From positions 310,001 through 374,000 of the forward strand of contig NZ_JASJOU010000009.1 of the NCBI RefSeq assembly GCF_030068605.1: a stretch of DNA of 64,000 bases. The letters are read 5' to 3'. Numbering within the stretch: the stretch's first letter is position 1; each line of letters begins with the position of its first letter. A program made the translations under genes and the position numbers. This DNA comes from Xanthocytophaga agilis. Its GTDB lineage: Bacteria > Bacteroidota > Bacteroidia > Cytophagales > 172606-1. The notes below the pieces were generated by a model, which searched no databases, was not told the DNA's origin, and was given only the letters and a program-made list of their open reading frames with translations. Shown here piece by piece: positions 1 through 64,000 of the stretch.

Positions 1-1
1 A

Positions 2-1045
2 ACAGATCTGGAAGCTACTGGAGAGGTATTAAAAGCAACAATCAGTTCTTTTTTTGAAGCAGTAACCAAGGCTCAGGAAGAGGAAATACAGACATCCATA
101 CGTTCGCTATCAGATCTTTTCTTTATGGCAGAAGAGAGCAGAAGCACTACAGCCATGATGATTTGTGGTTACTTGATAGAACAAGGACATGATCCACAAC
201 TGGTTAGTGATCGGATTATTGAAAAGTTAGCTTATCTGACAGAGTCAGCATATCCCTTTTATCAAAAATTTAGAATAGAACTGGCAAAACAATCACCTGT
301 CACAGACGAGGAGGAAAGTGATGAAGAAGATGGCTATGACCTGCTGGAAGAGTTGAAAGAGAAATATTGGGATGAAATGACCGATTCTATTATATCCTGG
401 AATACATTGGAACAACAGTATACTCCCGCCGTTTCGATATTTTCACTGGATCGTTCTCAATGTATCATTGCAGAAAATACACTGGAACACATTGGGGAAA
501 TGGCAGAATATAACCAGGGGTGTTATTGGCTCAATAAATTATTTGAAGTGTTGCATCATGAACCCATAGTAATCATAGAACCCTCTACAAGTACAGGTGT
601 TATTGGCTATATGAGTGGAGTGGTTGATAATTTTCAGCTACAGGCACTTATTATGGACACTTTCCCCCATAAAGGAGCACCTAGAATCTCAAAAGCTCAT
701 GCTGATTTGTTCAGAGGTATAGGTCCACAGTCACTGGATGGCTCAATGGTTTGCCACTGGAATCTCTATAACTGGCCTGTGATAACAGAACAGTTATCAC
801 TTCCTGATGCTAAAGATTATTCAACCTCCACCTACTGGATATGGGGTGAAGGTAAACCTGCAGATATTGGTGTGTTAGATGGGTATCGGATTGTGCTACT
901 TGGCGAGCCGAGCTATCAGAGAAGTACTAATTTACAAAGAGTGTTTAACCACCTGCAAGCAGATCTTCTTATTGAAAAAGAATTAACAACTACTGAAGTA
1001 CGAAACTGGCTTAACCGTATGTATCAGGCAGCTCAGCAAGCCTGA
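2..1045 (+). CDS. hypothetical protein, 5' end outside the window
   Basis: The reading frame is open from base 2, upstream of the first ATG at 125, so this is the 3' part of a gene that begins before the window; 347 codons are visible. I do not recognise the family. The product looks soluble: no signal peptide or membrane segment is visible, it has an acidic stretch (EEESDEEDG, about codons 103-111), and the C-terminal half is rich in Trp and Tyr. The gene is followed by a hairpin shared with the convergent outer-membrane gene. The codon use resembles its neighbours. An ATG start at 125 is possible, but the in-frame upstream codons read like ordinary protein. Confidence 0.7.
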   Translation, partial: TDLEATGEVLKATISSFFEAVTKAQEEEIQTSIRSLSDLFFMAEESRSTTAMMICGYLIEQGHDPQLVSDRIIEKLAYLTESAYPFYQKFRIELAKQSPVTDEEESDEEDGYDLLEELKEKYWDEMTDSIISWNTLEQQYTPAVSIFSLDRSQCIIAENTLEHIGEMAEYNQGCYWLNKLFEVLHHEPIVIIEPSTSTGVIGYMSGVVDNFQLQALIMDTFPHKGAPRISKAHADLFRGIGPQSLDGSMVCHWNLYNWPVITEQLSLPDAKDYSTSTYWIWGEGKPADIGVLDGYRIVLLGEPSYQRSTNLQRVFNHLQADLLIEKELTTTEVRNWLNRMYQAAQQA

Positions 1046-1081
1046 AAGAAAATAAAAATCTCTCCTACATTTCGAATACAA

Positions 1082-1106
1082 AAGAGCCTGATTATGTCAG
1101 GCTCTT
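1082..1106. terminator. bidirectional hairpin terminator
   Basis: A perfect 10-bp inverted repeat (AAGAGCCTGA / TCAGGCTCTT, arms 1082-1091 and 1097-1106, loop TTATG) lies between two convergent genes, with A and T tracts on the two sides. It fits factor-independent termination in both directions. Confidence 0.85.
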
Positions 1107-1127
1107 CTTATAATAAGCAATTCAGCA

Positions 1128-1778
1128 TTAGAATCCAACTGCGACATATACCTGAAAAGCACTATTTTTAGAATTCCGCAATATTGTACTGCTATTAGTG
1201 GAGCTATTAAGGCTGATTCCACCATCTTTACCTACCTCACGAAGTCCATAGTTGTAACGAAATCCCAGAGATGCACCTTTAAAGTCAAATCCAATTCCAC
1301 CTGCTAAACCATAATCCAATCCATTGAATTTGTCTTTGTCCAGATCTTTCACTCCATCAACAGTGCCATCATCGTCCACATCTTTTACATTCACATTTGT
1401 TAAGACGGCAGCATAGGGCCCTGCATGTATGTTGAACGCACCAATGTTAACTACTGCCAATACTGGAATCTGTACATAACCTAAATTAAAGCGGTATTTT
1501 CCACTTCCTTGCAAAAAGTTCTGATACTGTGTTTCTGATCCTACCACTGTATAAGATACCTCAGGTTGAATGGACAATACATCTTCAATAATAGGAGCTT
1601 TGGCAAAAACACCTACATTAAATCCAGCTTTAATATTTTCATCTCCTACTTCTGTCTTATAAAAGTTGGACAAATTTAATCCTCCTTTGATACCAAATCT
1701 TGCTTTTTCTCCATCCTGAGCATAGGAATAGGAGCCCAGACTAATCAAAGTCAATAAACTAAATGCGAGTTTTTTCAT
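1128..1778 (-). CDS. outer-membrane beta-barrel protein (PorT-like)
   Basis: A 216-residue secreted protein. The chosen start gives a clean signal peptide (MKKLAFSLLTLISLG, cleavage near SYAQ); an ATG four codons upstream at 1790 is possible. The mature part has alternating Gly/aromatic strands and ends in VAVGF, with the terminal Phe typical of outer-membrane barrels. A DVDDDGTVDG segment looks like an acidic, possibly calcium-binding loop. The pattern is that of the small Bacteroidota barrels of the OMP_b-brl type (PF13568). It stands alone, convergent with the truncated gene upstream. The substrate is unknown and a transport role is not established. Confidence 0.8.
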   Translation of the reverse strand: MKKLAFSLLTLISLGSYSYAQDGEKARFGIKGGLNLSNFYKTEVGDENIKAGFNVGVFAKAPIIEDVLSIQPEVSYTVVGSETQYQNFLQGSGKYRFNLGYVQIPVLAVVNIGAFNIHAGPYAAVLTNVNVKDVDDDGTVDGVKDLDKDKFNGLDYGLAGGIGFDFKGASLGFRYNYGLREVGKDGGISLNSSTNSSTILRNSKNSAFQVYVAVGF

Positions 1779-2277
1779 AGTAAGTTGCATAATTATAAAA
1801 GTATTGTCTATTAATTATAGTAAAAAATCCCGTTTATATAAACTCCAGAATGCTGCTTCTGAATTTCTATAAAAGATACAAAGGCTGATTTACAATGCTT
1901 TTTTCAGCAATAATTACTCTACAGTTAGATAAAAAATGATACCATTTTACCACTATCTTACATTTGAAGGTCTTTTAGTATTATTTACCAAACAGGAAGA
2001 ATCTATTTCTCAACCAGTTGATATAAAAAGCTTATACAACAGGAAGAGATTAAAAGATTTACCATTTCTACGTCAGTTGTAGAAAAAAACGGACGGAAGT
2101 AGTCAACAAAGGAGACAGTGTCAAAAAAATCCGACTGGATGATAACTTAACTTTGTTCCATTTTATGATTACCCATGAAAAATAAGGAATTCAGTGAATA
2201 GTAAATAAATAGGTTCAGAGATGAAAGTATATCGTTACTGATAAAGGAGGAAAAACAATCTTTAATCTTAATAAATT
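1779..2277. other. gene-free stretch with possible coding remnant
   Basis: About 500 bases with no convincing intact gene. The first 150 bases are AT-rich and should hold the promoter of the outer-membrane gene. From about 1936 on the plus strand, short open segments in different frames look protein-like: an ATG at 1936 opens a 48-codon frame to 2082, and another frame open from 2054 to 2185 ends in FHFMITHEK. They may be the 3' remains of a decayed gene. Confidence 0.35.
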
Positions 2278-2550
2278 TTACATAATCATTTTATATATAT
2301 TCCAGACATAATAAGAGAGTAGCGAAAGTCCCGACAACAATAGTAGATCTGCCAAAAATCCCAAGAAAATAAATCCTATATCCAGCTGTTCACACTCTAA
2401 ACATTTACCTGCAAACGTTCTTAAAAATACAAAAGGAAAGCCTATTTCGTTAAAGCCATCACTTGAAGCTTCATACTGACCAAATACACAACACATAGCC
2501 CCCCAAATACTGAAGTAAATTAAAAATATTCTTAACAAACTCTTTTTCAT
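2278..2550 (-). CDS. small membrane protein of unknown function
   Basis: A 90-residue protein with an N-terminal hydrophobic segment (about residues 5-26, could be a signal anchor) and a second hydrophobic stretch (about 59-82). Between them lies CLECE, a short Cys-rich motif (Cys51 and Cys54). No family is recognised. It is flanked by long AT-rich gaps and is not in an obvious operon. It begins MKKSLL, a common start for exported proteins here. It is probably real because it is uninterrupted and membrane-like, but it could be poorly expressed or a decay product. Confidence 0.5.
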   Translation of the reverse strand: MKKSLLRIFLIYFSIWGAMCCVFGQYEASSDGFNEIGFPFVFLRTFAGKCLECEQLDIGFIFLGFLADLLLLSGLSLLSYYVWNIYKMIM

Positions 2551-2748
2551 GAAACTATCAAAATATCTATATATCCTTTATTCTTAGTAAAGAAGTATCC
2601 TCGTCAGGATATTTAGTTCATAGTCTAACCTTTTTTCGGCTCCTTAAAGAAAAATTAAACCACAAATCCATTTTCATTTAAGAATATTCCACATCACGTT
2701 CATACTTTTTATATCTAAAGACCCTTTACGTTATTAAAAGGACATATA

Positions 2749-2789
2749 GCAATCTGCATTCCATTCTAAAGACAGGGAATGTAGATTGC
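2749..2789 (-). terminator. hairpin downstream of lipoprotein gene
   Basis: Arms 2749-2762 and 2776-2789 pair over 14 bp with one G-U pair (GCAATCTGCATTCC with GGAATGTAGATTGC). The hairpin sits just after the stop of the minus-strand gene at 2807. The T tract is weak. Confidence 0.6.
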
Positions 2790-2806
2790 CCAAATCACTG
2801 GCACTC

Positions 2807-3616
2807 CTATTTTTTCTCAAGTACCAATACTTCATCACTAATCTTATGTTCCATAGTATCCCAATTGGTATTTACATATTGCAAACGTAACGAGTTGGCC
2901 GTTTTTTCAAATTTATAGGTTGTTCCATCTACCCAGTTACCTCCTTTGGCATCCTTAAAGAAGATAATAGCATCATATTCAATTCCCTCACCAAAATCGT
3001 ATACTAACTCATAGGATTTGAAGTCTTGAAAATTTTGCACTTTACCATTGCTGTCAAAGTGAATTACAGAGCCATCAGTTGCTAGTTTATAATCTCCGGC
3101 AATTAAGATTCTTCGGAGTTCTGTGTCAAGATTTGTTCCAACCTTTCTATATTTATCTATTTTATTTGTTTTTGGGAAAAACATTTCCAGCATATTCCCA
3201 TTATCATAGTTCAACTCAAATGGATCTGGAAATGCGGCATATTGGGGAAGCTTTTCCAAGTTATTAACAAACTTTCCTTTTGATGTATCATATTTAATAG
3301 GGCTACTATATCCTCCTTCGTGTGTGGTAAAACCTTCCAACATGGCAGTGTCTGATAACATTGTCCTTTTATCAAGAGAGAAGCCTAAAACTTTACTATC
3401 ATATTCTCTGCTTTTATATATTGATTGCCTGGTTTCAATATTTTTCAGATAGCTTTCTGAAATCCAAAGTCCATCTAACTTGTCTGCAAGTGCACTTTTT
3501 TGTTTATCATTGCTTGTATGAGCACTATCAACCTGAATATTGTCTGTCTTTGTACGGTTTTCATTACAGGAAAAAAGAAATAAAATTAAAAGCAGACTTG
3601 GGAAGATTCTAGTCAT
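2807..3616 (-). CDS. hypothetical lipoprotein
   Basis: A 269-residue protein with a lipoprotein signal: hydrophobic residues 5-15, then the lipobox LFSC with the lipidated Cys at position 17. The mature part is charged, with repeated YKS/YDS-type motifs, and looks like a beta-rich domain. Short phrases such as LDGLWISESYL resemble the lipocalin-like or DUF4488-type folds of Bacteroidota lipoproteins, but I cannot assign a family with confidence. It is a single-gene unit with its own 3' hairpin, divergent from the secreted protein gene at 3762. A sensing or envelope role is only a guess. Confidence 0.7.
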   Translation of the reverse strand: MTRIFPSLLLILFLFSCNENRTKTDNIQVDSAHTSNDKQKSALADKLDGLWISESYLKNIETRQSIYKSREYDSKVLGFSLDKRTMLSDTAMLEGFTTHEGGYSSPIKYDTSKGKFVNNLEKLPQYAAFPDPFELNYDNGNMLEMFFPKTNKIDKYRKVGTNLDTELRRILIAGDYKLATDGSVIHFDSNGKVQNFQDFKSYELVYDFGEGIEYDAIIFFKDAKGGNWVDGTTYKFEKTANSLRLQYVNTNWDTMEHKISDEVLVLEKK

Positions 3617-3761
3617 GGATTGTGTAAAAATTATAGTTTGTGGATTTTACTAGTATGTTAGAAAATTGATTCAGTCTTTTAAAAGTTTGTTGGGCATCAA
3701 ATACATCTTGTTCCAAATTCTTATCTTGCCAAATATAATTTTAGACCTTGGAAACTCATAA

Positions 3762-4709
3762 ATGAAATCTGTTTTATCTCTTTGTCTTTTCTTACTTGTC
3801 ACATTCACCTGCTTCTCTCAAAACGACACATCTGTCCTCTCTCTTGTTTCTTATTGGTCTAAAGGTGATTCATTTAATTTTAAAATTACCAAAGTACAAC
3901 AACAATGGAAGAAGGAAGAACTAGCCAAAAACGATTCATCTTCCTATATAGTTAATTTTCTGGTTGTTGACTCCACTGCATCTTCCTACAAAATTAAGTG
4001 GTCTTATAAAAACAACTTGGGAAGAGATTATAACATACCAGAAAAGCTTGTCAGCACCTTATCAAAATATCAACTAACTGAGCTCATTTATACAACGACT
4101 GAGACAGGTCAGTTTATTAGTATTGAAAACTGGAAGGAAGTGAGCAAAATGATGAAAGATTTGTTTGCAGACATAACTGAGATACTATACAAAGACAAAC
4201 CAGCAGCAGAAAAAGAAGCTTTCAAAAAGGCTATCCAGATACTGGAATCTGCTTATAGCACCAAAGAAGGAGTTGAACAATTTGTATTCAAAGAGTTACA
4301 ATATTTCCACTTTCCCTTTGGTTATCAGTTTTCCCGCAATAAACCACTTATTTATGAACAATCCATTCCCAATATGTTTGGTGGTGCACCTGTCAGAGGA
4401 GATACCAAACTCTATATCAAAAGTGTAGATGAGGAGAATTCAATTTTTACACTTTTACAGGAGATGAAGCTCAATCCACAGGATACCCGACGGATGCTCA
4501 CAGAACTATTTAGAAAAATGAATGCTCCTATCACAGATAAGACAATGGAAAGCGCTAAAATAGATATAAATGATACAAATCAGTTTGAATATGATTATCT
4601 GGTAGGAATTCCAATAAAAATTGAGACTCTTCGAAAGGCTATAGTAGACATTGACAAAGAAAAAGCCTTGCGGATAGATAAGATAAAAATTGAATTACTA
4701 AAGGATTAG
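3762..4709 (+). CDS. hypothetical secreted protein
   Basis: A 315-residue protein with a signal peptide (about residues 1-19, ending CFSQ just before Asn21). The mature part begins with a Trp- and Lys-rich segment (SYWSKGDSFNFKITK) common in uncharacterised Bacteroidota secreted proteins, and ends in a Lys/Glu-rich tail. No catalytic motif is visible. It is divergent from the lipoprotein gene at 2807-3616, sharing about 145 bp of upstream sequence, so the two may be co-regulated. A strong hairpin follows the stop codon. The function is unknown. Confidence 0.7.
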   Translation: MKSVLSLCLFLLVTFTCFSQNDTSVLSLVSYWSKGDSFNFKITKVQQQWKKEELAKNDSSSYIVNFLVVDSTASSYKIKWSYKNNLGRDYNIPEKLVSTLSKYQLTELIYTTTETGQFISIENWKEVSKMMKDLFADITEILYKDKPAAEKEAFKKAIQILESAYSTKEGVEQFVFKELQYFHFPFGYQFSRNKPLIYEQSIPNMFGGAPVRGDTKLYIKSVDEENSIFTLLQEMKLNPQDTRRMLTELFRKMNAPITDKTMESAKIDINDTNQFEYDYLVGIPIKIETLRKAIVDIDKEKALRIDKIKIELLKD

Positions 4710-4758
4710 AATTAACTGGGAACACATTCTGTGAGTTATGTGATATACGTCAGAAAGA

Positions 4759-4810
4759 AATACTAATCAGAATTTGATGCTACCAGATAATATGAGTTCT
4801 GATTAGTATT
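4759..4810 (+). terminator. hairpin terminator
   Basis: A perfect 14-bp stem (AATACTAATCAGAA at 4759-4772 with TTCTGATTAGTATT at 4797-4810) is followed by TTCTTCTTCT. It ends transcription of the secreted protein gene and may also serve the convergent DUF2306 gene. Confidence 0.85.
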
Positions 4811-4878
4811 TTCTTCTTCTAATGGAAACCCTATCAAATAAATATCAATTATTGAGTAGATTCATCAGAGCAAAACTT

Positions 4879-5520
4879 TCATTTTTCAGCTAGTTGTAGT
4901 TTTGGTTTCCGCAGTGAATAAATAATTGCCTCTGCAACCAGCAGATTGGGAATCCAGCAGAGCCAGGCAACAATCTGATAAGCTTCCAGAAATGTTAACT
5001 TGAAAAATATCTGTAAAACAGGAATCCAGAGACGTAAGGTAACTGCGGCAAAGGTAAGGGCATAGTTACGAATCATCCATTGCTCATGTCCTTTCACATC
5101 TCCTCCTCTGATTGTCTGGTAAGCTTGTATGTCAGTAATTAACCATAAGATAGCCAGAGAAATAAATCCTATAACAGGTACTATTCCTCCGTTAGCATTA
5201 AAGGCAATAATAAGTCCGGCCAAACTACTTAGCATAACTGCAATGACATAGACCTTGCCTGCATTCCGATGTAGTGCAGTATAGCGACGTCTGAAGCGTT
5301 TGATAAATTGCCATCCACCAATAAAAAGTGCTATTGCTCCAAAACCAGCATGTATGTAAAAAGATGTCCTGTAGAATATACTTGCCAGAAGTTCTTTAGC
5401 CTTGGATGCCAGTAGATTCTGTTCTTTGAAAGTAAAATACGAAAAGGCGTAGGCAGCAACACCTACAGATAGAAAAATCATAAGGCCTTTGAGGAGTGAA
5501 CGCAGAGAAAGAATTTTCAT
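4879..5520 (-). CDS. DUF2306 membrane protein
   Basis: A 213-residue integral membrane protein with about six hydrophobic segments. It carries the DUF2306 (PF10067) pattern: His in the second segment (YIHAGFGAIAL), HRNAGKVYV after a basic loop, a Trp-rich helix, and KGHEQWMIRNYALTFAAVTLR. The repeated conserved His and Arg residues in membrane helices suggest a possible haem or metal role, as in cytochrome b561-like folds, but this is inference. It is a single-gene unit. The ATG at 5520 opens the first hydrophobic segment. The biochemical function of the family is not known. Confidence 0.8.
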   Translation of the reverse strand: MKILSLRSLLKGLMIFLSVGVAAYAFSYFTFKEQNLLASKAKELLASIFYRTSFYIHAGFGAIALFIGGWQFIKRFRRRYTALHRNAGKVYVIAVMLSSLAGLIIAFNANGGIVPVIGFISLAILWLITDIQAYQTIRGGDVKGHEQWMIRNYALTFAAVTLRLWIPVLQIFFKLTFLEAYQIVAWLCWIPNLLVAEAIIYSLRKPKLQLAEK

Positions 5521-5818
5521 AGTTGTAGTTAATTATTTCACTCATTATTAATCTTGTATGGCTTAATTGCAAAGGGTATATCAAAGATAAGGATGCTCCT
5601 GTATAGAGCATATATACCTCCGGTAAAACGACTAATCCAAAGGGGTAAATCGTCATTTTTTATCGGTAAAAATGATATATGTTAATTTGCTATTTCATTA
5701 GTAGCACTAATCACCTGTACACTACTGCAAAATATTTGGAAATACACCAGGATAAGTGGAAAAGATACTATTTTTGGAAAGCATTCTACAAAATAGAAAT
5801 ACTTCATTCTCTATCTTA
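5521..5818. other. gene-free upstream region of the DUF2306 gene
   Basis: About 300 AT-rich bases with no plausible gene; the frames that cross it are overlaps of the DUF2306 gene. A near-perfect palindrome at 5653-5675 (TCATTTTTTA, TCGG, TAAAAATGA) lies about 135 bp upstream of the DUF2306 start and could be an operator. Confidence 0.4.
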
Positions 5819-5988
5819 GAGGTTGTTAAATTGTTTTTAAAGACTGCAAAGGTATATTTTAGACTGTGCCTTCGCCTATTTTTCGACCCATAGCCGCTGG
5901 ATATATTGTGATTGCTTTATAGGTAAATAACTTAGTTTGCTCTAAAACCTGCTCTTTTCGTTATTTTAAAAACAATTTAGACAACCTC
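5819..5988. mobile_element. 170-bp MITE-like element, TIR about 24 bp
   Basis: Terminal inverted repeats begin GAGGTTGT at 5819 and end ACAACCTC at 5988. The left arm (5819-5841) and right arm (5965-5988) match over 23 of 24 positions; the left lacks one C. The element is flanked on both sides by TTA (5816-5818 and 5989-5991), which looks like a 3-bp target duplication of the TNA type known for some IS5-family subgroups. The 120-bp interior has no transposase frame, so it would need a transposase elsewhere in the genome. Its right end lies 43 bp before cinA. Confidence 0.7.
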
Positions 5989-6030
5989 TTAAACCAGTTT
6001 TAAAACCCGAATTATTCATCTCACATTTGT

Positions 6031-7299
6031 ATGAAAAGCATTTTAGCTGAAGTTGTAACCATTGGTGATGAGATTCTGTATGGACAAATTACAGATACTA
6101 ATACCCAATGGATGAGTGCTGAACTTTCCAAAATTGGTATCCGAACAGTTCGTAAATCATCTGTTGGTGATACAGAAGCTCAGATCCTCCAGATATTGAA
6201 GGAAGCAGAATCACGGGCAGATGTCATTCTGATTACAGGTGGACTGGGACCTACCAAAGATGATATTACGAAAAAAACACTGGCTAACTATTTTGGTGTA
6301 GGAATGGTCCTGAATAAGGACGCGCTAGCCAATGTCACTGAGATATTTGCACGTCGTGGTTTTGAACTAACAGAGCTCAATCGCCAGCAGGCAATGGTTC
6401 CGACCAATTGTACTTGTATCGTAAATAAAGCTGGCACAGCTCCAGGCATGTGGTTTGAACACAAGGGTAAAATTTTTGTATCTATGCCAGGTGTTCCTTA
6501 CGAAATGAAATGGATCATGGAAAACTGGGTACTTGAACATCTTAGTGCATTCTTTCAAACACCAGCCATCTATCATAAAAACATACGGACTATTGATATT
6601 GGGGAATCTTTTCTGGCAGAACAAATCGAGGCATGGGAAGATGCATTACCTTCACATATTCGTCTTGCTTACCTGCCTAGTATGGGACAGGTGAAACTAC
6701 GTCTGACAGCAACAGGCGCATCCATAAATGAACTTGAGGCAGAAGTACAGCAACAAGTAAACACTCTGCTTACTATCATACCAGAATATGTATATGGCTA
6801 CGATGAAGATGAATTAGAGATTGTCATTGGCAAACTCTTGCTTGACCAAAATCTTACACTGTCCACTGCAGAAAGCTGTACGGGAGGATACGTCGCCCAT
6901 ACAATAACCAAAGTTCCCGGCAGCTCACGATACTATACAGGAGGTATGATCACCTATAGCAACGCCATGAAGATCAACCAGTTGGATGTAATACCGGATA
7001 CATTAACACAACATGGAGCGGTTAGTGAAGAAACAGTACGCCAAATGGCAGAAAACGTTCGGAAGAAGCTTAACACAGATATTGGCATTTCTACAAGTGG
7101 CATAGCTGGCCCAGATGGTGGTACTCCCGACAAACCGGTAGGTACTATATGGATAGCATATGCAGACAAGGATAAGACCGTTACAAAAAAACTGCAGTTG
7201 TTCAGGGATCGTCTGCTAAACATTCAGTACACAACATTGGCAGTCCTGAACCTGTTACGCCAGAATCTGCCAGCTTCTGTAAAAACGGTTACACCTTAA
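6031..7299 (+). CDS. cinA: CinA family nicotinamide-nucleotide amidohydrolase
   Basis: A 422-residue protein with the full CinA layout. Residues 1-170 form the molybdopterin-binding-like domain (IGDEILYGQITDTN, then ITGGLGPTKDD). Residues about 265-415 form the CinA C-terminal domain with the amidase signature TAESCTGGYVAHTIT and TSGIAGPDGGTPDKPVGT. Known members hydrolyse NMN to nicotinate mononucleotide and ADP-ribose pyrophosphate, recycling pyridine nucleotides; some are induced with competence. The gene stands alone on the plus strand. The ATG at 6031 follows ATTTGT, close to a -7 box, so the transcript may have almost no leader. The MITE-like element just upstream could affect expression. 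Confidence 0.95.
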   Translation: MKSILAEVVTIGDEILYGQITDTNTQWMSAELSKIGIRTVRKSSVGDTEAQILQILKEAESRADVILITGGLGPTKDDITKKTLANYFGVGMVLNKDALANVTEIFARRGFELTELNRQQAMVPTNCTCIVNKAGTAPGMWFEHKGKIFVSMPGVPYEMKWIMENWVLEHLSAFFQTPAIYHKNIRTIDIGESFLAEQIEAWEDALPSHIRLAYLPSMGQVKLRLTATGASINELEAEVQQQVNTLLTIIPEYVYGYDEDELEIVIGKLLLDQNLTLSTAESCTGGYVAHTITKVPGSSRYYTGGMITYSNAMKINQLDVIPDTLTQHGAVSEETVRQMAENVRKKLNTDIGISTSGIAGPDGGTPDKPVGTIWIAYADKDKTVTKKLQLFRDRLLNIQYTTLAVLNLLRQNLPASVKTVTP

Positions 7300-7412
7300 A
7301 GGCTAAGATGTATATTTATCCAGACACTAAAGCGTCCTCCTTATAGATTTGGCATAAATTTAATCATTGAGTCAAAAAACAACTTAACTATATAGGTACA
7401 TTAAAAAAATAG

Positions 7413-7420
7413 TATTTTTG
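7413..7420 (+). promoter_or_regulatory. candidate -7 box for the E2 gene
   Basis: TATTTTTG matches the Bacteroidota -7 consensus TAnnTTTG, 65 bp before the E2 start. No good -33 TTG is seen at the usual spacing, so this is tentative. Confidence 0.45.
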
Positions 7421-7485
7421 CTGCGACGGGAAGGTAGCTACATTTGAAGAACACCCTTACATCTATCATTTTTAATTTTTGAAAT

Positions 7486-9219
7486 ATGGCATTGATTGAA
7501 ATGGTTATGCCCAAAATGGGCGAAAGTATCATAGAAGGTACAATCCTGGCATGGCTAAAGAAAGAAGGACAAACTATAGAACAAGATGAAGCAGTACTGG
7601 AAGTTGCCACAGACAAGGTGGATACAGAAGTACCAGCTACACATTCAGGAGTTTTAAAACAAATACTAGCTCAATCCGGTGCGGTTGTTCAGGTAGGAAC
7701 GCCTATAGCTATTATTGCGACAGAAGCTGATGCAGAAGCCATTACAAATCCTTCTACAGCTCCAACAACAGAGATTGAGCAGGAAGAACCAGTGGAAGAA
7801 GTAGAACAACATATACAAATCATAGAGTCCAAGATCAATAGTTTATCTTCCAGACCATCTTTCCAACTATTGGATACGCCTGTTGCTGGGAGATTTTATT
7901 CTCCACTCGTTTTAACAATAGCACGGGAAGAAGGCATCTCTATGTCTGAACTAGAACGCATTCCGGGTAGTGGCGGAGATAATCGTGTGACGAAAAAGGA
8001 TATTCTGCAATATATTCAAAGTAAAAATCCAGGTTTTACCTCTCCTGATTTAACGCCTGCGACAGTTGATATACCAGAAGTAGCTTCTGTCAAAGCAACA
8101 TTTGGAGAAATTATAGAACCTCAGTCTGAAAATACCAACACTACCTCTCTGGCCGATGAAACATTGTCTTTGATTGAGCAGGTTAAGTCTATTCCCAAAG
8201 AAGTGCCAACACCTGTTATACCAACACCTGAAGTTTCAACACCAACTATACAGGAAACAGTAAAACAACCTGAGGCCGAAGTAAAAACAGAAGCCCAAAC
8301 AATAACTCCAGAACCTGAAAAAACAATTCCGCAGCCTGAAAAAGCTTCTGAAGAAAAACCATCTGTGGTGCAGACTCCAGAGGTAAAGCAATCTGTTACA
8401 GAAGTAAAACAACCTGTTACTCAAACAATAGAGCCTGTTCAACCTAGTATAAAAGTGACAGAGCCTGTGCAACCAGTTTCTACACCAGCAGTTTCGTATA
8501 GTGGACGAGCAGATATTATTGAAATGGACAGGATGCGTAAAATGATTGCGCAACGTATGGTTGATTCCAAACGCATCTCACCTCACGTCACCTCTTTTGT
8601 AGAAGCAGATGTAACCAACATGGTATATTGGAGAAACCGGGTAAAACAGGAATTTAAATCACGGGAAGGTGATACCATTACATTTACACCTGTATTTATA
8701 GAAGCAATTGCTAAGGCAATCAAAGATTATCCGATGATCAATGCCTCTGTAGAAGGTGATAAGATAATTGTAAAAAAAGATATTAACATTGGTATGGCTG
8801 TAGCTTTACCAAGTGGCAATCTGATTGTACCTGTCATTAAAAATGCTGATCAGCTAAATCTGGTAGGCTTAACAAAAAAGGTAAATGATCTGGCACGTCG
8901 TGCTCGCGAGAATAAGCTTACTGTTGATGATCTGGCAGACGGAACCTTTACTATGTCTAATGTAGGATCATTTGGTAATGTTATGGGTACACCTATCATT
9001 ATGCAACCACAGGTAGCTATCATGGCATTTGGTGCTATTCAGAAAAAGCCAGCAGTGATTGAGACTCCATTTGGGGATACACTAGGCATTCGCCATCTGA
9101 TGTTTTTGTCACACAGCTACGATCACAGAGTAGTAGATGGTTCATTGGGAGGTATGTTTGTACGTAGAGTTGCCGACTATCTGGAGGCCTTTGATGTAAA
9201 TCGTAAGATTTTTTCTTAA
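7486..9219 (+). CDS. 2-oxo acid dehydrogenase E2 (dihydrolipoyl acyltransferase)
   Basis: A 577-residue E2 core enzyme that transfers an acyl group from lipoate to CoA. The order is an N-terminal lipoyl domain (residues 1-77) with lipoylation site Lys44 in ATDKVDT; a peripheral-subunit-binding domain (about 130-175, AGRFYSPLV then NRVTKKDIL); a long Pro/Thr/Glu/Val-rich flexible linker (about 205-340); and the catalytic domain ending in SYDHRVVDGSLGG with the His and Asp of the HxxxDG motif. One lipoyl domain plus this type of core suits branched-chain or pyruvate E2. No E1 or E3 gene lies nearby, so the substrate cannot be read from context. The linker is longer than usual. A hairpin pair follows the stop. 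Confidence 0.92.
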   Translation: MALIEMVMPKMGESIIEGTILAWLKKEGQTIEQDEAVLEVATDKVDTEVPATHSGVLKQILAQSGAVVQVGTPIAIIATEADAEAITNPSTAPTTEIEQEEPVEEVEQHIQIIESKINSLSSRPSFQLLDTPVAGRFYSPLVLTIAREEGISMSELERIPGSGGDNRVTKKDILQYIQSKNPGFTSPDLTPATVDIPEVASVKATFGEIIEPQSENTNTTSLADETLSLIEQVKSIPKEVPTPVIPTPEVSTPTIQETVKQPEAEVKTEAQTITPEPEKTIPQPEKASEEKPSVVQTPEVKQSVTEVKQPVTQTIEPVQPSIKVTEPVQPVSTPAVSYSGRADIIEMDRMRKMIAQRMVDSKRISPHVTSFVEADVTNMVYWRNRVKQEFKSREGDTITFTPVFIEAIAKAIKDYPMINASVEGDKIIVKKDINIGMAVALPSGNLIVPVIKNADQLNLVGLTKKVNDLARRARENKLTVDDLADGTFTMSNVGSFGNVMGTPIIMQPQVAIMAFGAIQKKPAVIETPFGDTLGIRHLMFLSHSYDHRVVDGSLGGMFVRRVADYLEAFDVNRKIFS

Positions 9220-9226
9220 TTATTAC

Positions 9227-9257
9227 AACTGCCAGCTAAACAATACAGCTGGCGGTT
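9227..9257 (+). terminator. hairpin terminator after E2 gene
   Basis: Arms 9227-9237 (AACTGCCAGCT) and 9247-9257 (AGCTGGCGGTT) pair over 11 bp with one G-U, followed by TTGTTTTAT. Confidence 0.85.
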
Positions 9258-9282
9258 TTGTTTTATCGGTATTCTTATCATT

Positions 9283-9313
9283 AAGCTTGCTGTGAGTAAT
9301 AATCAGCAAGCTT
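9283..9313. terminator. second hairpin in tandem
   Basis: A perfect 10-bp stem (AAGCTTGCTG at 9283-9292, CAGCAAGCTT at 9304-9313) followed by TTGTATATATT. It may be a back-up terminator for the E2 gene. Confidence 0.6.
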
Positions 9314-9437
9314 TTGTATATATTACCCTTCTCAAAACACAAAATGTAGAAATATTTGTATTTTGGGTCCTACGAATCTCTATTATCCCAGACCAGCTAT
9401 TGCCATCAGGCTGTATTGATTGTTCAGTACAATTACT

Positions 9438-10829
9438 ATGAGAAGAAATGCCGTTTATAATACCATTGCTTTTATATTAAGCGTTACTATTCTTATCAAT
9501 ATCAGTATTCTTGCTTACAACCGTATTCAGAATCTGGTAAACTCTTCTGAGAAGGTAGAACATACTTACCAAACACTGCTCTATGTAGAAGAAATGTTTA
9601 CAAATCTACGTTCAGCAGTTAACGCCCAACGTGGTTATCTTTTATCAGGAGACTCTCTACATCTGATAAACTATCACCAATACAAAAAGGATACATACAG
9701 CAAATTACATCAGACAGATAGTATAACAAGTGACAATCCAATACAAACACACAATCTGGATACATTACGTCAACTGCTTGACCAAAGATTTGCCAATCTG
9801 GATTCTCTTGTTGCTGTCTACCAGGCTACTTATACCCCAACTAGTACTGTATTTCGAGGAGACATCTCTTATGATCGGAAAACCACAGAGTTACTATTAG
9901 CAAAGTTAAGATCCATTCGTGCCCATGAACAGAAACTCAAAGAAGAACGTACACTTATCAAAAACGCCAGTGAAGCTGCAGCACCTGTTTTTCTTCTTAT
10001 TCTGGCAATAATTACCTTATTCCTGTTAATATTTTCGTTTCTGATACTTAATAAAGAGCTAAGAAGAAGACTGGCAACTCAAATAGAACTAGAATTAAAA
10101 GTAGAAGCTTTAAACCGCTCTAACCAAGAACTGGAACAGTTTGCCTATGTAGCCTCTCATGACTTACAAGAGCCTCTGCGTAAGATTATGACCTTCGGAT
10201 CGATGCTTAAGACAAAACAAAAAGATAAACTTGATCAGGAAGGCAATCGTACACTGGATACTATTATGGATCTGAGTCGTAGAATGAAACAATTGATTGA
10301 AGATTTACTTAGCTTTTCACGTATTGTCAATCAAAATCAATCTTTTGTCAGTACAGATCTAAACTTACTTCTCAAACAAGTGCTTGAGGATCTGTCAGAG
10401 CCTATTCAACAACAACAGGCCCAGATTTCTATTGATAAACTGCCTACACTAAGAGTACAACCTGTACAAATCCAGCAATTGTTCCAAAACCTGCTCCTGA
10501 ATTCTTTAAAATATGCTAAGCCAGGGGTGCCTCCTATCATTCAGATTTCTTCACAAATCTCAAATAGCCAGGAGCTCAACCTCAGCGAAAATATGATTAG
10601 CCGATCCTTTTATAAAATACAGATAGCAGACAATGGAATTGGATTTGAACAGGAATATGCAGAAAAGATATTTACTATATTTCAACGTTTGCATACTCAG
10701 GAAGAATATAAAGGGACTGGAGTTGGATTGGCCGTATGCAAGCGGGTTGTCACCAATCATGGAGGCTATATTCAGGCCATTAGTACGCCTGCTCAGGGAG
10801 CGATTTTCTCTATCTACCTGCCAGCCTAA
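9438..10829 (+). CDS. CHASE3-type sensor histidine kinase
   Basis: A 463-residue membrane kinase. A first transmembrane segment (about residues 7-28), a periplasmic CHASE3-like helical sensor (about 30-170, with NAQRGYLLSG), and a second transmembrane segment (about 177-202) precede a coiled coil. HisKA has the phospho-acceptor His241 in ASHDLQEPLRK. The ATPase domain shows the N box (NLLLNSLKYA), ADNGIGF, IFQRLH and GTGVGLAVCKRVV. The class resembles phytochrome-like kinases. No response regulator is adjacent, so it is an orphan kinase. The ATG at 9438 was preferred to a TTG at 9420. The ligand is unknown. Confidence 0.9.
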   Translation: MRRNAVYNTIAFILSVTILINISILAYNRIQNLVNSSEKVEHTYQTLLYVEEMFTNLRSAVNAQRGYLLSGDSLHLINYHQYKKDTYSKLHQTDSITSDNPIQTHNLDTLRQLLDQRFANLDSLVAVYQATYTPTSTVFRGDISYDRKTTELLLAKLRSIRAHEQKLKEERTLIKNASEAAAPVFLLILAIITLFLLIFSFLILNKELRRRLATQIELELKVEALNRSNQELEQFAYVASHDLQEPLRKIMTFGSMLKTKQKDKLDQEGNRTLDTIMDLSRRMKQLIEDLLSFSRIVNQNQSFVSTDLNLLLKQVLEDLSEPIQQQQAQISIDKLPTLRVQPVQIQQLFQNLLLNSLKYAKPGVPPIIQISSQISNSQELNLSENMISRSFYKIQIADNGIGFEQEYAEKIFTIFQRLHTQEEYKGTGVGLAVCKRVVTNHGGYIQAISTPAQGAIFSIYLPA

Positions 10830-10839
10830 AATAGATAGC

Positions 10840-10865
10840 AGTATTGAGTCCTATGTCTCAATACT
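10840..10865. terminator. convergent terminator
   Basis: A 9-bp stem (AGTATTGAG at 10840-10848, CTCAATACT at 10857-10865) lies between the kinase stop and the convergent DUF3347 gene. Confidence 0.75.
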
Positions 10866-10877
10866 ACCTCTACACAA

Positions 10878-11468
10878 TTATTTCTCAAATGTAAGTACTT
10901 CCTGTACCTCTCCACATTCAAGCATCTTATTTCCAAAATAAGGGTTCTTGATCTCTTTATTTACACTTAACCAATAGGCACCTTTATCATTCAGCGCCAT
11001 TGGACAATATTGTTTATAGACTGTGGTTTTGGCACCATAGGTATTAACAACCTCATACATAATCTTGGAAAGATCTTCGAAACCAGCTCTTTTGTCTTCT
11101 AACCCTTTTTCAGTTTGCAATGTTGTGACAGAGCGAATGATCATTGCTTTGGATGTTTTCCATTTAGTCTGAACTTCTGTGTTTAGTTTGGTAGTATCTA
11201 CCTTATTAGTAGCCTCAATTAGATCTGTAGCTTTCTGATTAATTTCAGAGGTATCAGATTTCACAAAACTATCCTTCAACATAAAATAGGAAGTTAATAC
11301 ACTTTCAAACTGATCAGGAGCAGCGAGTGATGGCTTCACAACAATGGGTGCTGGCAAATCCATTTCTTCAGACTCTTCTGCTTTCTGTTGTTCGTTAGCA
11401 GGTTGACAACTCATAAGACTTCCATATCCTACACAAAGTGCACACACATATACAAAGATTTTTTTCAT
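10878..11468 (-). CDS. DUF3347 lipoprotein
   Basis: A 196-residue lipoprotein: signal with lipobox SLMSC, then a short acidic linker and the DUF3347 domain (PF11827). Family marks are visible: a helical region, then QYCPMAL, GAYWLS, IKNPYFGNKML and ECGEV. The conserved Cys, Met and His-like residues of this family occur beside copper efflux (CusB-like) proteins, so metal binding in the periplasm is plausible. No efflux genes are adjacent here. The ATG at 11468 (MKKIF) gives a proper signal; an upstream in-frame Met at 11513 would add 15 non-signal residues. Confidence 0.85.
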   Translation of the reverse strand: MKKIFVYVCALCVGYGSLMSCQPANEQQKAEESEEMDLPAPIVVKPSLAAPDQFESVLTSYFMLKDSFVKSDTSEINQKATDLIEATNKVDTTKLNTEVQTKWKTSKAMIIRSVTTLQTEKGLEDKRAGFEDLSKIMYEVVNTYGAKTTVYKQYCPMALNDKGAYWLSVNKEIKNPYFGNKMLECGEVQEVLTFEK

Positions 11469-11964
11469 ATGCTGTAAATGATTTGATAAATACCTAAAAA
11501 CACTAATTATCAATTATTTAACTCCAAAAAATCCTGCTTTCGCTTAAAGAATTAAGAAATAAACAAGAATATGCAAATATAGATGTTTACATTTCAACAA
11601 GGATACAAACCAATACCTAAAATTGGTTCTTTTTTGCAGGAATTTCTGCAAAAATAGTAGTCCCAATTCTACTCTACCCAAGTTAAAAGTATCTGAATTG
11701 CACAGAAACTTCCAGTTAATAAGTATAGCCAAGCAGAAGTATTTAGAAAAATCCTCCACAGGATTCCAGCAAGAGTGTACCAGGTGTTCAGTATTTAAAA
11801 ATTTTATCTAGTTATCATTTATAAACCTTTCAGCAAAATTTCTGGTAAATCCAGCAATGTACTCTGTGCTGTCACTTACCACAGGTATCTGTATATGTGC
11901 CCATTATGATTCCTGAGCATTTTTAGAATGAACAAACTATACTTACGATTACACCTTTCCGTTT
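11469..11964. other. gene-free stretch
   Basis: About 500 bases without a convincing gene; overlapping short frames on both strands lack any recognisable pattern. One 9-bp hairpin (TTTTTGCAG at 11631-11639, CTGCAAAAA at 11646-11654) is present. The stretch must hold the divergent promoters of the DUF3347 and glycosyltransferase genes. Confidence 0.4.
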
Positions 11965-13137
11965 ATGACAACATTTCACCACAACTCAACTACAAAACCC
12001 TTAGATTTATGGGTCAGCGATGAATTGCTTTCCCCTAATCCTTCAGCACGACCATGTCCTTTATTAATGCATCTTTCAGAAGCAGACACAAGTACACAAA
12101 CACTTTTCTGGAATCCACTGAGAGCTGTGTTACCTGGATTGGTCAGAGTACATCGATTCAAAAACATTGAAGATGCTGGTAATCTGGTAGTAATACCTCA
12201 TGATGCAAAAGAATGGATGTTTCAAAAGAGACTAGGTGAACTACGTAACTATATACGTAGGGTATTAGCAACTGGCCGAACAGTTGTAACATTTGCAGGT
12301 GGAATGGAATATGAACCACAACCAGGAGAAATTGTATTTGCAACTTCTGTTTATCAGTATCCAGGAGAAAAGTTGCTCCCTATACCAACCTGGATATATG
12401 ACATAGGGCATTTAATCACTCCTATTACCAAACCAGCTACTCCAACTATTGCCTTTGATGGCAATACAAAATATTCCAGTACCATAAACAAGTTGACCAA
12501 ACCCATCCCTGTACCAGATGCAGTAATCTATAAGCTGGCTTTAAGCCGTACGCTAGGACGTACCCTGGATATCAAATATCGCTTTATGATTCCAAGGTTG
12601 TTACGCCAGCGTGTATTAAAAGCAGTAAGAGCAGCTAGTAATCTAAAATCTCATCTTGTAGAGCGAGATCATTTCTTTGTACTGGCAGAGGAGGAACGAG
12701 TAAAGGCACGTGCAGAATATTTGCGCAGTACACAGGAACATGCGTATATACTTTGTATGCGAGGCGATGCAAATGGTGATTTTCGTACCTATGAAGTATT
12801 ATCAGCCGGGCGTATCCCTGTCATCATAGATACAAAACTACAGTTACCACCACTACAAGGTTTAAAATGGGAAGACTTTTGTGTATTTGTCCCACTAACA
12901 AAACTGGATCAGATTGGAGAGATAGTTCAACAGTTCCATGCAAAACTAACGGAAGAAACGTTTCAGGAAAAATGCCAGATGGCAAGAGCTGCGTTTGACC
13001 AATTGCTTCCTCATAATTTTATTGTGCATGTGATCAATGAGATTCATGCTCGTGTAGCATCCAGTAGTAAGGATATTCCGGTTATAGCAGGTGCGGCTAC
13101 AACTGAAACAACGTATCAAAGGCCAGGTAAAAAATAA
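11965..13137 (+). CDS. exostosin (GT47-like) family glycosyltransferase
   Basis: A 390-residue soluble protein. The C-terminal half carries the exostosin pattern (PF03016): RGDANGDFRTYEVLSAGRIPVI, then LPPLQGLKWEDFCVFVPL, which forms the nucleotide-sugar binding part of a GT-B fold. The N-terminal half (residues about 15-200) is variable, as expected for acceptor specificity. Such enzymes add sugars to surface polysaccharides or glycans. No other glycan gene is adjacent, so the product cannot be inferred. It shares a terminator hairpin with the convergent ypdA-like gene. The ATG at 11965 is the first in frame. Confidence 0.8.
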   Translation: MTTFHHNSTTKPLDLWVSDELLSPNPSARPCPLLMHLSEADTSTQTLFWNPLRAVLPGLVRVHRFKNIEDAGNLVVIPHDAKEWMFQKRLGELRNYIRRVLATGRTVVTFAGGMEYEPQPGEIVFATSVYQYPGEKLLPIPTWIYDIGHLITPITKPATPTIAFDGNTKYSSTINKLTKPIPVPDAVIYKLALSRTLGRTLDIKYRFMIPRLLRQRVLKAVRAASNLKSHLVERDHFFVLAEEERVKARAEYLRSTQEHAYILCMRGDANGDFRTYEVLSAGRIPVIIDTKLQLPPLQGLKWEDFCVFVPLTKLDQIGEIVQQFHAKLTEETFQEKCQMARAAFDQLLPHNFIVHVINEIHARVASSSKDIPVIAGAATTETTYQRPGKK

Positions 13138-13162
13138 TCAGGTGTGTGATAAATAAAGTAAT

Positions 13163-13200
13163 AGCTGCCAGTTTGGAAAGTATACATCCAACTGGCAGCT
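13163..13200. terminator. convergent hairpin terminator
   Basis: An 11-bp perfect stem (AGCTGCCAGTT at 13163-13173, AACTGGCAGCT at 13190-13200) separates the glycosyltransferase and YpdA genes. Confidence 0.85.
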
Positions 13201-13205
13201 GACTT

Positions 13206-14210
13206 TTATATCCGCATAATCAGATTTTTAACAGGACGAACAGGACGACCCGCAATATGATCTACCAAAGCCTGAGCATGTTCACGTCCATTTTCAATGA
13301 AGACTTTTTCTGTATGAATACCAGCCACCACAGTTCCACACACATACAAACCCTTTACATTAGTCTCAAAGGTCTGATTATCATAACTAGGAACCATTAC
13401 ATCATTTAATTGAATCCCTGACCGAAAAAGCAATTTAACATCAGGAACATATCCAGCCAGTATGAATACAAAATCAGCAGGTAAGGTAGATTCTTCCTGA
13501 GTGTGAACATTCTGAATAATCAACGAGTCAGAAGCAATCGATTTTACAGTTGAATTGAAAATAGCTTTGATCTTCCCTTCCTTTATCCGATTCTTCACAT
13601 CGGGTATCAACCAGTATTTTACAGTTTGCCTTAAATCTTCATTTCTGTGCACAATAGTGACATCTACATCATGCCGATACAGTTCTAATGCAGCCTCCAC
13701 AGCAGAGTTAGCTCCTCCAACAATAACAACTTTTGAATATGAGTATTTATAAGGTTCATCGTAGTAATGAGACACATGAGGTAACTCTTCTCCTGGCACA
13801 TTCAACTTACGAGGAACATCAAAATAGCCAGTTGCAATCACCACATTCTTTGCATAATATGTCTCACCTTTTGCTGTGAATACATGAAAAATGTCATCTT
13901 TCTTTTCAATGCCGATTACTTCAGTAAACAACTTGAAGTTCAAATCGAAATATCCGGCAACTTTTCTGTAATACTGTAGTGCTTCTTCTCTGTTTGCCTT
14001 AACATTGGAAATAGGAAAAGGAATACCTCCAATCTCAATATTTTCAGCTGTTGAAAAGAAACGCATCCGGCGTGGATATCGACGGATTGACTCTGTAATA
14101 CTGCCTTTCTCAAGAATAATATGACTAAGCTTACTTTTTACAGCTTCAATGGCAACTGCCAATCCACAAGGCCCTCCTCCCACAACTAGTATATCTACTA
14201 TTTCACTCAT
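13206..14210 (-). CDS. ypdA: YpdA family bacillithiol disulfide reductase
   Basis: A 334-residue flavoprotein of the thioredoxin-reductase-like group. The N-terminal FAD site is VGGGPCGLAVAIEA (about residues 10-23), followed by the YpdA-typical ESIRRYPRRMRFFSTAE segment. The NADPH Rossmann motif is VVIVGGANSAVEAALEL (about 160-176). It lacks the CxxC pair of thioredoxin reductases. Known YpdA proteins reduce bacillithiol disulfide with NADPH, and many Bacteroidota make bacillithiol. The C-terminal segment TVVAGIHTEKVFIENGR fits the family. It is a single-gene unit, so the assignment rests on sequence pattern alone. Confidence 0.88.
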   Translation of the reverse strand: MSEIVDILVVGGGPCGLAVAIEAVKSKLSHIILEKGSITESIRRYPRRMRFFSTAENIEIGGIPFPISNVKANREEALQYYRKVAGYFDLNFKLFTEVIGIEKKDDIFHVFTAKGETYYAKNVVIATGYFDVPRKLNVPGEELPHVSHYYDEPYKYSYSKVVIVGGANSAVEAALELYRHDVDVTIVHRNEDLRQTVKYWLIPDVKNRIKEGKIKAIFNSTVKSIASDSLIIQNVHTQEESTLPADFVFILAGYVPDVKLLFRSGIQLNDVMVPSYDNQTFETNVKGLYVCGTVVAGIHTEKVFIENGREHAQALVDHIAGRPVRPVKNLIMRI

Positions 14211-14282
14211 TTTATCATAGGTTTAAAAATTAATCATCCATTTATAGGATAGAGCATAAAGTAAAAATGCCCATAAAATATA

Positions 14283-14320
14283 TACGGGGCAAGACTTTTA
14301 TCAGAAAGCCTTGCCCCGTA
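14283..14320 (-). terminator. hairpin terminator
   Basis: An 11-bp perfect stem (TACGGGGCAAG at 14283-14293, CTTGCCCCGTA at 14310-14320) follows the outer-membrane gene on the minus strand and runs into TATATTTTAT. Confidence 0.85.
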
Positions 14321-14351
14321 TCAGAAAATTGACTTTTCACAAAAAAAGTTC

Positions 14352-14978
14352 TTAATGCAATCCTCTTCTGGCTCTTTTTTTTGATCCAAACTCAAAAGAG
14401 GTATTTACAGATACAACAGAGTTTCGAACCGTAGGCTCTGCCTGTGAGATATTAGTAATACCCGGTGCGACCCGTGCATCCACTACCCACCAAATTTTTT
14501 CCAGTTGCATCCGGATACCAAAACCCAAAATAGCACTTACATCTGTTTTTTTAAATTGCGGAGTGATATCACCTGCTAATGAGTTGTGAGCACCGAGCAA
14601 ATAGCTAAACTGAGGACCAGCAAAAAGAAATGGCGTACTGCGTGTCTTAGACCAAAAGTAATATTTAAAGAGTAAAGGTACTGCTATATAGCTTAGCGTT
14701 GTACGAGATGTAACTTTTACAGTATTGCGTAATCGGCCACCTTGTCTGGAGTATAGTATTTCACCTCCAAAGTTTAAACTACTATTCCCAGTATAATTCC
14801 AGGAAAAACCAACATTAAAATCAGGTAACACATTATAATTTGTTGCTCCTTTTCCCTGAAGGTCTTTGATATTCCCTCCAAGTTTAGGCCCCATTGTAAA
14901 ACTTTGTGCATTGATGTATTGAACACTTCCAAACAGGAATATCCCCAGAAAGAAAGTATAAAGAATAGATTTATTCAT
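14352..14978 (-). CDS. outer-membrane beta-barrel protein (PorT-like)
   Basis: A 208-residue secreted protein with signal peptide (residues 1-24, cleavage after INA). The mature part shows GPKLGGN and repeated strands (GGEILYSRQGG, YIAVPLLFKYYF, FLFAGPQFSYLLGA, SAILGFGIRMQL) typical of eight-stranded OMP_b-brl / PorT-type barrels. The C-terminus ends in SKKRARRGLH, a basic tail that is unusual because most barrels end in an aromatic residue. The ATG at 14978 was preferred over 15002 because it gives a clean signal peptide. Function is unknown; outer-membrane location is inferred. Confidence 0.8.
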   Translation of the reverse strand: MNKSILYTFFLGIFLFGSVQYINAQSFTMGPKLGGNIKDLQGKGATNYNVLPDFNVGFSWNYTGNSSLNFGGEILYSRQGGRLRNTVKVTSRTTLSYIAVPLLFKYYFWSKTRSTPFLFAGPQFSYLLGAHNSLAGDITPQFKKTDVSAILGFGIRMQLEKIWWVVDARVAPGITNISQAEPTVRNSVVSVNTSFEFGSKKRARRGLH

Positions 14979-15196
14979 AATCGGGTTGTTTGTAAAATAC
15001 AAGCAGTGTAGTTAGAACGTAAAAATGCTTTTCTTCTTTTGCTAAGAGCAAACACATGCATTTAACGGGATTTCTGATTTTTTGTTAACACCTAATCAAA
15101 AAATCGTAACTGTTCTGTCAAAATAAAGTCAGCTACAGAAGTTTTCACTTTACATCTATAGCTGACCAGCTCTATTCATAGTCAATGTATCTGTTG

Positions 15197-16271
15197 TTAT
15201 TGCTCCATGAGCCAGGCTTTCAAAAATTCATCAATCTCTCCGTTCAATACAGCTTCTGTGTTTGAAGTCTGATACCCTGTGCGATGGTCTTTGACACGTC
15301 TGTCATCCAGAACGTAGCTTCGGATCTGAGATCCCCACTCAATCTTTTTCTTGCCAGCCTCAATCTCAGCAACTGCCTCCATACGTTTACGCATCTCCAG
15401 TTCATATAACTGCGAACGTAACAATCGCATAGCATTTTCCTTGTTTTGTAACTGAGAACGAGATTCCTGGTTTTTGATCACAATACCAGACGGCTTGTGA
15501 TACAAACGAACCGCAGTTTCCACTTTGTTAACGTTCTGTCCACCAGCACCACCGGAACGAAAAGTTTCCCATTCGATATCGGAATCCTTAACATCTATTT
15601 CAATGGAATCATCAATCAAAGGATATACATAGACAGAGGCAAAGGATGTATGGCGCCGTGCATTAGAGTCGAAAGGAGAAACACGTACTAAACGATGTAC
15701 GCCATTCTCGCCTTTTAAATACCCATAGGCCAGATCTCCTTCAAACTGCAATGTCACAGACTTAACACCTGCCACATCCCCTTCCTGAAAGTCTTGCTCA
15801 ATCACCTTATATCCATTTTTCTCACCCCACATAATATACATACGCATCAGCATACTTGCCCAGTCACAACTTTCTGTTCCACCAGCTCCTGCTGTAATCT
15901 GCACAACTGCACTTAGCTGATCTTCCTCAGCACCAAGCATCTTTTTGAATTCCAGTTCTTCTATGGATCTGGAAACTTTTGCGTATTCAGCATCAATTTC
16001 TTCTTCTGCTACATCTCCCATCTGGTAGAACTCATACAATGTTTCCAGATCTCCATATCCCGTTTCAACAGCATCATAATCAGCGGTCCAGAACTTGAGT
16101 GAACGGATACTTTTGAGTATTTTCTCAGCCTCCTTCGGATTATTCCAGAAATCAGGTTGTAGTGTTATTTTTTCAAGGCTTTGAACTTCTTCTTTCTTAT
16201 GATCGTAGTCAAAGATACCCCCTTAAAGCCGAGATACGGGCTTTCAACTCTTTGAGTTGTTCTGTTGTCAT
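15197..16271 (-). CDS. prfB: peptide chain release factor 2, programmed +1 frameshift
   Basis: Release factor 2 ends translation at UGA and UAA. The gene is one unit of two frames: a 20-codon segment from the ATG at 16271 ([20 protein letters not shown]), an in-frame TGA at 16211-16209, then after skipping one base the main frame from GAC at 16210 to the stop at 15197. The full product has about 357 residues, the usual RF2 length. Domain marks are the SPF anticodon-like tripeptide (VRVSPFDSN) and the GGQ motif ([13 protein letters not shown]). The frameshift autoregulates RF2: low RF2 slows reading at TGA and favours the shift. The divergent neighbour is rarA. Confidence 0.97.
16208..16223 (-). 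promoter_or_regulatory. RF2 programmed frameshift site
   Basis: Read on the minus strand: AGGGGG TAT CTT TGA C. The Shine-Dalgarno-like AGGGGG, slippery CTT and TGA-C stop context are identical in layout to the classical prfB signal. Confidence 0.96.
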
Positions 16272-16327
16272 GTTAGTATAAAAGTTTAGTATGAATGGTA
16301 AACGTACCAAATCAAAATTTCAGGGTG

Positions 16328-16335
16328 CAAAGATA
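16328..16335 (-). promoter_or_regulatory. -7 box for prfB
   Basis: TATCTTTG on the minus strand, followed by CACCC, 57 bp before the prfB ATG. It mirrors the rarA promoter on the other strand. Confidence 0.7.
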
Positions 16336-16381
16336 CGGTTTTCACTGATAAAAACAGAATAAGGGCATTTACAGAAAATAG

Positions 16382-16389
16382 TATCTTTG
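16382..16389 (+). promoter_or_regulatory. -7 box for rarA
   Basis: TATCTTTG on the plus strand followed by CACCC, 32 bp before the rarA ATG. It fits TAnnTTTG. Confidence 0.7.
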
Positions 16390-16420
16390 CACCCATCTAC
16401 TTTAAAACCAGATTATACCA

Positions 16421-17686
16421 ATGAGTTCCCAACCTCTTGCAGAACGAATACGTCCTAAAAAACTTGATGAAGTAATAGGGCAACCGCATTTAGTAGGTGA
16501 AAATAGTGTATTACGTCGGGTACTAGCTTCCGGTCATATTCCTTCTATGATCTTGTGGGGTCCCCCAGGTGTTGGTAAAACAACATTAGCTACTTTAATT
16601 GCACATGAGGCAGGGTTACCCTTTTTCACATTAAGTGCAATAAGTTCAGGTGTCAAGGAAGTACGTGAGGTAATTGAACTAGCAAAGGCACATGGCAAAG
16701 CCATTTTGTTCATTGACGAAATTCACCGCTTTAACAAAAGTCAGCAGGATGCATTACTGGGAGCAGTAGAACGTGGTACTATTACCCTCATTGGCGCAAC
16801 CACCGAAAATCCTTCTTTTGAAGTAAATTCCGCCTTGTTATCTCGTTCACAAGTATACATCCTGAAAGCACTTACTCCTGAAGATCTTATCCAGTTGATT
16901 CATATTGCTCTCAAAAAAGACAAACTGCTTGCAGAAAAGACTGTCGAAGTACATGAAACCGAAGCGTTACTAAACATTTCAGGAGGCGATGCCCGAAAAT
17001 TACTAAATCTGTTGGAATTGGTAATCAATGCTTTTCCCACTGGACAAGACATAGTCATTACAGATGATAAAGTCATGGAAATAGCCCAACGTCGGGTAGC
17101 TTTATATGACAAAGGCGGAGAGCAACACTATGATATCATTTCCGCTTTCATCAAGTCTATCCGTGGAAGTGATCCCAATGCAGCAGTTTACTGGTTGGCC
17201 CGCATGCTGGCAGGAGGCGAAGATATTAAGTTCATTGCACGCCGTCTTGTCATCCTTGCTTCCGAGGATATTGGCAATGCAAATCCCAATGCACTTTTGC
17301 TGGCTACCAGTTGCATGCAGGCGATACAAATGGTGGGTATGCCTGAGGCAGAAATCATTTTGTCACAATGTGTAGTCTTTTTAGCTACTTCTGTGAAAAG
17401 TAATTCTTCCTATGTTGCCATAAAAAAAGCAAATGAACTGATACGTATGAAAGGCGACCTGCCTGTACCTTTACATATACGCAATGCACCAACAAAACTT
17501 ATGAAACAACAAGGGTATGGGCAAAATTACCAATATGCCCACGACTATGAAGGAAACTTTGTAAATCAGGAATTTTTACCTGCAGATATTTCAGGAGTCA
17601 AACTGTATGATCCCGGTAATAATACAAGGGAAAATGAACTTAGAAAACAGCTTAAAAATCAGTGGGGTACTAAATACAATTACTAG
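16421..17686 (+). CDS. rarA: replication-associated recombination protein A
   Basis: A 421-residue AAA+ ATPase of the RarA/MgsA/WRNIP1 family that acts at stalled replication forks. Visible motifs: AERIRPKKLDEVIGQ at the start, Walker A WGPPGVGKTTLA (about residues 46-57), Walker B ILFIDEIHRFN, sensor 1 IGATTENPSFEVN, and the family C-terminal part KSIRGSDPNAAVYWLARML and LPVPLHIRNAPTKLMKQQGYG. Length is normal. It is transcribed divergently from prfB and is convergent with the histidine kinase gene, with only 15 bp between the two stop codons. Confidence 0.95.
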   Translation: MSSQPLAERIRPKKLDEVIGQPHLVGENSVLRRVLASGHIPSMILWGPPGVGKTTLATLIAHEAGLPFFTLSAISSGVKEVREVIELAKAHGKAILFIDEIHRFNKSQQDALLGAVERGTITLIGATTENPSFEVNSALLSRSQVYILKALTPEDLIQLIHIALKKDKLLAEKTVEVHETEALLNISGGDARKLLNLLELVINAFPTGQDIVITDDKVMEIAQRRVALYDKGGEQHYDIISAFIKSIRGSDPNAAVYWLARMLAGGEDIKFIARRLVILASEDIGNANPNALLLATSCMQAIQMVGMPEAEIILSQCVVFLATSVKSNSSYVAIKKANELIRMKGDLPVPLHIRNAPTKLMKQQGYGQNYQYAHDYEGNFVNQEFLPADISGVKLYDPGNNTRENELRKQLKNQWGTKYNY

Positions 17687-17701
17687 GATATGTTCTATAT
17701 C

Positions 17702-19186
17702 CTAGTTTTCAAACAAGCTTTTTTGATAGGCAGGAACAGTAAAAGAAAAAGTACTGCCATCACCTTTGCTACTGACAGCTTTAATATCTCCTCCCCATTG
17801 AGAAATAAATTCTTTACATAACATCAGTCCCAACCCTGTTCCTTTTTCATTGGCAGTACCAGTAGTAGAATGATTGTGATTTTGAGAATTGAACAGGTTG
17901 CCTAATGTAGTAGGACTCATACCTACACCATTATCTATTATATCAATTATTATTTGTGTTCCTGTTCGTTTTGCTCTTACTTCCACTTTTCCTTTGGAGT
18001 TCGTGAATTTAATTGCATTCATCAATAAATTGCGTAATACAATATTGAAGATATTTTTATCAATAAAAGCATAGAGTTCTTCTGCAACATCTCCTTTCAC
18101 TACTATTAATTTATCTGCAGCAGTAGGTTCAACCAGACTCAGATTATCTGTAATCAGAACAGCCAGATCAACCACTTCTGCCTGACTACTGAAAGTATTC
18201 ATCTGTACCCGAGACCAATGCAGCAAGTTTTCTAATAAAGTATTCACATTATTAAAAGACTTACTCATGCCTTTTACCAACACTTTTATGTCTTCCTTGG
18301 ATAAAGAATCAATGTTGCTAGCCAACAAGCCTGAAAATCCTCTGAATGAATTCATAGGAGATCGCAAATCATGGGCAATGATTGAGAAAAGTCGATTCTT
18401 TGACTCATTTAATTCTTTCAATTGTACAGCCGATGCCTTTAACTCTTCATTGGTTTGCTGAATCTTTTCATTTTGTCCACGCATATCCTGGAGCAAACGA
18501 TAGTTCTGCCTGGCAATTTTATCCATTAAATATTTGTAATAGATTAATGCAATTACAATAAAAGCAACACCTTCTACTGTAATGATAGTACGCAATAAAG
18601 GTAGGTTTATACTATTTATTTTTAATAATTTAAATGGAAACACAGTCAATGCAAAATCAACTGAAAAGAGAAGAGCACAAATAAAAACTAAACTTCCAAT
18701 AAAATACCTTGTTTCTATAGCACGAAAAATCAACAAAGGAATAATCAATGAGGCAAAAAACAGAGGCTTGGTAATAGTGGTATGGATAGTACCAGGCAAT
18801 TGTGCAACCAGAGCGATTACATAAATAGAAAGAGGTAATGCATTGACAAGAAAAACTCTGGCAATTAAATGATTTCCCCGTCGTAATATAAGAAAGCTGA
18901 TCAAACAGCTAAGTAAAGGCAGTGCTACTAACAAATAGGACTTTTCCAGTCCAATACACAAAAAAGGAATTGTAAATAATACGCAGGTTACAATAATCCA
19001 ATTTGTTAATGTAATACTGATTCTTAATCTATTGTTATAGAAAGGTTGAAGTCCATTGGAAGAAATGCTCTGCATCCAGTGGCGTAAAAAACGCCAGATA
19101 GACGAATCATGTGAGGAAGTGCTAGTTTCTCTTCCCAAACTTTGTTGTGTGTCAATAACAACGTCATCAAATACCGGATAAGGCAT
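17702..19186 (-). CDS. membrane sensor histidine kinase
   Basis: A 494-residue kinase. After a soluble N-terminal segment of about 55 residues there are about six transmembrane helices (58-215), with little periplasmic sequence, so it probably senses through the membrane domain. A coiled coil (about 225-262) leads to HisKA with His272 in IIAHDLRSPMNSF. The ATPase domain shows NLLMNAIKFT, IDNGVGMS and GTGLGLMLCKEF. No response regulator lies beside it. It is convergent with rarA. ATG at 19186 gives the only complete N-terminus; a longer minus frame that overlaps the start is out of frame and not believed. Confidence 0.9.
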   Translation of the reverse strand: MPYPVFDDVVIDTQQSLGRETSTSSHDSSIWRFLRHWMQSISSNGLQPFYNNRLRISITLTNWIIVTCVLFTIPFLCIGLEKSYLLVALPLLSCLISFLILRRGNHLIARVFLVNALPLSIYVIALVAQLPGTIHTTITKPLFFASLIIPLLIFRAIETRYFIGSLVFICALLFSVDFALTVFPFKLLKINSINLPLLRTIITVEGVAFIVIALIYYKYLMDKIARQNYRLLQDMRGQNEKIQQTNEELKASAVQLKELNESKNRLFSIIAHDLRSPMNSFRGFSGLLASNIDSLSKEDIKVLVKGMSKSFNNVNTLLENLLHWSRVQMNTFSSQAEVVDLAVLITDNLSLVEPTAADKLIVVKGDVAEELYAFIDKNIFNIVLRNLLMNAIKFTNSKGKVEVRAKRTGTQIIIDIIDNGVGMSPTTLGNLFNSQNHNHSTTGTANEKGTGLGLMLCKEFISQWGGDIKAVSSKGDGSTFSFTVPAYQKSLFEN

Positions 19187-19597
19187 GGCAGTAATATTGT
19201 AATAACAATAGAAAGGAGCACTTCAAGTATTATGTCATATGATTTTCCCCCTAACGAAACAAAATCTATACCCTGAATAACGCTCAAATGTACAAAACAT
19301 TCGGATAGAGCATTTTCAGGCAAATGCTACACAACGTAAGTTTTTAGTAGAGAATAAATAGATGCGAATAAAAAAATAGAAGAAAGGAAATAATCCACAA
19401 ACTAACTGCCTTATATACCTTGTTACCTTTTTGAATCAATAACCATCTTACTAACCAATCAGAATCTTAGAATTGATGTGATAATCAAACGAAAATCTAT
19501 CTGATAAACGTATCATTACCAACCAAAACACCCCTCTTTCTCATAGGGTCAAATAATACGACAGCATAATTGCTATTATACTACTCAGGTAATAATT
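19187..19597. other. gene-free stretch
   Basis: About 410 AT-rich bases between murB and the kinase, both on the minus strand. It should hold the murB 3' end and the kinase promoter. No repeat, hairpin or convincing gene was seen. Confidence 0.4.
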
Positions 19598-20638
19598 CTA
19601 TATAAAATTAACCTCAGTATGTAATAAAACACCAAACCTTTCTTTAACCGATGTCTGTATGATTTCTGAAAGGTGTCGTATTTCTTCCCCAGTACCATTT
19701 CCGTAATTAACAAGGACTAAAGCCTGACGTGTATGAACTCCCACATTTCCTACACGAAAGCCTTTCCAGCCAGCTTGCTCTATAAGCCAGCCTGCAGGTA
19801 TTTTTACATAACCAGTTTCTGCCGGATAAGAGGGTATTGTCGGATTTTGCTGCTTTATTTTTTCAAATAAATCCTGTGAAATAACAGGGTTTTTAAAGAA
19901 ACTGCCTGCATTGCCAATTTGCTTAGGATCAGGCAATTTACTTTGCCGGATATGAATGACAGCATCACTTACTGCACGCAATGAAGGTGTCTGCATTCCC
20001 ATCTCCTGTAAGGTTTTCTGTATATCTCCATATGATATAGTATATGTCGTCGGATTTTTTACCAAACGGAATGTAACAGAAGTAATAATATATTGATCTT
20101 TCAATTCATGTTTGAAAACACTCTCCCGATACCCAAACTTACAATCAGCATTTGTAAATAGTCTGAGTTGTCCTGTTTTACGATCTACGGCTTCCAGAGA
20201 ATCAAATGTGTCTTTGATTTCTACCCCATAGGCTCCAATGTTTTGCATGGGTGCAGCACCTACAGTTCCCGGAATCAATGAAAGATTTTCGACCCCTCCC
20301 AGATTACGCTTAATACACTCTAAGACAAACTCATGCCATACTTCTCCTGCCCCTACCTGTAACCAAACATGCGTATCATCTTCTTTCAGCACACTAATTC
20401 CCTTTATTTGCATCAATACTACTAATCCTTCAAAGTAGTTCTTTGTAAACAACACATTGCTACCACCTCCCAGAAATAATACAGGAGTATTTTGAAACTG
20501 CTCAGCCGTTATGATATCTCTCAGCGTTTCTATATCTTCTGCCTTAGCCAGATAGTGAGCCTGTGCTTCTATGCCAAAAGTATTGAAGGGTTTCAGCGAA
20601 CAATTTCGCTCGTAATGAAAAGTAGTATTCTCGTTCAT
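19598..20638 (-). CDS. murB: UDP-N-acetylmuramate dehydrogenase
   Basis: A 346-residue flavoenzyme that reduces UDP-GlcNAc-enolpyruvate to UDP-MurNAc in peptidoglycan synthesis. Motifs: PFNTFGIEA near the start, FAD site FLGGGSNVLF, LIPGTVGAAPMQNIGAYGVEIKD in the FAD domain, and the catalytic region IGNAGSFFKNPV. The closing KIPAGWLIEQAGWKGFRVGNVGVH is typical of the type I MurB of E. coli. The ATG at 20638 was chosen because the 45 residues upstream in frame lack family similarity and run into the 28-bp repeat region. It is a single-gene unit. Confidence 0.95.
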   Translation of the reverse strand: MNENTTFHYERNCSLKPFNTFGIEAQAHYLAKAEDIETLRDIITAEQFQNTPVLFLGGGSNVLFTKNYFEGLVVLMQIKGISVLKEDDTHVWLQVGAGEVWHEFVLECIKRNLGGVENLSLIPGTVGAAPMQNIGAYGVEIKDTFDSLEAVDRKTGQLRLFTNADCKFGYRESVFKHELKDQYIITSVTFRLVKNPTTYTISYGDIQKTLQEMGMQTPSLRAVSDAVIHIRQSKLPDPKQIGNAGSFFKNPVISQDLFEKIKQQNPTIPSYPAETGYVKIPAGWLIEQAGWKGFRVGNVGVHTRQALVLVNYGNGTGEEIRHLSEIIQTSVKERFGVLLHTEVNFI

Positions 20639-20783
20639 GCCCGAAAGATACAGTAAATTGCCTGTGCGAATCAATATGTAACTTTCAAAAATATGCTTCG
20701 CATTATTTCTACACTCTGAGTTGTCTCGAATTATAGCTTGAGACTTGCCTACCACTATGACATGATCGAGCAAAAGTTTTGTT

Positions 20784-21020
20784 GTGGATTATTCTATGCA
20801 AGCAACTTTTGCGGTGAATTCCGATCAAAAAATGTTTTGCCGTGAGTTATGCACAAGCGAAAAAATGATCGGAACTCCGGTCAAAATAAAAAATGATCAG
20901 AGTTCTGCATAAAATCAAAACTGCCATGAATACTATGCAAAATATCTGTTGATTAATGCTATTGGCTTGCCCTTGCTAAAAAATAGCTTGCACGGAACTA
21001 TGCGCAAACAAAAACTTTCA
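20784..21020 (+). repeat. degenerate 28-bp tandem repeat array, copy 1
   Basis: Units of exactly 28 bases start at 20814, 20842, 20870, 20898 and 20926, after a 30-base unit at 20784. Each has a head of the type GTGAGTTATGC or GGAACTCCGGT, a central CAAA-like core at position 12-13, and an A-rich tail ending ATGAT or CTGCC. A 39-base irregular stretch is followed by one more unit at 20993 (CGGAACTATGCGCAAAC). Units differ from each other at many positions, there are no spacers, and the period is not a multiple of three. Related arrays lie at 54.2 and 55.2 kb. Confidence 0.8.
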
Positions 21021-21050
21021 CTACAAAAGTGACTTCTTGTAGTGAAAGTT
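21013..21050 (-). terminator. hairpin terminator
   Basis: A 14-bp perfect stem (AACTTTCACTACAA at 21013-21026, TTGTAGTGAAAGTT at 21037-21050), followed on the minus strand by TTTG. It ends the sigma-factor operon and overlaps the last 28-bp repeat unit. Confidence 0.85.
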
Positions 21051-21087
21051 TGGCAGGAATTATATTCTGAAGGTTAATCTTGTTAAG

Positions 21088-22308
21088 CTAGAAGCCTAAT
21101 GTAAGTCTTAACCCAGGATAAACATGTCTGAAGAGATCATTAAAATACAATTCAGGTTCAAGCCTCAAACGTTGCAACCCTTTGCTGGACATATAAGGCG
21201 AAAATGCTGTAGAAATCCTGAAAGTATTTGGACGAAAAAAATCTCCCTGTCGACGGATCAGATATCCTACCTTAAATTCAGCCCATTGAATCTTCCGGTT
21301 ATTCCAGTTATTTCTTTGAATATCGCTGGATTTGAATCCTGCTATACCCAGAGAAAGAAAATCATTGGAATGAATTGTTATCTGATTATCCCCATCTCTG
21401 CCAAACGCAAAGAACCGTTCCCAGCCAATCAGAAAACCATCCGATTGTGTAGTGCTATGGGCAAGCCCTCTTTTATATAGAATCTGTGGCAAAAAGATAA
21501 CATTAGCTCCTATACTAGGCATAATGGTATTGCCAACTAGTCCCATACCAAAACGGGGTATAATTAAAATCTGATCAGGTTTAAGTTGTTTATTTATCCT
21601 TACAGATGCAGGAGTCTGCATTCCGGTATATGTTACTTCAGAAGCCCATACATGCGAATCAAATACACTTCTCTTTTCTGTGTTCTTCATGTCGCTGATC
21701 AGCTTTTCAATCTTAGGATTTAATTTTCCCTGAATAATTTTTTCCAGATCATCCAAAGAGTTAACTAAAAAATAGATTCGAAAATGCCGGCTGATAGATG
21801 CGGGTGTCTGTATAGCTTCTCCTTTCGCATTATTTCTTATTTCACCAGGCGTTAAGGGTTTTATTACTGAAAATCCCTGTTCAATCACAATGGTATCCTG
21901 TGCCGCTTTGACTAGTAAATTTTCATCAGTCTGGAAGTCAATTTGTGTATGACTCATAGGATATCTCCAGAAACGCATGTTTCGTTCCTGTTTCTTTAAT
22001 CTGTATAGAACCTTTAGGGATTCTGTAGAGGAACTTAGTGAATCTTTTATCTGACTCAGATCCTGCAGAAAGATTGTTAATAGAGAATCTACATTACGAA
22101 ACCGCAATAGATCTGCATTGTCCTGTAAGCCTATTATTACTTTATTCTCATTTTCCAATGGAATAATGAGTTGCCGATCTTCTTTCACAAAAGGGGTCTT
22201 TTTTATAGAGGAAGGCTTATCTGTAAGCCAATCATCAGTAGTGGTTTGGGCAAATGAAATCCCGGCTATGCTCAACATGAGCATAGTACAACACAAAAGA
22301 TGTTTCAT
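21088..22308 (-). CDS. putative outer-membrane protein of the ECF operon
   Basis: A 406-residue protein with signal peptide (cleavage after SFAQ). A central coiled-coil-like stretch (about residues 65-115) precedes a C-terminal half that looks like beta strands and ends in LRLTLGF, an outer-membrane barrel ending. The family is not recognised. The ATG lies 4 bp after the stop of the upstream gene, so it is the last gene of a three-gene operon with an ECF sigma factor. Such operons often couple envelope signals to sigma release. A structural or sensory envelope role is inference. Confidence 0.65.
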   Translation of the reverse strand: MKHLLCCTMLMLSIAGISFAQTTTDDWLTDKPSSIKKTPFVKEDRQLIIPLENENKVIIGLQDNADLLRFRNVDSLLTIFLQDLSQIKDSLSSSTESLKVLYRLKKQERNMRFWRYPMSHTQIDFQTDENLLVKAAQDTIVIEQGFSVIKPLTPGEIRNNAKGEAIQTPASISRHFRIYFLVNSLDDLEKIIQGKLNPKIEKLISDMKNTEKRSVFDSHVWASEVTYTGMQTPASVRINKQLKPDQILIIPRFGMGLVGNTIMPSIGANVIFLPQILYKRGLAHSTTQSDGFLIGWERFFAFGRDGDNQITIHSNDFLSLGIAGFKSSDIQRNNWNNRKIQWAEFKVGYLIRRQGDFFRPNTFRISTAFSPYMSSKGLQRLRLEPELYFNDLFRHVYPGLRLTLGF

Positions 22309-22312
22309 AAAA

Positions 22313-22975
22313 TCAATTCTGTTTTCTGGTAAGAGTAATAGTGAGTTTGGGTGTATGATCGTCAGTAGCCTGTTGTTTTACCACAAAAGATGGATCGTCC
22401 TGCATGTCTGAATAATTTGTAGAACGCGGTACTTCATTGGCATGAACTACTCTGAAAGGCTTATGTGCTTTTGCCATTTGGGAAGGTTTAATAACATTCT
22501 GAGGTATAGAATCGCTACCCTTCAGTGATGTTGTATCAACCAAAGCCAGAGGTGTCTCAATAAATTGTTTTTGTATTAGAGGTATAGAAGTAGTTTTTAT
22601 AATGTATAGCGTATCCTTTTTCTCTACGTTATTAGTTACAACTCTTTCTGTATAGGTTGAGTCATTACTCTTTTCAAGCTTAAGCGTAGCTTTAGAATAA
22701 GCTGACTTTAATTGGTTCAACTCCATAGCATATACATTTAACTGTTGTTGCTGCAAATAAAATTGCCATACCACAGTTGTTACCAGCAAAAAGACACCGA
22801 TTCCAGCAGCAATGCGAAACCACAGTACTTTACGAGAAGTTCTTTTAGGCTCTAATTGAGGCTGTAGCTGTTGCCAGAACCGATCCTGACGAAATCTAGT
22901 TGAAGAAGGGGTGTCTTCCATCTGATGGACAGCATCACGAAACAAACGGTCAATATCTTCGGGTGGTATGTTCAT
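22313..22975 (-). CDS. single-pass membrane protein, probable anti-sigma factor
   Basis: A 220-residue protein. The N-terminal 45 residues are soluble and charged (IDRLFRDAVHQMED, then FWQQLQPQLEPKR), followed by one transmembrane helix (about 49-70) and a periplasmic region with a short coiled coil and a low-complexity tail. This topology (cytoplasmic sigma-binding region, one helix, periplasmic tail) fits anti-sigma factors, and the gene overlaps the ECF sigma gene by 26 bp. No zinc-binding HxxxCxxC motif is seen, so it is not of the ZAS type. Function is inferred from context. Confidence 0.65.
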   Translation of the reverse strand: MNIPPEDIDRLFRDAVHQMEDTPSSTRFRQDRFWQQLQPQLEPKRTSRKVLWFRIAAGIGVFLLVTTVVWQFYLQQQQLNVYAMELNQLKSAYSKATLKLEKSNDSTYTERVVTNNVEKKDTLYIIKTTSIPLIQKQFIETPLALVDTTSLKGSDSIPQNVIKPSQMAKAHKPFRVVHANEVPRSTNYSDMQDDPSFVVKQQATDDHTPKLTITLTRKQN

Positions 22976-23498
22976 AACCTTGTTTTATTAACCAGCTCTG
23001 TAGCAAAGCTCTTGCCCGGCTGAGTTGTGATTTGGATGTATTTTCACTGATTCCCAATTGTTCTGCTATTTCAGCATGAGAATATCCTTCAATGGCATAT
23101 AAATTAAAAACTGTTCGATAACCAGTTGGAAGCTGTAAAATAAGGCTGTAGATCATTTCAGAGTTCAACTGTGATTCAACAGTAGCATTTTCTGGAATAA
23201 TCACATCTTCTTCATGCATCAGCAAAGACAAATTTTTTGTTTTGCGCAGATACATAAGTGCCGCATTGACCATTATTCGTTTCAACCAGGCTTCCAGACC
23301 ATTATCATCCCGGTATTCGAAGGAATGGAGTGTTTCAAAAAAACGTAGGAATCCATTCATCAACACTTCTTCTGCATCAAATTCATTACGCATATATCGT
23401 AGACACAATCGATACAACCGATTGGAATACAGCTCGACCAGTTGCCGCTGAGCAAACATATTGCCTTGTCTACACGACTCCAGTAAAGCCTTTTTCAT
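22950..23498 (-). CDS. ECF RNA polymerase sigma factor
   Basis: A 182-residue sigma-70 family factor. Region 2 shows LYSNRLYRLCLRYMRNEFDAEEVLMNGFLRFF; region 4 shows LPTGYRTVFNLYAIEGYSHA and EIAEQLGISENTSKSQLSRAR, a helix-turn-helix that recognises the -35 element. The ATG at 23498 (MKKALL) was chosen; a longer frame begins with TTG at 23528. It heads a minus-strand operon with a membrane protein and an outer-membrane protein. The gene on the other side is a divergent MarR regulator. Confidence 0.88.
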   Translation of the reverse strand: MKKALLESCRQGNMFAQRQLVELYSNRLYRLCLRYMRNEFDAEEVLMNGFLRFFETLHSFEYRDDNGLEAWLKRIMVNAALMYLRKTKNLSLLMHEEDVIIPENATVESQLNSEMIYSLILQLPTGYRTVFNLYAIEGYSHAEIAEQLGISENTSKSQLSRARALLQSWLIKQGYEHTTRRY

Positions 23499-23661
23499 TG
23501 GTATTGGTTTAGGTTTGTATTGCTTCAATGCGCCTTTCTACTGGAAGGTTGCATTGAAAATATAATTTTTCCCAACATCTGATAATGAAATGTATTGCAC
23601 TACTTGCTTTCTCTTTTAAAATATCTTACAAATACTTGACAATGATTATATTTTTTCAAAT

Positions 23662-23693
23662 ATTCGTAACTAGTTACGTAATTAATTACGAAT
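23662..23693 (+). promoter_or_regulatory. double palindromic operator upstream of marR-like gene
   Basis: Two perfect 14-bp palindromes overlap by two bases: CGTAACTAGTTACG (23665-23678) and CGTAATTAATTACG (23677-23690). The outer ends ATTCGTAA and TTACGAAT make the whole 32-bp block nearly symmetric. It ends at the base before the ATG at 23694. MarR dimers bind such palindromes, so it is probably the operator for autoregulation. Confidence 0.75.
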
Positions 23694-24173
23694 ATGGATT
23701 TAATGAAAGATCTGGGCGCATTGGCATTTGGTAGTCGGCTCAAGCGACTCAGTGATAAAATCATGAAACAAGCCAATAGTGTATACCAGGATTATGGTTT
23801 GGACTTTGAACCCAAGTGGTTTCCTCTATTTTATATACTCAGCCAAAAGTCTGAATTAGGCATCATGGAGATTGCTGATAACCTTGGCATTAGTCATCCG
23901 GGAGTAATTCAATTAGCTAAAGAACTAGAGAAAAAAGGCTGGATTACATCTGCTAAATCCAAAACAGATGCACGAAAACGTATCCTTACTCTCACTAAAA
24001 AAGGAAAATTACTATTACCCAAACTACAGGATATCTGGGAAAAAATCCGTCAGGTAAATGAAGATCTCATCAATAACCGACAACACAATCTAATACTGGC
24101 CATAACTGAGGTTGAAGATCTACTGACAGAAAAAGAATATCTGCTTCGATTCAAGGAATTTCATCATTTATAA
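23694..24173 (+). CDS. MarR family transcriptional regulator
   Basis: A 159-residue winged-helix protein. The N-terminal helix (about residues 1-35) is a dimer region; residues about 45-120 form the winged helix (MEIADNLGISHPGVIQLAKELEKKGWI is the recognition-helix region, followed by the wing KSKTDARKRILTLTKKG). The gene starts directly downstream of two palindromes and is followed after 19 bp by a GNAT acetyltransferase, so both probably form an operon. MarR-GNAT pairs or fusions are common. The ligand is unknown. Confidence 0.9.
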   Translation: MDLMKDLGALAFGSRLKRLSDKIMKQANSVYQDYGLDFEPKWFPLFYILSQKSELGIMEIADNLGISHPGVIQLAKELEKKGWITSAKSKTDARKRILTLTKKGKLLLPKLQDIWEKIRQVNEDLINNRQHNLILAITEVEDLLTEKEYLLRFKEFHHL

Positions 24174-24192
24174 AATCAAACCCTTTCAGTTT

Positions 24193-24657
24193 ATGGAAAC
24201 CATACGAATTCTCGATTACCAACCACAGTTTGCAGAAGATTTCAAAAGGCTTAACATTGCCTGGATCTCCAAATATTTTGTAGTTGAGCCACATGATCTG
24301 GAACAGTTGGATCATCCACATGAACATATACTGCATGATGGAGGCCAGATTCTTTTTGCACTTCAAGATAATACAGTTGTAGGTACAGTTGCATTGGTCA
24401 AAGTAGATGATACAACAATGGAACTGGCAAAAATGGCAGTAGATGAAAATGTAAGAGGCTTGGGTATTGGGAAAAAATTGTGTCTGGCAGCTATCGAAAA
24501 AGCCAGACAAACCGGAGCTAAGCATCTGTTTCTGGAGTCGAATCGAAAGCTTGCTCCTGCCCTGGCTTTGTATACCACCGTTGGTTTTCAGGAAGTAGCC
24601 ATGCAGGACACACCGTATTCCCGTGCGGACATTCGGATGGCGATGGACTTTGAGTAA
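24193..24657 (+). CDS. GNAT family N-acetyltransferase
   Basis: A 154-residue acetyltransferase. Motif A is visible as LAKMAVDENVRGLGIGKKLC (about residues 78-97), with the Q/RxxGxG/A acetyl-CoA pyrophosphate loop as RGLGIG; motif B lies at LFLESNRKLAPALALYTTVGF. The substrate is unknown. It is the second gene of the MarR operon, so its expression probably follows the same palindromic operator. A terminator hairpin follows, shared with the convergent mutS2 gene. Confidence 0.9.
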   Translation: METIRILDYQPQFAEDFKRLNIAWISKYFVVEPHDLEQLDHPHEHILHDGGQILFALQDNTVVGTVALVKVDDTTMELAKMAVDENVRGLGIGKKLCLAAIEKARQTGAKHLFLESNRKLAPALALYTTVGFQEVAMQDTPYSRADIRMAMDFE

Positions 24658-24676
24658 ACTATAACCATACAAAACA

Positions 24677-24706
24677 ACAAAGGTGAACCTGTAAGTCCAC
24701 CTTTGT
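24677..24706. terminator. convergent hairpin terminator
   Basis: A 9-bp perfect stem (ACAAAGGTG at 24677-24685, CACCTTTGT at 24698-24706) lies between the GNAT and mutS2 stop codons. Confidence 0.8.
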
Positions 24707-24709
24707 ACC

Positions 24710-27112
24710 TTATTTCATTTTAATAATTGTCACACCAGATCCACCTCGGTCAGCATGTTCATCATTCATAGAGGCAATTTCGCGATAACGGCGTAGATGA
24801 TTCCGAATCAGATTACGCAGAATACCATCACCCTTCCCATGTACAATACGTAACTCTGACGACCCCAGCATAATACCCTGATCAATCCAGGCATCAACCT
24901 CGGTCAAAGCTTCCTCACCCCGTTTGCCACGCAAATCCAATTGTGTACTGAAATTTGCCATTTTCTCATTCATATCAATTCCCTGCATCCGAGGCTGGTT
25001 CTCCACCGTTTGTTGACGGTATTCTTTCCGGCTTATTTTCTCCAGACGATTGATTTTAACATTGGACTTTAGTTCGCCGATTCTGATTTCAGCATCCTTT
25101 CCTTTGATGCTTAATACTTCTCCTACTGTATTCTGTCCTTTAATACGCACCAAGTCTCCTTCTTCGATTGTCCCTCCAATTACTTTAATCTCAGGTGCAG
25201 TTTCCAGTTCTACTACTACATCTTCTGGTTTCAATTTTTTCTCAAAATCTGCCAGATCCTGACGCAGCATTTTAGTCAGATCTTTCTCAGCTTTGACTTC
25301 ACGTATTTCCCGAATGGTAGTTTCAATTTTCTGGTTGGCATCTTTGACTAATCGGCGGGCATCCTCTTTAGCCTTATTTAACAGTTGTTTGCGCCCTGTC
25401 TCCAGCTCGTTTTTCAATGTACTGTACTTGGCCAGAGTTTCATTCAATGTTTTTTCTTTGGCCTGCAATTCGCGATTCTGTTCAGCAAACTTTTGTTTTT
25501 CTGTTTCAAGTTCACGCAACATCTTATCAAAGTCAACCTGCGTAGTGCCTACTTTCTGCTTTGATTTTGTGACAATCTCACGAGGCAATCCAATTTTTTG
25601 AGCAATTTCAAAAGCAAACGAACTTCCAGGTCTGCCAATCTCCAACTGGTACAGAGGTTCCAGATGCTCTGCATCAAAACGCATAGCAGCATTGGCAACT
25701 CCTTCTGTACGATTAGCATAGGCTTTCAGATTACCATAGTGTGTATTTAGCACACCGAAAGCCTTCTTTTGTTGCAACGCATCCAGAATAGTTTCAGCAA
25801 TAGCTCCTCCCATACCTGGTTCAGTACCTGTACCGAATTCATCAATTAAGAACAATGTATTTTTGTCTGCATGTTGCAGAAAATACTTCATGTTTGTCAG
25901 GTGTGAACTATAGGTACTCAGGTCATTCTCCAACGACTGTTCATCGCCAATATCAATAAAGATATCACGGAACAGTCCAATCTGTGAATGGTCGTCCATA
26001 CATACCAATAAGCCACACTGAAACATATATTGAGTCAGACCTACTGTTTTCAAAGCAATGGATTTTCCTCCGGCATTAGGTCCTGAGATAACCAATATTC
26101 GTTGCTTTTCTTCCAGTTTGATACTTAACGGGATAACTGATTTGCCTTGTTTCTGAAATGAAAGATACAACAATGGATGTCTCGTGTTTTCCCAAATCAA
26201 AATCGTTTTCTTTGAGAAAATTGGCAGATTAGCCTGCGTACGAAGGGCAAATTTTGCTTTCGCTCTGATAAAATCTATTAGTCCCAGAAATGTATAAGCC
26301 TTCTTAAGATTAGGCACATGTGGGCGTAACCGATCTGTCAGATGTGTTAGAATACGAATTATCTCACGTTTCTCCCGATACCCCAGTTCGGTAATCTCAT
26401 TATTCAGATCGAAAATCTCAACCGGTTCCAGATAAATAGTTTGTCCAGTAGCAGATTCGTCCTGGATAAATCCTTTTATCTTACGTTTATGTTCAGCTGC
26501 AACCGGGATTACCATACGTCCGTTACGAATTGTTGCCGAAGCATCATCTGATGTGTATCCCTGATTGATGGATTGCTTCAATATACTCTCCAGCTTTTTA
26601 CGCAGATTTGCCTGTTCAGCAATAATCTGTCTGCGAATAGCCTGTAATTCCGGAGATGCATCATCGCGCAGTTTACCACGCTGATCAATAACCCGGTCAA
26701 TATCTTTTAGTAAAGTTGAATCAATATCAATAGCCTGAGTTAGTTCTTTAAGCTGAGGAAATACATTTTCCTCCTGATTTTTAAAAAAAATCAGACAATC
26801 ATAAATTGTACGTAAAGATAATTTTATCTCAAAGAACTCTTCTTCTGTCAAAAACATCCCTTCGATAGCCGATTTTGCCAAATGCGGTACAGCATCTATA
26901 AAGTTAGAGGAAGGAAATTCATCTACATGAAGCAGCATGATTGTCTTCATCTCTGCAGTTTGCCGCACCAACTTATCTATCATATCGTAGTCATTGGAGA
27001 AACGCATTTTTTCGACAAAGGCTTTTCCTAATGTTCCACTACACTCTTGCTTGATCCATTCTCTAATCTGATCAAAGCCTAACTTCTGTTCTAAATTTTT
27101 AGGATATAACAT
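24710..27112 (-). CDS. mutS2: MutS2 family endonuclease
   Basis: An 800-residue protein. The central ATPase has Walker A in ISGPNAGGKSIALKT (about residues 344-358), Walker B in LFLIDEFGTGTEPGMGG, and the signature ST..SHL motif (LENDLSTYSSHLTNM). A long coiled coil follows (about 520-635), and the C-terminal Smr nuclease domain shows LDLRGKRGEEAL and IVHGKGDGILRNLIR. It lacks the MutS mismatch-recognition domain. Known MutS2 proteins suppress recombination or rescue collided ribosomes. It is the distal gene after a DUF4296 lipoprotein gene, about 40 bp apart. Confidence 0.95.
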   Translation of the reverse strand: MLYPKNLEQKLGFDQIREWIKQECSGTLGKAFVEKMRFSNDYDMIDKLVRQTAEMKTIMLLHVDEFPSSNFIDAVPHLAKSAIEGMFLTEEEFFEIKLSLRTIYDCLIFFKNQEENVFPQLKELTQAIDIDSTLLKDIDRVIDQRGKLRDDASPELQAIRRQIIAEQANLRKKLESILKQSINQGYTSDDASATIRNGRMVIPVAAEHKRKIKGFIQDESATGQTIYLEPVEIFDLNNEITELGYREKREIIRILTHLTDRLRPHVPNLKKAYTFLGLIDFIRAKAKFALRTQANLPIFSKKTILIWENTRHPLLYLSFQKQGKSVIPLSIKLEEKQRILVISGPNAGGKSIALKTVGLTQYMFQCGLLVCMDDHSQIGLFRDIFIDIGDEQSLENDLSTYSSHLTNMKYFLQHADKNTLFLIDEFGTGTEPGMGGAIAETILDALQQKKAFGVLNTHYGNLKAYANRTEGVANAAMRFDAEHLEPLYQLEIGRPGSSFAFEIAQKIGLPREIVTKSKQKVGTTQVDFDKMLRELETEKQKFAEQNRELQAKEKTLNETLAKYSTLKNELETGRKQLLNKAKEDARRLVKDANQKIETTIREIREVKAEKDLTKMLRQDLADFEKKLKPEDVVVELETAPEIKVIGGTIEEGDLVRIKGQNTVGEVLSIKGKDAEIRIGELKSNVKINRLEKISRKEYRQQTVENQPRMQGIDMNEKMANFSTQLDLRGKRGEEALTEVDAWIDQGIMLGSSELRIVHGKGDGILRNLIRNHLRRYREIASMNDEHADRGGSGVTIIKMK

Positions 27113-27153
27113 AATTCTTCCCTATCCCATACAACAGGGATTTTCACATAGTT

Positions 27154-27558
27154 TCAGTTAAAATATTTTCTTAGTTTTTTTTTGGTTCGTACAGAATCCA
27201 GATTTATTTTTTCTGGCATCCTTCCTTCCGATTGTCTTGCAGTCAATGTATCAACTACCGCTGTATAAATTTCGTTCATTAGCTTAATGTGCTGTACATA
27301 AAACCGATAGCTATCATGATACTGTGTTGAGTCTGTTTTAAAATCCTTCAATATTTTTTTCTCCAGATACTTGTAATAAAACTGTGTAGAGTCACTGGTT
27401 CTGAAACCAGCCTGCTGCGCTTTAGCCTCTGCAATATGCACCTCTACCAATATAGCAACCATCTGCTCCTTACTTAATGCTCCAGCAGGAGGCTTAGGAT
27501 CTGTAACACATGCACTTAGCAAAAATGTAATACCTACTACTATTTTCTTATACTTCAT
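27154..27558 (-). CDS. DUF4296 lipoprotein
   Basis: A 134-residue lipoprotein with lipobox LLSAC and a mature DUF4296 domain: LSKEQMVAILVEVHIAEAKA, then STQFYYKYLEKKILKDF and YHDSYRFYVQHI. The family is widespread in Bacteroidota and of unknown function. The gene is upstream of mutS2. Its ATG is only four bases after a -7 box, so its transcript is probably leaderless. Confidence 0.85.
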   Translation of the reverse strand: MKYKKIVVGITFLLSACVTDPKPPAGALSKEQMVAILVEVHIAEAKAQQAGFRTSDSTQFYYKYLEKKILKDFKTDSTQYHDSYRFYVQHIKLMNEIYTAVVDTLTARQSEGRMPEKINLDSVRTKKKLRKYFN

Positions 27559-27562
27559 ACAA

Positions 27563-27570
27563 CAAAGTTA
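27563..27570 (-). promoter_or_regulatory. -7 box of the DUF4296-mutS2 unit
   Basis: On the minus strand TAACTTTG is followed by TTGT and then the ATG at 27558. The match to TAnnTTTG and the distance predict transcription starting at or next to the start codon. Confidence 0.6.
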
Positions 27571-27731
27571 TAAATACTATTTCAGATTTGGCGAATAGAC
27601 GCGTGCATTCGCACTCAAATTTTATTCCAGATACAGGCATTTTTTAACATGTAAAGCATATTATTTTTCATTATATATCCATTTCCTTCAAATTTACGTT
27701 GCGATACTATCTCTTACCTATGAAAACCATC

Positions 27732-27739
27732 TATCTTTG
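27732..27739 (+). promoter_or_regulatory. -7 box for DUF58 gene
   Basis: TATCTTTG lies 23 bp before the ATG at 27763 and matches TAnnTTTG. Confidence 0.6.
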
Positions 27740-27762
27740 CCAGCTTAAATCCAGACGATTCT

Positions 27763-28626
27763 ATGCGTGACATTATATCCCGGCTCCGTAAATTCCAGAT
27801 TCGCATCCGAAAGGCTGTAACAACACAAATGCATGGTGACTTACATTCTGTTTTTAAAGGCAACGGATTGGAATTTAATGATCTGAGAGCCTACCAATAT
27901 GGTGATGATGTACGTACGATTGACTGGAATTCCAGTGCAAAAGGACATGGTACATTTGTAAAATTGTTTCGGGAAGAGAGAGAACAAACCGTATTTTTTC
28001 TCCTGGATGTCAGTGCGTCACAACAAGTTGGCAAAAAAGGACAAAGTAAAATAGATCTGGCCAAAGAAATCTGTGGAGTGCTGGCTCTCTCTGCCCTACA
28101 GGAACAAAGCCAGGTGGGAGTAGTATGTTTTTCAGATCAGAAAGAGAAATATGTAAAACCAGATAAAGGGCTTCAACAAGGTTATTTACTGATCTCAACC
28201 TTATTTAAACTGGAAGCTCGTTCTGCCAAAACCAATCTCCGTAGTGCAATGGGCTTTGTTTTGAACATCATTCGCAGAAGAAGCGTTATTGTGCTTATCT
28301 CTGATTTTATTGATAGTGATTACGAAACTACGCTGAAAGCTCTGGCAAAAAAACATGATCTGGTCGTGATCCATATATTGGACAAACGGGAAACAGAGCT
28401 TCCTAAATTAGGTATCATTCCTATTTATGATGAAGAAACCGGACAAATGGTATGGAGAAATACTTCATCTCCACGTTTTCAGAGACGTATGCGTAGTACA
28501 TTTCAGCAACAGCAGCAGGAACTGGAACGTATTTGTCGTCAGAATGAAGCAAATTATCTGGCAGTACAAACCAATGAAGACTTTGTACCAGCACTAGTGC
28601 GACTATTTAGAGTACGAAATCAATAG
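27763..28626 (+). CDS. DUF58 (vWA-like) protein
   Basis: A 287-residue soluble protein with the DUF58 core: LEFNDLRAYQYGDDVRTIDW (about residues 37-56) and FFLLDVSASQ as the vWA-like MIDAS start, with a later ISDFIDSD. DUF58 proteins usually sit beside MoxR ATPases and Bat proteins in aerotolerance-type clusters and are thought to act as co-chaperones of envelope complexes. Here no MoxR or BatA gene follows; the next gene encodes a membrane protein with a periplasmic domain, which fits the same cluster type in reduced form. Confidence 0.9.
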   Translation: MRDIISRLRKFQIRIRKAVTTQMHGDLHSVFKGNGLEFNDLRAYQYGDDVRTIDWNSSAKGHGTFVKLFREEREQTVFFLLDVSASQQVGKKGQSKIDLAKEICGVLALSALQEQSQVGVVCFSDQKEKYVKPDKGLQQGYLLISTLFKLEARSAKTNLRSAMGFVLNIIRRRSVIVLISDFIDSDYETTLKALAKKHDLVVIHILDKRETELPKLGIIPIYDEETGQMVWRNTSSPRFQRRMRSTFQQQQQELERICRQNEANYLAVQTNEDFVPALVRLFRVRNQ

Positions 28627-28667
28627 TTTATATTCCAACCTAATCATAATGTCAGGGCCTTTTGTCT

Positions 28668-29618
28668 ATGCAGAAGTTACACCTAAATACCATTACATCT
28701 CTATTTGGCAAGTATCAAAAATCAATACAATGGATTGCCCCGGTTACTATAATCTTATTTCACTTATTCCCCTCATGTCTTGCTCAGGAGCTAAAACCTC
28801 ATGGTAAGTTTCTGGTAGACAGTGCTAAAATCGGGCTCCCGATCAGATATACACTCAGTTTCAGACATCCAGCTGAAATGCAGGTTATATTTCCAGATTC
28901 CGGATACAACTTCTCACCTTTTGAATGGGATCATAAAGATTATTTTCCTACACGTACAGATGCCAAAGGCAGCATAGACAGTGTAGTATATACCCTTACC
29001 ACATTTAATATAGCGCCCATTCAAAAACTCCAGTTACCTGTTTATATTGTTCAACAAAAGGATTGTACAACTGTGTATGCAACCATAGACTCAGTTGTTG
29101 TACAGCAACTTCTTGGACAACCATCGCGTTTTCTGTCTCCCAAGACCAATGTTGAATACATTCCAGTACCACAAACACTTGATTATCGCTTGATACTGGT
29201 TATTTTCCTGGCATCAGGATTGTTATTGTTATTGTTATATGTAGTTTTTGGACGTCAGATAAAACGACAATACCGTTTATATCGACTCTGGAGAGAACAT
29301 CGCAGCTTTGTGAGTCATTATGAAAAACTGCGCCGTAAAGTTCGCCAGCAAAAAGAAACCTCTGCGGTCGAAATGACAGTTGTATTATGGAAACAGTATA
29401 TGGAATTATTACATGATAAGCCGTATAGTTCCTATACTACGAAAGAAATTACTGAGATTATTTCTAATTCCAAGCTATCAGATTCGCTTCAGATCGCAGA
29501 TCGTGCCATTTATGGAAACAGTATGCCAGAAGAGATCTATGGAGCATTGCGCAACCTGCAAATGACAGCTGAATCTTTCTATAAACGAAAACGGGTTGAA
29601 GTTGCCTCCAAACGGTAA
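28668..29618 (+). CDS. membrane protein with periplasmic domain, Bat-cluster type
   Basis: A 316-residue protein with an N-terminal signal or anchor (about 20-40, ending SCLAQ), a periplasmic beta-rich domain (about 42-165, with GLPIRYTLSFRHP and FPDSGYNFSPFEWD), one transmembrane helix (about 173-195) and a basic cytoplasmic tail with coiled-coil character. This layout recalls the BatD-like and DUF4381-like proteins that accompany DUF58 genes in Bacteroidota. It lies 41 bp after the DUF58 gene and is probably in its operon. The ATG at 28668 was chosen over a TTG at 28662. Confidence 0.65.
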   Translation: MQKLHLNTITSLFGKYQKSIQWIAPVTIILFHLFPSCLAQELKPHGKFLVDSAKIGLPIRYTLSFRHPAEMQVIFPDSGYNFSPFEWDHKDYFPTRTDAKGSIDSVVYTLTTFNIAPIQKLQLPVYIVQQKDCTTVYATIDSVVVQQLLGQPSRFLSPKTNVEYIPVPQTLDYRLILVIFLASGLLLLLLYVVFGRQIKRQYRLYRLWREHRSFVSHYEKLRRKVRQQKETSAVEMTVVLWKQYMELLHDKPYSSYTTKEITEIISNSKLSDSLQIADRAIYGNSMPEEIYGALRNLQMTAESFYKRKRVEVASKR

Positions 29619-29763
29619 ATCAGGCTTTTCTTCTAAATAAAATCAACAGGCACTAAAGTTGTGTCGTCATTTTTAAGATAGTTATCAATCATTCTAATTT
29701 ATTTTGTGAGACATTTTGAGTTTATACACTCAAGGGAGTCATGACTTTAATTATCCTATTCAG

Positions 29764-30648
29764 ATGAAATTTATTTTGATACTCTTTCTCGGCATATGCA
29801 GTGCTATTACCTACTCACATGCACAAATTGTAGACAGTACTCAATACAAAATAGATAGTGCGTCTATTAAGAAAAATGCTACTATCAAAAAAGATACAAT
29901 AAAAATTGACACTATCAAACGTGATACAGTCAAACCTCCTGCAAAGCCAACTCCCCCTCCACCTCCTAGCTGGACCTATGTTTTAGGTCTGGATGGGATG
30001 ATTAATTCAGGTAATGTTAACCGGAAACTGTTAACATTACGATTAGGTTTAAATCATGAAAATCCAAATTCTATCTGGGGATTTTACTCATCCCCCCGCT
30101 TTCAATATGGTACTAACAATGAGGTATTACAGGAACGTGAAGTTTTTTTTGATTTTAATAATACCTGGTTTTATAGTCAACATGATGTGTATGGACTATT
30201 GTTTGGCATTTATGAACAAAGCAATCTGCGACAAATCAATGATCGATTGAATATTGGTGTAGGTGTAGGCTGGCGGATTATTGGAGGCAAACGGTTACCC
30301 AGCTCACGAGTCCAGGTTTCTATAAGTAATGCATTTCTGCGTGAAGCAACGGATTTTATTTCCGGTGACACAGAAGATTTAAACGTATTACGAAATTCAA
30401 CACGTTTCAGGTTTCGGGTAGAAATTATCAAGGACAAATTAACTATTCAAAGCACTGTATTCTTCCAGCCTGCAATCAATAAGAAAAACCTGAGATGGAA
30501 TTCCATCTCACAACTTGTATTCAAACTCAACAAACATTTTTCACTTACCTCAACACTGGATAATTCCTATGAGAGTTATAATGTAGCAGGAGTAAAAAGT
30601 TCTCAGTTGAATTCTACTCTTGGATTGAGCTATACAGGATCAAAATAA
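29764..30648 (+). CDS. DUF481 outer-membrane protein
   Basis: A 294-residue exported protein. After the signal peptide (ending YSHAQ) comes a Lys/Thr/Asp-rich repeat (IKKDTIKIDTIKRDTVK) and a Pro-rich linker (PTPPPPPS), then a DUF481 barrel (PF04338) from WTYVLGLDGMINSGNVN onward, with strand-like repeats to the end. DUF481 proteins are predicted outer-membrane barrels, some induced by salt. The ATG at 29764 (MKFILILF) was chosen over a TTG at 29716. A convergent terminator follows. Confidence 0.82.
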   Translation: MKFILILFLGICSAITYSHAQIVDSTQYKIDSASIKKNATIKKDTIKIDTIKRDTVKPPAKPTPPPPPSWTYVLGLDGMINSGNVNRKLLTLRLGLNHENPNSIWGFYSSPRFQYGTNNEVLQEREVFFDFNNTWFYSQHDVYGLLFGIYEQSNLRQINDRLNIGVGVGWRIIGGKRLPSSRVQVSISNAFLREATDFISGDTEDLNVLRNSTRFRFRVEIIKDKLTIQSTVFFQPAINKKNLRWNSISQLVFKLNKHFSLTSTLDNSYESYNVAGVKSSQLNSTLGLSYTGSK

Positions 30649-30662
30649 ATATGCTTCTATTA

Positions 30663-30700
30663 GAGCCTATAGCCAGACTCTCTCATTTCTGGCTATAGGC
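30663..30700. terminator. convergent hairpin terminator
   Basis: A 13-bp perfect stem (AGCCTATAGCCAG at 30663-30675, CTGGCTATAGGCT at 30688-30700) between the DUF481 and prohibitin genes. Confidence 0.88.
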
Positions 30701-30711
30701 TTATTAACTAG

Positions 30712-31617
30712 TTATTTATCACCCAGCATAATAGGAGTATTGTTGCGTCCATTCAGTATAATCACTTTCGCATTGGGAGACAATGCAATATCTTTTTGTG
30801 CCTTTATTAATTCATATTGCAGTTGTTTGTCACTTAAACCAGTAGACAAGATCTTCTGATAATCAGCAATACCTTGAGCTTCTACCCTCTTACGATCTGC
30901 TTCCTGGCGTTCTTTAGCCAATACAAATTGCATCTTCTGTGATTCTTGTTCCGCATTAATTTTTGATTCGATTGCCAGCTTTACAGATTCAGGCAGGTTA
31001 ATATTTCGCACCAGTAGCTGTTCAAGCATTAGTCCGCGAGCCTTGAAGTCGGCTTCGATTGTCTTAAAGATACGATCCTGAAACTCATCACGTTTTACAG
31101 AATACAGCGATACTGCATCATAATAAACAGCATTGTCACGAATCTTGGTACGGGTAATAGGACGTACAATTTTATTCCGGTAGTCTGTACCCATTTCACG
31201 CAGAATCCGGGGAGCCTCCTTATCCATTACCCGATAGAGTACAGTTAGGTCAATCACAACTTCCAAACCATCTGCAGTAAGTACTCTGATAGCATCCCCT
31301 CCTGCCTGATCTCCTTCATCATGTACACTTGACATAGTATAATTCTGGGTTTTGATATCAAATGTTGTAATATCTACAAATGGATTCACCATATGCAGGC
31401 CGCTTTCCAGAATATCCGGCTGCACCTTCCCAAACAAACTTTTAACACCTACTTCCCCTACATCAATTTGTTTGATAGTTGAGGTAAGAACTCCAATAAA
31501 GATCATACCAGCCGCAATCCATTTTAGTACAATGCTGGTTCCGGCAACACGAGGATTTTTAGCAGGAAGAGAAAATCCAATAATGAGAATGATTAAACCA
31601 AGGATTAGTAAAAACAT
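30712..31617 (-). CDS. prohibitin family (SPFH / band 7) protein
   Basis: A 301-residue protein with an N-terminal double-hydrophobic region (about residues 1-20 and 29-45) and an SPFH/Band 7 domain (about 45-230: VGVKSLFGKVQPDILESGLH, then LTVLYRVMDKEAPRIL). The C-terminal coiled coil includes KMQFVLAKERQEADRKRVEAQGIADY. Prohibitin-type proteins assemble into membrane rings that can control FtsH-type proteases; no protease is adjacent here. It is a single-gene unit. Confidence 0.9.
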   Translation of the reverse strand: MFLLILGLIILIIGFSLPAKNPRVAGTSIVLKWIAAGMIFIGVLTSTIKQIDVGEVGVKSLFGKVQPDILESGLHMVNPFVDITTFDIKTQNYTMSSVHDEGDQAGGDAIRVLTADGLEVVIDLTVLYRVMDKEAPRILREMGTDYRNKIVRPITRTKIRDNAVYYDAVSLYSVKRDEFQDRIFKTIEADFKARGLMLEQLLVRNINLPESVKLAIESKINAEQESQKMQFVLAKERQEADRKRVEAQGIADYQKILSTGLSDKQLQYELIKAQKDIALSPNAKVIILNGRNNTPIMLGDK

Positions 31618-31819
31618 AGGGTTTATGAGATGAAATATAGTTTTAATAAAATGAGATCTTCTTTATTCATTAGTGGATAATCAGACATTATGTAACCTTT
31701 AAAAATTGGGAAAAGTTATTGCTAGTAATCAGATCTATTATTCCATCTGTATCACCTTGTTCATAAACCTCCTTATCTTTGTTTTCTGTTTTGTCTTTCC
31801 TATTCAAAACCAATCTTCT

Positions 31820-33298
31820 ATGCACTATACTATTGACTGCCTGAATGCCTCGGAACACATACTAAACATTACCCTACACATTGAACAGATAGATACACCT
31901 GTAGTTGATTTGCAACTTCCGGCGTGGCGTCCGGGTAGATATGAACTATCTAACTATGCTAAGAATATTTTATCTGTCCGAAGCTACACTACTAACCAGG
32001 AGCCATTGTTTATAGAAAAGATTACCCGTGAACGCTGGCGCATCCATATGAATGGTCACACAGAAGCTACAGTTAACTATGAATATTATGCACAACAGAT
32101 GGATGCAGGTAATTCGTGGCTTGACGAAAATCTGGTATACATTAACTTTATCAACTGTTTGTTTTATGTGACAGAACGAATGGATGAGCCTTGCCAGGTT
32201 AAACTCATTTTCAATAACTCCTATACAATTGGGTGTGGACTAAAAGCTATAGAGCCTCATTCATTGTATGCAAAAGATTATTATGAGCTTGCAGACAGTC
32301 CAATGATGGCCTCTGCCAGCCTGCAACATTATACATATCACGTAGATAAGATACCTTTCCATATATGGGTACAAGGAGGCGAAGGAATGTTAAACTGGGA
32401 AAAAGCACTGGAAGATTTTCGTCAGTTTACAGAAGTACAAATTAATACAATGGGCGAATTTCCCCAGAGAGATTATCATTTCTTACTATTTCTACTGCCT
32501 TACCAACACTATCATGGTGTAGAACATCGAAACTCTACAGTGATGACCCTAGGGCCTGCCGAACAGATAGGCCACTCACTTTATGAAGAATTGATGGGCT
32601 TAGCCTCTCATGAACTTTTCCATGCATGGAATATCTGTACAATACGCCCTAAGGAATTATTACCCTATGATCTCACACAGGAAAACTATTTTCCAACGGG
32701 CTATGTAGCAGAAGGAGTTACCACCTATTATGGAGATTTATTTCTGGCAAGATCCGGATTCTTCGATCCTTCCCGTTACTATGCCGAAATTACCCGTACT
32801 TTTAACCGGCATTTTATGCAAAGTAACGCAGCTCGCTTGTCTTTAATTGAGTCGTCTTTTGATCTGTGGGTAGATGGCTATAGTGCAGGTGTGCCCAATC
32901 GAAAAGTATCTATTTATCACAAAGGAGCCCTTGCTGCCTTTATTCTGGATATGGAAATACGCAGATCCACAAATGATCAGAAGTCACTTGATACAGTCAT
33001 GCAATTGCTTTGGCAACGATTTGGAAAAACAGGTATTGGCTATACACATGATGATTATATAGCCATTGCCGAAGAAGTAACAGGCCATTCACTGACAGAT
33101 TATTTTGCCGCTTGTATTACAGGAACAGAGCCTTTACAAAACTACCTGGCCAATGTACTTGCATATATAGGTTGTGTATTACAGATATTCCCATTGGTGG
33201 ATAAATCCGGTTGTGTAGAAATTCTTATTACTCCTGTACAGGAAAATGAGAGTAGAGAAAAATGGCTTCAGAATACCCCTGCCATTTCACTCTATTAA
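31820..33298 (+). CDS. M61 family metallopeptidase, apparently without PDZ domain
   Basis: A 492-residue protein of the M61 (glycyl aminopeptidase) type. The N-terminal domain (residues 1-170) starts MHYTIDCLN and has LPAWRPGRYELSNYAKN. The zinc motif HELFHAWN begins at residue 264, with the downstream glutamate in GYVAEGVTTYYGDL. After NYLANVLAYIGC only about 45 residues remain, whereas most family members carry a C-terminal PDZ domain of about 100 residues, so this one looks short. The ATG at 31820 gives the family N-terminus; a TTG at 31706 would add a hydrophobic segment and suggest membrane anchoring. Confidence 0.82.
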   Translation: MHYTIDCLNASEHILNITLHIEQIDTPVVDLQLPAWRPGRYELSNYAKNILSVRSYTTNQEPLFIEKITRERWRIHMNGHTEATVNYEYYAQQMDAGNSWLDENLVYINFINCLFYVTERMDEPCQVKLIFNNSYTIGCGLKAIEPHSLYAKDYYELADSPMMASASLQHYTYHVDKIPFHIWVQGGEGMLNWEKALEDFRQFTEVQINTMGEFPQRDYHFLLFLLPYQHYHGVEHRNSTVMTLGPAEQIGHSLYEELMGLASHELFHAWNICTIRPKELLPYDLTQENYFPTGYVAEGVTTYYGDLFLARSGFFDPSRYYAEITRTFNRHFMQSNAARLSLIESSFDLWVDGYSAGVPNRKVSIYHKGALAAFILDMEIRRSTNDQKSLDTVMQLLWQRFGKTGIGYTHDDYIAIAEEVTGHSLTDYFAACITGTEPLQNYLANVLAYIGCVLQIFPLVDKSGCVEILITPVQENESREKWLQNTPAISLY

Positions 33299-33446
33299 AC
33301 AATCAAATTTAGTATTTTGAAAATGTAGATTTCACCATTGCTCAGACAAAGGCATTAACAGATATTTACAGAAGTCAAAAGTAGTGAATATCAACCTTGT
33401 AAATATTTTTTCAGGGTATATAGTTTAATTTATAAGTTTAATATTC

Positions 33447-33454
33447 TATCTTTG
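33447..33454 (+). promoter_or_regulatory. -7 box for rpsP
   Basis: TATCTTTG followed by CGTCCCG, 49 bp before the rpsP ATG. It fits the Bacteroidota consensus. Confidence 0.65.
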
Positions 33455-33503
33455 CGTCCCGAAAAATGACGGACGGGTTCCGTCGATAACCATAAATACA
33501 CAC

Positions 33504-34031
33504 ATGGCAGTAAAAATCAGATTAACACGTCGCGGACGTAAAAAGTTAGCAATCTATGATATCATCGTTGCTGACGCTAAAGCACCACGGGATGGTCGCT
33601 TCATTGAAAAAATTGGTAACTACAATCCTAACACTAACCCGGTTTCTGTAACACTAAATACAGACCGCGCATTGGATTGGTTGCTAAAAGGGGCTCAGCC
33701 TACAGACACTGCTCGCACTATTCTTTCTCATGAAGGTTTATTGTTGAAAAAACACCTGCAAGTAGGCGTACTGAAAGGAGCTATTACTCAGGAACAAGCA
33801 GATGCAAAGTTCGAAGACTGGAAAAAATCGAAAGAACAACAGGTTGAGAACAAAGTTGCAGGCATTGTTAAGAAGAAAGATGATGCAGCGAAAGCTCGTC
33901 TGGCAGAAGAAACGAAGAAAAAAGAAGCTCGTGCCGAAGCTATCATCAAAAAAAATACTGTTGTGGAAGAAGCTCCAGCAGCCGAAGAGTCTGCAGAATC
34001 TTCAGAACCTGCTACAGAAGAACAAGCATAA
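33504..34031 (+). CDS. rpsP: 30S ribosomal protein S16
   Basis: A 175-residue S16. Residues 1-80 are the conserved fold ([19 protein letters not shown], then [16 protein letters not shown]). The remaining 95 residues are a Lys/Ala/Glu-rich helical tail ending in [13 protein letters not shown]; such extensions are usual in Bacteroidota S16. In many bacteria rpsP heads an operon with rimM and trmD; here the next gene is an aminotransferase behind a terminator, so that operon is broken up. Confidence 0.95.
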
Positions 34032-34052
34032 GGTATTCTTACCCTATATTCA

Positions 34053-34093
34053 GAGAGGAGGAAAACGCAGGTTTTGCCTCCTTTCTCTTTTTT
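34053..34093 (+). terminator. hairpin terminator after rpsP
   Basis: GAGAGGAGG (34053-34061) pairs with CCTCC and the following CTTTCTC (34077-34087) with a small bulge, followed by six T residues. Confidence 0.75.
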
Positions 34094-34185
34094 ATAGGCT
34101 ATCTAAATGCTTGAATTTGTACACTTTCGTTAGTATATCGTAGCCTATTTATTCTTTGTTTTATTTTTAATCCAATACAAACGAT

Positions 34186-35289
34186 TTGCAAATCCCCTTT
34201 TATTCTCTAGCTTATCAACATCAGAACATTCGAAAACAGCTAATTGAACAAATGACTCTGGTACTTGATTCACACTGGTATATTCAGGGTGAGCAGGTCA
34301 AGGCTTTTGAATCTGAATTTGCAGCATTTTGTCAAACGAATCACTGTATAGGTATATCTAATGGATTAGATGCTTTACACGTTAGTCTAAGGGCACTTGC
34401 GCTTGGTCCAGGAGACGAAGTAATTGTATCTGCCCACTGTTTCATAGCTTGTGTATTAGCCATTACTCATACTGGGGCAACACCTGTCTTTGTAGAACCA
34501 GATCTTTATACATACAATATCAATCCAACAGCCATTGAAGCAGCCATTACTCCACGCACAAAAGCGATTATGGCAGTTCATATGTATGGACAGCCCTGTG
34601 ATATGCAAGCTATTACTGGTATTGCAGGTAAGTATAAACTGTGGATCGTCGAAGATTTCGCTCAAGCCCAGGGAGCGAAATATGCCAACAAGCTTGTTGG
34701 CAGTTGGGGACATATAAATGCCACCAGTTTTTATCCTGTTAAAAATCTGGGAGCATTGGGAGATGCAGGAGCAATTACTACTCCGGATGTAGAACTGGCA
34801 GAAATGGTGCGTAAACTACAAAATTATGGTTCCAGCCAGAAATACTACTCAGATATACAGGGTTTTAATACTCGTCTTGATGAGCTACAAGCGGCTTTAT
34901 TGCATGTAAAGCTCCATTATTTGTCAGAATGGAATCAACAACGTCAGCAATTAGCCCACTATTATATCCGCTATCTTGCTGACCTCCCCTCAATCACCCT
35001 TCCGGTAATACTTCCTGAAGCTCATACAGTATGGCATCTATTTGTCATAAAGGTATCAGACCGCCAGGACCTCCAATCCTACCTAACAGAAAAAGGAATA
35101 GGTACAATGATACATTACCCTGTTCCACCTCATTTACAACAAGCTTATAAGAATCTTGGTTACCAATCCGGTTCCTTTCCTATTGCTGAGCTAATTGCAG
35201 ATACCTGTCTTAGTCTTCCTCTTTATCCTGGCCTTTCATCAGAAGCACAGGACTATATTATTAGCAATATCCGGGATTACTATTCTTAG
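34186..35289 (+). CDS. DegT/DnrJ/EryC1 family sugar aminotransferase (TTG start)
   Basis: A 367-residue PLP enzyme of the sugar aminotransferase family that aminates nucleotide-keto-sugars (dTDP-3-keto or similar). The PLP lysine is in FYPVKNLGALGDAG; other marks are SNGLDALHVSLRAL, VHMYGQPCDM and EDFAQAQGAKYANKLVGSWG. The frame can only begin at the TTG at 34186 (protein start MQIPFYSL) because a stop codon lies 18 bp upstream and no ATG precedes residue 23. The usual companion genes (ketoreductase, acetyltransferase) are not adjacent. Confidence 0.9.
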   Translation: MQIPFYSLAYQHQNIRKQLIEQMTLVLDSHWYIQGEQVKAFESEFAAFCQTNHCIGISNGLDALHVSLRALALGPGDEVIVSAHCFIACVLAITHTGATPVFVEPDLYTYNINPTAIEAAITPRTKAIMAVHMYGQPCDMQAITGIAGKYKLWIVEDFAQAQGAKYANKLVGSWGHINATSFYPVKNLGALGDAGAITTPDVELAEMVRKLQNYGSSQKYYSDIQGFNTRLDELQAALLHVKLHYLSEWNQQRQQLAHYYIRYLADLPSITLPVILPEAHTVWHLFVIKVSDRQDLQSYLTEKGIGTMIHYPVPPHLQQAYKNLGYQSGSFPIAELIADTCLSLPLYPGLSSEAQDYIISNIRDYYS

Positions 35290-35475
35290 ACGTCAACCTT
35301 ACTAATTTTTACCTGAGTACACTTTTCTTACAAGCCTAACCGACTCATGCCATTTCAGACCAAATGACAATGCACTATATATCCATAGTTTTTTGGGTAT
35401 ACTAAATTTTTACCTTCTGATTAAACCTTATTAGCTGAAACCACTCTAACAGATATCATTTAACAAAATACAATT

Positions 35476-35877
35476 ATGAAAACACATTCACTCCTTATGA
35501 AATCTTTAATTACAGGTTTTGCACTAATCGCATTGTTTTTCTTTACCAATGAACTAAAGGCGCAAACAACACCTATAAATAAAGACAAGATTGAAGACAA
35601 AATAGATCGGGCAGAAGATGTAGCAGATCGGAAAGAAAACAGAGCCGACAGACGTGAAAATCGTGCAGATCGTAGAGAAGACAAAAGAGATAAAAGAGAG
35701 GATGTACGTGATGCCAAACACAATGGAGGCAAACTTGACAAATTAGAAGATAAAGTAGACAAAGCAGAGGATCGCAAAGATCGTAGAGAAGACGTACGAG
35801 ACAGAGCGGAAAACAGAAGAGATCGCAGAGAAAATGTACGTGACAGAAAAGAAGATAGGAAAGACGGTAAAAACTAA
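35476..35877 (+). CDS. secreted Asp/Arg/Glu heptad-repeat protein
   Basis: A 133-residue exported protein. Residues 1-29 form a signal peptide (cleavage after KA). From residue 37 the mature part consists of about 13 seven-residue repeats of the type D-(R/K)-x-E-(D/N)-x-x, for example DRAEDVA, DRKENRA, DRREDKR and DRREDVR. The only interruption is a NGGKL segment. It has almost no hydrophobic residues, so it is probably disordered or a highly charged helix in the periplasm or outside the cell. No family is recognised. Its own terminator follows. Confidence 0.7.
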   Translation: MKTHSLLMKSLITGFALIALFFFTNELKAQTTPINKDKIEDKIDRAEDVADRKENRADRRENRADRREDKRDKREDVRDAKHNGGKLDKLEDKVDKAEDRKDRREDVRDRAENRRDRRENVRDRKEDRKDGKN

Positions 35878-35937
35878 GCGTTTGTTTAGTTGTAGTTGCC
35901 AGTGAAAGGAACCGCAATCTGAGTAACTGACAGTAGC

Positions 35938-35968
35938 AAAAGTCCATGATTGTTAGTCATGGACTTTT
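35938..35968 (+). terminator. hairpin terminator
   Basis: A 12-bp perfect stem (AAAAGTCCATGA at 35938-35949, TCATGGACTTTT at 35957-35968) follows the heptad-repeat gene and faces the convergent upp gene. Confidence 0.88.
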
Positions 35969-36000
35969 CTTACTTCAAGAATTCACAAACTTATAACATT

Positions 36001-36645
36001 TTACATTTTCTCACCAAAAGCCAGATCACCAGCATCACCCAGTCCAGGTACAATATAATATTTGTGATTCAGGCTTTCATCCAGTGCCCCAATCCAGAAT
36101 TTTGCTTCAGGGAAATATTGTTGCACATAACTTACACCTTCATGAGTAGCAATAGCAGATACCAGATGCACCGAGGCAGGCTTCCCAAATGTACGTAATG
36201 AAGTCAGTGTCCTGATCACAGATTTACCAGTTGCCAACATAGGATCTATCAGAATCAACACTTTTCCCTCAAGATCAGGCATGGCCGTATACTGCATTTC
36301 AATATCAAACGAATAGTCATCGTTAGGTTTTCCGCGATATGCTCCTATAAATGCACTTTCTGCTTTATCAAATACATTGACAAACCCCTGATACATGGGC
36401 AATCCAGCCCGAAGGATAGTTCCCAGAACCGGTTGCTGTTCTAATAGTAATGTTTCAGATACTCCCAGAGGAGTTTGAATCTGAGCAGTTTCATAAGTCA
36501 ACGACTTGGAGACCTCATATGCCAGCATCTCGCCTAATCTTTCCATATTGCGCCGAAAACGCATTCTGTCTTTTTGAATATCAATATCCCGAAGTTCAGC
36601 AATAAAGTGATTAGCAATGGAAGGGGTCTCTGACAATACAAACAT
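36001..36645 (-). CDS. upp: uracil phosphoribosyltransferase
   Basis: A 214-residue enzyme that converts uracil and PRPP to UMP in pyrimidine salvage. Motifs: LGTILRAGLPMYQG, the PRPP loop VLILIDPMLATGKSVIRT (about residues 130-147), and GLGDAGDLAFGEKM at the C-terminus. Length is normal. Single-gene unit on the minus strand, convergent with the heptad-repeat gene. Confidence 0.95.
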   Translation of the reverse strand: MFVLSETPSIANHFIAELRDIDIQKDRMRFRRNMERLGEMLAYEVSKSLTYETAQIQTPLGVSETLLLEQQPVLGTILRAGLPMYQGFVNVFDKAESAFIGAYRGKPNDDYSFDIEMQYTAMPDLEGKVLILIDPMLATGKSVIRTLTSLRTFGKPASVHLVSAIATHEGVSYVQQYFPEAKFWIGALDESLNHKYYIVPGLGDAGDLAFGEKM

Positions 36646-36807
36646 GAGTAGTAGATTATATAGTGCAAAATATTCAGTCGGATATACTTGCTATACAATA
36701 TCCATGGCTTTTACCTCAACACAGCAAAAATATCTCTATTCTGATATAAGAGGTTTCAGAATAACAGGTAAAAGGCGGATAAAGCTATCTTGCCGAAATA
36801 TAACCAT

Positions 36808-36843
36808 AAAAAAAATGCAAGGTCAATGACTTTGCATTTTTTT
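36808..36843 (-). terminator. hairpin terminator
   Basis: Stem AAAAAATGCAA with TTGCATTTTTT (outer limits 36808-36843) just downstream of the minus-strand gene at 36890, with long A and T tracts. Confidence 0.85.
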
Positions 36844-36889
36844 GATCAAGCATGAAGAAATCTATTTGTCTTGTCAGATCTGTAATACC

Positions 36890-37135
36890 TTATCTAGCAG
36901 GATAGGGTCGGTCTGCACGAATATTTCTATGTGGATGAGAAGGCGGCTGCTGTATCCATTGTATTAAAGTCCTGCGCATTGAGAAAAGTAAAAACGCTGT
37001 CCATGATAAAAATCCCAAAAGTGCAATTACCCATGTATCTTCAATCATCACAAGACGAATCATAATACCCCAGAAACACACCAATAGAATAATCAAAAAC
37101 ACACGAACTTTGCCTGAATTATTTTTTGCTTTCAT
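36890..37135 (-). CDS. small membrane protein of unknown function
   Basis: An 81-residue protein with two membrane helices (about 10-29 and 33-52) and a basic C-terminal tail with Pro and His (QQPPSHPHRNIRADRPY). No family is recognised. It has its own terminator and is divergent from the ECF sigma gene at 37392. Confidence 0.55.
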   Translation of the reverse strand: MKAKNNSGKVRVFLIILLVCFWGIMIRLVMIEDTWVIALLGFLSWTAFLLFSMRRTLIQWIQQPPSHPHRNIRADRPYPAR

Positions 37136-37391
37136 AGTTATTTTACCAAATCTTCGAAAATCCTTTTTTTCCCTTCATTCATTCTTATCATACTACATTG
37201 GTAAAATACCCGCTCCAAATTGTAACCAACAAAGTTAAAATAGACTCAAAGAAAATTCAGATACAAAAACCAGTAGGTTTTAATGAGGGTCTAGCCTAAA
37301 AAGTAAACAGGATTCCATGATTTTTTTAATTTTTTTTCAAAATTTGGGTTACATTTAACTAAGCACTATTTACAAACTTATACCCGACACA

Positions 37392-38006
37392 ATGAAAATC
37401 GGTAAACGATATTCGGATGAGGAAATTATACAGCTAGTCAAGTTCGGAAGAAATCTTGAACAACCTATTAGTTATTTATATACGGAGCACTTTGAGAATC
37501 TAACTAACTTCATTAGAAAGAATAAAGGGAGTCAGCAAGATGCCGAAGATATTTTTCAGGAAACGATCATCACTTTTGTTGATCTCGTAGAACGTGAAAA
37601 ATTCAGAGGAGAGTCAAGTATCAAGACTTTTTTATATGCCATTGCCCGCAATATATGGCTTAATGAACTTAAAAAAAGAGACCGTATGTTTATCCGTGAT
37701 ACAGAATCATACGAACCCCAGTCTAAAGAGTCAGAAGATTTACAGGAAGCACTGATCAAAAACGAGTCTAAGCAGAAGGTATTAGAATTAATAGAGCAGC
37801 TAGGTGAAACATGTAAAAAGATTTTAGTCTACTACTATTACGAAAACCTTTCTATGAAAGAAATCTACGAACGTATGCATTATGAAAGTGAACAAGTAGT
37901 TCGTAATCAGAAGTACAAGTGCATGAAGAAGCTAATTGATTGGATTGATACGAATCCGGGTATGAAAAACACAGTTAAAGAACTACTGGCATATGGAACT
38001 GAATAA
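37392..38006 (+). CDS. ECF RNA polymerase sigma factor
   Basis: A 204-residue sigma-70 family factor. Region 2: LYTEHFENLTNFIRKNKGSQ and DAEDIFQETIITFVD, with AIARNIWLNELKKR. Region 4: LGETCKKILVYYYYENLSMK and EIYERMHYESEQVVRNQKYK. It overlaps the next gene by 14 bp, so the two are translationally coupled; the partner is a probable anti-sigma factor. The target regulon is not visible here. Confidence 0.88.
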   Translation: MKIGKRYSDEEIIQLVKFGRNLEQPISYLYTEHFENLTNFIRKNKGSQQDAEDIFQETIITFVDLVEREKFRGESSIKTFLYAIARNIWLNELKKRDRMFIRDTESYEPQSKESEDLQEALIKNESKQKVLELIEQLGETCKKILVYYYYENLSMKEIYERMHYESEQVVRNQKYKCMKKLIDWIDTNPGMKNTVKELLAYGTE

Positions 38007-38778
38007 CACACAACAAGAACGCTGGGAATACATAGATGCATACCTGCGTAATGAACTCAATACCGGAGAGAAAGCCAAGTTTGAAGACCAACTCTCAATT
38101 AACTCTTCTTTACAGGAAGAAGTAACATCAATACGTACAGCCAGCACGTTGATTCGCAGCTATGGACAACGTGAAGAATTAAAAGAAATCCATAAGAAAA
38201 TGGTAAGCTTACAGAAAAAGAATCAGGATACATCTACACAAAATATACGCTTTTATTTACGAATAGCAGCTATTATTGTGTTCCTTATCGTTGCCTGGTC
38301 AGCTATTGGTTTTATGTCACTGACTCCCAATAGCCTGTATAGCGATGACTTTAGTAGTTTTACCTCCGATGCAGTTCGTGGCGAAGCAGGCCCCAAACAT
38401 CCCAAAACAGAATATCTTATTCACACAGAGTACGCTAATGCTAACTATGTGCGTGTAGTAGAATTATATAAGGGAAGCAAAGAGAAAGGTCTTACAGAAA
38501 CGTTTCTTGCAGGCAATGCATACCTTGCCATAAATCAAGCCTCTGCTGCAATCTATTGTTTTAAGCAAGTTCTATATCTATCTGCAAAAGAAAACACATA
38601 TGATTATTATCAGGAAGCTGAATATTACCTAGCATGGTCGTATTTAAAAAACAATCAGCTTGATGATGCGATTAAGCTTTTCGACAAGATTTATCGTAGT
38701 GAGTTCCATGTACACAATGGCGATGTAGATTCATGGTTCTACTGGAAACTGAAACTCCTCCAGTGGAAAAGACGATAA
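37993..38778 (+). CDS. probable anti-sigma factor with periplasmic repeat domain
   Basis: A 261-residue protein. The cytoplasmic N-terminus (residues 1-85) has the anti-sigma-like ERWEYIDAYLRNELNTGEK and a helical region. One transmembrane helix (about 88-108) is followed by a periplasmic part with two or three TPR-like helix pairs (LAGNAYLAINQASAAIYCFKQ; YYLAWSYLKNNQLDDAIKLF). Overlap with the ECF sigma gene supports a regulatory pairing. No catalytic residues. The signal it senses is unknown. Confidence 0.75.
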   Translation: MELNNTQQERWEYIDAYLRNELNTGEKAKFEDQLSINSSLQEEVTSIRTASTLIRSYGQREELKEIHKKMVSLQKKNQDTSTQNIRFYLRIAAIIVFLIVAWSAIGFMSLTPNSLYSDDFSSFTSDAVRGEAGPKHPKTEYLIHTEYANANYVRVVELYKGSKEKGLTETFLAGNAYLAINQASAAIYCFKQVLYLSAKENTYDYYQEAEYYLAWSYLKNNQLDDAIKLFDKIYRSEFHVHNGDVDSWFYWKLKLLQWKRR

Positions 38779-38790
38779 GACCTTATTATC

Positions 38791-38840
38791 AAAAAGTAAA
38801 AGCCCGTTTGTAAAGAAGAATAAACGGGCTTTTACTTTTT
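38791..38840. terminator. 19-bp convergent terminator
   Basis: A perfect 19-bp stem: AAAAAGTAAAAGCCCGTTT (38791-38809) pairs with 38822-38840. It serves both convergent genes, and its right edge touches the stop codon of the Ppx/GppA gene. Confidence 0.92.
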
Positions 38841-39745
38841 TATACTCTTAACTTTTTTATTTTCTCATAGAGTCCTTGTATAATCCCATCAATCAGACCT
38901 ATTTCAGGCACTTTGATCAGATCAGCATTGGCACACTGCATTACATATAAATATATTTCTGCTGCAGGTACAATAACATCCGCCCGATCAGGGTTCAAAC
39001 GTAGTTTATTGATCCGATCTTCTACAGAATGCCGCATTACAAAATCATGAATGGTTGCAATATCGTCCCGACTTACCATTCCACTTACACTCTGTTGTGT
39101 GAACTGGTAAAGTTTAGCCATCTCATAAATTTTACTGATATTCCCTCCTGTTCCTACAGCATAGATAGGCTCTGAAAGCCCTCTAAGTTCTTCTTCCAAC
39201 CATTCTTTCATGGACTTCCATTGACGCGCAGCTTTTTTAGGCTCTTCCAGTAATCGTACTGAGCCAATCTTGAAAGACCGGGCTGCAATTTTTTTCTGAT
39301 TTACATATACATTCAATTCAGTACTCCCTCCTCCTACATCAATGTGCACATAAGTAGCTGTATCCAATTCACGTACTACTACATTATTGACCAACTCAGC
39401 CTCCTGATTGCCTGTGATGACTTGAATACGCATATTCAGTTTTTCCTGAATCCGCTTTACAATATCGGGTCCGTTTTCTGCTTCACGCATAGCAGATGTA
39501 GCACAAAGACGAAACTGATCTACTTCATGCAATTCAAACAACAACTTACAGGCATGTATAAACTTGGTCAGATTTGCTTCGCGCTGAGGACCAATTACGC
39601 CAGAATGAAAAACATCTTTCCCTAATTGAAGTGGAAATCGAATGTACTCTACCTGTTTAAAAGACACTTTATCTCCATCATATAATACCAGACTGATTTG
39701 CATACGGGCAGCATTTGACCCTATATCGATGGCACCTAATTTCAT
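38840..39745 (-). CDS. Ppx/GppA family phosphatase
   Basis: A 301-residue enzyme of the exopolyphosphatase / pppGpp phosphatase family (actin-like ATPase fold). Motifs: MKLGAIDIGSNAARMQI, then ATSAMREAENG, HIDVGGGSTELNVY and AVGTGGNISKIYEM, the two phosphate-binding loops. The family acts on polyphosphate or pppGpp; which is used here cannot be read from the sequence. It is shorter than two-domain Ppx and lacks the C-terminal HD domain. ATG at 39745 was chosen (MKLGA). Confidence 0.88.
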   Translation of the reverse strand: MKLGAIDIGSNAARMQISLVLYDGDKVSFKQVEYIRFPLQLGKDVFHSGVIGPQREANLTKFIHACKLLFELHEVDQFRLCATSAMREAENGPDIVKRIQEKLNMRIQVITGNQEAELVNNVVVRELDTATYVHIDVGGGSTELNVYVNQKKIAARSFKIGSVRLLEEPKKAARQWKSMKEWLEEELRGLSEPIYAVGTGGNISKIYEMAKLYQFTQQSVSGMVSRDDIATIHDFVMRHSVEDRINKLRLNPDRADVIVPAAEIYLYVMQCANADLIKVPEIGLIDGIIQGLYEKIKKLRV

Positions 39746-39937
39746 AAATAAAAAAAATGAAGGATGTTTAAAATGTAACAACATGTATCCACACTATTCT
39801 TTGCCATCTATCAGAACAAAAATAGCACCTTTGTTTTGGATACATTCCCATAGATAGTTCTTATTCCTGTGGATACCATGATTTTTTTGTATAAATGAAT
39901 CACTATGTATCTATTTTTTATCTTCCTTTTAATTATA

Positions 39938-39945
39938 TACCTTTG
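39938..39945 (+). promoter_or_regulatory. -7 box for the SAM riboswitch transcript
   Basis: TACCTTTG ends 10 bp before the riboswitch P1 stem, so transcription probably starts within a few bases of the aptamer. Confidence 0.6.
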
Positions 39946-39955
39946 TACACAAATG

Positions 39956-40109
39956 CTTATCCAGAAAGACGGAGGGAATGGACCCAATGATGTCTTGGCA
40001 ACCGTTTTTCGTTTCAGATATCTTACTACTACCAGAATTGCATCTCTGAAACGTAAAAAAAGGTGCTACTTTCCACCCCAGAACAAACTATTTTTTGGGG
40101 AAAGATAAG
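39956..40109 (+). ncRNA. SAM-I riboswitch
   Basis: The aptamer is bounded by P1 arms CTTATC (39956-39961) and GATAAG (40104-40109). Between them are the canonical core blocks: ACGGAGGGAATGGACCC with AATGA, CTTGGCAACC, a P3 stem TTTCAGA/TCTGAAA, and AGGTGCTA followed by TTTCCACC. This is the class I (S-box) pattern that binds S-adenosylmethionine and shuts off methionine genes. It precedes a patatin gene and metH. A later hairpin (CATTTG/CAAATG, 40120-40139) has no T tract, so the mode of control is unclear. Confidence 0.93.
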
Positions 40110-40187
40110 GAAGAAGCCTCATTTGCAACCCATCAAATGATCCTCCTCTCTGGAACTGCATACGTATAGGCGCTAAAAATAACTGGA

Positions 40188-41081
40188 ATGAGATATCTCT
40201 TTTTCCTATTCTTTGCATATTATGTAACTGGTCAATGCTTTGGCCAGGCCACAGCCGTTTATCGAAATCTGGTAATGGAAGGAGGCGGTATTCGGGGTAT
40301 AGCCTATAGTGGTGCTATTAAGGAACCGGAGCAGAGGGGTATACTGGATTCGATTACTCGGGTAGGTGGCACATCAGCGGGAGCTATACAGGCCGCTCTT
40401 CTGGCTGTAGGATATTCGGCAGATGAAATCAGACAACTCATCTATGCTATGCCTGTAAAAAAAATGAACGATGGCCGTTTCGTATTTATAGGTGATAGTA
40501 ATAGCCTTGTTAAATATTATAACTGGTACAGGAGTGAAAAGTTTACAAAATGGCTGGAAGAACAACTAAAGGCCAAAACAGGACTTGACAATATTACACT
40601 GGACCAGCTACATACTATGGCAGGCCCAAACGGTATGAGGGATTTATATGTCACAGGCACCAATCTTACCCAACAAAAGGTCGAAGCGTTGTCATACGAA
40701 ATCTATCCAGCCATGAAAGTATCAGATGCAGTTCGTATTTCCATGTCGATACCTCTGTATTTTAAAGCCATGTTTATAGATTCTCTTGGTAATACTATAG
40801 CAAAACCTGCGCCTGGCCAGAAGGTAAACGTGATGGTAGATGGAGGTATTTTAGCTAATTATCCTATTGACCTTTTTGATCAGAACAAGTATTTATACAG
40901 GCCACAATCTGGACTTGCTTTGGATGCCTATATACTCAATTCTAAAACACTAGGTTTGCGTCTGGATAGAGAAGAGCAAATACCCTATGATAATCAGCAG
41001 AAAGGACTCGCCCCCTATGAGATTTACAATTTTAAGAGTTATATGTCTGCCTTTTACACTAACGATTGGATTCCTACATAA
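40188..41081 (+). CDS. patatin-like phospholipase, C-terminus short
   Basis: A 297-residue exported lipase-like protein. After a signal peptide (residues 1-20) come the oxyanion motif [13 protein letters not shown], the nucleophile motif GGTSAGA with Ser63, and the catalytic DGG ([11 protein letters not shown], Asp218), a complete Ser-Asp dyad. The frame stops soon after [14 protein letters not shown]; family members I recall run some 60-80 residues further, so the 3' end may be lost. It lies between a SAM-I riboswitch and metH, 68 bp before the latter. The link to methionine metabolism is not explained. Confidence 0.8.
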
Positions 41082-41149
41082 GAAATAACCTCTACCAATA
41101 TACTAAGAATATATACCATACATCGACATTAACATATACCTATACCTAC

Positions 41150-44100
41150 ATGACTGACATTCGCGATATTCTCAAGCAACGTATCCTCATACTTGATGGA
41201 GCCATGGGAACCATGATTCAACGGTATCATCTGACAGAAGAAGACTACAGAGGAGAACGCTTTAAGGATTTCCCCCATGATTTGAAAGGTAACAATGACC
41301 TATTATCTATTACACAACCAGCAATCATCAAGGAAATCCATACCAAATATCTGGAAGCAGGAGCGGATATCATTGAAACTAATACCTTCTCGGGTACTTC
41401 TATCGCAATGGCAGACTACCATATGGAAGATCTGGTATATGAATTAAACTATGAGTCGGCTAAAGTAGCGAAAGAAGCTGTTATAGAATTTAATGCAAAA
41501 TACCCTGAAAAGCCTCGCTTTGTAGCAGGTGCTATGGGGCCAACCAACCGTACGGCATCGTTGTCGCCAGATGTTAACAATCCTGGCTATCGTGCTATTA
41601 CGTTTGATCAACTGGTTGACGCTTATTATGAACAGGTACGCGGACTTGTTGATGGTGGAGCGGATATACTATTGGTAGAAACCATTTTTGATACGCTTAA
41701 TGCTAAAGCAGCTTTATTTGCCATTGATTTATTCTTTGTCAATAACAAAGATAAGCAGCCTTTGCCTATCATGGTTTCCGGAACCATCACAGATGCATCC
41801 GGACGTACTCTATCCGGGCAGACAACGGAAGCATTCTTAACTTCTGTATCACATCTGCCGTTGCTTTCTGTAGGACTTAACTGTGCACTAGGTGCAGACT
41901 TAATGCGTCCGTATGTCCAAACATTAGCAAAAGAATCTCCTTTCTTTACCTCTGCATACCCTAATGCAGGACTCCCCAATGAATTTGGAGAATATGATCA
42001 ATCTCCGGATGAGATGGCAGCCATTGTAGAAGGGTTTCTGTCAGATAGCTTTGTCAATATAATAGGTGGTTGCTGTGGTACTACGCCTGATCATATTCAG
42101 GCTATTGCAAAAGTAGCAGCCAACTATCAGCCACGTCCTCTTCCTCAGTTTGACAAGACAATGAAACTGTCAGGTCTGGAGCCATTAAGGGTAACCAAAG
42201 AAACTAACTTCATCAATGTTGGGGAACGAACCAATGTAACAGGTTCAAAAGCATTTGCACGACTTATTAAAACAGGGGATTATGAAGCAGCCCTGAGTGT
42301 AGCACGTCAGCAGGTAGAAGGTGGAGCCCAGGTCATAGATATTAATATGGATGAAGGGATGCTTGATTCTGTAGAAGTGATGACCACTTTTCTGAATCTG
42401 ATAGCAGCCGAACCTGATATTTCCCGTGTTCCAATCATGATAGACTCTTCCAAATGGGAGGTTATTGAAGCAGGATTGAAATGTGTACAGGGCAAAGCGA
42501 TTGTAAATTCTATCTCTCTAAAAGAAGGAGAAGAAAAATTCAAAGACTATGCACATAAGATACTGCGTTATGGCGCAGCGACTGTAGTAATGGCTTTTGA
42601 TGAACAGGGACAGGCAGATTCCTATGAACGCAGGATTCAGATTTGTGAAAGAGCATACAACATTCTCGTAAAAGAAGTAGGCTTCCCACCTGAAGATATC
42701 ATCTTTGACCCTAATATTCTGACAGTTGCAACAGGTATTGAAGAACACAACAACTATGCGGTTGATTTTTTTAATGCAACCAAATGGATAAAAGAAAACC
42801 TTCCTTATGCAAAAGTATCAGGTGGGGTATCCAATATATCGTTTAGTTTCAGAGGTAATGACCATGTACGTGAAGCTATGCACTCTGCTTTCCTGTACCA
42901 TGGAATTAAGGCTGGAATGGATATGGGCATTGTCAATGCTGGTCAGCTGGCAGTATATGATGACATTCCTAAAGATTTACTGGAACTCGTAGAGGATGTG
43001 TTGCTTAACCGCCGTCAGGATGCAACAGAAAGACTAATCGCATTTGCAGAAACAGTAAAAGCTCAAGGCAAGGAAAAAGTTGAAGACCTTGCATGGCGTA
43101 ACGGAACAGTAGGTGAACGTCTGACTCATAGTCTTGTAAAAGGTATTGTAGATTATATCGATCAGGACGTAGAAGAGGCTCGTCAGCAAGTAGATCGTCC
43201 ATTAAAAGTTATTGAAGGACCGCTAATGGATGGCATGAATGTGGTGGGCGATCTGTTTGGCGCTGGAAAAATGTTTCTTCCTCAAGTTGTAAAATCGGCG
43301 CGGGTAATGAAAAAAGCGGTAGCCTATCTGCTACCATTTATAGAGGCAGAAAAAAGCGGTGGTGGAAGTTCTTCAGCAGGTAAAATCTTATTGGCAACAG
43401 TTAAAGGAGATGTGCATGATATCGGAAAGAATATCGTAGGTGTGGTGTTAGGTTGTAATAACTACGAAATCGTTGACCTTGGTGTAATGGTACCTACAGA
43501 CAAAATTCTGGAAGCCGCTCGTAGAGAAAATGCTGACATCATTGGTTTGAGTGGTTTGATTACTCCAAGTCTGGATGAGATGGTAGGCGTTGCAAAAGAG
43601 ATGGAACGCCAAGGATTTACCATACCATTACTGATTGGCGGTGCCACTACATCACGTATCCATACTGCTGTTAAAATTGACCCTCACTACTCAGGTCCGG
43701 TTATCCATGTGCTGGATGCAAGTCGCTCTGTGCCAGTAGCAGGAAAGCTAGTACAGAATGAACAAACCCGTGAAGAAATATTCCAGGAGATAAAAGGAGA
43801 ATATGCCAAACTTCGTTCAGATCATGCGAATCGTCAGAAAGACAAGAACTATGTATCTATCGAAAAAGCTCGTGAGAATAGTCTGAAAATTGATTGGGAA
43901 GCATCTCCTATGTACCAACCTAAATTTTTAGGCAACCGTTATTTTGAGGATTATGATCTTGCAGAAATTGCTAAATACATAGATTGGACTCCATTCTTCC
44001 AGACATGGCAGCTACAAGGCAAATATCCTAAAATCTTTGATAACCCAGTTGTGGGTGAAGAAGCGAAACGTCTTTATGAAGATGCACAACAAATGCTTCA

Positions 44101-44908
44101 AAAAATCATAAAAGATAAATCACTCAAAGCAAAAGCTGTAGTAGGTTTCTATCCGGCAAATGCGGTTGGTGATGATGTGATTCTTTATGATTATGCAGAA
44201 GAAGTGGTAGAGGTACCTTGTGAAAAACATGGATCTCATAAACATGTAAAATATGTAGTAAAAGATGCTCAGGTTCGGAAGCAAGAGGCTATCATAAACA
44301 AGCTTCACTTTATTCGTCAGCAGGGTCAAAAAGCATCTAATGTCCCAAATATTTGTCTATCTGACTTTATTGCCCCTCTTGAGACAGGCAAGACAGATTA
44401 CATTGGTGCCTTTGCAGTTACGGCAGGTATTGGTATCGAAGCTCTCCTCGAACTATATGAGAAAGATCATGATGACTATAACTCTATCATGATTAAGGCA
44501 TTGGCAGATCGTCTGGCTGAAGCATTTGCAGAACTCATGCACGAACGTGTTCGTCGGGAATTCTGGGGATATGCAACCAATGAAAAACTTAGCAATGAAG
44601 ATCTGATTGCAGAAGAATACCAGGGTATTCGTCCAGCGCCTGGTTATCCAGCCTGTCCGGACCATACAGAGAAACGTACCTTGTTCGATCTGCTGGACGC
44701 AGAACAACGGATTGGAATTACATTAACAGAAAGCTTTGCTATGTATCCGGCAAGTTCCGTAAGTGGATGGTATTTCTCTCATGAACAGGCAAAATATTTT
44801 CCAGTTGGCAAGATGGCTAAGGATCAATTGGAAGATTATGCCCAACGTAAGAATATGACCATAGAAGAAGCTGAAAAATGGTTGGCCCCAAATCTGAATT
44901 ATGATTAA
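41150..44908 (+). CDS. metH: cobalamin-dependent methionine synthase
   Basis: A 1252-residue full-length MetH that methylates homocysteine using methyltetrahydrofolate. Domains in order: homocysteine domain with zinc ligands Cys245, Cys308 and Cys309 ([10 protein letters not shown]); pterin domain ([14 protein letters not shown]); cobalamin cap and binding domain with DVHDIGKNI, where His756 is the lower ligand, plus [14 protein letters not shown]; and the SAM-dependent reactivation domain ([19 protein letters not shown]). The ATG at 41150 was chosen over an in-frame ATG at 41066. A SAM-I riboswitch upstream probably controls it. Confidence 0.97.
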
Positions 44909-44949
44909 TTAATTCAGCGATTCATAAACTAAAAATTCATTTATATCAA

Positions 44950-44985
44950 AGGCTTGTGCTCCTGCTATACGCAGGATGCAAGCCT
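44950..44985 (+). terminator. hairpin terminator after metH
   Basis: Nested stems AGGCTTG/CAAGCCT (44950-44956, 44979-44985) and CCTGC/GCAGG (44961-44965, 44971-44975), followed by a T-rich stretch. Confidence 0.8.
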
Positions 44986-45034
44986 TTCGTTTTACCCATA
45001 CCTGATTAGCTATCATTTTCCGGCGATGATAAAT

Positions 45035-45064
45035 AAAAAAGCCCCTGAGATCAGGGGCTTTTTT
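45035..45064 (-). terminator. strong hairpin terminator
   Basis: A perfect inverted repeat with arms AAAAAAGCCCCTGA (45035-45048) and TCAGGGGCTTTTTT (45051-45064) lies just downstream of the DUF2723 gene and can act in both directions. Confidence 0.9.
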
Positions 45065-45083
45065 ATCATTTATAATCTTGTAT

Positions 45084-48029
45084 TTATTGTCCGCCAAAAG
45101 CAGGAGCATAACGATTTAATACTTTTTCATAAGCATCCGCTTCTTTTTTCCCAGCTTCTTTTAAGGCATTGGCAACCTGGCTCAGAATGTACATACTTAA
45201 CCGAGAGTCATCATTCTGTGGATCATTCTGCATATAATAATCCAAATTTTTCACAGCACGATCTCCCATGATTTTTGCGACCTCCATGCCTTTTTTCTCC
45301 TCTCCAGTTTTTAACAGTACAGAAACCAAAGGTGTAGTGTATAGATCATATGGGATAGTCTGATCTGGTAATACCTTCAAGCAGAACAATGCAACCTCAC
45401 GAGCCTTATCATTCTTACCTTCCATCATTAATTGCTCTGCCAGTTCAAGGAATGCACGACGAGGAACAATAGTAGGAAGTGCACGATAGTTTGCATCATA
45501 ATACACTTTAGGATTGTCTGTATTACGCCAGAATGTCTTTTTAAGCATATTATCAAACATAATGTCAGAGTTTACATAGCCATCACGTGCTCCCTGTACC
45601 CGAACAGGTAATAAACGCATAGCATATCCTTCCTGCTGCATATACTCACGCAATCCCAGATAGCTGGATTGAGATAATGTTGTATTAAAGTAAATAGGCC
45701 GTTCCCAATTGTTATTGGCAATCATATCAAGCATAATCAGATCTGGTTTCAACAAATCACCACGATTCACACTCCACACCATTTCAGACTTAATAGAATC
45801 CTGTAGTTCAGTTTTCACTATCCCCATACTACGTACTTTATTTACATCTACAGGCAATACCAGTGTTCTGGAAGGTAGAATAGTCAGTTTTTCGCTGCCA
45901 TAAGCATACTGGATAGCTGGATTTTCATCCTTTACCAGTTGCATATATTGTTTCAGATTTATACCGCCTTTTACTGCCTCATTCTCCATTACTGGAATTT
46001 GCTCATTTTTCCCTTTGTAGTTTTTCTCTTCCAGAGAGATTGGCAATGCTTCTGATTCATACACCTTACGCTTCATCTGACTGATATACCATTCTGTTCC
46101 CAACAAACTTAGGTTACATACCCGTACATCTGTACGGAAACCTTCTACATCCTGAACGTACCATAGAGGGAAGGTATCATTATCTCCACCTGTAAACAAT
46201 ATTGCATTAGGAGCACAGGAGTTCAACAAGTTCTTTGCCCAATCTACCTGCATATAGCGTCCAGAACGGTCATGATCATCATATCCCTGTTGAAGCATAA
46301 TTCCTGGTACAATCAGAGAAACAGCCGTAGCAGCAAAAGCAACTGTAGTGGAATTTTTCAGGTACTTAAGTAGTGCATCACCAAAAGCAATTACTCCCAG
46401 TCCGATCCATATGGTAAAGGCATAAAACGACCCTACATAAATATAATCCCGCTCACGAGGTTCTACAGGAGGTGAGTTCAGATACAATACCAACGCTATT
46501 CCAGTAAGGAAATACAAAATAAAGGTTGCACCAAAACCTTCCTTATCACGATTAAATTGAAATACCAATCCAACAGCACCTAAAATCAGTGGCAATGCCC
46601 AAAAATTGTTTCGAGCTCTGTTATGCTCTACTTCAGCAGGAACTGCTTTTCCTACCATTACAGGTGTTAATGTACCTGCGCCTTCAATATCGCTCTCCCG
46701 ACCAATAAAGTTCCAGCCGAAATAGCGGAAATACATATATCCAATCTGATAAGTGAACAGAAACTTAATATTATCAGCAAAGGTAGGGCGTTCATCCGGA
46801 CGTAGCCCTAATTTCTGACGATATAACTGAGGGTGATTGTCCTGACGGCTAAACAAACGAGGGAATAACATCTGTCCACGATCTTCATACACATACTCAA
46901 TCTTATAATCATAGATTTCGTATTTGTCTTTACCTTTCAGGTATACAGGAGTAGTACGTTTTGTGTCTACTAATTGTGTAATGAAAGTAGGTCCGAAGAA
47001 CAAAGGACGATCACCATACTGTTCACGTTTCAGGTATTTTACGAACTCAATTACGTTGCTGGGGTCATTTTCGTTGATTGGCGGATTAAAATTTGACCGA
47101 ACCAATGCCAGCATGTAACAGGAGTAGCCAATAATAATAAACGTAAATGAAAGGATAGCCGTATTCCAAAGTACTTTCTGGTGCTTTTGAGTATAATAAA
47201 TGCCAAAGATCAAGGCTCCAACAAACAAAAGGACGAAGAAGATAATACCTGAGTTAAATGGTAATCCTAAACTGTTAACAAAGAAGATTTCAAGACTTCC
47301 TGCCAGACTTGGTAATCCAGGGATAACTCCCAGCATGATAAACAGAATTACAGCACCACTGATTGCCAGAGCAGCCAGCAGACCCATAACACTGAACTTA
47401 TAATTTTTATGGTAGTAGACTAATCCAAGAGCAGGTAAGGCAACAAGGTTTAGTAAGTGAACGCCTGTTGACAGACCAATCATGTAAGCTGTAAAGATAA
47501 GCCAGCGATTAGCAGCTGCCTCATCTTCTATTAACTCCCATTTCAGAATAGCCCAGAAAACAAACGCTGTAAAGAAAGAAGACATCGCATATACTTCAGC
47601 TTCTACAGCAGACCACCAGGCGGAGTCACAAAAAGTATAGGCTAAAGCACCCACAACACCTGCTCCCATTAAAAGGAAAGTTTCACCAAATACGAGTTGC
47701 TCTGCGGACTTTTTAAAGACTTTACGACCTAGCAAAGTAATAGTCCAGAATAAAAACAAAGAAGCTCCGGCACTGGTCAATACTGACTGCATATTAATCC
47801 AGAATGCAACTTTAGTTACATCAGATCCAGCCAGCAAGGCAAATGCCCTGTTAACCATCAAAAATATAGGTGCTCCGGGAGGGTGAGGAACCTGCAGTTT
47901 GTATGATGCAGCAATGAACTCGCCACAATCCCAGAAACTAGCCGTAGGCTCAACGGTGAGAGTGTACACAACAGCCGCAATGAGAAACACTACCCAGCCA
48001 GTAATGTCATTAATTCGCTTAAAACTCAT
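45084..48029 (-). CDS. DUF2723 large membrane protein (glycosyltransferase-like)
   Basis: A 981-residue protein. Residues 1-600 contain about 11 transmembrane helices beginning with the DUF2723 (PF11028) signature VYTLTVEPTASFWDCGEF and PHPPGAPIF; a large C-terminal soluble region (about 600-981) ends in a helical repeat-like segment. The N-terminal pattern is shared with GT-C type protein O-mannosyltransferase-like and TMEM260 proteins; the Asp-Cys-Gly-Glu segment of the first loop is the likely active-site region. Protein glycosylation is therefore plausible in the envelope. It is a single-gene unit; the ATG at 48029 was chosen. Confidence 0.9.
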   Translation of the reverse strand: MSFKRINDITGWVVFLIAAVVYTLTVEPTASFWDCGEFIAASYKLQVPHPPGAPIFLMVNRAFALLAGSDVTKVAFWINMQSVLTSAGASLFLFWTITLLGRKVFKKSAEQLVFGETFLLMGAGVVGALAYTFCDSAWWSAVEAEVYAMSSFFTAFVFWAILKWELIEDEAAANRWLIFTAYMIGLSTGVHLLNLVALPALGLVYYHKNYKFSVMGLLAALAISGAVILFIMLGVIPGLPSLAGSLEIFFVNSLGLPFNSGIIFFVLLFVGALIFGIYYTQKHQKVLWNTAILSFTFIIIGYSCYMLALVRSNFNPPINENDPSNVIEFVKYLKREQYGDRPLFFGPTFITQLVDTKRTTPVYLKGKDKYEIYDYKIEYVYEDRGQMLFPRLFSRQDNHPQLYRQKLGLRPDERPTFADNIKFLFTYQIGYMYFRYFGWNFIGRESDIEGAGTLTPVMVGKAVPAEVEHNRARNNFWALPLILGAVGLVFQFNRDKEGFGATFILYFLTGIALVLYLNSPPVEPRERDYIYVGSFYAFTIWIGLGVIAFGDALLKYLKNSTTVAFAATAVSLIVPGIMLQQGYDDHDRSGRYMQVDWAKNLLNSCAPNAILFTGGDNDTFPLWYVQDVEGFRTDVRVCNLSLLGTEWYISQMKRKVYESEALPISLEEKNYKGKNEQIPVMENEAVKGGINLKQYMQLVKDENPAIQYAYGSEKLTILPSRTLVLPVDVNKVRSMGIVKTELQDSIKSEMVWSVNRGDLLKPDLIMLDMIANNNWERPIYFNTTLSQSSYLGLREYMQQEGYAMRLLPVRVQGARDGYVNSDIMFDNMLKKTFWRNTDNPKVYYDANYRALPTIVPRRAFLELAEQLMMEGKNDKAREVALFCLKVLPDQTIPYDLYTTPLVSVLLKTGEEKKGMEVAKIMGDRAVKNLDYYMQNDPQNDDSRLSMYILSQVANALKEAGKKEADAYEKVLNRYAPAFGGQ

Positions 48030-48205
48030 GAAGTACAAGATTAATGGTTATTCGGTTTGTGCAACGAAGCACATGATAAAACAAATATTTTTGTTATAAA
48101 CAACACTTTGTAGCAAGGGGCGAAAATAGTAAAAAAATATTGGAACTTTGGAAATAATCCTTTTGTAACCTAATTATCAAATTTATTCATTGAAATACTT
48201 TTTCC

Positions 48206-49204
48206 TTGACAACTAAATCAGCGTCTGCTACTACCTCTGTAAACCCCCTATTGGGCATCATTGCAGTCTTTTTTTCAGCTCTGCTTTTTTCAGCAAAGGC
48301 GGTGATGATCAAACTGGCATTTCGATATCCTGTAGATCCGGTTTCTCTGCTTTGTTTACGTATGGTGTTTTCTTTGCCTTTCTTTTTAGGCATTGCCTTA
48401 TATATCAATCGAAAAACATGGCTACCCAAACTACCTTTGTTAGGCAGAGAACTAGGTGGCGTTGCAGAAAAAACAGCTTTAACCGAAGATATTGGCTCCA
48501 AGATTCATTCCAGACTCACATTTGCAGACTATGGAAAGTTAGCTGGCTTGGGTGTACTTGGATATTATGCTGCCAGTATTCTGGATTTTTGGGGATTACA
48601 ATATGTCAGTGCAGGTCTGGAAAGGCTTATTTTGTTTGTATACCCTACGTTGGTTGTTGTGATTTCCTGGTCAGTATTCAAAAAACCAATAGGCCGTACT
48701 GAGGTGTTTGCATTAGTCCTTACGTATGCCGGTATGCTGGTCGTGTTTTCAGGACAATCTTTTCTTAGGCAGACTAATATATGGATGGGGGCCTTTCTGA
48801 TCTTTGGAAGTGCGCTAACGTATGCGATTTATCTGGTAGGTAGTGGTCGTATGATTCCCCGCTTTGGTGCCGTTCGATTCAATGCTTATGCCATGATAGT
48901 ATCCTCTTTCGCAGTGATTCTACACTATCTGATCTCTTATCCGGAATCGTTATGGCATTTTCCGGCACAGGTTTATTATTACGGAATGGCCCTGGCTATA
49001 TTTTCGACGGTTATCCCTACCTTTCTGGTAACCGCAGGAATAAAGATTATTGGCGCAGGTAGAGCTGCCATTGTAGCCAGCATAGGTCCGGTTTCTACTA
49101 TTGTGCTGGGTTATTTCTTTTTAAATGAAACTGTTGAATTAAGAGAGGGAATCGGTACTGTTCTGGTTTTGGCAGGAGTATTGCTTGTAAGTACAAAAAA
49201 ATAA
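48206..49204 (+). CDS. EamA (DMT) family transporter, TTG start
   Basis: A 332-residue protein with ten predicted membrane helices in two EamA repeats (LFSAKAVMIKLAFRYPVDPVSL; later AIFSTVIPTFLVTAGIKIIGAGRAAIVASIGPV). A loop of about 35 residues is inserted after the second helix (TWLPKLPLLGRELGG). The substrate is unknown. An in-frame stop at 48191 and the absence of ATG before residue 34 make the TTG at 48206 the likely start. The HAD gene follows after 13 bp, so the pair probably forms an operon. Confidence 0.85.
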   Translation: MTTKSASATTSVNPLLGIIAVFFSALLFSAKAVMIKLAFRYPVDPVSLLCLRMVFSLPFFLGIALYINRKTWLPKLPLLGRELGGVAEKTALTEDIGSKIHSRLTFADYGKLAGLGVLGYYAASILDFWGLQYVSAGLERLILFVYPTLVVVISWSVFKKPIGRTEVFALVLTYAGMLVVFSGQSFLRQTNIWMGAFLIFGSALTYAIYLVGSGRMIPRFGAVRFNAYAMIVSSFAVILHYLISYPESLWHFPAQVYYYGMALAIFSTVIPTFLVTAGIKIIGAGRAAIVASIGPVSTIVLGYFFLNETVELREGIGTVLVLAGVLLVSTKK

Positions 49205-49217
49205 CAAAGCTATTTGT

Positions 49218-49625
49218 ATGCGCATCGCCTTTGATCTGGATGATACCTTACTCTGTTCCAGATACCGATTTCCGACAGAGTTGCCTACAAGATCTTTTTT
49301 TGCCAGAGTTATATCGTATGAACAACTGAGAGAAGGAACCAAAGAACTCTTTGAGTTTTGTAAAGCTCAAGGCTGGCAAACTTGGATATATACAACCTCC
49401 TATCGCACTCCAGGTTATATTCGTCGGATTTTCTGGCTTTACGGTATTCGATTGGATGGAGTTATTAACCAATCCATACATGAAAGAAAAGTTTCAGTTC
49501 GTAGCTCCAAATATCCACCTACGTTTGGAATAGATGTCCTGATTGATGATAGTAAAGGTGTCGAAATGGAAGGACAAAAATATTCTTTCAAGGTTTGTTG
49601 TATCAAAGTAAATGAAGAAAGCTAG
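49218..49625 (+). CDS. small HAD superfamily hydrolase
   Basis: A 135-residue protein with the HAD nucleophile motif FDLDDTL (Asp6 and Asp8), the second motif TTSYRT (threonine or serine), and an acidic motif VLIDDSKGVEME. It lacks a cap domain and is shorter than most HAD phosphatases. The substrate is unknown. It is the second gene after the EamA transporter. Confidence 0.82.
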   Translation: MRIAFDLDDTLLCSRYRFPTELPTRSFFARVISYEQLREGTKELFEFCKAQGWQTWIYTTSYRTPGYIRRIFWLYGIRLDGVINQSIHERKVSVRSSKYPPTFGIDVLIDDSKGVEMEGQKYSFKVCCIKVNEES

Positions 49626-49678
49626 GTTCAAAAGATAAAAAAGTTTTTGTTAGAGAGTCAAAATAGAAGTAATTAGAA

Positions 49679-49707
49679 TACCCCATTTCCTCTGCTGGAA
49701 TGGGGTA
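49679..49707. terminator. convergent hairpin terminator
   Basis: TACCCCATT (49679-49687) pairs with AATGGGGTA (49699-49707), with extra pairs in between, between the HAD and DUF3592 genes. Confidence 0.82.
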
Positions 49708-49721
49708 CTATACATAAGCGA

Positions 49722-50414
49722 TCAGGCTTCCTGTGGCAGAAAAGAAAGATCTACATAATGTCGCTTTTTAGGATTTTTGGGATCTATCAATACTTTTAAC
49801 TGTGTCTGAGAAATATAAGGGGCAGGGTCAAACCAGATATTTTTACTTTGAAATACATAAACCTTATTAGATAAAGTATCTACCCATTGACAGTAGATAA
49901 CAAAAGGATTTCGTCCATTAATTGTCAAATTAGTATTCAGTGATATAGAACTGAATTGCGCCTGAACGGACTCGCCATGTTGTTGTAACCATTCTGTATT
50001 TACTTTTTGCTTATAAATGGAGAAACCAACTGCTCCTCCTATTGTAGAGAACACCAGCCCAAGTCCTCCTAGAATAAGTGTAACACCCCACATCGAAAAG
50101 AAGTCAGGCAGCATAATATCAGTTGGATTCTCAGGATCATAGTACACTTTCACCGTTTCACCAATAGAATAAGCAGCAGGATTAGAACCTGTGTTTCCAG
50201 CAACGGTAAAAATATTTCCGGTCTGAGTTCTAAACTGAACCATCGGATAATATGTACCTCCTCCATCACTATCTCTGTGATAATTCAACTGAGTAACAAT
50301 GCCTTCTGATGTCTCTGAATTTGTAATGAAATTTCGGGAATGGATAAGACTAAATACAGAACCAATTACTAGTGCCACACCGACACCTCCAAAGATATAG
50401 ACGAATAGTTTCAT
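49722..50414 (-). CDS. DUF3592 membrane protein
   Basis: A 230-residue protein with two transmembrane helices (about 3-21 and 110-133) flanking a DUF3592 domain: TYYPMVQFRTQTGNIFTV, then YSIGETVKVYYDPENPTDIML. A second, weaker copy of the same beta domain follows the second helix (VYVFQSKNIWFDP; KVLIDPKNPKKRHYV). Function is unknown. Single-gene unit. Confidence 0.85.
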   Translation of the reverse strand: MKLFVYIFGGVGVALVIGSVFSLIHSRNFITNSETSEGIVTQLNYHRDSDGGGTYYPMVQFRTQTGNIFTVAGNTGSNPAAYSIGETVKVYYDPENPTDIMLPDFFSMWGVTLILGGLGLVFSTIGGAVGFSIYKQKVNTEWLQQHGESVQAQFSSISLNTNLTINGRNPFVIYCQWVDTLSNKVYVFQSKNIWFDPAPYISQTQLKVLIDPKNPKKRHYVDLSFLPQEA

Positions 50415-50480
50415 AAATTAAGAGTTTGTCCATTAGTAACTGTTTAAGCTGAATGTAAACAATGACCACTCTTAACGAAA

Positions 50481-50523
50481 AAACGGGTTAACTTCTTCAC
50501 CATGGAAAGAAATCAACCCGTTT
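50481..50523 (-). terminator. hairpin terminator
   Basis: AAACGGGTT (50481-50489) pairs with AACCCGTTT (50515-50523) downstream of dapF on the minus strand. Confidence 0.75.
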
Positions 50524-50547
50524 ACAACAATCTATACTGTTATAGAA

Positions 50548-51333
50548 TCATATTTCAATCATACCCTCAAACACCTTCTCTGCAGGACCTATCAGATAAA
50601 TATCTGTAAACTCCTGCTCTCCTACCTGATTAAAGGCCACCTGTAAATCTCCTCCTTTTGTACGAATCTGCACAGGACTTTTTAACTGATGAAAGTTGGC
50701 TGCCAGCGCACAGGCTGTCACACCCGTACCACAGGAATAGGTTTCATCTTCTACACCTCGTTCGTAGGTACGTACAAACAGACTATTGTCTGGCAGAAAC
50801 TCTACAAAATTTACGTTTGTGCCTCCTTTGGGTCCAAAATAATCATTATAACGAATAGCACGTCCTTGTTTTACAACTTCCTCATGGGTCATCGCCTGCA
50901 CCTGTTCCATAAAGGTGACGTAGTGAGGAGATCCCGTATTCAGGAAATCATATCCGGCTTCACGTTGTACATAGCGGACGTCATTCATCTTCAAATACAC
51001 CAGATTATCCTTCACAGATGCTTCATGCAATCCATCGACAGCCTCGAAGGTAGTTGTCTCTTTAAAGATCCCTAATGCATGTGCAAACCGTACCAGACAA
51101 CGTCCTCCATTGCCACACATACTACTGGCATTTCCATCTGAATTGAAGTACACCATTCGGAAATCATACTCCGGATGGTTCTGCAATAACATCAACCCAT
51201 CTGCCCCTATGCCAAAACGACGATCACACAATTTGGCAACAAGTTCCTGACTTATTGGAAAGGTTTGTTTGCGGTCATCTATGATCACAAAGTCGTTTCC
51301 TGTCCCCTGATATTTATAAAAATGAAGCAACAT
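50548..51333 (-). CDS. dapF: diaminopimelate epimerase
   Basis: A 261-residue enzyme that interconverts LL- and meso-diaminopimelate for lysine and peptidoglycan synthesis. The two catalytic cysteines are in SSMCGNGGRCLVRFA and ETYSCGTGVTACAL; YQGTGNDFVIIDDR is the family N-terminus. The ATG at 51333 (MLLHFYKYQG) was chosen; a longer frame from 51408 adds residues without family similarity. Single-gene unit. Confidence 0.95.
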   Translation of the reverse strand: MLLHFYKYQGTGNDFVIIDDRKQTFPISQELVAKLCDRRFGIGADGLMLLQNHPEYDFRMVYFNSDGNASSMCGNGGRCLVRFAHALGIFKETTTFEAVDGLHEASVKDNLVYLKMNDVRYVQREAGYDFLNTGSPHYVTFMEQVQAMTHEEVVKQGRAIRYNDYFGPKGGTNVNFVEFLPDNSLFVRTYERGVEDETYSCGTGVTACALAANFHQLKSPVQIRTKGGDLQVAFNQVGEQEFTDIYLIGPAEKVFEGMIEI

Positions 51334-51486
51334 AAAATCTGAAAAAAAATTTCGTACGCAAAGGTGCAAAATATTCCTGTAGACTAAAAATAAGCCAATT
51401 TTATCCAAAAGTCTGTATCCGGTAAAATATACATAATCAGTTTACTTCCTACAGAACTGGCTGGCTATGAGGCATATAAACAAAAA

Positions 51487-51505
51487 AACCGTCCATCAGA
51501 CGGCT
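51487..51505 (-). terminator. hairpin terminator after rplS
   Basis: CCGTC/GACGG (51489-51493, 51499-51503) with a long T tract on the minus strand side, 70-90 bp after the rplS stop. Confidence 0.75.
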
Positions 51506-51579
51506 TCTTTGCTACTACAACTATGAAAACTATGCAAAAAACTTAGGTGAAATTTCCCAAATATACAAATATTTTTTTT

Positions 51580-51951
51580 CTATGCTTGCCCCACTACGGT
51601 TTTTTTCTCTTTAATACGAGCCGCTTTACCTTGCTTACCACGCAGGTAGAACAGACGTGCCCGACGCACTTTACCTTGACGAACCAGTTCAATCTTCTCA
51701 ATACTTGGAGATAAAATTGGGAAAATACGCTCAACACCTATACCATTAGAAACTTTTCTTACAGTAAAAGTCTCTCCAGTAGTGCTGGTGTTGCGACGCT
51801 GAATCACAGTACCTTGGAATTGCTGAATACGCTCTTTGTTACCTTCACGGATTTTTACGTGAACATTTATAGTATCCCCAGCTTTAAACTCAGGAAAAGT
51901 AGCCTTGCGTCCTGTATATTCAGCCTCGATAGATTTAATAATCTCACTCAT
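51580..51951 (-). CDS. rplS: 50S ribosomal protein L19
   Basis: A 123-residue L19 at the 30S-50S interface. Motifs: [21 protein letters not shown], then [18 protein letters not shown] and [22 protein letters not shown]. The ATG at 51951 ([12 protein letters not shown]) gives the usual length; a Met at 51993 is not needed. Single-gene unit with its own terminator. Confidence 0.96.
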
Positions 51952-52149
51952 GACAAACAGTATATAAATATGTGAATAAAAACCTCCCTCCAAAAAAGGA
52001 CTGCAAATTTAGGAAGGTTTTATCGATGCTCAAAATAATTCTGCAAAATAATTTCGCTGAACTGGGTTATGAATACCCTAAAATACAATAAAATGCCTGA
52101 AACACAAATATTGCTACTTTATTATTAGAATATGTTGTCGCAAAGTCTA

Positions 52150-52157
52150 TAAATTTG
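52150..52157 (+). promoter_or_regulatory. -7 box for glyS
   Basis: TAAATTTG followed by CGCCC, 62 bp before the glyS ATG; it matches TAnnTTTG. No -33 TTG at the ideal spacing. Confidence 0.55.
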
Positions 52158-52219
52158 CGCCCTATGTTTTCTTGGCAAAAGATACAATTGGTTTCGTAAA
52201 CTACTAATTTTTTACATAC

Positions 52220-53725
52220 ATGCAAAAACCGCAAGCACAATCTACTACAGAAAGTACATTGCAAAAAATTATTTCACATGCCAAAGAGTATGGTTTTGTG
52301 TTTCCATCCAGTGAAATTTATGATGGTCTGGCTGCTGTATATGACTATGGTCAATACGGTGTGGAGTTGAAAAACAACCTGAAAGCGTTGTGGTGGAAAG
52401 CCATGACTCAGCTAAACGAAAATATTGTAGGGGTAGATGCGGCTATCTTCATGCATCCATTAACCTGGAAAGCATCTGGTCACGTGGATGGATTCAGTGA
52501 TCCAATGATTGATAACAAGGACAGCAAAAAACGCTATCGGGCAGATGTGCTGATTGAAGATAAGGCAGCCGAATATGAAAAAGCAGGTGATGAAACCCGT
52601 GGACAAGACTTGCGTAATCGCCTGGCTCGTTTGCTGGAAGCAAATAATCTGGAAGGTGTACGTAATCTGATTCTGGAAGAAAAAATCGTTTGTCCAGTCT
52701 CTGGGACAGCTAATTGGACAGATGTGCGTCAGTTTAACCTGATGTTTTCTACTCAGATGGGTGCTGTGGCAGAAGATGCCGACACTATATACCTGCGTCC
52801 GGAAACTGCTCAGGGTATCTTTGTAAACTTCCTGAATGTACAAAAAACCGGCCGGATGAAAATCCCATTTGGTATCGCTCAGATTGGTAAAGCTTTCAGA
52901 AACGAAGTGGTAGCACGCCAGTTCATTTTCCGTATGCGTGAATTTGAACAAATGGAGATGCAGTTCTTTGTACGTCCTGGAACACAGCAACAATGGTACG
53001 AATACTGGAAAGAAACCCGTCGCAAATGGCATGAAGCATTAGGCTTGCCAGCTGCAAAGTTAAAGTGGCATGTTCATGAAAAATTAGCCTTTTATGCAGA
53101 TGCTGCCGTTGATATTGAGTATGAATTCCCATTTGGTTTCAAAGAAATTGAAGGTATTCATTCTCGTACCAATCATGATTTGAGCAAACATCAGGAGTAT
53201 TCGAAAAAGAAACAACAGTACTTCGATAATGATCTGGATGAAAATGGCAAGCCATATGGAAATTACATTCCCTATGTAGTGGAAACTTCTGTAGGTGCAG
53301 ACCGTTTATTCCTGGCAGTATTGAGCAATGCCTATACAGAAGACGAAGGTGTAGATGCAGATGGCAATCCGAAAACACGTATCTTCCTGAAGTTTCACCC
53401 ATCAATTGCACCTATCAAAGCAGCTATCTTCCCATTAGTAAAACGGGATGGTCTTCCTGAAAAAGCCAAAGCAATTCTGGAAGATCTGCGTTATGACTTT
53501 AATGTCATTTATGAAGAACGTGATGCGATTGGACGCAGATATACTCGTCAGGACCTGATTGGTACTCCATTCTGTATTGCAGTTGACTATCAAACCTTAG
53601 AAGATGATACAGTAACTATCCGTTACCGTGATACTACAGAACAAAAGCGTGTTCACATCAGCGAATTGCGTTCCATCATAAGTGAAGAAGTTTCCTTCAA
53701 ACGTGTATTGGAGAAACTTAGCTAA
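52220..53725 (+). CDS. glyS: glycyl-tRNA synthetase (single-chain class II)
   Basis: A 501-residue alpha2-type glycyl-tRNA synthetase, as in Bacteroidota and eukaryotes, not the alpha2beta2 type of E. coli. Class II motifs: motif 2 in FRNEVVARQFIFRMREFEQME, motif 3 in GVDADGN-adjacent VETSVGADRLFLAVL, and the N-terminal SEIYDGLAAVYDYGQYGVELK. The C-terminal anticodon-binding domain (about 400-501) is present. Single-gene unit with its own terminator. Confidence 0.95.
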   Translation: MQKPQAQSTTESTLQKIISHAKEYGFVFPSSEIYDGLAAVYDYGQYGVELKNNLKALWWKAMTQLNENIVGVDAAIFMHPLTWKASGHVDGFSDPMIDNKDSKKRYRADVLIEDKAAEYEKAGDETRGQDLRNRLARLLEANNLEGVRNLILEEKIVCPVSGTANWTDVRQFNLMFSTQMGAVAEDADTIYLRPETAQGIFVNFLNVQKTGRMKIPFGIAQIGKAFRNEVVARQFIFRMREFEQMEMQFFVRPGTQQQWYEYWKETRRKWHEALGLPAAKLKWHVHEKLAFYADAAVDIEYEFPFGFKEIEGIHSRTNHDLSKHQEYSKKKQQYFDNDLDENGKPYGNYIPYVVETSVGADRLFLAVLSNAYTEDEGVDADGNPKTRIFLKFHPSIAPIKAAIFPLVKRDGLPEKAKAILEDLRYDFNVIYEERDAIGRRYTRQDLIGTPFCIAVDYQTLEDDTVTIRYRDTTEQKRVHISELRSIISEEVSFKRVLEKLS

Positions 53726-53742
53726 CTCTTAATTCTCCTTAT

Positions 53743-53778
53743 AAAAAAGACCTAATCTGGATGGATTAGGTCTTTTTT
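53743..53778 (+). terminator. hairpin terminator after glyS
   Basis: A perfect 15-bp stem: AAAAAAGACCTAATC (53743-53757) with GATTAGGTCTTTTTT (53764-53778). Confidence 0.92.
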
Positions 53779-53834
53779 ATGGAAGAAAGCACACAGGAGA
53801 AATACCTTGTCTACTGCCCCCTATACTGTTCAAT

Positions 53835-54164
53835 ATGAGTTATCCCGAATTTTGAGGAAAAGATGTCATTGAAAAAGTAAGAACAATGGTTAGTTTACAA
53901 AGAGAGTTATGTTGACTTCAATCGTGTGTGGCAGTGTAGGTGCGTAGGGATAAAAATTCCGCGGGCCTAGCGTTAGCCCTGCGGGGCGAAGCTTTGGAAT
54001 TTTTTGCCCTTTTTTGCTTCGTTTTTTGGGCAAGCAAAAAATGAAGAAGCCTAGGGAAGAGGAATGTAAGGGACTATCGACTAATCTAGGAAAAGAGATT
54101 TCTCAAAAGAATAGATGCTGGTTTTGTAAAACAAACTCTCATCCAAAATTCAGAATGACTTATG
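53835..54164. repeat. GC-rich structured intergenic element with imperfect inverted ends
   Basis: Ends: ATGAGTTATCCCGAATTTTG (from 53835) is matched in inverted form by CAAAATTCAGAATGACTTAT (to 54163), about 16 of 21 positions. The interior is unusually GC-rich for this genome at 53958-53995 and folds well: AAAAATTCC/GGAATTTTT (53952-53960, 53996-54004) encloses a GGGC/GCCC core, and a second stem TTTTTTGCTT/AAGCAAAAAA (54010-54019, 54032-54041) follows. No gene is seen. It resembles REP/BIME-like or MITE-like dispersed elements; copy number cannot be judged from one copy. Confidence 0.55.
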
Positions 54165-54174
54165 TAATTACAAA

Positions 54175-54285
54175 TAGCTTTTGAACTGAATCTAGTTCAT
54201 TTTTGGTTTTGAACAGAATAGTGGTCGTTTTTAATTTTGACCGTTATTTTGCTCATCTTCTGCTTTGAGCAGTATACTAATCAAA
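54175..54285 (-). repeat. degenerate 28-bp tandem repeat array, copy 3
   Basis: On the minus strand the core TCAAA recurs at 54268-54264, 54240-54236, 54212-54208 and 54184-54180, exactly 28 bases apart each time, followed by an A-rich tail (TCAAAATTAAAAACGAC, TCAAAACCAAAAATGAAC). The sequence relates to the arrays at 20.8 and 55.2 kb but is more diverged. It lies directly upstream of map and just after the GC-rich element. Confidence 0.65.
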
Positions 54286-54339
54286 TTAGACACTCATAAT
54301 CTTTTCATTTTCCTTTTTTTTCAACAAACGTCCAGCCTT

Positions 54340-55104
54340 ATGTCAATATCCAATGAGAGTGAATTAGCCGGAATGCAAAAAATCAGTGAAGTGGTAGGTA
54401 TCACACTTCGTAAAATGCGGGAATATGCCAGACCAGGCATGTCAACCAAAGAACTGGACGAGTATGGCGGTTCACTTCTTTCGCACTATAATGCCCGATC
54501 TGCACCTAATCTTGCCTATGGATTTCCAGGTTGGACGTGTATTAGTGTCAACAATGAAGTAGCTCATGGGATTCCGTCAGAGAAAACCATATTGCAGGAA
54601 GGTGATCTGGTAAATATTGATGTATCTGCTGAATTGAATGGGTATTGGTCAGATAACGGAGGATCGTTTGTATTGGGACAAGATATTCACAATCACACCA
54701 ATTTGGTAGAGGCTTCCCGCAAGATTTTATACAAGGCGATTCAACACATTCGGGGAGGGGTTAAAATCGCAGATATTGGAAACCTAATTGAAAAAGAAGC
54801 CCATATGTCAGGGTATAAAGTTATTCGGAATCTGGCGGGTCATGGCATTGGACGGAGCCTGCACGAAGAACCTAGTGATATTGTATGTTATTACGATCGG
54901 TTTAATAAAACCCGATTTAAAAAGAATTCAGTTGTGGCTATTGAAACATTCATTTCAACAAAAGCCTCCCATGCCTATGATAAAGGTGACGGCTGGACGC
55001 TGGTCACAAAGGATAAAAGCTTTGTGGCACAACATGAACATACTATTCTGATAACAGATGGGAAACCTATCATTTTAACGGAAGCAAACCATATCTGGAA
55101 CTAA
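54340..55104 (+). CDS. map: type I methionyl aminopeptidase
   Basis: A 254-residue M24A enzyme that removes the initiator Met. Metal ligands are visible: Asp in LVNIDVSAELNGYWSDNGG (two Asp), His in AGHGIGRSLHEEP, Glu in AIETFIS and Glu in AQHEHTILIT. The region YWSDNGGSF differs from the usual GYxxD(T/S)xRTF pattern, so this is a divergent map. The ATG at 54340 was chosen; a longer frame starts in the 28-bp repeat. Flanked on both sides by repeat arrays. Confidence 0.9.
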   Translation: MSISNESELAGMQKISEVVGITLRKMREYARPGMSTKELDEYGGSLLSHYNARSAPNLAYGFPGWTCISVNNEVAHGIPSEKTILQEGDLVNIDVSAELNGYWSDNGGSFVLGQDIHNHTNLVEASRKILYKAIQHIRGGVKIADIGNLIEKEAHMSGYKVIRNLAGHGIGRSLHEEPSDIVCYYDRFNKTRFKKNSVVAIETFISTKASHAYDKGDGWTLVTKDKSFVAQHEHTILITDGKPIILTEANHIWN

Positions 55105-55201
55105 CCTGTATTCTCTAGCAATATAGATGTGGAGGAGTAATAGGTATGGATTTATAACAAAAACATCCTTGCGTTTAATTCACGACAGCCGATTGTTTGC
55201 G

Positions 55202-55492
55202 GTGAATTCCGATCACTTTTGTTGGTTGCGGTGAATAATACGCAAGAGCCAGAGTGACCAGAGTTCTAGTCAAAAAAATTTTTGTCGTGAGTTATGCGCA
55301 AAACAAAAAATGATTGGAACTCCGGTCAAACTCAAAACTGCCGTGAGTTATGGTCAAAACCTTCTTTTATGGTGGGGCAACTGAGACAAACCCAAACAAG
55401 AGCCTTGCTGTGAACAATGCGCAAACTAAAAGTAATCGGAACTCCAGTTACAATTAAAACTGATTGGAGTTATATGCAAGTTGATCACTGAT
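55202..55492 (+). repeat. degenerate 28-bp tandem repeat array, copy 2
   Basis: Units start at 55202 (29 bases), 55231, 55259, 55287, 55315 and 55343 (28 bases each), then a 39-base irregular stretch (55371-55409), then 55410 (27 bases), 55437 and 55465 (28 bases). Heads alternate between GTGAGTTATGCGC-like and GGAACTCCGGTC-like types; tails end in AAAATGAT or AAACTGCC. It is the longest of three related arrays. It fills most of the 507-base gap between map and the LLM oxidoreductase gene. Confidence 0.8.
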
Positions 55493-55611
55493 AAGTTGAC
55501 CAGCCTTGTCTTCTTCAAAAAAGTTTTTGCATAGAACCACGTTCAGCTATCGGCAGCATAAAAGGAGTAGCTTAAAGAAGTCATATCCTCATGGACTATC
55601 TGATATATTTT

Positions 55612-56655
55612 CTAAGAAGAGAAACATTCAGCCTTTTCAACATAAGGAGTGAGTTCAAAGGCTTCTGCCAGTAATTCATAGGAGCGAATCCGGTCAGCGA
55701 AATCATAGGTAATGGTTGCAGCAACGATTTCATCTACCTCATAATCCATAGCCAGTTGCTCAATTTGTTGTTTTACCTGCTCAGGCGTTCCCGCAATCAT
55801 CCGAGCTCTGTTAAACTGAATCCGTGACAGTTCAGCCTGTGTATACTGAATATTCTTTACCTCATCATAGGTACTTAATCCGGATCGTATACCTTTCTCT
55901 ATACTCAGAAAACGCCAATCCATAACAGCCTGTAATTCTCTAGCCTTTTTTTCGGTATCAGCACAGAGCACAAATATTCCTACAGTGGCGTATGGTTGTG
56001 CAAACTGATCTGAGGGACGAAAACTTTCCCGATAAGCCTTTACTGCCTGAGGTCCACCAACTGGATTAATAAACTGTGCAAAAGACAATGCCATACCAAA
56101 ATGTGCAGCAACCAATCCACTATGTCCACTGGAAGTAAGCATCCACAAATGGGGTACAGTATCTGCGATAGGAATAGCCCTGATATGTGCCTGTACAGAA
56201 GCCGGATCTGAAGAATCAGTGAGAAAACCCTGTAAATCTACAATCTGTTGGATAAAATCCTGTTCGCTAAATGTATTAGAAGGGTTAAGTAAACTGGATG
56301 TAATACGATCTCCACCAGGAGCTCTACCCAATCCCAGGTCGATACGTCCGGGAAACAATGTTTCCAGCATCCGAAAGTTTTCGGCTACTTTTAGTGAACT
56401 GTGATTAGGAAGCATAATACCTCCAGATCCTAAACGTATGTGTTTTGTCTCTCCTGCCAGATGAGCAATCAATACTTCTGGTGCAGATCCTGCCAAACTG
56501 GTAATATTATGATGCTCAGACACCCAATAGCGGGTATATCCTAACCTATCAGCCAGACGAGCTAGTTCTATAGTTTCTTTGATAGCCTGCGATGCAGTGC
56601 CACCAGCTCTGACAGGTGACTGATCCAGTACACTTAGTTTAATCTTTTGTCCCAT
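55612..56655 (-). CDS. LLM class flavin-dependent oxidoreductase
   Basis: A 347-residue luciferase-like monooxygenase (PF00296, MsnO8-type) that uses reduced FMN. Motifs: LDQSPVRAGGTASQAIKET, YTRYWVSEHHN (FMN contact), GSGGIMLPNHSSLKVAENF and LGRAPGGDRITSS. The substrate is unknown. Single-gene unit on the minus strand, convergent with map across the repeat array. Confidence 0.9.
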   Translation of the reverse strand: MGQKIKLSVLDQSPVRAGGTASQAIKETIELARLADRLGYTRYWVSEHHNITSLAGSAPEVLIAHLAGETKHIRLGSGGIMLPNHSSLKVAENFRMLETLFPGRIDLGLGRAPGGDRITSSLLNPSNTFSEQDFIQQIVDLQGFLTDSSDPASVQAHIRAIPIADTVPHLWMLTSSGHSGLVAAHFGMALSFAQFINPVGGPQAVKAYRESFRPSDQFAQPYATVGIFVLCADTEKKARELQAVMDWRFLSIEKGIRSGLSTYDEVKNIQYTQAELSRIQFNRARMIAGTPEQVKQQIEQLAMDYEVDEIVAATITYDFADRIRSYELLAEAFELTPYVEKAECFSS

Positions 56656-56785
56656 GTCTCCTCAACACTTCATACGTTAAAATAGTTGAGTCTTTTACTT
56701 TCCTCTCACCATATGTATTTCAGATTCATTTTTAGGTACAGCCAGATGTAGCTATATTTGGATACATCCCTTTTAAACAACCATT

Positions 56786-57721
56786 ATGAAATCCAAAATT
56801 ATTTTATTGTCTCTTTTCCTTAGTCTCTGTTTACCTATTTGCCTATTGGCTCAAACTAGCAAGCCAAAGAATGACCCTATTTTACAAAAGAAATTATCCG
56901 ATGCAGTAAAGGACTTCAAAGGAACAGTAGGAATATATGTTCGAAATCTGAAAACTGGTCAGACAGCCTATCTGAATGCAGATAGCATTTTTCCTACAGC
57001 CAGCATGATCAAAGTGCCGATTACCATTGGCATCATGGATAAAATCGAAAAAGGAGAACTTCACTACCATGACAAACTTGTATACAAAGATTCGCTACTA
57101 TATGCAGGAGAAGATATTCTGGGGTCGTTTAAAGACAGTTCTGTTATTACCTTAAGCAAAGTAATGATGCTGATGATTACGACTAGTGACAATACAGCCA
57201 GTCTATGGTGTCAGTCCTTGGCAGGAACAGGAACTGCTATCAATAAAATACTTGAAGACTACGGATTTCGACATACCCGCGTAAACTCCCGAACACCAGG
57301 CAGAGAGAATGCACGAAAAGTTTATGGCTGGGGGCAAACAACACCAAGAGAAATGGCTGATTTGCTTGTTAATATTCGGGAAGGCAAACTCATTAGTCCG
57401 GCAGCTAGTGAACGCATCTACCGCAATCTGACTCGAATTTACTGGGACGAAGAAGCACTTTCCGAAATTCCTCCTTATATACAGGTAGCCTCAAAACAAG
57501 GGGCTGTCAATGAATCCCGCTCAGAAGTTGTCTTGGTCAATGGCCCTTCCGGTGATTATGTCTTTTGTATAATCACAAAAAATCTACAGGATACAAGCTG
57601 GAAATACACTAATGCAGGATATGTACTAATACGAAATATATCACGCCTATTGTGGAATTACTTTGAACCTACCTCAGACTGGAAACCGGCCTCTGGGTTA
57701 GAAAAATATTATGCAGATTAA
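56786..57721 (+). CDS. class A beta-lactamase-like serine hydrolase
   Basis: A 311-residue exported protein (signal peptide to about residue 22, LLAQTS). It has the serine-beta-lactamase motifs: SxxK at Ser73-Lys76 (ASMIKVPI), SDN at 134-136 (TTSDNTAS), and KQG at 237-239 in place of KTG/KSG. The Glu166 equivalent is not certain. It is divergent from known resistance enzymes in motif 3 and may act on cell-wall peptides or beta-lactams; the sequence alone cannot decide. Single-gene unit. Confidence 0.85.
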   Translation: MKSKIILLSLFLSLCLPICLLAQTSKPKNDPILQKKLSDAVKDFKGTVGIYVRNLKTGQTAYLNADSIFPTASMIKVPITIGIMDKIEKGELHYHDKLVYKDSLLYAGEDILGSFKDSSVITLSKVMMLMITTSDNTASLWCQSLAGTGTAINKILEDYGFRHTRVNSRTPGRENARKVYGWGQTTPREMADLLVNIREGKLISPAASERIYRNLTRIYWDEEALSEIPPYIQVASKQGAVNESRSEVVLVNGPSGDYVFCIITKNLQDTSWKYTNAGYVLIRNISRLLWNYFEPTSDWKPASGLEKYYAD

Positions 57722-58165
57722 TATTTCTCTACTAGTTATCTAGTGAAAATAGACAAGGATTCGGGAATTCTTTCGTGTGTATAAATCATTCAAAAAAGAT
57801 AACCTTCTTTGCTTTAATCAGCCAAAAAAGATTAAAATCTCCATATACCATCAATAAATAAGCCAAATAATATATATGGATCTATTTATGAACATGAGTT
57901 AATTTTTTGATAATCAAAATATTACTATATACAATTAAAAAACATGTAGTTAATCTGATAAACCTACTTAATAATCGCTATAAGAAACTAAAAGGTGATT
58001 ATTAAGTAGGTTTATTTATTTCAATTATCATTTATTACATAGAGTTTCTGCCTCATTTTCAGAGCTTTTTTTATACATCAGCTCAGTCTGTTACTTTTGT
58101 TTTAATGTTAAAATTTCCTAACACTAAATCAATTTAAACAGTTACTATTAAACTATTATCTCACT
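57722..58165. other. gene-free AT-rich stretch with a long hairpin
   Basis: About 440 bases with no gene. At 57958-58015 a perfect 19-bp stem (ATAAACCTACTTAATAATC at 57958-57976 with 57997-58015) is followed by a T-rich stretch. It sits 236 bp after the beta-lactamase-like gene, so it may end a separate small transcript. Confidence 0.6.
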
Positions 58166-58705
58166 ATGAAAAAGGGTTACTTATTTATTCAACTAGCTAT
58201 TCTTGCCTTTGTACTTATCGGGTTCTCTTCTTGTAAGAAAGATGATGAAGTACCTGCTAATGTCATTGAAGATCAAAGTGGTGTTAAGGTAGAATTACAA
58301 TGGCTAATTGCAACAACCAATTCTACTCAGTCAACCTCTCTCTCTGACACAGATTTGGACTTCTATTTGTATAAACAACCTGCGATTGAAATTTCAGGTA
58401 ACAACACAAATATCATGTTAAGATCTTATAATGAAGATTCTTATGAATCATTCACTTTAAATGATTTAACGACGTTAGAAGATGAAACAAAACTTGTAGA
58501 TGGTACATATGTACTAGGTGTAAAAGTATATTCATCTTATACAAATGGGACACTTGATATAGTAACAACAGGGGTATCTACTAATAAAACGTATAAGATA
58601 AACTCTACCTATACTGCTTCTCAGGAAGGAACTACTATTCGTCCTTTTGCAACAATTACTAAGTCAGGCTCTAAATATACCATTAAAAGTGTAAGTGCCA
58701 ACTAA
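58166..58705 (+). CDS. hypothetical lipoprotein
   Basis: A 179-residue lipoprotein with signal and lipobox GFSSC followed by KKDDEVPANV. The mature domain is rich in Thr, Ser and Asn, with strand-like patterns (VKVELQWLIATTN; DGTYVLGVKVYS) that suggest an immunoglobulin-like beta sandwich on the cell surface. No family is recognised. A very long hairpin follows the stop codon. Confidence 0.72.
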   Translation: MKKGYLFIQLAILAFVLIGFSSCKKDDEVPANVIEDQSGVKVELQWLIATTNSTQSTSLSDTDLDFYLYKQPAIEISGNNTNIMLRSYNEDSYESFTLNDLTTLEDETKLVDGTYVLGVKVYSSYTNGTLDIVTTGVSTNKTYKINSTYTASQEGTTIRPFATITKSGSKYTIKSVSAN

Positions 58706-58720
58706 TAGCATATCCAATTA

Positions 58721-58780
58721 ATAAATACCCTAAAACAACAAAGCCTTCACTAGAAGGCTTTGTTGTTTTAGGGTATTTAT
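58721..58780 (+). terminator. 28-bp perfect hairpin terminator
   Basis: The arms 58721-58748 and 58753-58780 are exact reverse complements over 28 bases (left arm begins ATAAATACCC and ends AAGCCTTC) with a 4-base loop ACTA, followed by TTTTTG. It is much longer than a normal terminator. Confidence 0.85.
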
Positions 58781-59272
58781 TTTTGAATCTATTTCCTCAT
58801 AGAAAGTAATTTTAGTTTAAAAGACTCTCTGTTTTAAAAGTAATGTTTTTTAATTAATCCATCCATCTAGTTATTCACTCCTTCTATCCTTTTTTTATAC
58901 CACTTACCCTAAAATCTTTAATAAACAGGGTTACAGCTGCATCATATAGCCATAAATATTCAAAACAGGTTGAAGATTGGATCTGAACTCTGAAGCAAAA
59001 TATAAACAATGTGTCCGAAAACGAACAAGTAATCTTGAAACCGGACAGAAGCGAAAAAGTAAGGAAATTAAAAAACCTTGAAATTAAGCTAAAAACAAAG
59101 ATTCTTATGAATTGGCACAGAGATTGGAAAACATCTATTACCGAAAGCAACTATGAAAACTTTAAAATACTCTTTTAAAAATTATTTTACAACTATGAAA
59201 GCTGACACTAGTATCTCTTTAAATTCAAACACTACTATCTCAACTACAACTAACAATTTAACAACTACAACT
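58781..59272. other. gene-free leader region with repeated CAACTATGAAA
   Basis: About 490 bases before the secreted protein gene; a minus frame over 58884-59150 is not convincing. A sigma-54-like site is at 59112-59128 and CAACTATGAAA occurs at 59148, 59190 and 59268, each with ATG in the same frame. The first two may be unused or minor starts. Confidence 0.45.
59112..59128 (+). promoter_or_regulatory. candidate sigma-54 type promoter
   Basis: TTGGCACAGAGATTGGA matches YTGGCACGNNNNTTGCW except for two positions; the -12 element reads GG instead of GC, which weakens the case. Confidence 0.3.
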
Positions 59273-59686
59273 ATGAAAACTCAGGTAACTAACAATCGTC
59301 TTCGTTTCGCTATCCGTAAAGCTGTCTTAACATTGGTTGCAGCCGTTGCAGTAGCAGCTACTCAGGTAACTTTTGGTGCTACAGGTCCAGAGCCAGCAGC
59401 AGCCGGATCATTGCAGTCAACAGTGTTCCAACTACCAAACTCTCTGAAATTTAAAACAATCATAGCAGCCAATAATAATAACAAAGTGTTTATTACTATT
59501 CTTAATGCTAAAAACGAAGCTATTTACTCAGAAGTAACGAAAAACAATTCTAGCTATATCCGGACATTTGACTTCAGTACATTAGCAGATGGAGAATATA
59601 CTTTTCAGATTTCTAATGGTAAAGAAACTCAAAGCAAAACATTCAAGATTGAGACTACTACAGCTCGTGTAGTAAATCTTAACTAA
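59273..59686 (+). CDS. hypothetical secreted protein
   Basis: A 137-residue exported protein. From the chosen ATG the signal peptide is LTLVAAVAVAATQVTFGA after a basic N-terminus (MKTQVTNNRLRFAIRKA). The mature domain begins with a Pro/Ala-rich segment and shows FKTIIAANNNNKVFITILNA and DGEYTFQISNGKETQSKTFKI, similar in pattern to the beta-sandwich of DUF3244 or sorting-domain proteins. In-frame ATG codons at 59153 and 59195 would add a Thr/Ser/Asn-rich extension. Function is unknown. Confidence 0.6.
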   Translation: MKTQVTNNRLRFAIRKAVLTLVAAVAVAATQVTFGATGPEPAAAGSLQSTVFQLPNSLKFKTIIAANNNNKVFITILNAKNEAIYSEVTKNNSSYIRTFDFSTLADGEYTFQISNGKETQSKTFKIETTTARVVNLN

Positions 59687-59748
59687 GATATTAAAAATAA
59701 AGGTTTATAAGTGATTTATTAACAGGAAAGTTTGATTGGTTCCTAACA

Positions 59749-59782
59749 AAACAGCTGTCATGGGCATCCACGACAGCTGTTT
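59749..59782. terminator. convergent hairpin terminator
   Basis: An 11-bp perfect stem (AAACAGCTGTC, 59749-59759; GACAGCTGTTT, 59772-59782) between the secreted protein gene and trpS. Confidence 0.85.
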
Positions 59783-59805
59783 CATTTTCAACAGGTTTCA
59801 CTATC

Positions 59806-60777
59806 TTATATATACCCTAATACCTTTCTTACTTTATCCAATGTATGGACAGCAATTTCCTTAGCCTTCTCTTCTCCCTTCTGAAGTTCTTTTTCCAGTT
59901 CGAGTAAATTCTCCATGTAATAGGCAAATTTGCGACGTGGCTCTTCGAAAACAGACAGCATCACAGCATGTAGTTCCTGTTTGGCGTGGCCATATCCAAA
60001 GTTTCCAGCCAGATATTTTTGCCGTAAGGCCTCTGTTTGTTCTGATGAAGCAATTAGGGAATACAACTTAAATACAATGTCCGTATCCGGATTCTTGGGT
60101 TCTTCTAATGGAGTGCTATCCGTCTTGATTGTCTTTATTACCTTCAGTAATTCTTTCTCTGGCAGAAAAATATCAATATAGTTATTATAGGATTTACTCA
60201 TTTTCTGTCCATCAACACCTGGAATTACCATTACATCCTCGCTAATCTTTGCCTCAGGTACAACAAAAACCTCACCATGCTGATAATTAAATGTATTAGC
60301 GATATTCCGGGTGATTTCAAGATGCTGTTGCTGGTCTTTTCCAACAGGAACATAATTGGCATCATATAATAGTATATCAGCTGCCTGTAAGATGGGATAA
60401 GTAAACAATCCGACATTGGCACTGGTTTCGGCTCTACCTGACTTTTCTTCAAATGCGCCTGTATACATCCAGTTCATAGGTGTATAACAATTCAGAAACC
60501 ATGCTAACTCGGTATGAGCAGGTACTCTTGACTGTCTCCACAAAACATTTTTCTCGGTATCAAATCCACATGCAAGCCATGCGGCAGCAATGGCATATGT
60601 ATATTCTTTTCGTTTTTCTCCGTCTTTTAGCGAAGTCAGCGAATGCAAATCAGCAATAAAGAAAAATGATTCGTTCTCCGGTTGGCTGGAAAGCTTGATT
60701 GCAGGTGCAATCGCTCCCAGAATGTTTCCCAGATGGGGACGACCAGAAGATTGAATGCCTGTAAGAATGCGAGACAT
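59806..60777 (-). CDS. trpS: tryptophanyl-tRNA synthetase
   Basis: A 323-residue class I synthetase. The HIGH-like motif is PHLGN (near residue 14), and the KMSKS loop appears as GQKMSKSYNNYI. YTGAFEEKSG and ADILLYDANYVPVGKDQQQHLE form the Trp site. The ATG at 60777 was chosen (MSRILTGIQSSGR); a longer frame starts at 60822. Minus strand; its start lies 77 bp after the EamA stop, so both could be read together. Confidence 0.95.
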   Translation of the reverse strand: MSRILTGIQSSGRPHLGNILGAIAPAIKLSSQPENESFFFIADLHSLTSLKDGEKRKEYTYAIAAAWLACGFDTEKNVLWRQSRVPAHTELAWFLNCYTPMNWMYTGAFEEKSGRAETSANVGLFTYPILQAADILLYDANYVPVGKDQQQHLEITRNIANTFNYQHGEVFVVPEAKISEDVMVIPGVDGQKMSKSYNNYIDIFLPEKELLKVIKTIKTDSTPLEEPKNPDTDIVFKLYSLIASSEQTEALRQKYLAGNFGYGHAKQELHAVMLSVFEEPRRKFAYYMENLLELEKELQKGEEKAKEIAVHTLDKVRKVLGYI

Positions 60778-60854
60778 AAAATAGAAAGATATATAATTAC
60801 TAGGAAGCAAAATGCGGCACAAAAATGATACTATTTTCTCGTTATCCCAACGAC

Positions 60855-61784
60855 TCAGACATTTTGCGTTAGATTCTTTGTTTGAAATCTTTTTAGTAAC
60901 GGATAAATCAAGACTGCCAGTAAGATGATAGCGGTACCAGCATAAAATCCAGGGGTCATTCGCTCCTTTTCTCCAAAGATTAATACTGCCAGAACAATTC
61001 CATATACAGGTTCTAGATTAATAGTCAGATTAATTGCAAATGGGGTAAATTTACGTAACAAGCTCACTCCCATTGAATACGCATATACTGTACACACCCA
61101 GGCAAGTAGTACAATCCATAACCAGTCCCATGCTACAGGAATCAGATTGATGGGTTCTCCCTTGTAGAAAAGTACAGAAAAAACAGGCAGCAAGACTGAG
61201 GCACTCAAACAAGCACCCATCATTTCATAAAAAGTAACTACCTGCGCATCATATATATGAGCAAATCTGGAATTAATCACAGAAAATAAAGCAGCCAGCA
61301 TAGCAGAAACTACAGCCATTCCTAATCCCAATGCATGAGTAAACTCAAAACGAAAAACGACATATAAGCCTGCTATGGCAATTATTCCCAGACCTATTTC
61401 CAGCAATCTAACTTTACGACGTTGTACTAGCGGCTCCAATAAACTAGTCCACAGTGATCCGGTTGCCATGCCAGCCAGACATACCGACACATTAGCCACT
61501 CTTGCTGCAGCAAAAAATAAAATCCAGTGAAGGGCAATTACACCTCCGGTCAATAAGAATTGAACAGTAACAGACGATCCTACTCTTACCTCTTTCTTTT
61601 TATAGACACAAATAATTCCTAACAAAATAGAAGCCAGCAATGTACGATATACAACCAACTCCACAGCAGGAATTGTTATCAATCGGCCAAGAATAGCAGT
61701 AAATCCCCAGATAATGACCAGAAAATGCAACTGTAGATAGTCCTGTAGTGATGGAGTTCCAGATGTACCAGGAGATTCTTGCAT
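60855..61784 (-). CDS. EamA (DMT) family transporter
   Basis: A 309-residue protein with ten predicted membrane helices in two EamA repeats (HFLVIIWGFTAILGRLI at the start; INLEPVYGIVLAVLIFGEKERMTPGFYAGTAIIL at the end). The substrate is unknown. Upstream of trpS on the minus strand. Confidence 0.88.
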   Translation of the reverse strand: MQESPGTSGTPSLQDYLQLHFLVIIWGFTAILGRLITIPAVELVVYRTLLASILLGIICVYKKKEVRVGSSVTVQFLLTGGVIALHWILFFAAARVANVSVCLAGMATGSLWTSLLEPLVQRRKVRLLEIGLGIIAIAGLYVVFRFEFTHALGLGMAVVSAMLAALFSVINSRFAHIYDAQVVTFYEMMGACLSASVLLPVFSVLFYKGEPINLIPVAWDWLWIVLLAWVCTVYAYSMGVSLLRKFTPFAINLTINLEPVYGIVLAVLIFGEKERMTPGFYAGTAIILLAVLIYPLLKRFQTKNLTQNV

Positions 61785-61840
61785 AGATTATTTATTGTGA
61801 AAATATTTTACCATAACTGTATAGCTAAAAGCCAAAAAAG

Positions 61841-61862
61841 AACCCCTCAACAGAGAGGGGTT
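61841..61862 (-). terminator. hairpin terminator
   Basis: AACCCCTC (61841-61848) pairs with GAGGGGTT (61855-61862), followed on the minus strand by TCTTTTTTGG, after the LptF/G gene. Confidence 0.85.
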
Positions 61863-61892
61863 TCCAATATATCTCATGAAAGAAATCAGATA

Positions 61893-62972
61893 CTACCTTG
61901 GAACAACAAAATACAAGATAAAGCTCAAGACCGCAAATATAAAGTTCGGAATCCATACAGCCACCATAGGTGGAATAGAACCAATCTGCGCCAGTGTTTT
62001 ACCCATAATAAAGATCAGAATGTATGCGAAAGCCAGTACAAACCCAAATGCAATCTGGAAACCAACACCTTGCCGACTTTTTCGGGCAGATACAATTACC
62101 CCCATCATAGTCAGAATCATAATGGCAAACGGACTGGTAAAACGCAGATACTTTTCAATCTGATAAATCTCTACTCCATCATCTCCCCGTTTAATTAATT
62201 CTCCAATCAGGTCTTCCAGTTCTGTCAGGGTATAGGTTTCATATTGCATGTAGTTGTTGCCAAAATCGGCAGGCACCAGATTAGGAACAATGGTATCTTT
62301 CTGTATTCCAGAAGAAATTGTCTCTTTCAAACCATCGAAGGTATGAATGCGATAATCTGTCAGCTTCCATTTATTCTTTTCAGGAATCCAGGTAACCGAT
62401 TGAGCAAAAAGCTTTGCTTTCATTTCGGTTCCTATAATTTTCTCTTCTGTGAATCGATAGCCTATATCACGACTGTTATCATAGCTTTCTAAGTATACAT
62501 ACAGATCTGGTGCAACCTTACGATGAATATTTCGTCCACTGAAATAAAACTGGTCTTTGGTATATTTTTTCTCAAATGCCAGTCTCGTTTTATTTGCATT
62601 CGGGATCACCCACCCAGTAAAGTAGAAAATCATTGCGCCTACCACACAAGAACCAATCAGATAGGGAACTAGTACTCTTCGAAAGCTTACCCCACTACTG
62701 AGTATGGCAATTATTTCTGTACGCGCAGCCAGCTGTGCCGTCACAAATACAGTCGCAATAAAAACCGTAATCGGACTCAACAAGTTGGCATAGTATGGAA
62801 TAAAATTCAGATAATAATCAAAAATAATAGCTTTTAATGGCGCATTCCGTTTGATAAAATCATCCATTTTCTCCACTAAGTCAATCACCACAATAATCGC
62901 CATCAGAATCCCTACTACAAATATAAATGTGGAGAGATATTTCTTAATAATATACCAGTCAAGGATTTTCAT
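61893..62972 (-). CDS. LptF/LptG family permease
   Basis: A 359-residue membrane protein of the YjgP/YjgQ family (PF03739), the permease part of the complex that moves lipopolysaccharide to the outer membrane. It has the family layout: three N-terminal helices (IIKKYLSTFIFVVGILMAII), LSPITVFIATVFVTAQLAARTEIIAILSSG, a periplasmic beta-jellyroll domain (about 125-265), and three C-terminal helices. Whether it is LptF or LptG cannot be told. ATG at 62972 (MKILDWYIIKKY) was chosen. Confidence 0.9.
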   Translation of the reverse strand: MKILDWYIIKKYLSTFIFVVGILMAIIVVIDLVEKMDDFIKRNAPLKAIIFDYYLNFIPYYANLLSPITVFIATVFVTAQLAARTEIIAILSSGVSFRRVLVPYLIGSCVVGAMIFYFTGWVIPNANKTRLAFEKKYTKDQFYFSGRNIHRKVAPDLYVYLESYDNSRDIGYRFTEEKIIGTEMKAKLFAQSVTWIPEKNKWKLTDYRIHTFDGLKETISSGIQKDTIVPNLVPADFGNNYMQYETYTLTELEDLIGELIKRGDDGVEIYQIEKYLRFTSPFAIMILTMMGVIVSARKSRQGVGFQIAFGFVLAFAYILIFIMGKTLAQIGSIPPMVAVWIPNFIFAVLSFILYFVVPR

Positions 62973-63132
62973 TCGAATCGTATAGTCTATCTGAAAACAC
63001 AAATGTAAATCTAAATTTCCTCAAAAATAATACCGGGCTATTTTGTACCATACCAAAATAGTGCTGTTTTTAAAAATATCAGCTTTTTCTCAAAAGCTGA
63101 TCACACACCCATCAATAAACACAAAGGAATAT

Positions 63133-63140
63133 TATCTTTG
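63133..63140 (+). promoter_or_regulatory. -7 box for pyrD
   Basis: TATCTTTG ends 5 bp before the ATG at 63146. Transcription from it would start at or next to the start codon, so pyrD is probably leaderless. Confidence 0.65.
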
Positions 63141-63145
63141 CAGGC

Positions 63146-64000
63146 ATGTACAAATATGTTCTCCAACCCCTCTTCTTCTTACTGGATGCAGAAAAAGCGC
63201 ATCATACTGTTTTTAATCTGGTTAAGTTCTTATTCCGGATACCTTTGGTACCATCTATCTTCCGGGGACTGTATCATATAGCCCATCCCAAACTGGAAAG
63301 AGAACTATTTGGTATTCGTTTTCCCAATCCAGTGGGTATTGCGGCAGGCTTCGACAAAAATGCCGAACTAATCACCGAACTGGCAGATCTGGGGTTTGGA
63401 TTTATTGAAATCGGAACGGTTACTCCCCTTGCTCAACCAGGTAATCCTAAACCCCGCATGTTTCGTCTTAAGGAAGACAAAGCATTGATTAATAGAATGG
63501 GCTTCAATAACGAAGGTGCACAGGCAGCAGCAACCCGTATCCGAAAAATTCGCAAAGCAGAAGCACAAAACCCTCAACGTAAACGGGTAATTATAGGCGG
63601 GAACATTGGAAAGAATAAAGATACACTAAACGAAAATGCCGTTAAAGACTACGAAATCTGTTTTGACGTTTTATTTGATGAAGTAGATTACTTTGTAGTA
63701 AATGTAAGTTCACCTAATACACCTGGCCTAAGGGATTTACAGGATAAAGAACCGTTAATGAACTTATTACAAACCTTACAAGATAAAAATTATCGTAAGC
63801 CAACACCTAAACCAATCTTATTGAAGATAGCGCCAGATTTAACAGAAAAAATGCTGGACGACATTATTGATATTGTACAGCAAACCAAAATTGCCGGTGT
63901 AATTGCAACCAATACAACGATTAGCCGTTCAGGCTTACAATCAGATCTTTCAGCTATACCTAGCCCTGAGGCTGGAGGAGTAAGTGGACAGCCACTTACC
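63146..64000 (+). CDS. pyrD: dihydroorotate dehydrogenase (quinone), 3' end outside the window
   Basis: 285 codons of a class 2 dihydroorotate dehydrogenase are visible, an open frame running off the window. It oxidises dihydroorotate to orotate and feeds electrons to the quinone pool in pyrimidine synthesis. Motifs: membrane-associating N-terminal helix region ([14 protein letters not shown]), [43 protein letters not shown], the catalytic serine region [16 protein letters not shown], and LKIAPDLTE. The start codon is 5 bp after a -7 box. Confidence 0.95.

Follow-up and report, generated by a model that had tools for sequence, protein, structure and literature searches.

The 28-bp tandem repeat beside murB in Xanthocytophaga agilis is one copy of an intergenic dispersed element that is present at dozens of sites in the genomes of X. 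agilis and X. flavus. It lies in a stretch of 64,000 nucleotides (NZ_JASJOU010000009.1, positions 310,001 to 374,000), which is called the window here. We assign a probability of roughly 60% to the reading that the array is a dispersed, non-coding and probably non-autonomous mobile mosaic repeat of Xanthocytophaga, which works like a BIME or a MITE. A copy of such a dispersed mosaic element explains the murB-side array better than an array of sites specific to this locus.

First, the local structure of the array was analyzed. The initial annotation had described five units of exactly 28 bases each at 20814-20953, which was confirmed: it is the same array, read in a frame that begins four bases later than our start at 20810. 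From 20810 to 20922, the 18-bp units start at steps of exactly 28 bp (Table 1), and the array reaches past the earlier description on both sides: a degenerate unit begins at 20783 on the left, and a terminal unit begins at 20989 on the right. The combination of a strict period with a loose sequence was also borne out. Within 20814-20953, the self-match at lag 28 was 0.527 compared with 0.281 ± 0.042 in dinucleotide shuffles, and none of 1000 shuffles was as periodic at this lag; 0.527 was reached by two of 1000 such shuffles at any lag tried (8-99, overlap of at least 40). Over 20783-21006, the lag-28 self-match was 0.439 compared with 0.264 ± 0.033, again reached by none of 1000 shuffles. The value at lag 56 (0.571) was slightly above that at lag 28 because two unit types alternate. 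Tandem Repeats Finder did not report the array even at a score of 30, as the units are too unlike. The array was judged non-coding from the outset, as 28 is not a multiple of three, and we agree.

Table 1. Features of the murB-side element and of related elements in the window (positions count from the first base of the window).
Feature	Position	Strand	Remarks
Whole element, copy of the alpha family	20716..21063	+	348 bp; extent inferred, ends placed by likeness to other copies
Left terminal-inverted-repeat-like end CTGAGTTGTCTCGAATTATAGC (consensus ATGAGTCATCCCGAATTATAGC)	20716..20737	+	4/15 mismatches
Degenerate upstream unit TGTGGATTATTCTATGCA	20783..20800	+	
Unit 0 TGCGGTGAATTCCGATCA	20810..20827	+	Hybrid: left half A-type, right half B-type
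Unit 1 TGCCGTGAGTTATGCACA	20838..20855	+	A type
Unit 2 TGATCGGAACTCCGGTCA	20866..20883	+	B type, near-palindrome
Unit 3 TGATCAGAGTTCTGCATA	20894..20911	+	B-like, degenerate
Last unit ahead of the 67-bp step TGCCATGAATACTATGCA	20922..20939	+	
Terminal unit TGCACGGAACTATGCGCA	20989..21006	+	67 bp past the last unit, as in many copies
Perfect 15-bp inverted repeat	21012..21051	-	T-rich tail on the minus strand
Degenerate right terminal-repeat-like end TTTGGCAGGAATTAT	21049..21063	+	4/15 mismatches to TTTGGGATGACTCAT
Family-1 MITE that lacks an array and shares the terminal inverted repeat	53835..54163	+	Adjoins the third array; left end exact, right end by eye
Third array of the window: four units at 28-bp steps, built of different half-site words	54182..54283	-	Period reported by Tandem Repeats Finder; units 54182, 54238 and 54266 scored, unit 54210 read by eye
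Second alpha array of the window	55170..55545	+	Units 55170 to 55528; ortholog in X. flavus

The initial annotation had also proposed a search for similar units elsewhere in the genome, and these are present. With the murB-side array as a DNA query and 40 of 128 candidates scored, at least 74 matches were found in the 66 contigs (9.77 Mb) of the X. agilis genome, and the best one outside the murB locus had an E value of 5.5e-34 among the candidates scored. A profile of units 0-2 gave at least 112 matches in X. agilis and at least 124 in X. flavus (150 candidates scored in each), and parsing into units resolved 55 loci in X. agilis and 53 in X. flavus, which constitute the alpha family. The distribution outside these two genomes was narrow. 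A copy of the element, used as a query in 59 genomes (X. agilis and 58 relatives), matched only in X. agilis and Xanthocytophaga flavus YF14B1, and the third Xanthocytophaga genome (G002; 4.5 Mb, 72% complete) had no alpha match by either the copy query or the profile. An order-wide profile search of 291 genomes, including both Xanthocytophaga and carried out with stricter filters and 15 candidates scored per genome, yielded a single weak match in the 289 other genomes (24.8 bits; L260, G046:C15:10796-10855). Queries from alpha and from the beta family described below had no match in phages or plasmids, and an origin from either was rejected on this ground; a single alpha unit had no match in viral contigs. 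No such element was found in the titles and abstract openings screened, a body of text outside which most subscription journals fall.

Analysis of the alpha copies revealed a common architecture. Each unit comprises an imperfect palindrome of 18 bp, TG-N5-RA|TY-N5-CA, and approximately 10 A-rich bases. The palindrome consists of two 9-bp half-site words placed head to head, and the array is a mosaic of such words; one half-site may resemble the arms of Xer/dif sites. The common order over the 108 loci is an inverted A unit, a hybrid unit, alternating A and B units, the last unit, the 67-bp step and a terminal A unit. The complete order is absent from some copies, although the closing 67-bp step with its terminal unit is usual, and length differences between copies mostly amount to whole units. 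As the unit chains of both families were parsed with preset steps only, the step counts derived from them are biased, and distances between successive units were therefore also counted freely: around the alpha loci, 231 of 455 were 28 bp and 81 were 29 bp, and the shuffle control (one shuffle per locus) yielded two distances in all. Units at the same position in different copies agreed at 13.7 of 18 bases, compared with 10.7 of 18 for units within one copy (45 of the 55 X. agilis loci kept). Thus, the array arose before it spread. The spacers (51% A) were alike at the same place across copies, whereas the units varied; for this reason, and with CRISPR-DR63 at 21.1 bits (threshold 37), a CRISPR array was rejected.

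A second family was recognized through the third array of the window. As a BLAST query, this array gave only weak matches, of which three (E values of 0.014, 0.18 and 2.2) were relevant: judged by eye and by unit score, they fall in arrays built of other words, which form the beta family. One such array used as a query had at least 46 matches in X. agilis and at least 60 in X. flavus when 40 candidates were scored per genome; outside these two genomes, it had one match in genome G004 (E value of 0.001) and none in genome G003. The 29 beta loci parsed in both species had the 28-bp step, and the 67-bp step was present in 21 of them (allowed steps preset), mostly following the unit TGATTCGATTTCTGTTCA or a similar one. 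Some alpha and beta words are close (TGATCGGAA and TGACCGGAA). Comparison of the 49-base linkers of the two families showed 15 of 49 identical bases, compared with 13.7 in shuffles and reached by 774 of 2000 of them, which indicates that the linkers are unrelated. At least two large families therefore hold the 28- and 67-bp steps with different half-site words and unrelated linkers.

Two scans of longer stretches of sequence were also performed. The architecture scan asks only for eight symmetric key bases learnt from alpha. At a threshold of 29, it found three arrays in the window and seven in a 400-kb part of contig 1; at a threshold of 30, it found six in the latter, and shuffles gave none at either threshold. 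It found no array in G003 and G034 (200 kb each) or in 395 kb of G004. The period scan of 464 kb, in which a jitter of one base was allowed, found eight clusters at 28, five at 27 and seven at 29, compared with three clusters in all for 24 other periods.

Most known bacterial dispersed repeats are recognized by sequence. What is unusual about the present arrays is that two large families of a single genome have a strict geometry in common and differ in their letters, and ordinary repeat finders can miss their kinship for this reason. Since both families keep the 28- and 67-bp steps despite their different words, the geometry may matter to the element itself. A further reading, which we hold to be rather unlikely, is that the frame is kept and the half-site words are swapped as sets, that whatever moves or uses the element would read the geometry and the mutual complementarity of the words instead of a fixed sequence, and that the units could be exchangeable recombination modules of a selfish or regulatory class. 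If the geometry is indeed read by a transposase or recombinase, mobile mosaics can be built in a way that is new; if it is not, the arrays caution against taking a strict period by itself as proof of selection.

The ends of the element connect it with MITEs. The 21-base form of the end, ATGAGTCATCCCGAATTATAG, occurred 33 times in the X. agilis genome at up to three mismatches, compared with none for the reversed pattern. An end like ATGAGTCATCCCGAA with at most 4/15 mismatches was detected in 30 of 88 alpha arrays (17 left, 18 right and 5 both), compared with a shuffle expectation of 1.0 left and 0.4 right. These 88 arrays remained of 108 after those with a low chain score or fewer than four units had been dropped, and they, like the 29 beta loci, were drawn from both species with orthologs counted twice. 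In a second end test (threshold of at most 4/15), the right end of the murB-side copy had 5/15 mismatches, which is below the pass mark. Among the beta arrays, an end at up to 3/15 mismatches within 250 bp was found in one of 29 on the left and in none on the right (shuffles 0.15 and 0.3). For 25 of 30 end matches, a partner end lay approximately 300-470 bp away, and the pairs mostly enclosed array-less MITEs; inspection by eye revealed no target-site duplication in these 25, mostly array-less, copies. Inward pairs of the exact 12-bp end numbered 15 in the two genomes, all 333-491 bp in length, and the next one measured 11 kb. No autonomous parent with exact 12-bp ends was found in the two genomes by this search, which degenerate ends would escape. 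The MITE at 53835-54163 has the terminal repeats ATGAGTTATCCCGAATTTTG / CAAAATTCAGAATGACTTAT, and it has relatives of approximately 300-490 bp in the genome.

These observations allow the explanation that the element is an ordinary MITE with terminal inverted repeats, in which the 28-bp array is a passenger in the middle and has no part in moving. It is consistent with the sharing of ends between alpha arrays and clearly mobile array-less MITEs, and also with composite alpha copies that are joined to family-1 MITE sequence (L004, L035 and their X. flavus counterparts). However, beta arrays keep the frame without such ends, and in 58 of the 88 alpha arrays no end passes the threshold, though decay may explain the latter. 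We consider this explanation unlikely, although it survives better than the other alternatives discussed below.

Mobility was analyzed further by comparison of insertion sites between the two species. Ten array-less MITEs had both flanks located in X. flavus. Six of these sites are vacant there, with the flanks adjacent, and in the other four the flanks are 397-706 bases apart, as if the element were present. Of the vacant sites, four (L067/L271, L074/L268, L088/L269 and L095/L270) have a short inverted repeat in X. flavus instead, as judged by eye. As an exception regarding target-site duplication, a 29-bp hairpin sequence stands on either side of the MITE at L070, and X. flavus (L267) has it only once, which is possibly a long target duplication or an insertion at a terminator. 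The end class is thus mobile and seemingly tied to terminator-like places. MITE and terminator seem to replace one another at L067, L074, L088 and L095.

In contrast to these MITEs, none of the arrays had a clean empty site in the comparison of X. agilis with X. flavus. The element at L011 in X. agilis, which sits behind a gene that is murG-like by eye, is replaced at L156 in X. flavus by an unrelated stretch of 101 bp with a hairpin (by eye), and at L150 the X. agilis genome has lost the array. The motif of REP-type transposases was absent from 1.04 Mb of the two genomes (overlaps counted), which corresponds to approximately 1/20 of their 19.3 Mb. In addition, the flanks of L025, L047, L101, L134 and L142 match places in the sister genome that are about 5 kb to 150 kb apart, and the arrays may mark rearrangement points.

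The comparison with X. flavus also bears on whether the arrays are maintained. A copy is present at the murB site of X. flavus (ungapped match of 2639 bases with 95% identity), and the murB-side copy is old since it is common to both species. A first pass assigned an X. flavus counterpart to 37 of the 55 X. agilis arrays, and further ones were located through their flanks; many alpha copies predate the split of the two species, and some orthologous arrays have since been lost or altered in one of them. Divergence was calculated for 39 of 40 ortholog pairs (the 37 minus L007, plus four by flank match). It was 7.9% in units, 8.7% in spacers and 9.9% in the 67-bp linker, compared with 8.1% in flanks within 60 bp and 5.5% in farther, partly coding flanks. 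Because the units diverge as fast as the spacers, selection on spacing was not supported; selection on the units was not seen, and in these 39 pairs there was no sign that the arrays as a set, the murB-side one included, are maintained. Unit columns 1, 2, 8 and 18 changed least between species (2-3%), partly because units were picked by these very bases.

With these data, the view that the array consists of binding sites for a dimeric DNA-binding protein, such as a nucleoid or partition protein, with the spacing under selection, appears somewhat less likely than the passenger-array MITE. In its favor, the 18-bp sites have two-fold symmetry (TG/CA on the outside, RA/TY on the inside), two families with different words have the 28- and 67-bp steps in common, and four unit columns change slowly, although the units were chosen by these bases. 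On the other hand, the units are not conserved above their neighbors, whether spacers or near flanks; the half-site words vary widely, and their common order across copies points to descent; and at some orthologous sites one of the two species no longer has the array or has it in altered form. The suggestion of the initial annotation that selection acts on spacing at the murB locus was thus not upheld: the agreement of units by position rather than within a copy, together with their divergence, indicates a period kept by descent.

We then analyzed folding and base pairing. Both families fold strongly on both strands (alpha, n = 45: z of -4.2/-3.6; beta, n = 29: z of -6.7/-6.5; 40 shuffles each), compared with z of -0.5 and -0.6 for flank controls. 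The consensus fold of 14 copies had a score of -16.0 on the plus strand (-1.5 ± 1.6 in 60 column shuffles) and -10.8 on the minus strand (-1.5 in shuffles). Paired cells in the consensus structure amounted to 427 of 448, compared with 418.5 ± 1.9, with the structure chosen on the same alignment. We regard array foldability as real and selection for it as unproven. Covariation within alpha was sparse: two of 28 position pairs (z of 3.0 and 2.6) and two of eight within-unit tests (positions -1 and 3; z of 2.6 and 2.9) exceeded z 2.5, and 59 alpha B/B units showed no internal coupling (399 compared with 402; L102, L103, L106, L107 and L111-L115, that is 9 of the 55 X. agilis loci, left out). Self-hairpin units were rejected based on these within-unit results.

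A beta unit and its best inverted partner are complementary at 15.1 of 18 bases on average. This complementarity was matched by 308 of 500 position-shuffled sets in X. agilis, 14 of 500 in X. flavus and 50 of 500 in the combined data, and best-partner pairing is attributable to the words carried at each position. Beta positions -2 and -1 complement each other more within than between arrays (z of 2.0 and 3.5 in the two genomes, the highest among the 28 and 27 position pairs tried), and positions -6 and -5 do so in X. flavus only (z of 3.4). The same word flanking a beta spacer, able to pair, was found in 15 of 203 cases, rarer than the chance value of 31 ± 4.5, and beta units with the same word twice were near chance (32 of 244, compared with 40 ± 5.3). 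With strong energy and weak, mixed covariation, a fold of the whole element as RNA was rejected. A search of Rfam with the arrays gave weak matches only and no family at threshold.

Thus, it seems improbable, more so than the protein-site array, that the copies are loci of a structured RNA or small RNA acting via predicted unit-unit helices. Such loci would account for the strong folding, for a consensus fold far below column shuffles with an excess of paired cells, and for the complementarity of beta units -2/-1 within arrays; but both strands fold nearly equally, the paired-cell structure is not independent of its alignment, alpha covariation is sparse, pairable words across beta spacers are rarer than chance, and no Rfam family was reached. 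Finally, a local satellite generated by slippage at the murB-side site alone, which would fit a tandem, degenerate and intergenic array and which resembles the old satellite initially considered, is hardly credible and was excluded, as the copies are dispersed over dozens of sites and follow one unit order.

We therefore favor the dispersed, probably non-autonomous mosaic repeat. Several results speak against this reading: the arrays gave no clean empty site, target-site duplications were lacking apart from L070, no autonomous partner with exact 12-bp ends turned up, beta arrays lack the end, pairing is not clearly maintained, and the REP-type transposase motif was absent from the 1.04 Mb searched. 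Single strands of the element might fold into helices of unit against unit, and DNA folded in this way would have been acted on by a transposase or recombinase supplied in trans. Most copies, including the murB-side one, would now be neutral relics, with the possible exception of the right-end hairpin, which could be used as a terminator by the neighboring operon. The left neighbor of the array is MurB (PF02873, PF01565). On its right are minus-strand genes led by an ECF sigma factor (PF04542, PF08281, PF07638), and the two genes between this factor and the array (21088-22308 and 22313-22975) had no Pfam match. The hairpin at 21012-21051 is likely the terminator of this ECF operon, judging from its sequence and its fitting position. 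Long hairpins are not typical of the family: between the terminal unit and the right end, 11 of 89 rows fold below -15 kcal/mol and most have no long hairpin. Eight of the 11, from six sites (the window copy, L028/L126, L101, L109, L128 and L137), represent one long-hairpin type with a stem that differs per site, and the remaining three are unlike it. Regarding gene context, divergent neighbors flank two of 42 alpha copies (X. agilis copies with both neighbors seen) and 1 of 14 and 0 of 12 beta copies, compared with a background of 14 of 50 gaps of at least 300 bp (400 kb, similar mechanical ORF rule). Neighbor genes in these counts are mechanical ORFs, and alpha arrays with a low chain score or fewer than four units were omitted.

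Of the known systems, BIMEs and BOX/MITE elements come closest to these arrays in the way they work. REP/BIME elements, as described in PMC2817692, are extragenic and of high copy number; their palindromic units belong to a few types, stand at regular distances in either orientation and form mosaics with differing numbers of units. The Xanthocytophaga arrays are likewise extragenic and mosaic, with clustered palindromic units in both orientations and in variable number. However, a REP is a hairpin of 20-40 bp with a GTAG or CGTC foot, whereas the unit consensus TG...CA has neither foot by eye; each unit here consists of two loop-less 9-bp words that are often unlike, with a 28-bp step and a 67-bp end step; and no associated transposase was found in the 1.04 Mb searched. 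BOX elements of Streptococcus consist of boxA-boxB(n)-boxC modules and, according to the description in PMC3049150, are dispersed, variable in the count of their middle modules and over-represented between convergent genes. Set against this description, the Xanthocytophaga element is alike in being modular and dispersed with a variable count of units, and its modules differ in being 28 bp long and pseudo-palindromic and in alternating in two types. MITEs, such as the one of Cardinium (PMC9769881), are short and non-coding with many copies, part of which have a terminal inverted repeat. The murB-side element is similarly short (348 bp), non-coding (28 is not a multiple of three) and multi-copy, but no parental IS and no regular target-site duplication were found here, the interior is periodic and a second family exists without ends. 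As the REP foot is lacking, and as neither regular target duplications (by eye, in the 25 end pairs) nor an autonomous parent (with exact 12-bp ends) was found, we do not file the element by name under BIME, BOX or MITE. A lead, by description only, is provided by subclass 2.6 of the REP-associated transposases, which occurs in Bacteroidetes and is reported with 'atypical secondary structures' that have copies elsewhere in the genome (PMC6006769); no such gene was present in the 1.04 Mb searched, and Xanthocytophaga belongs to the same phylum.
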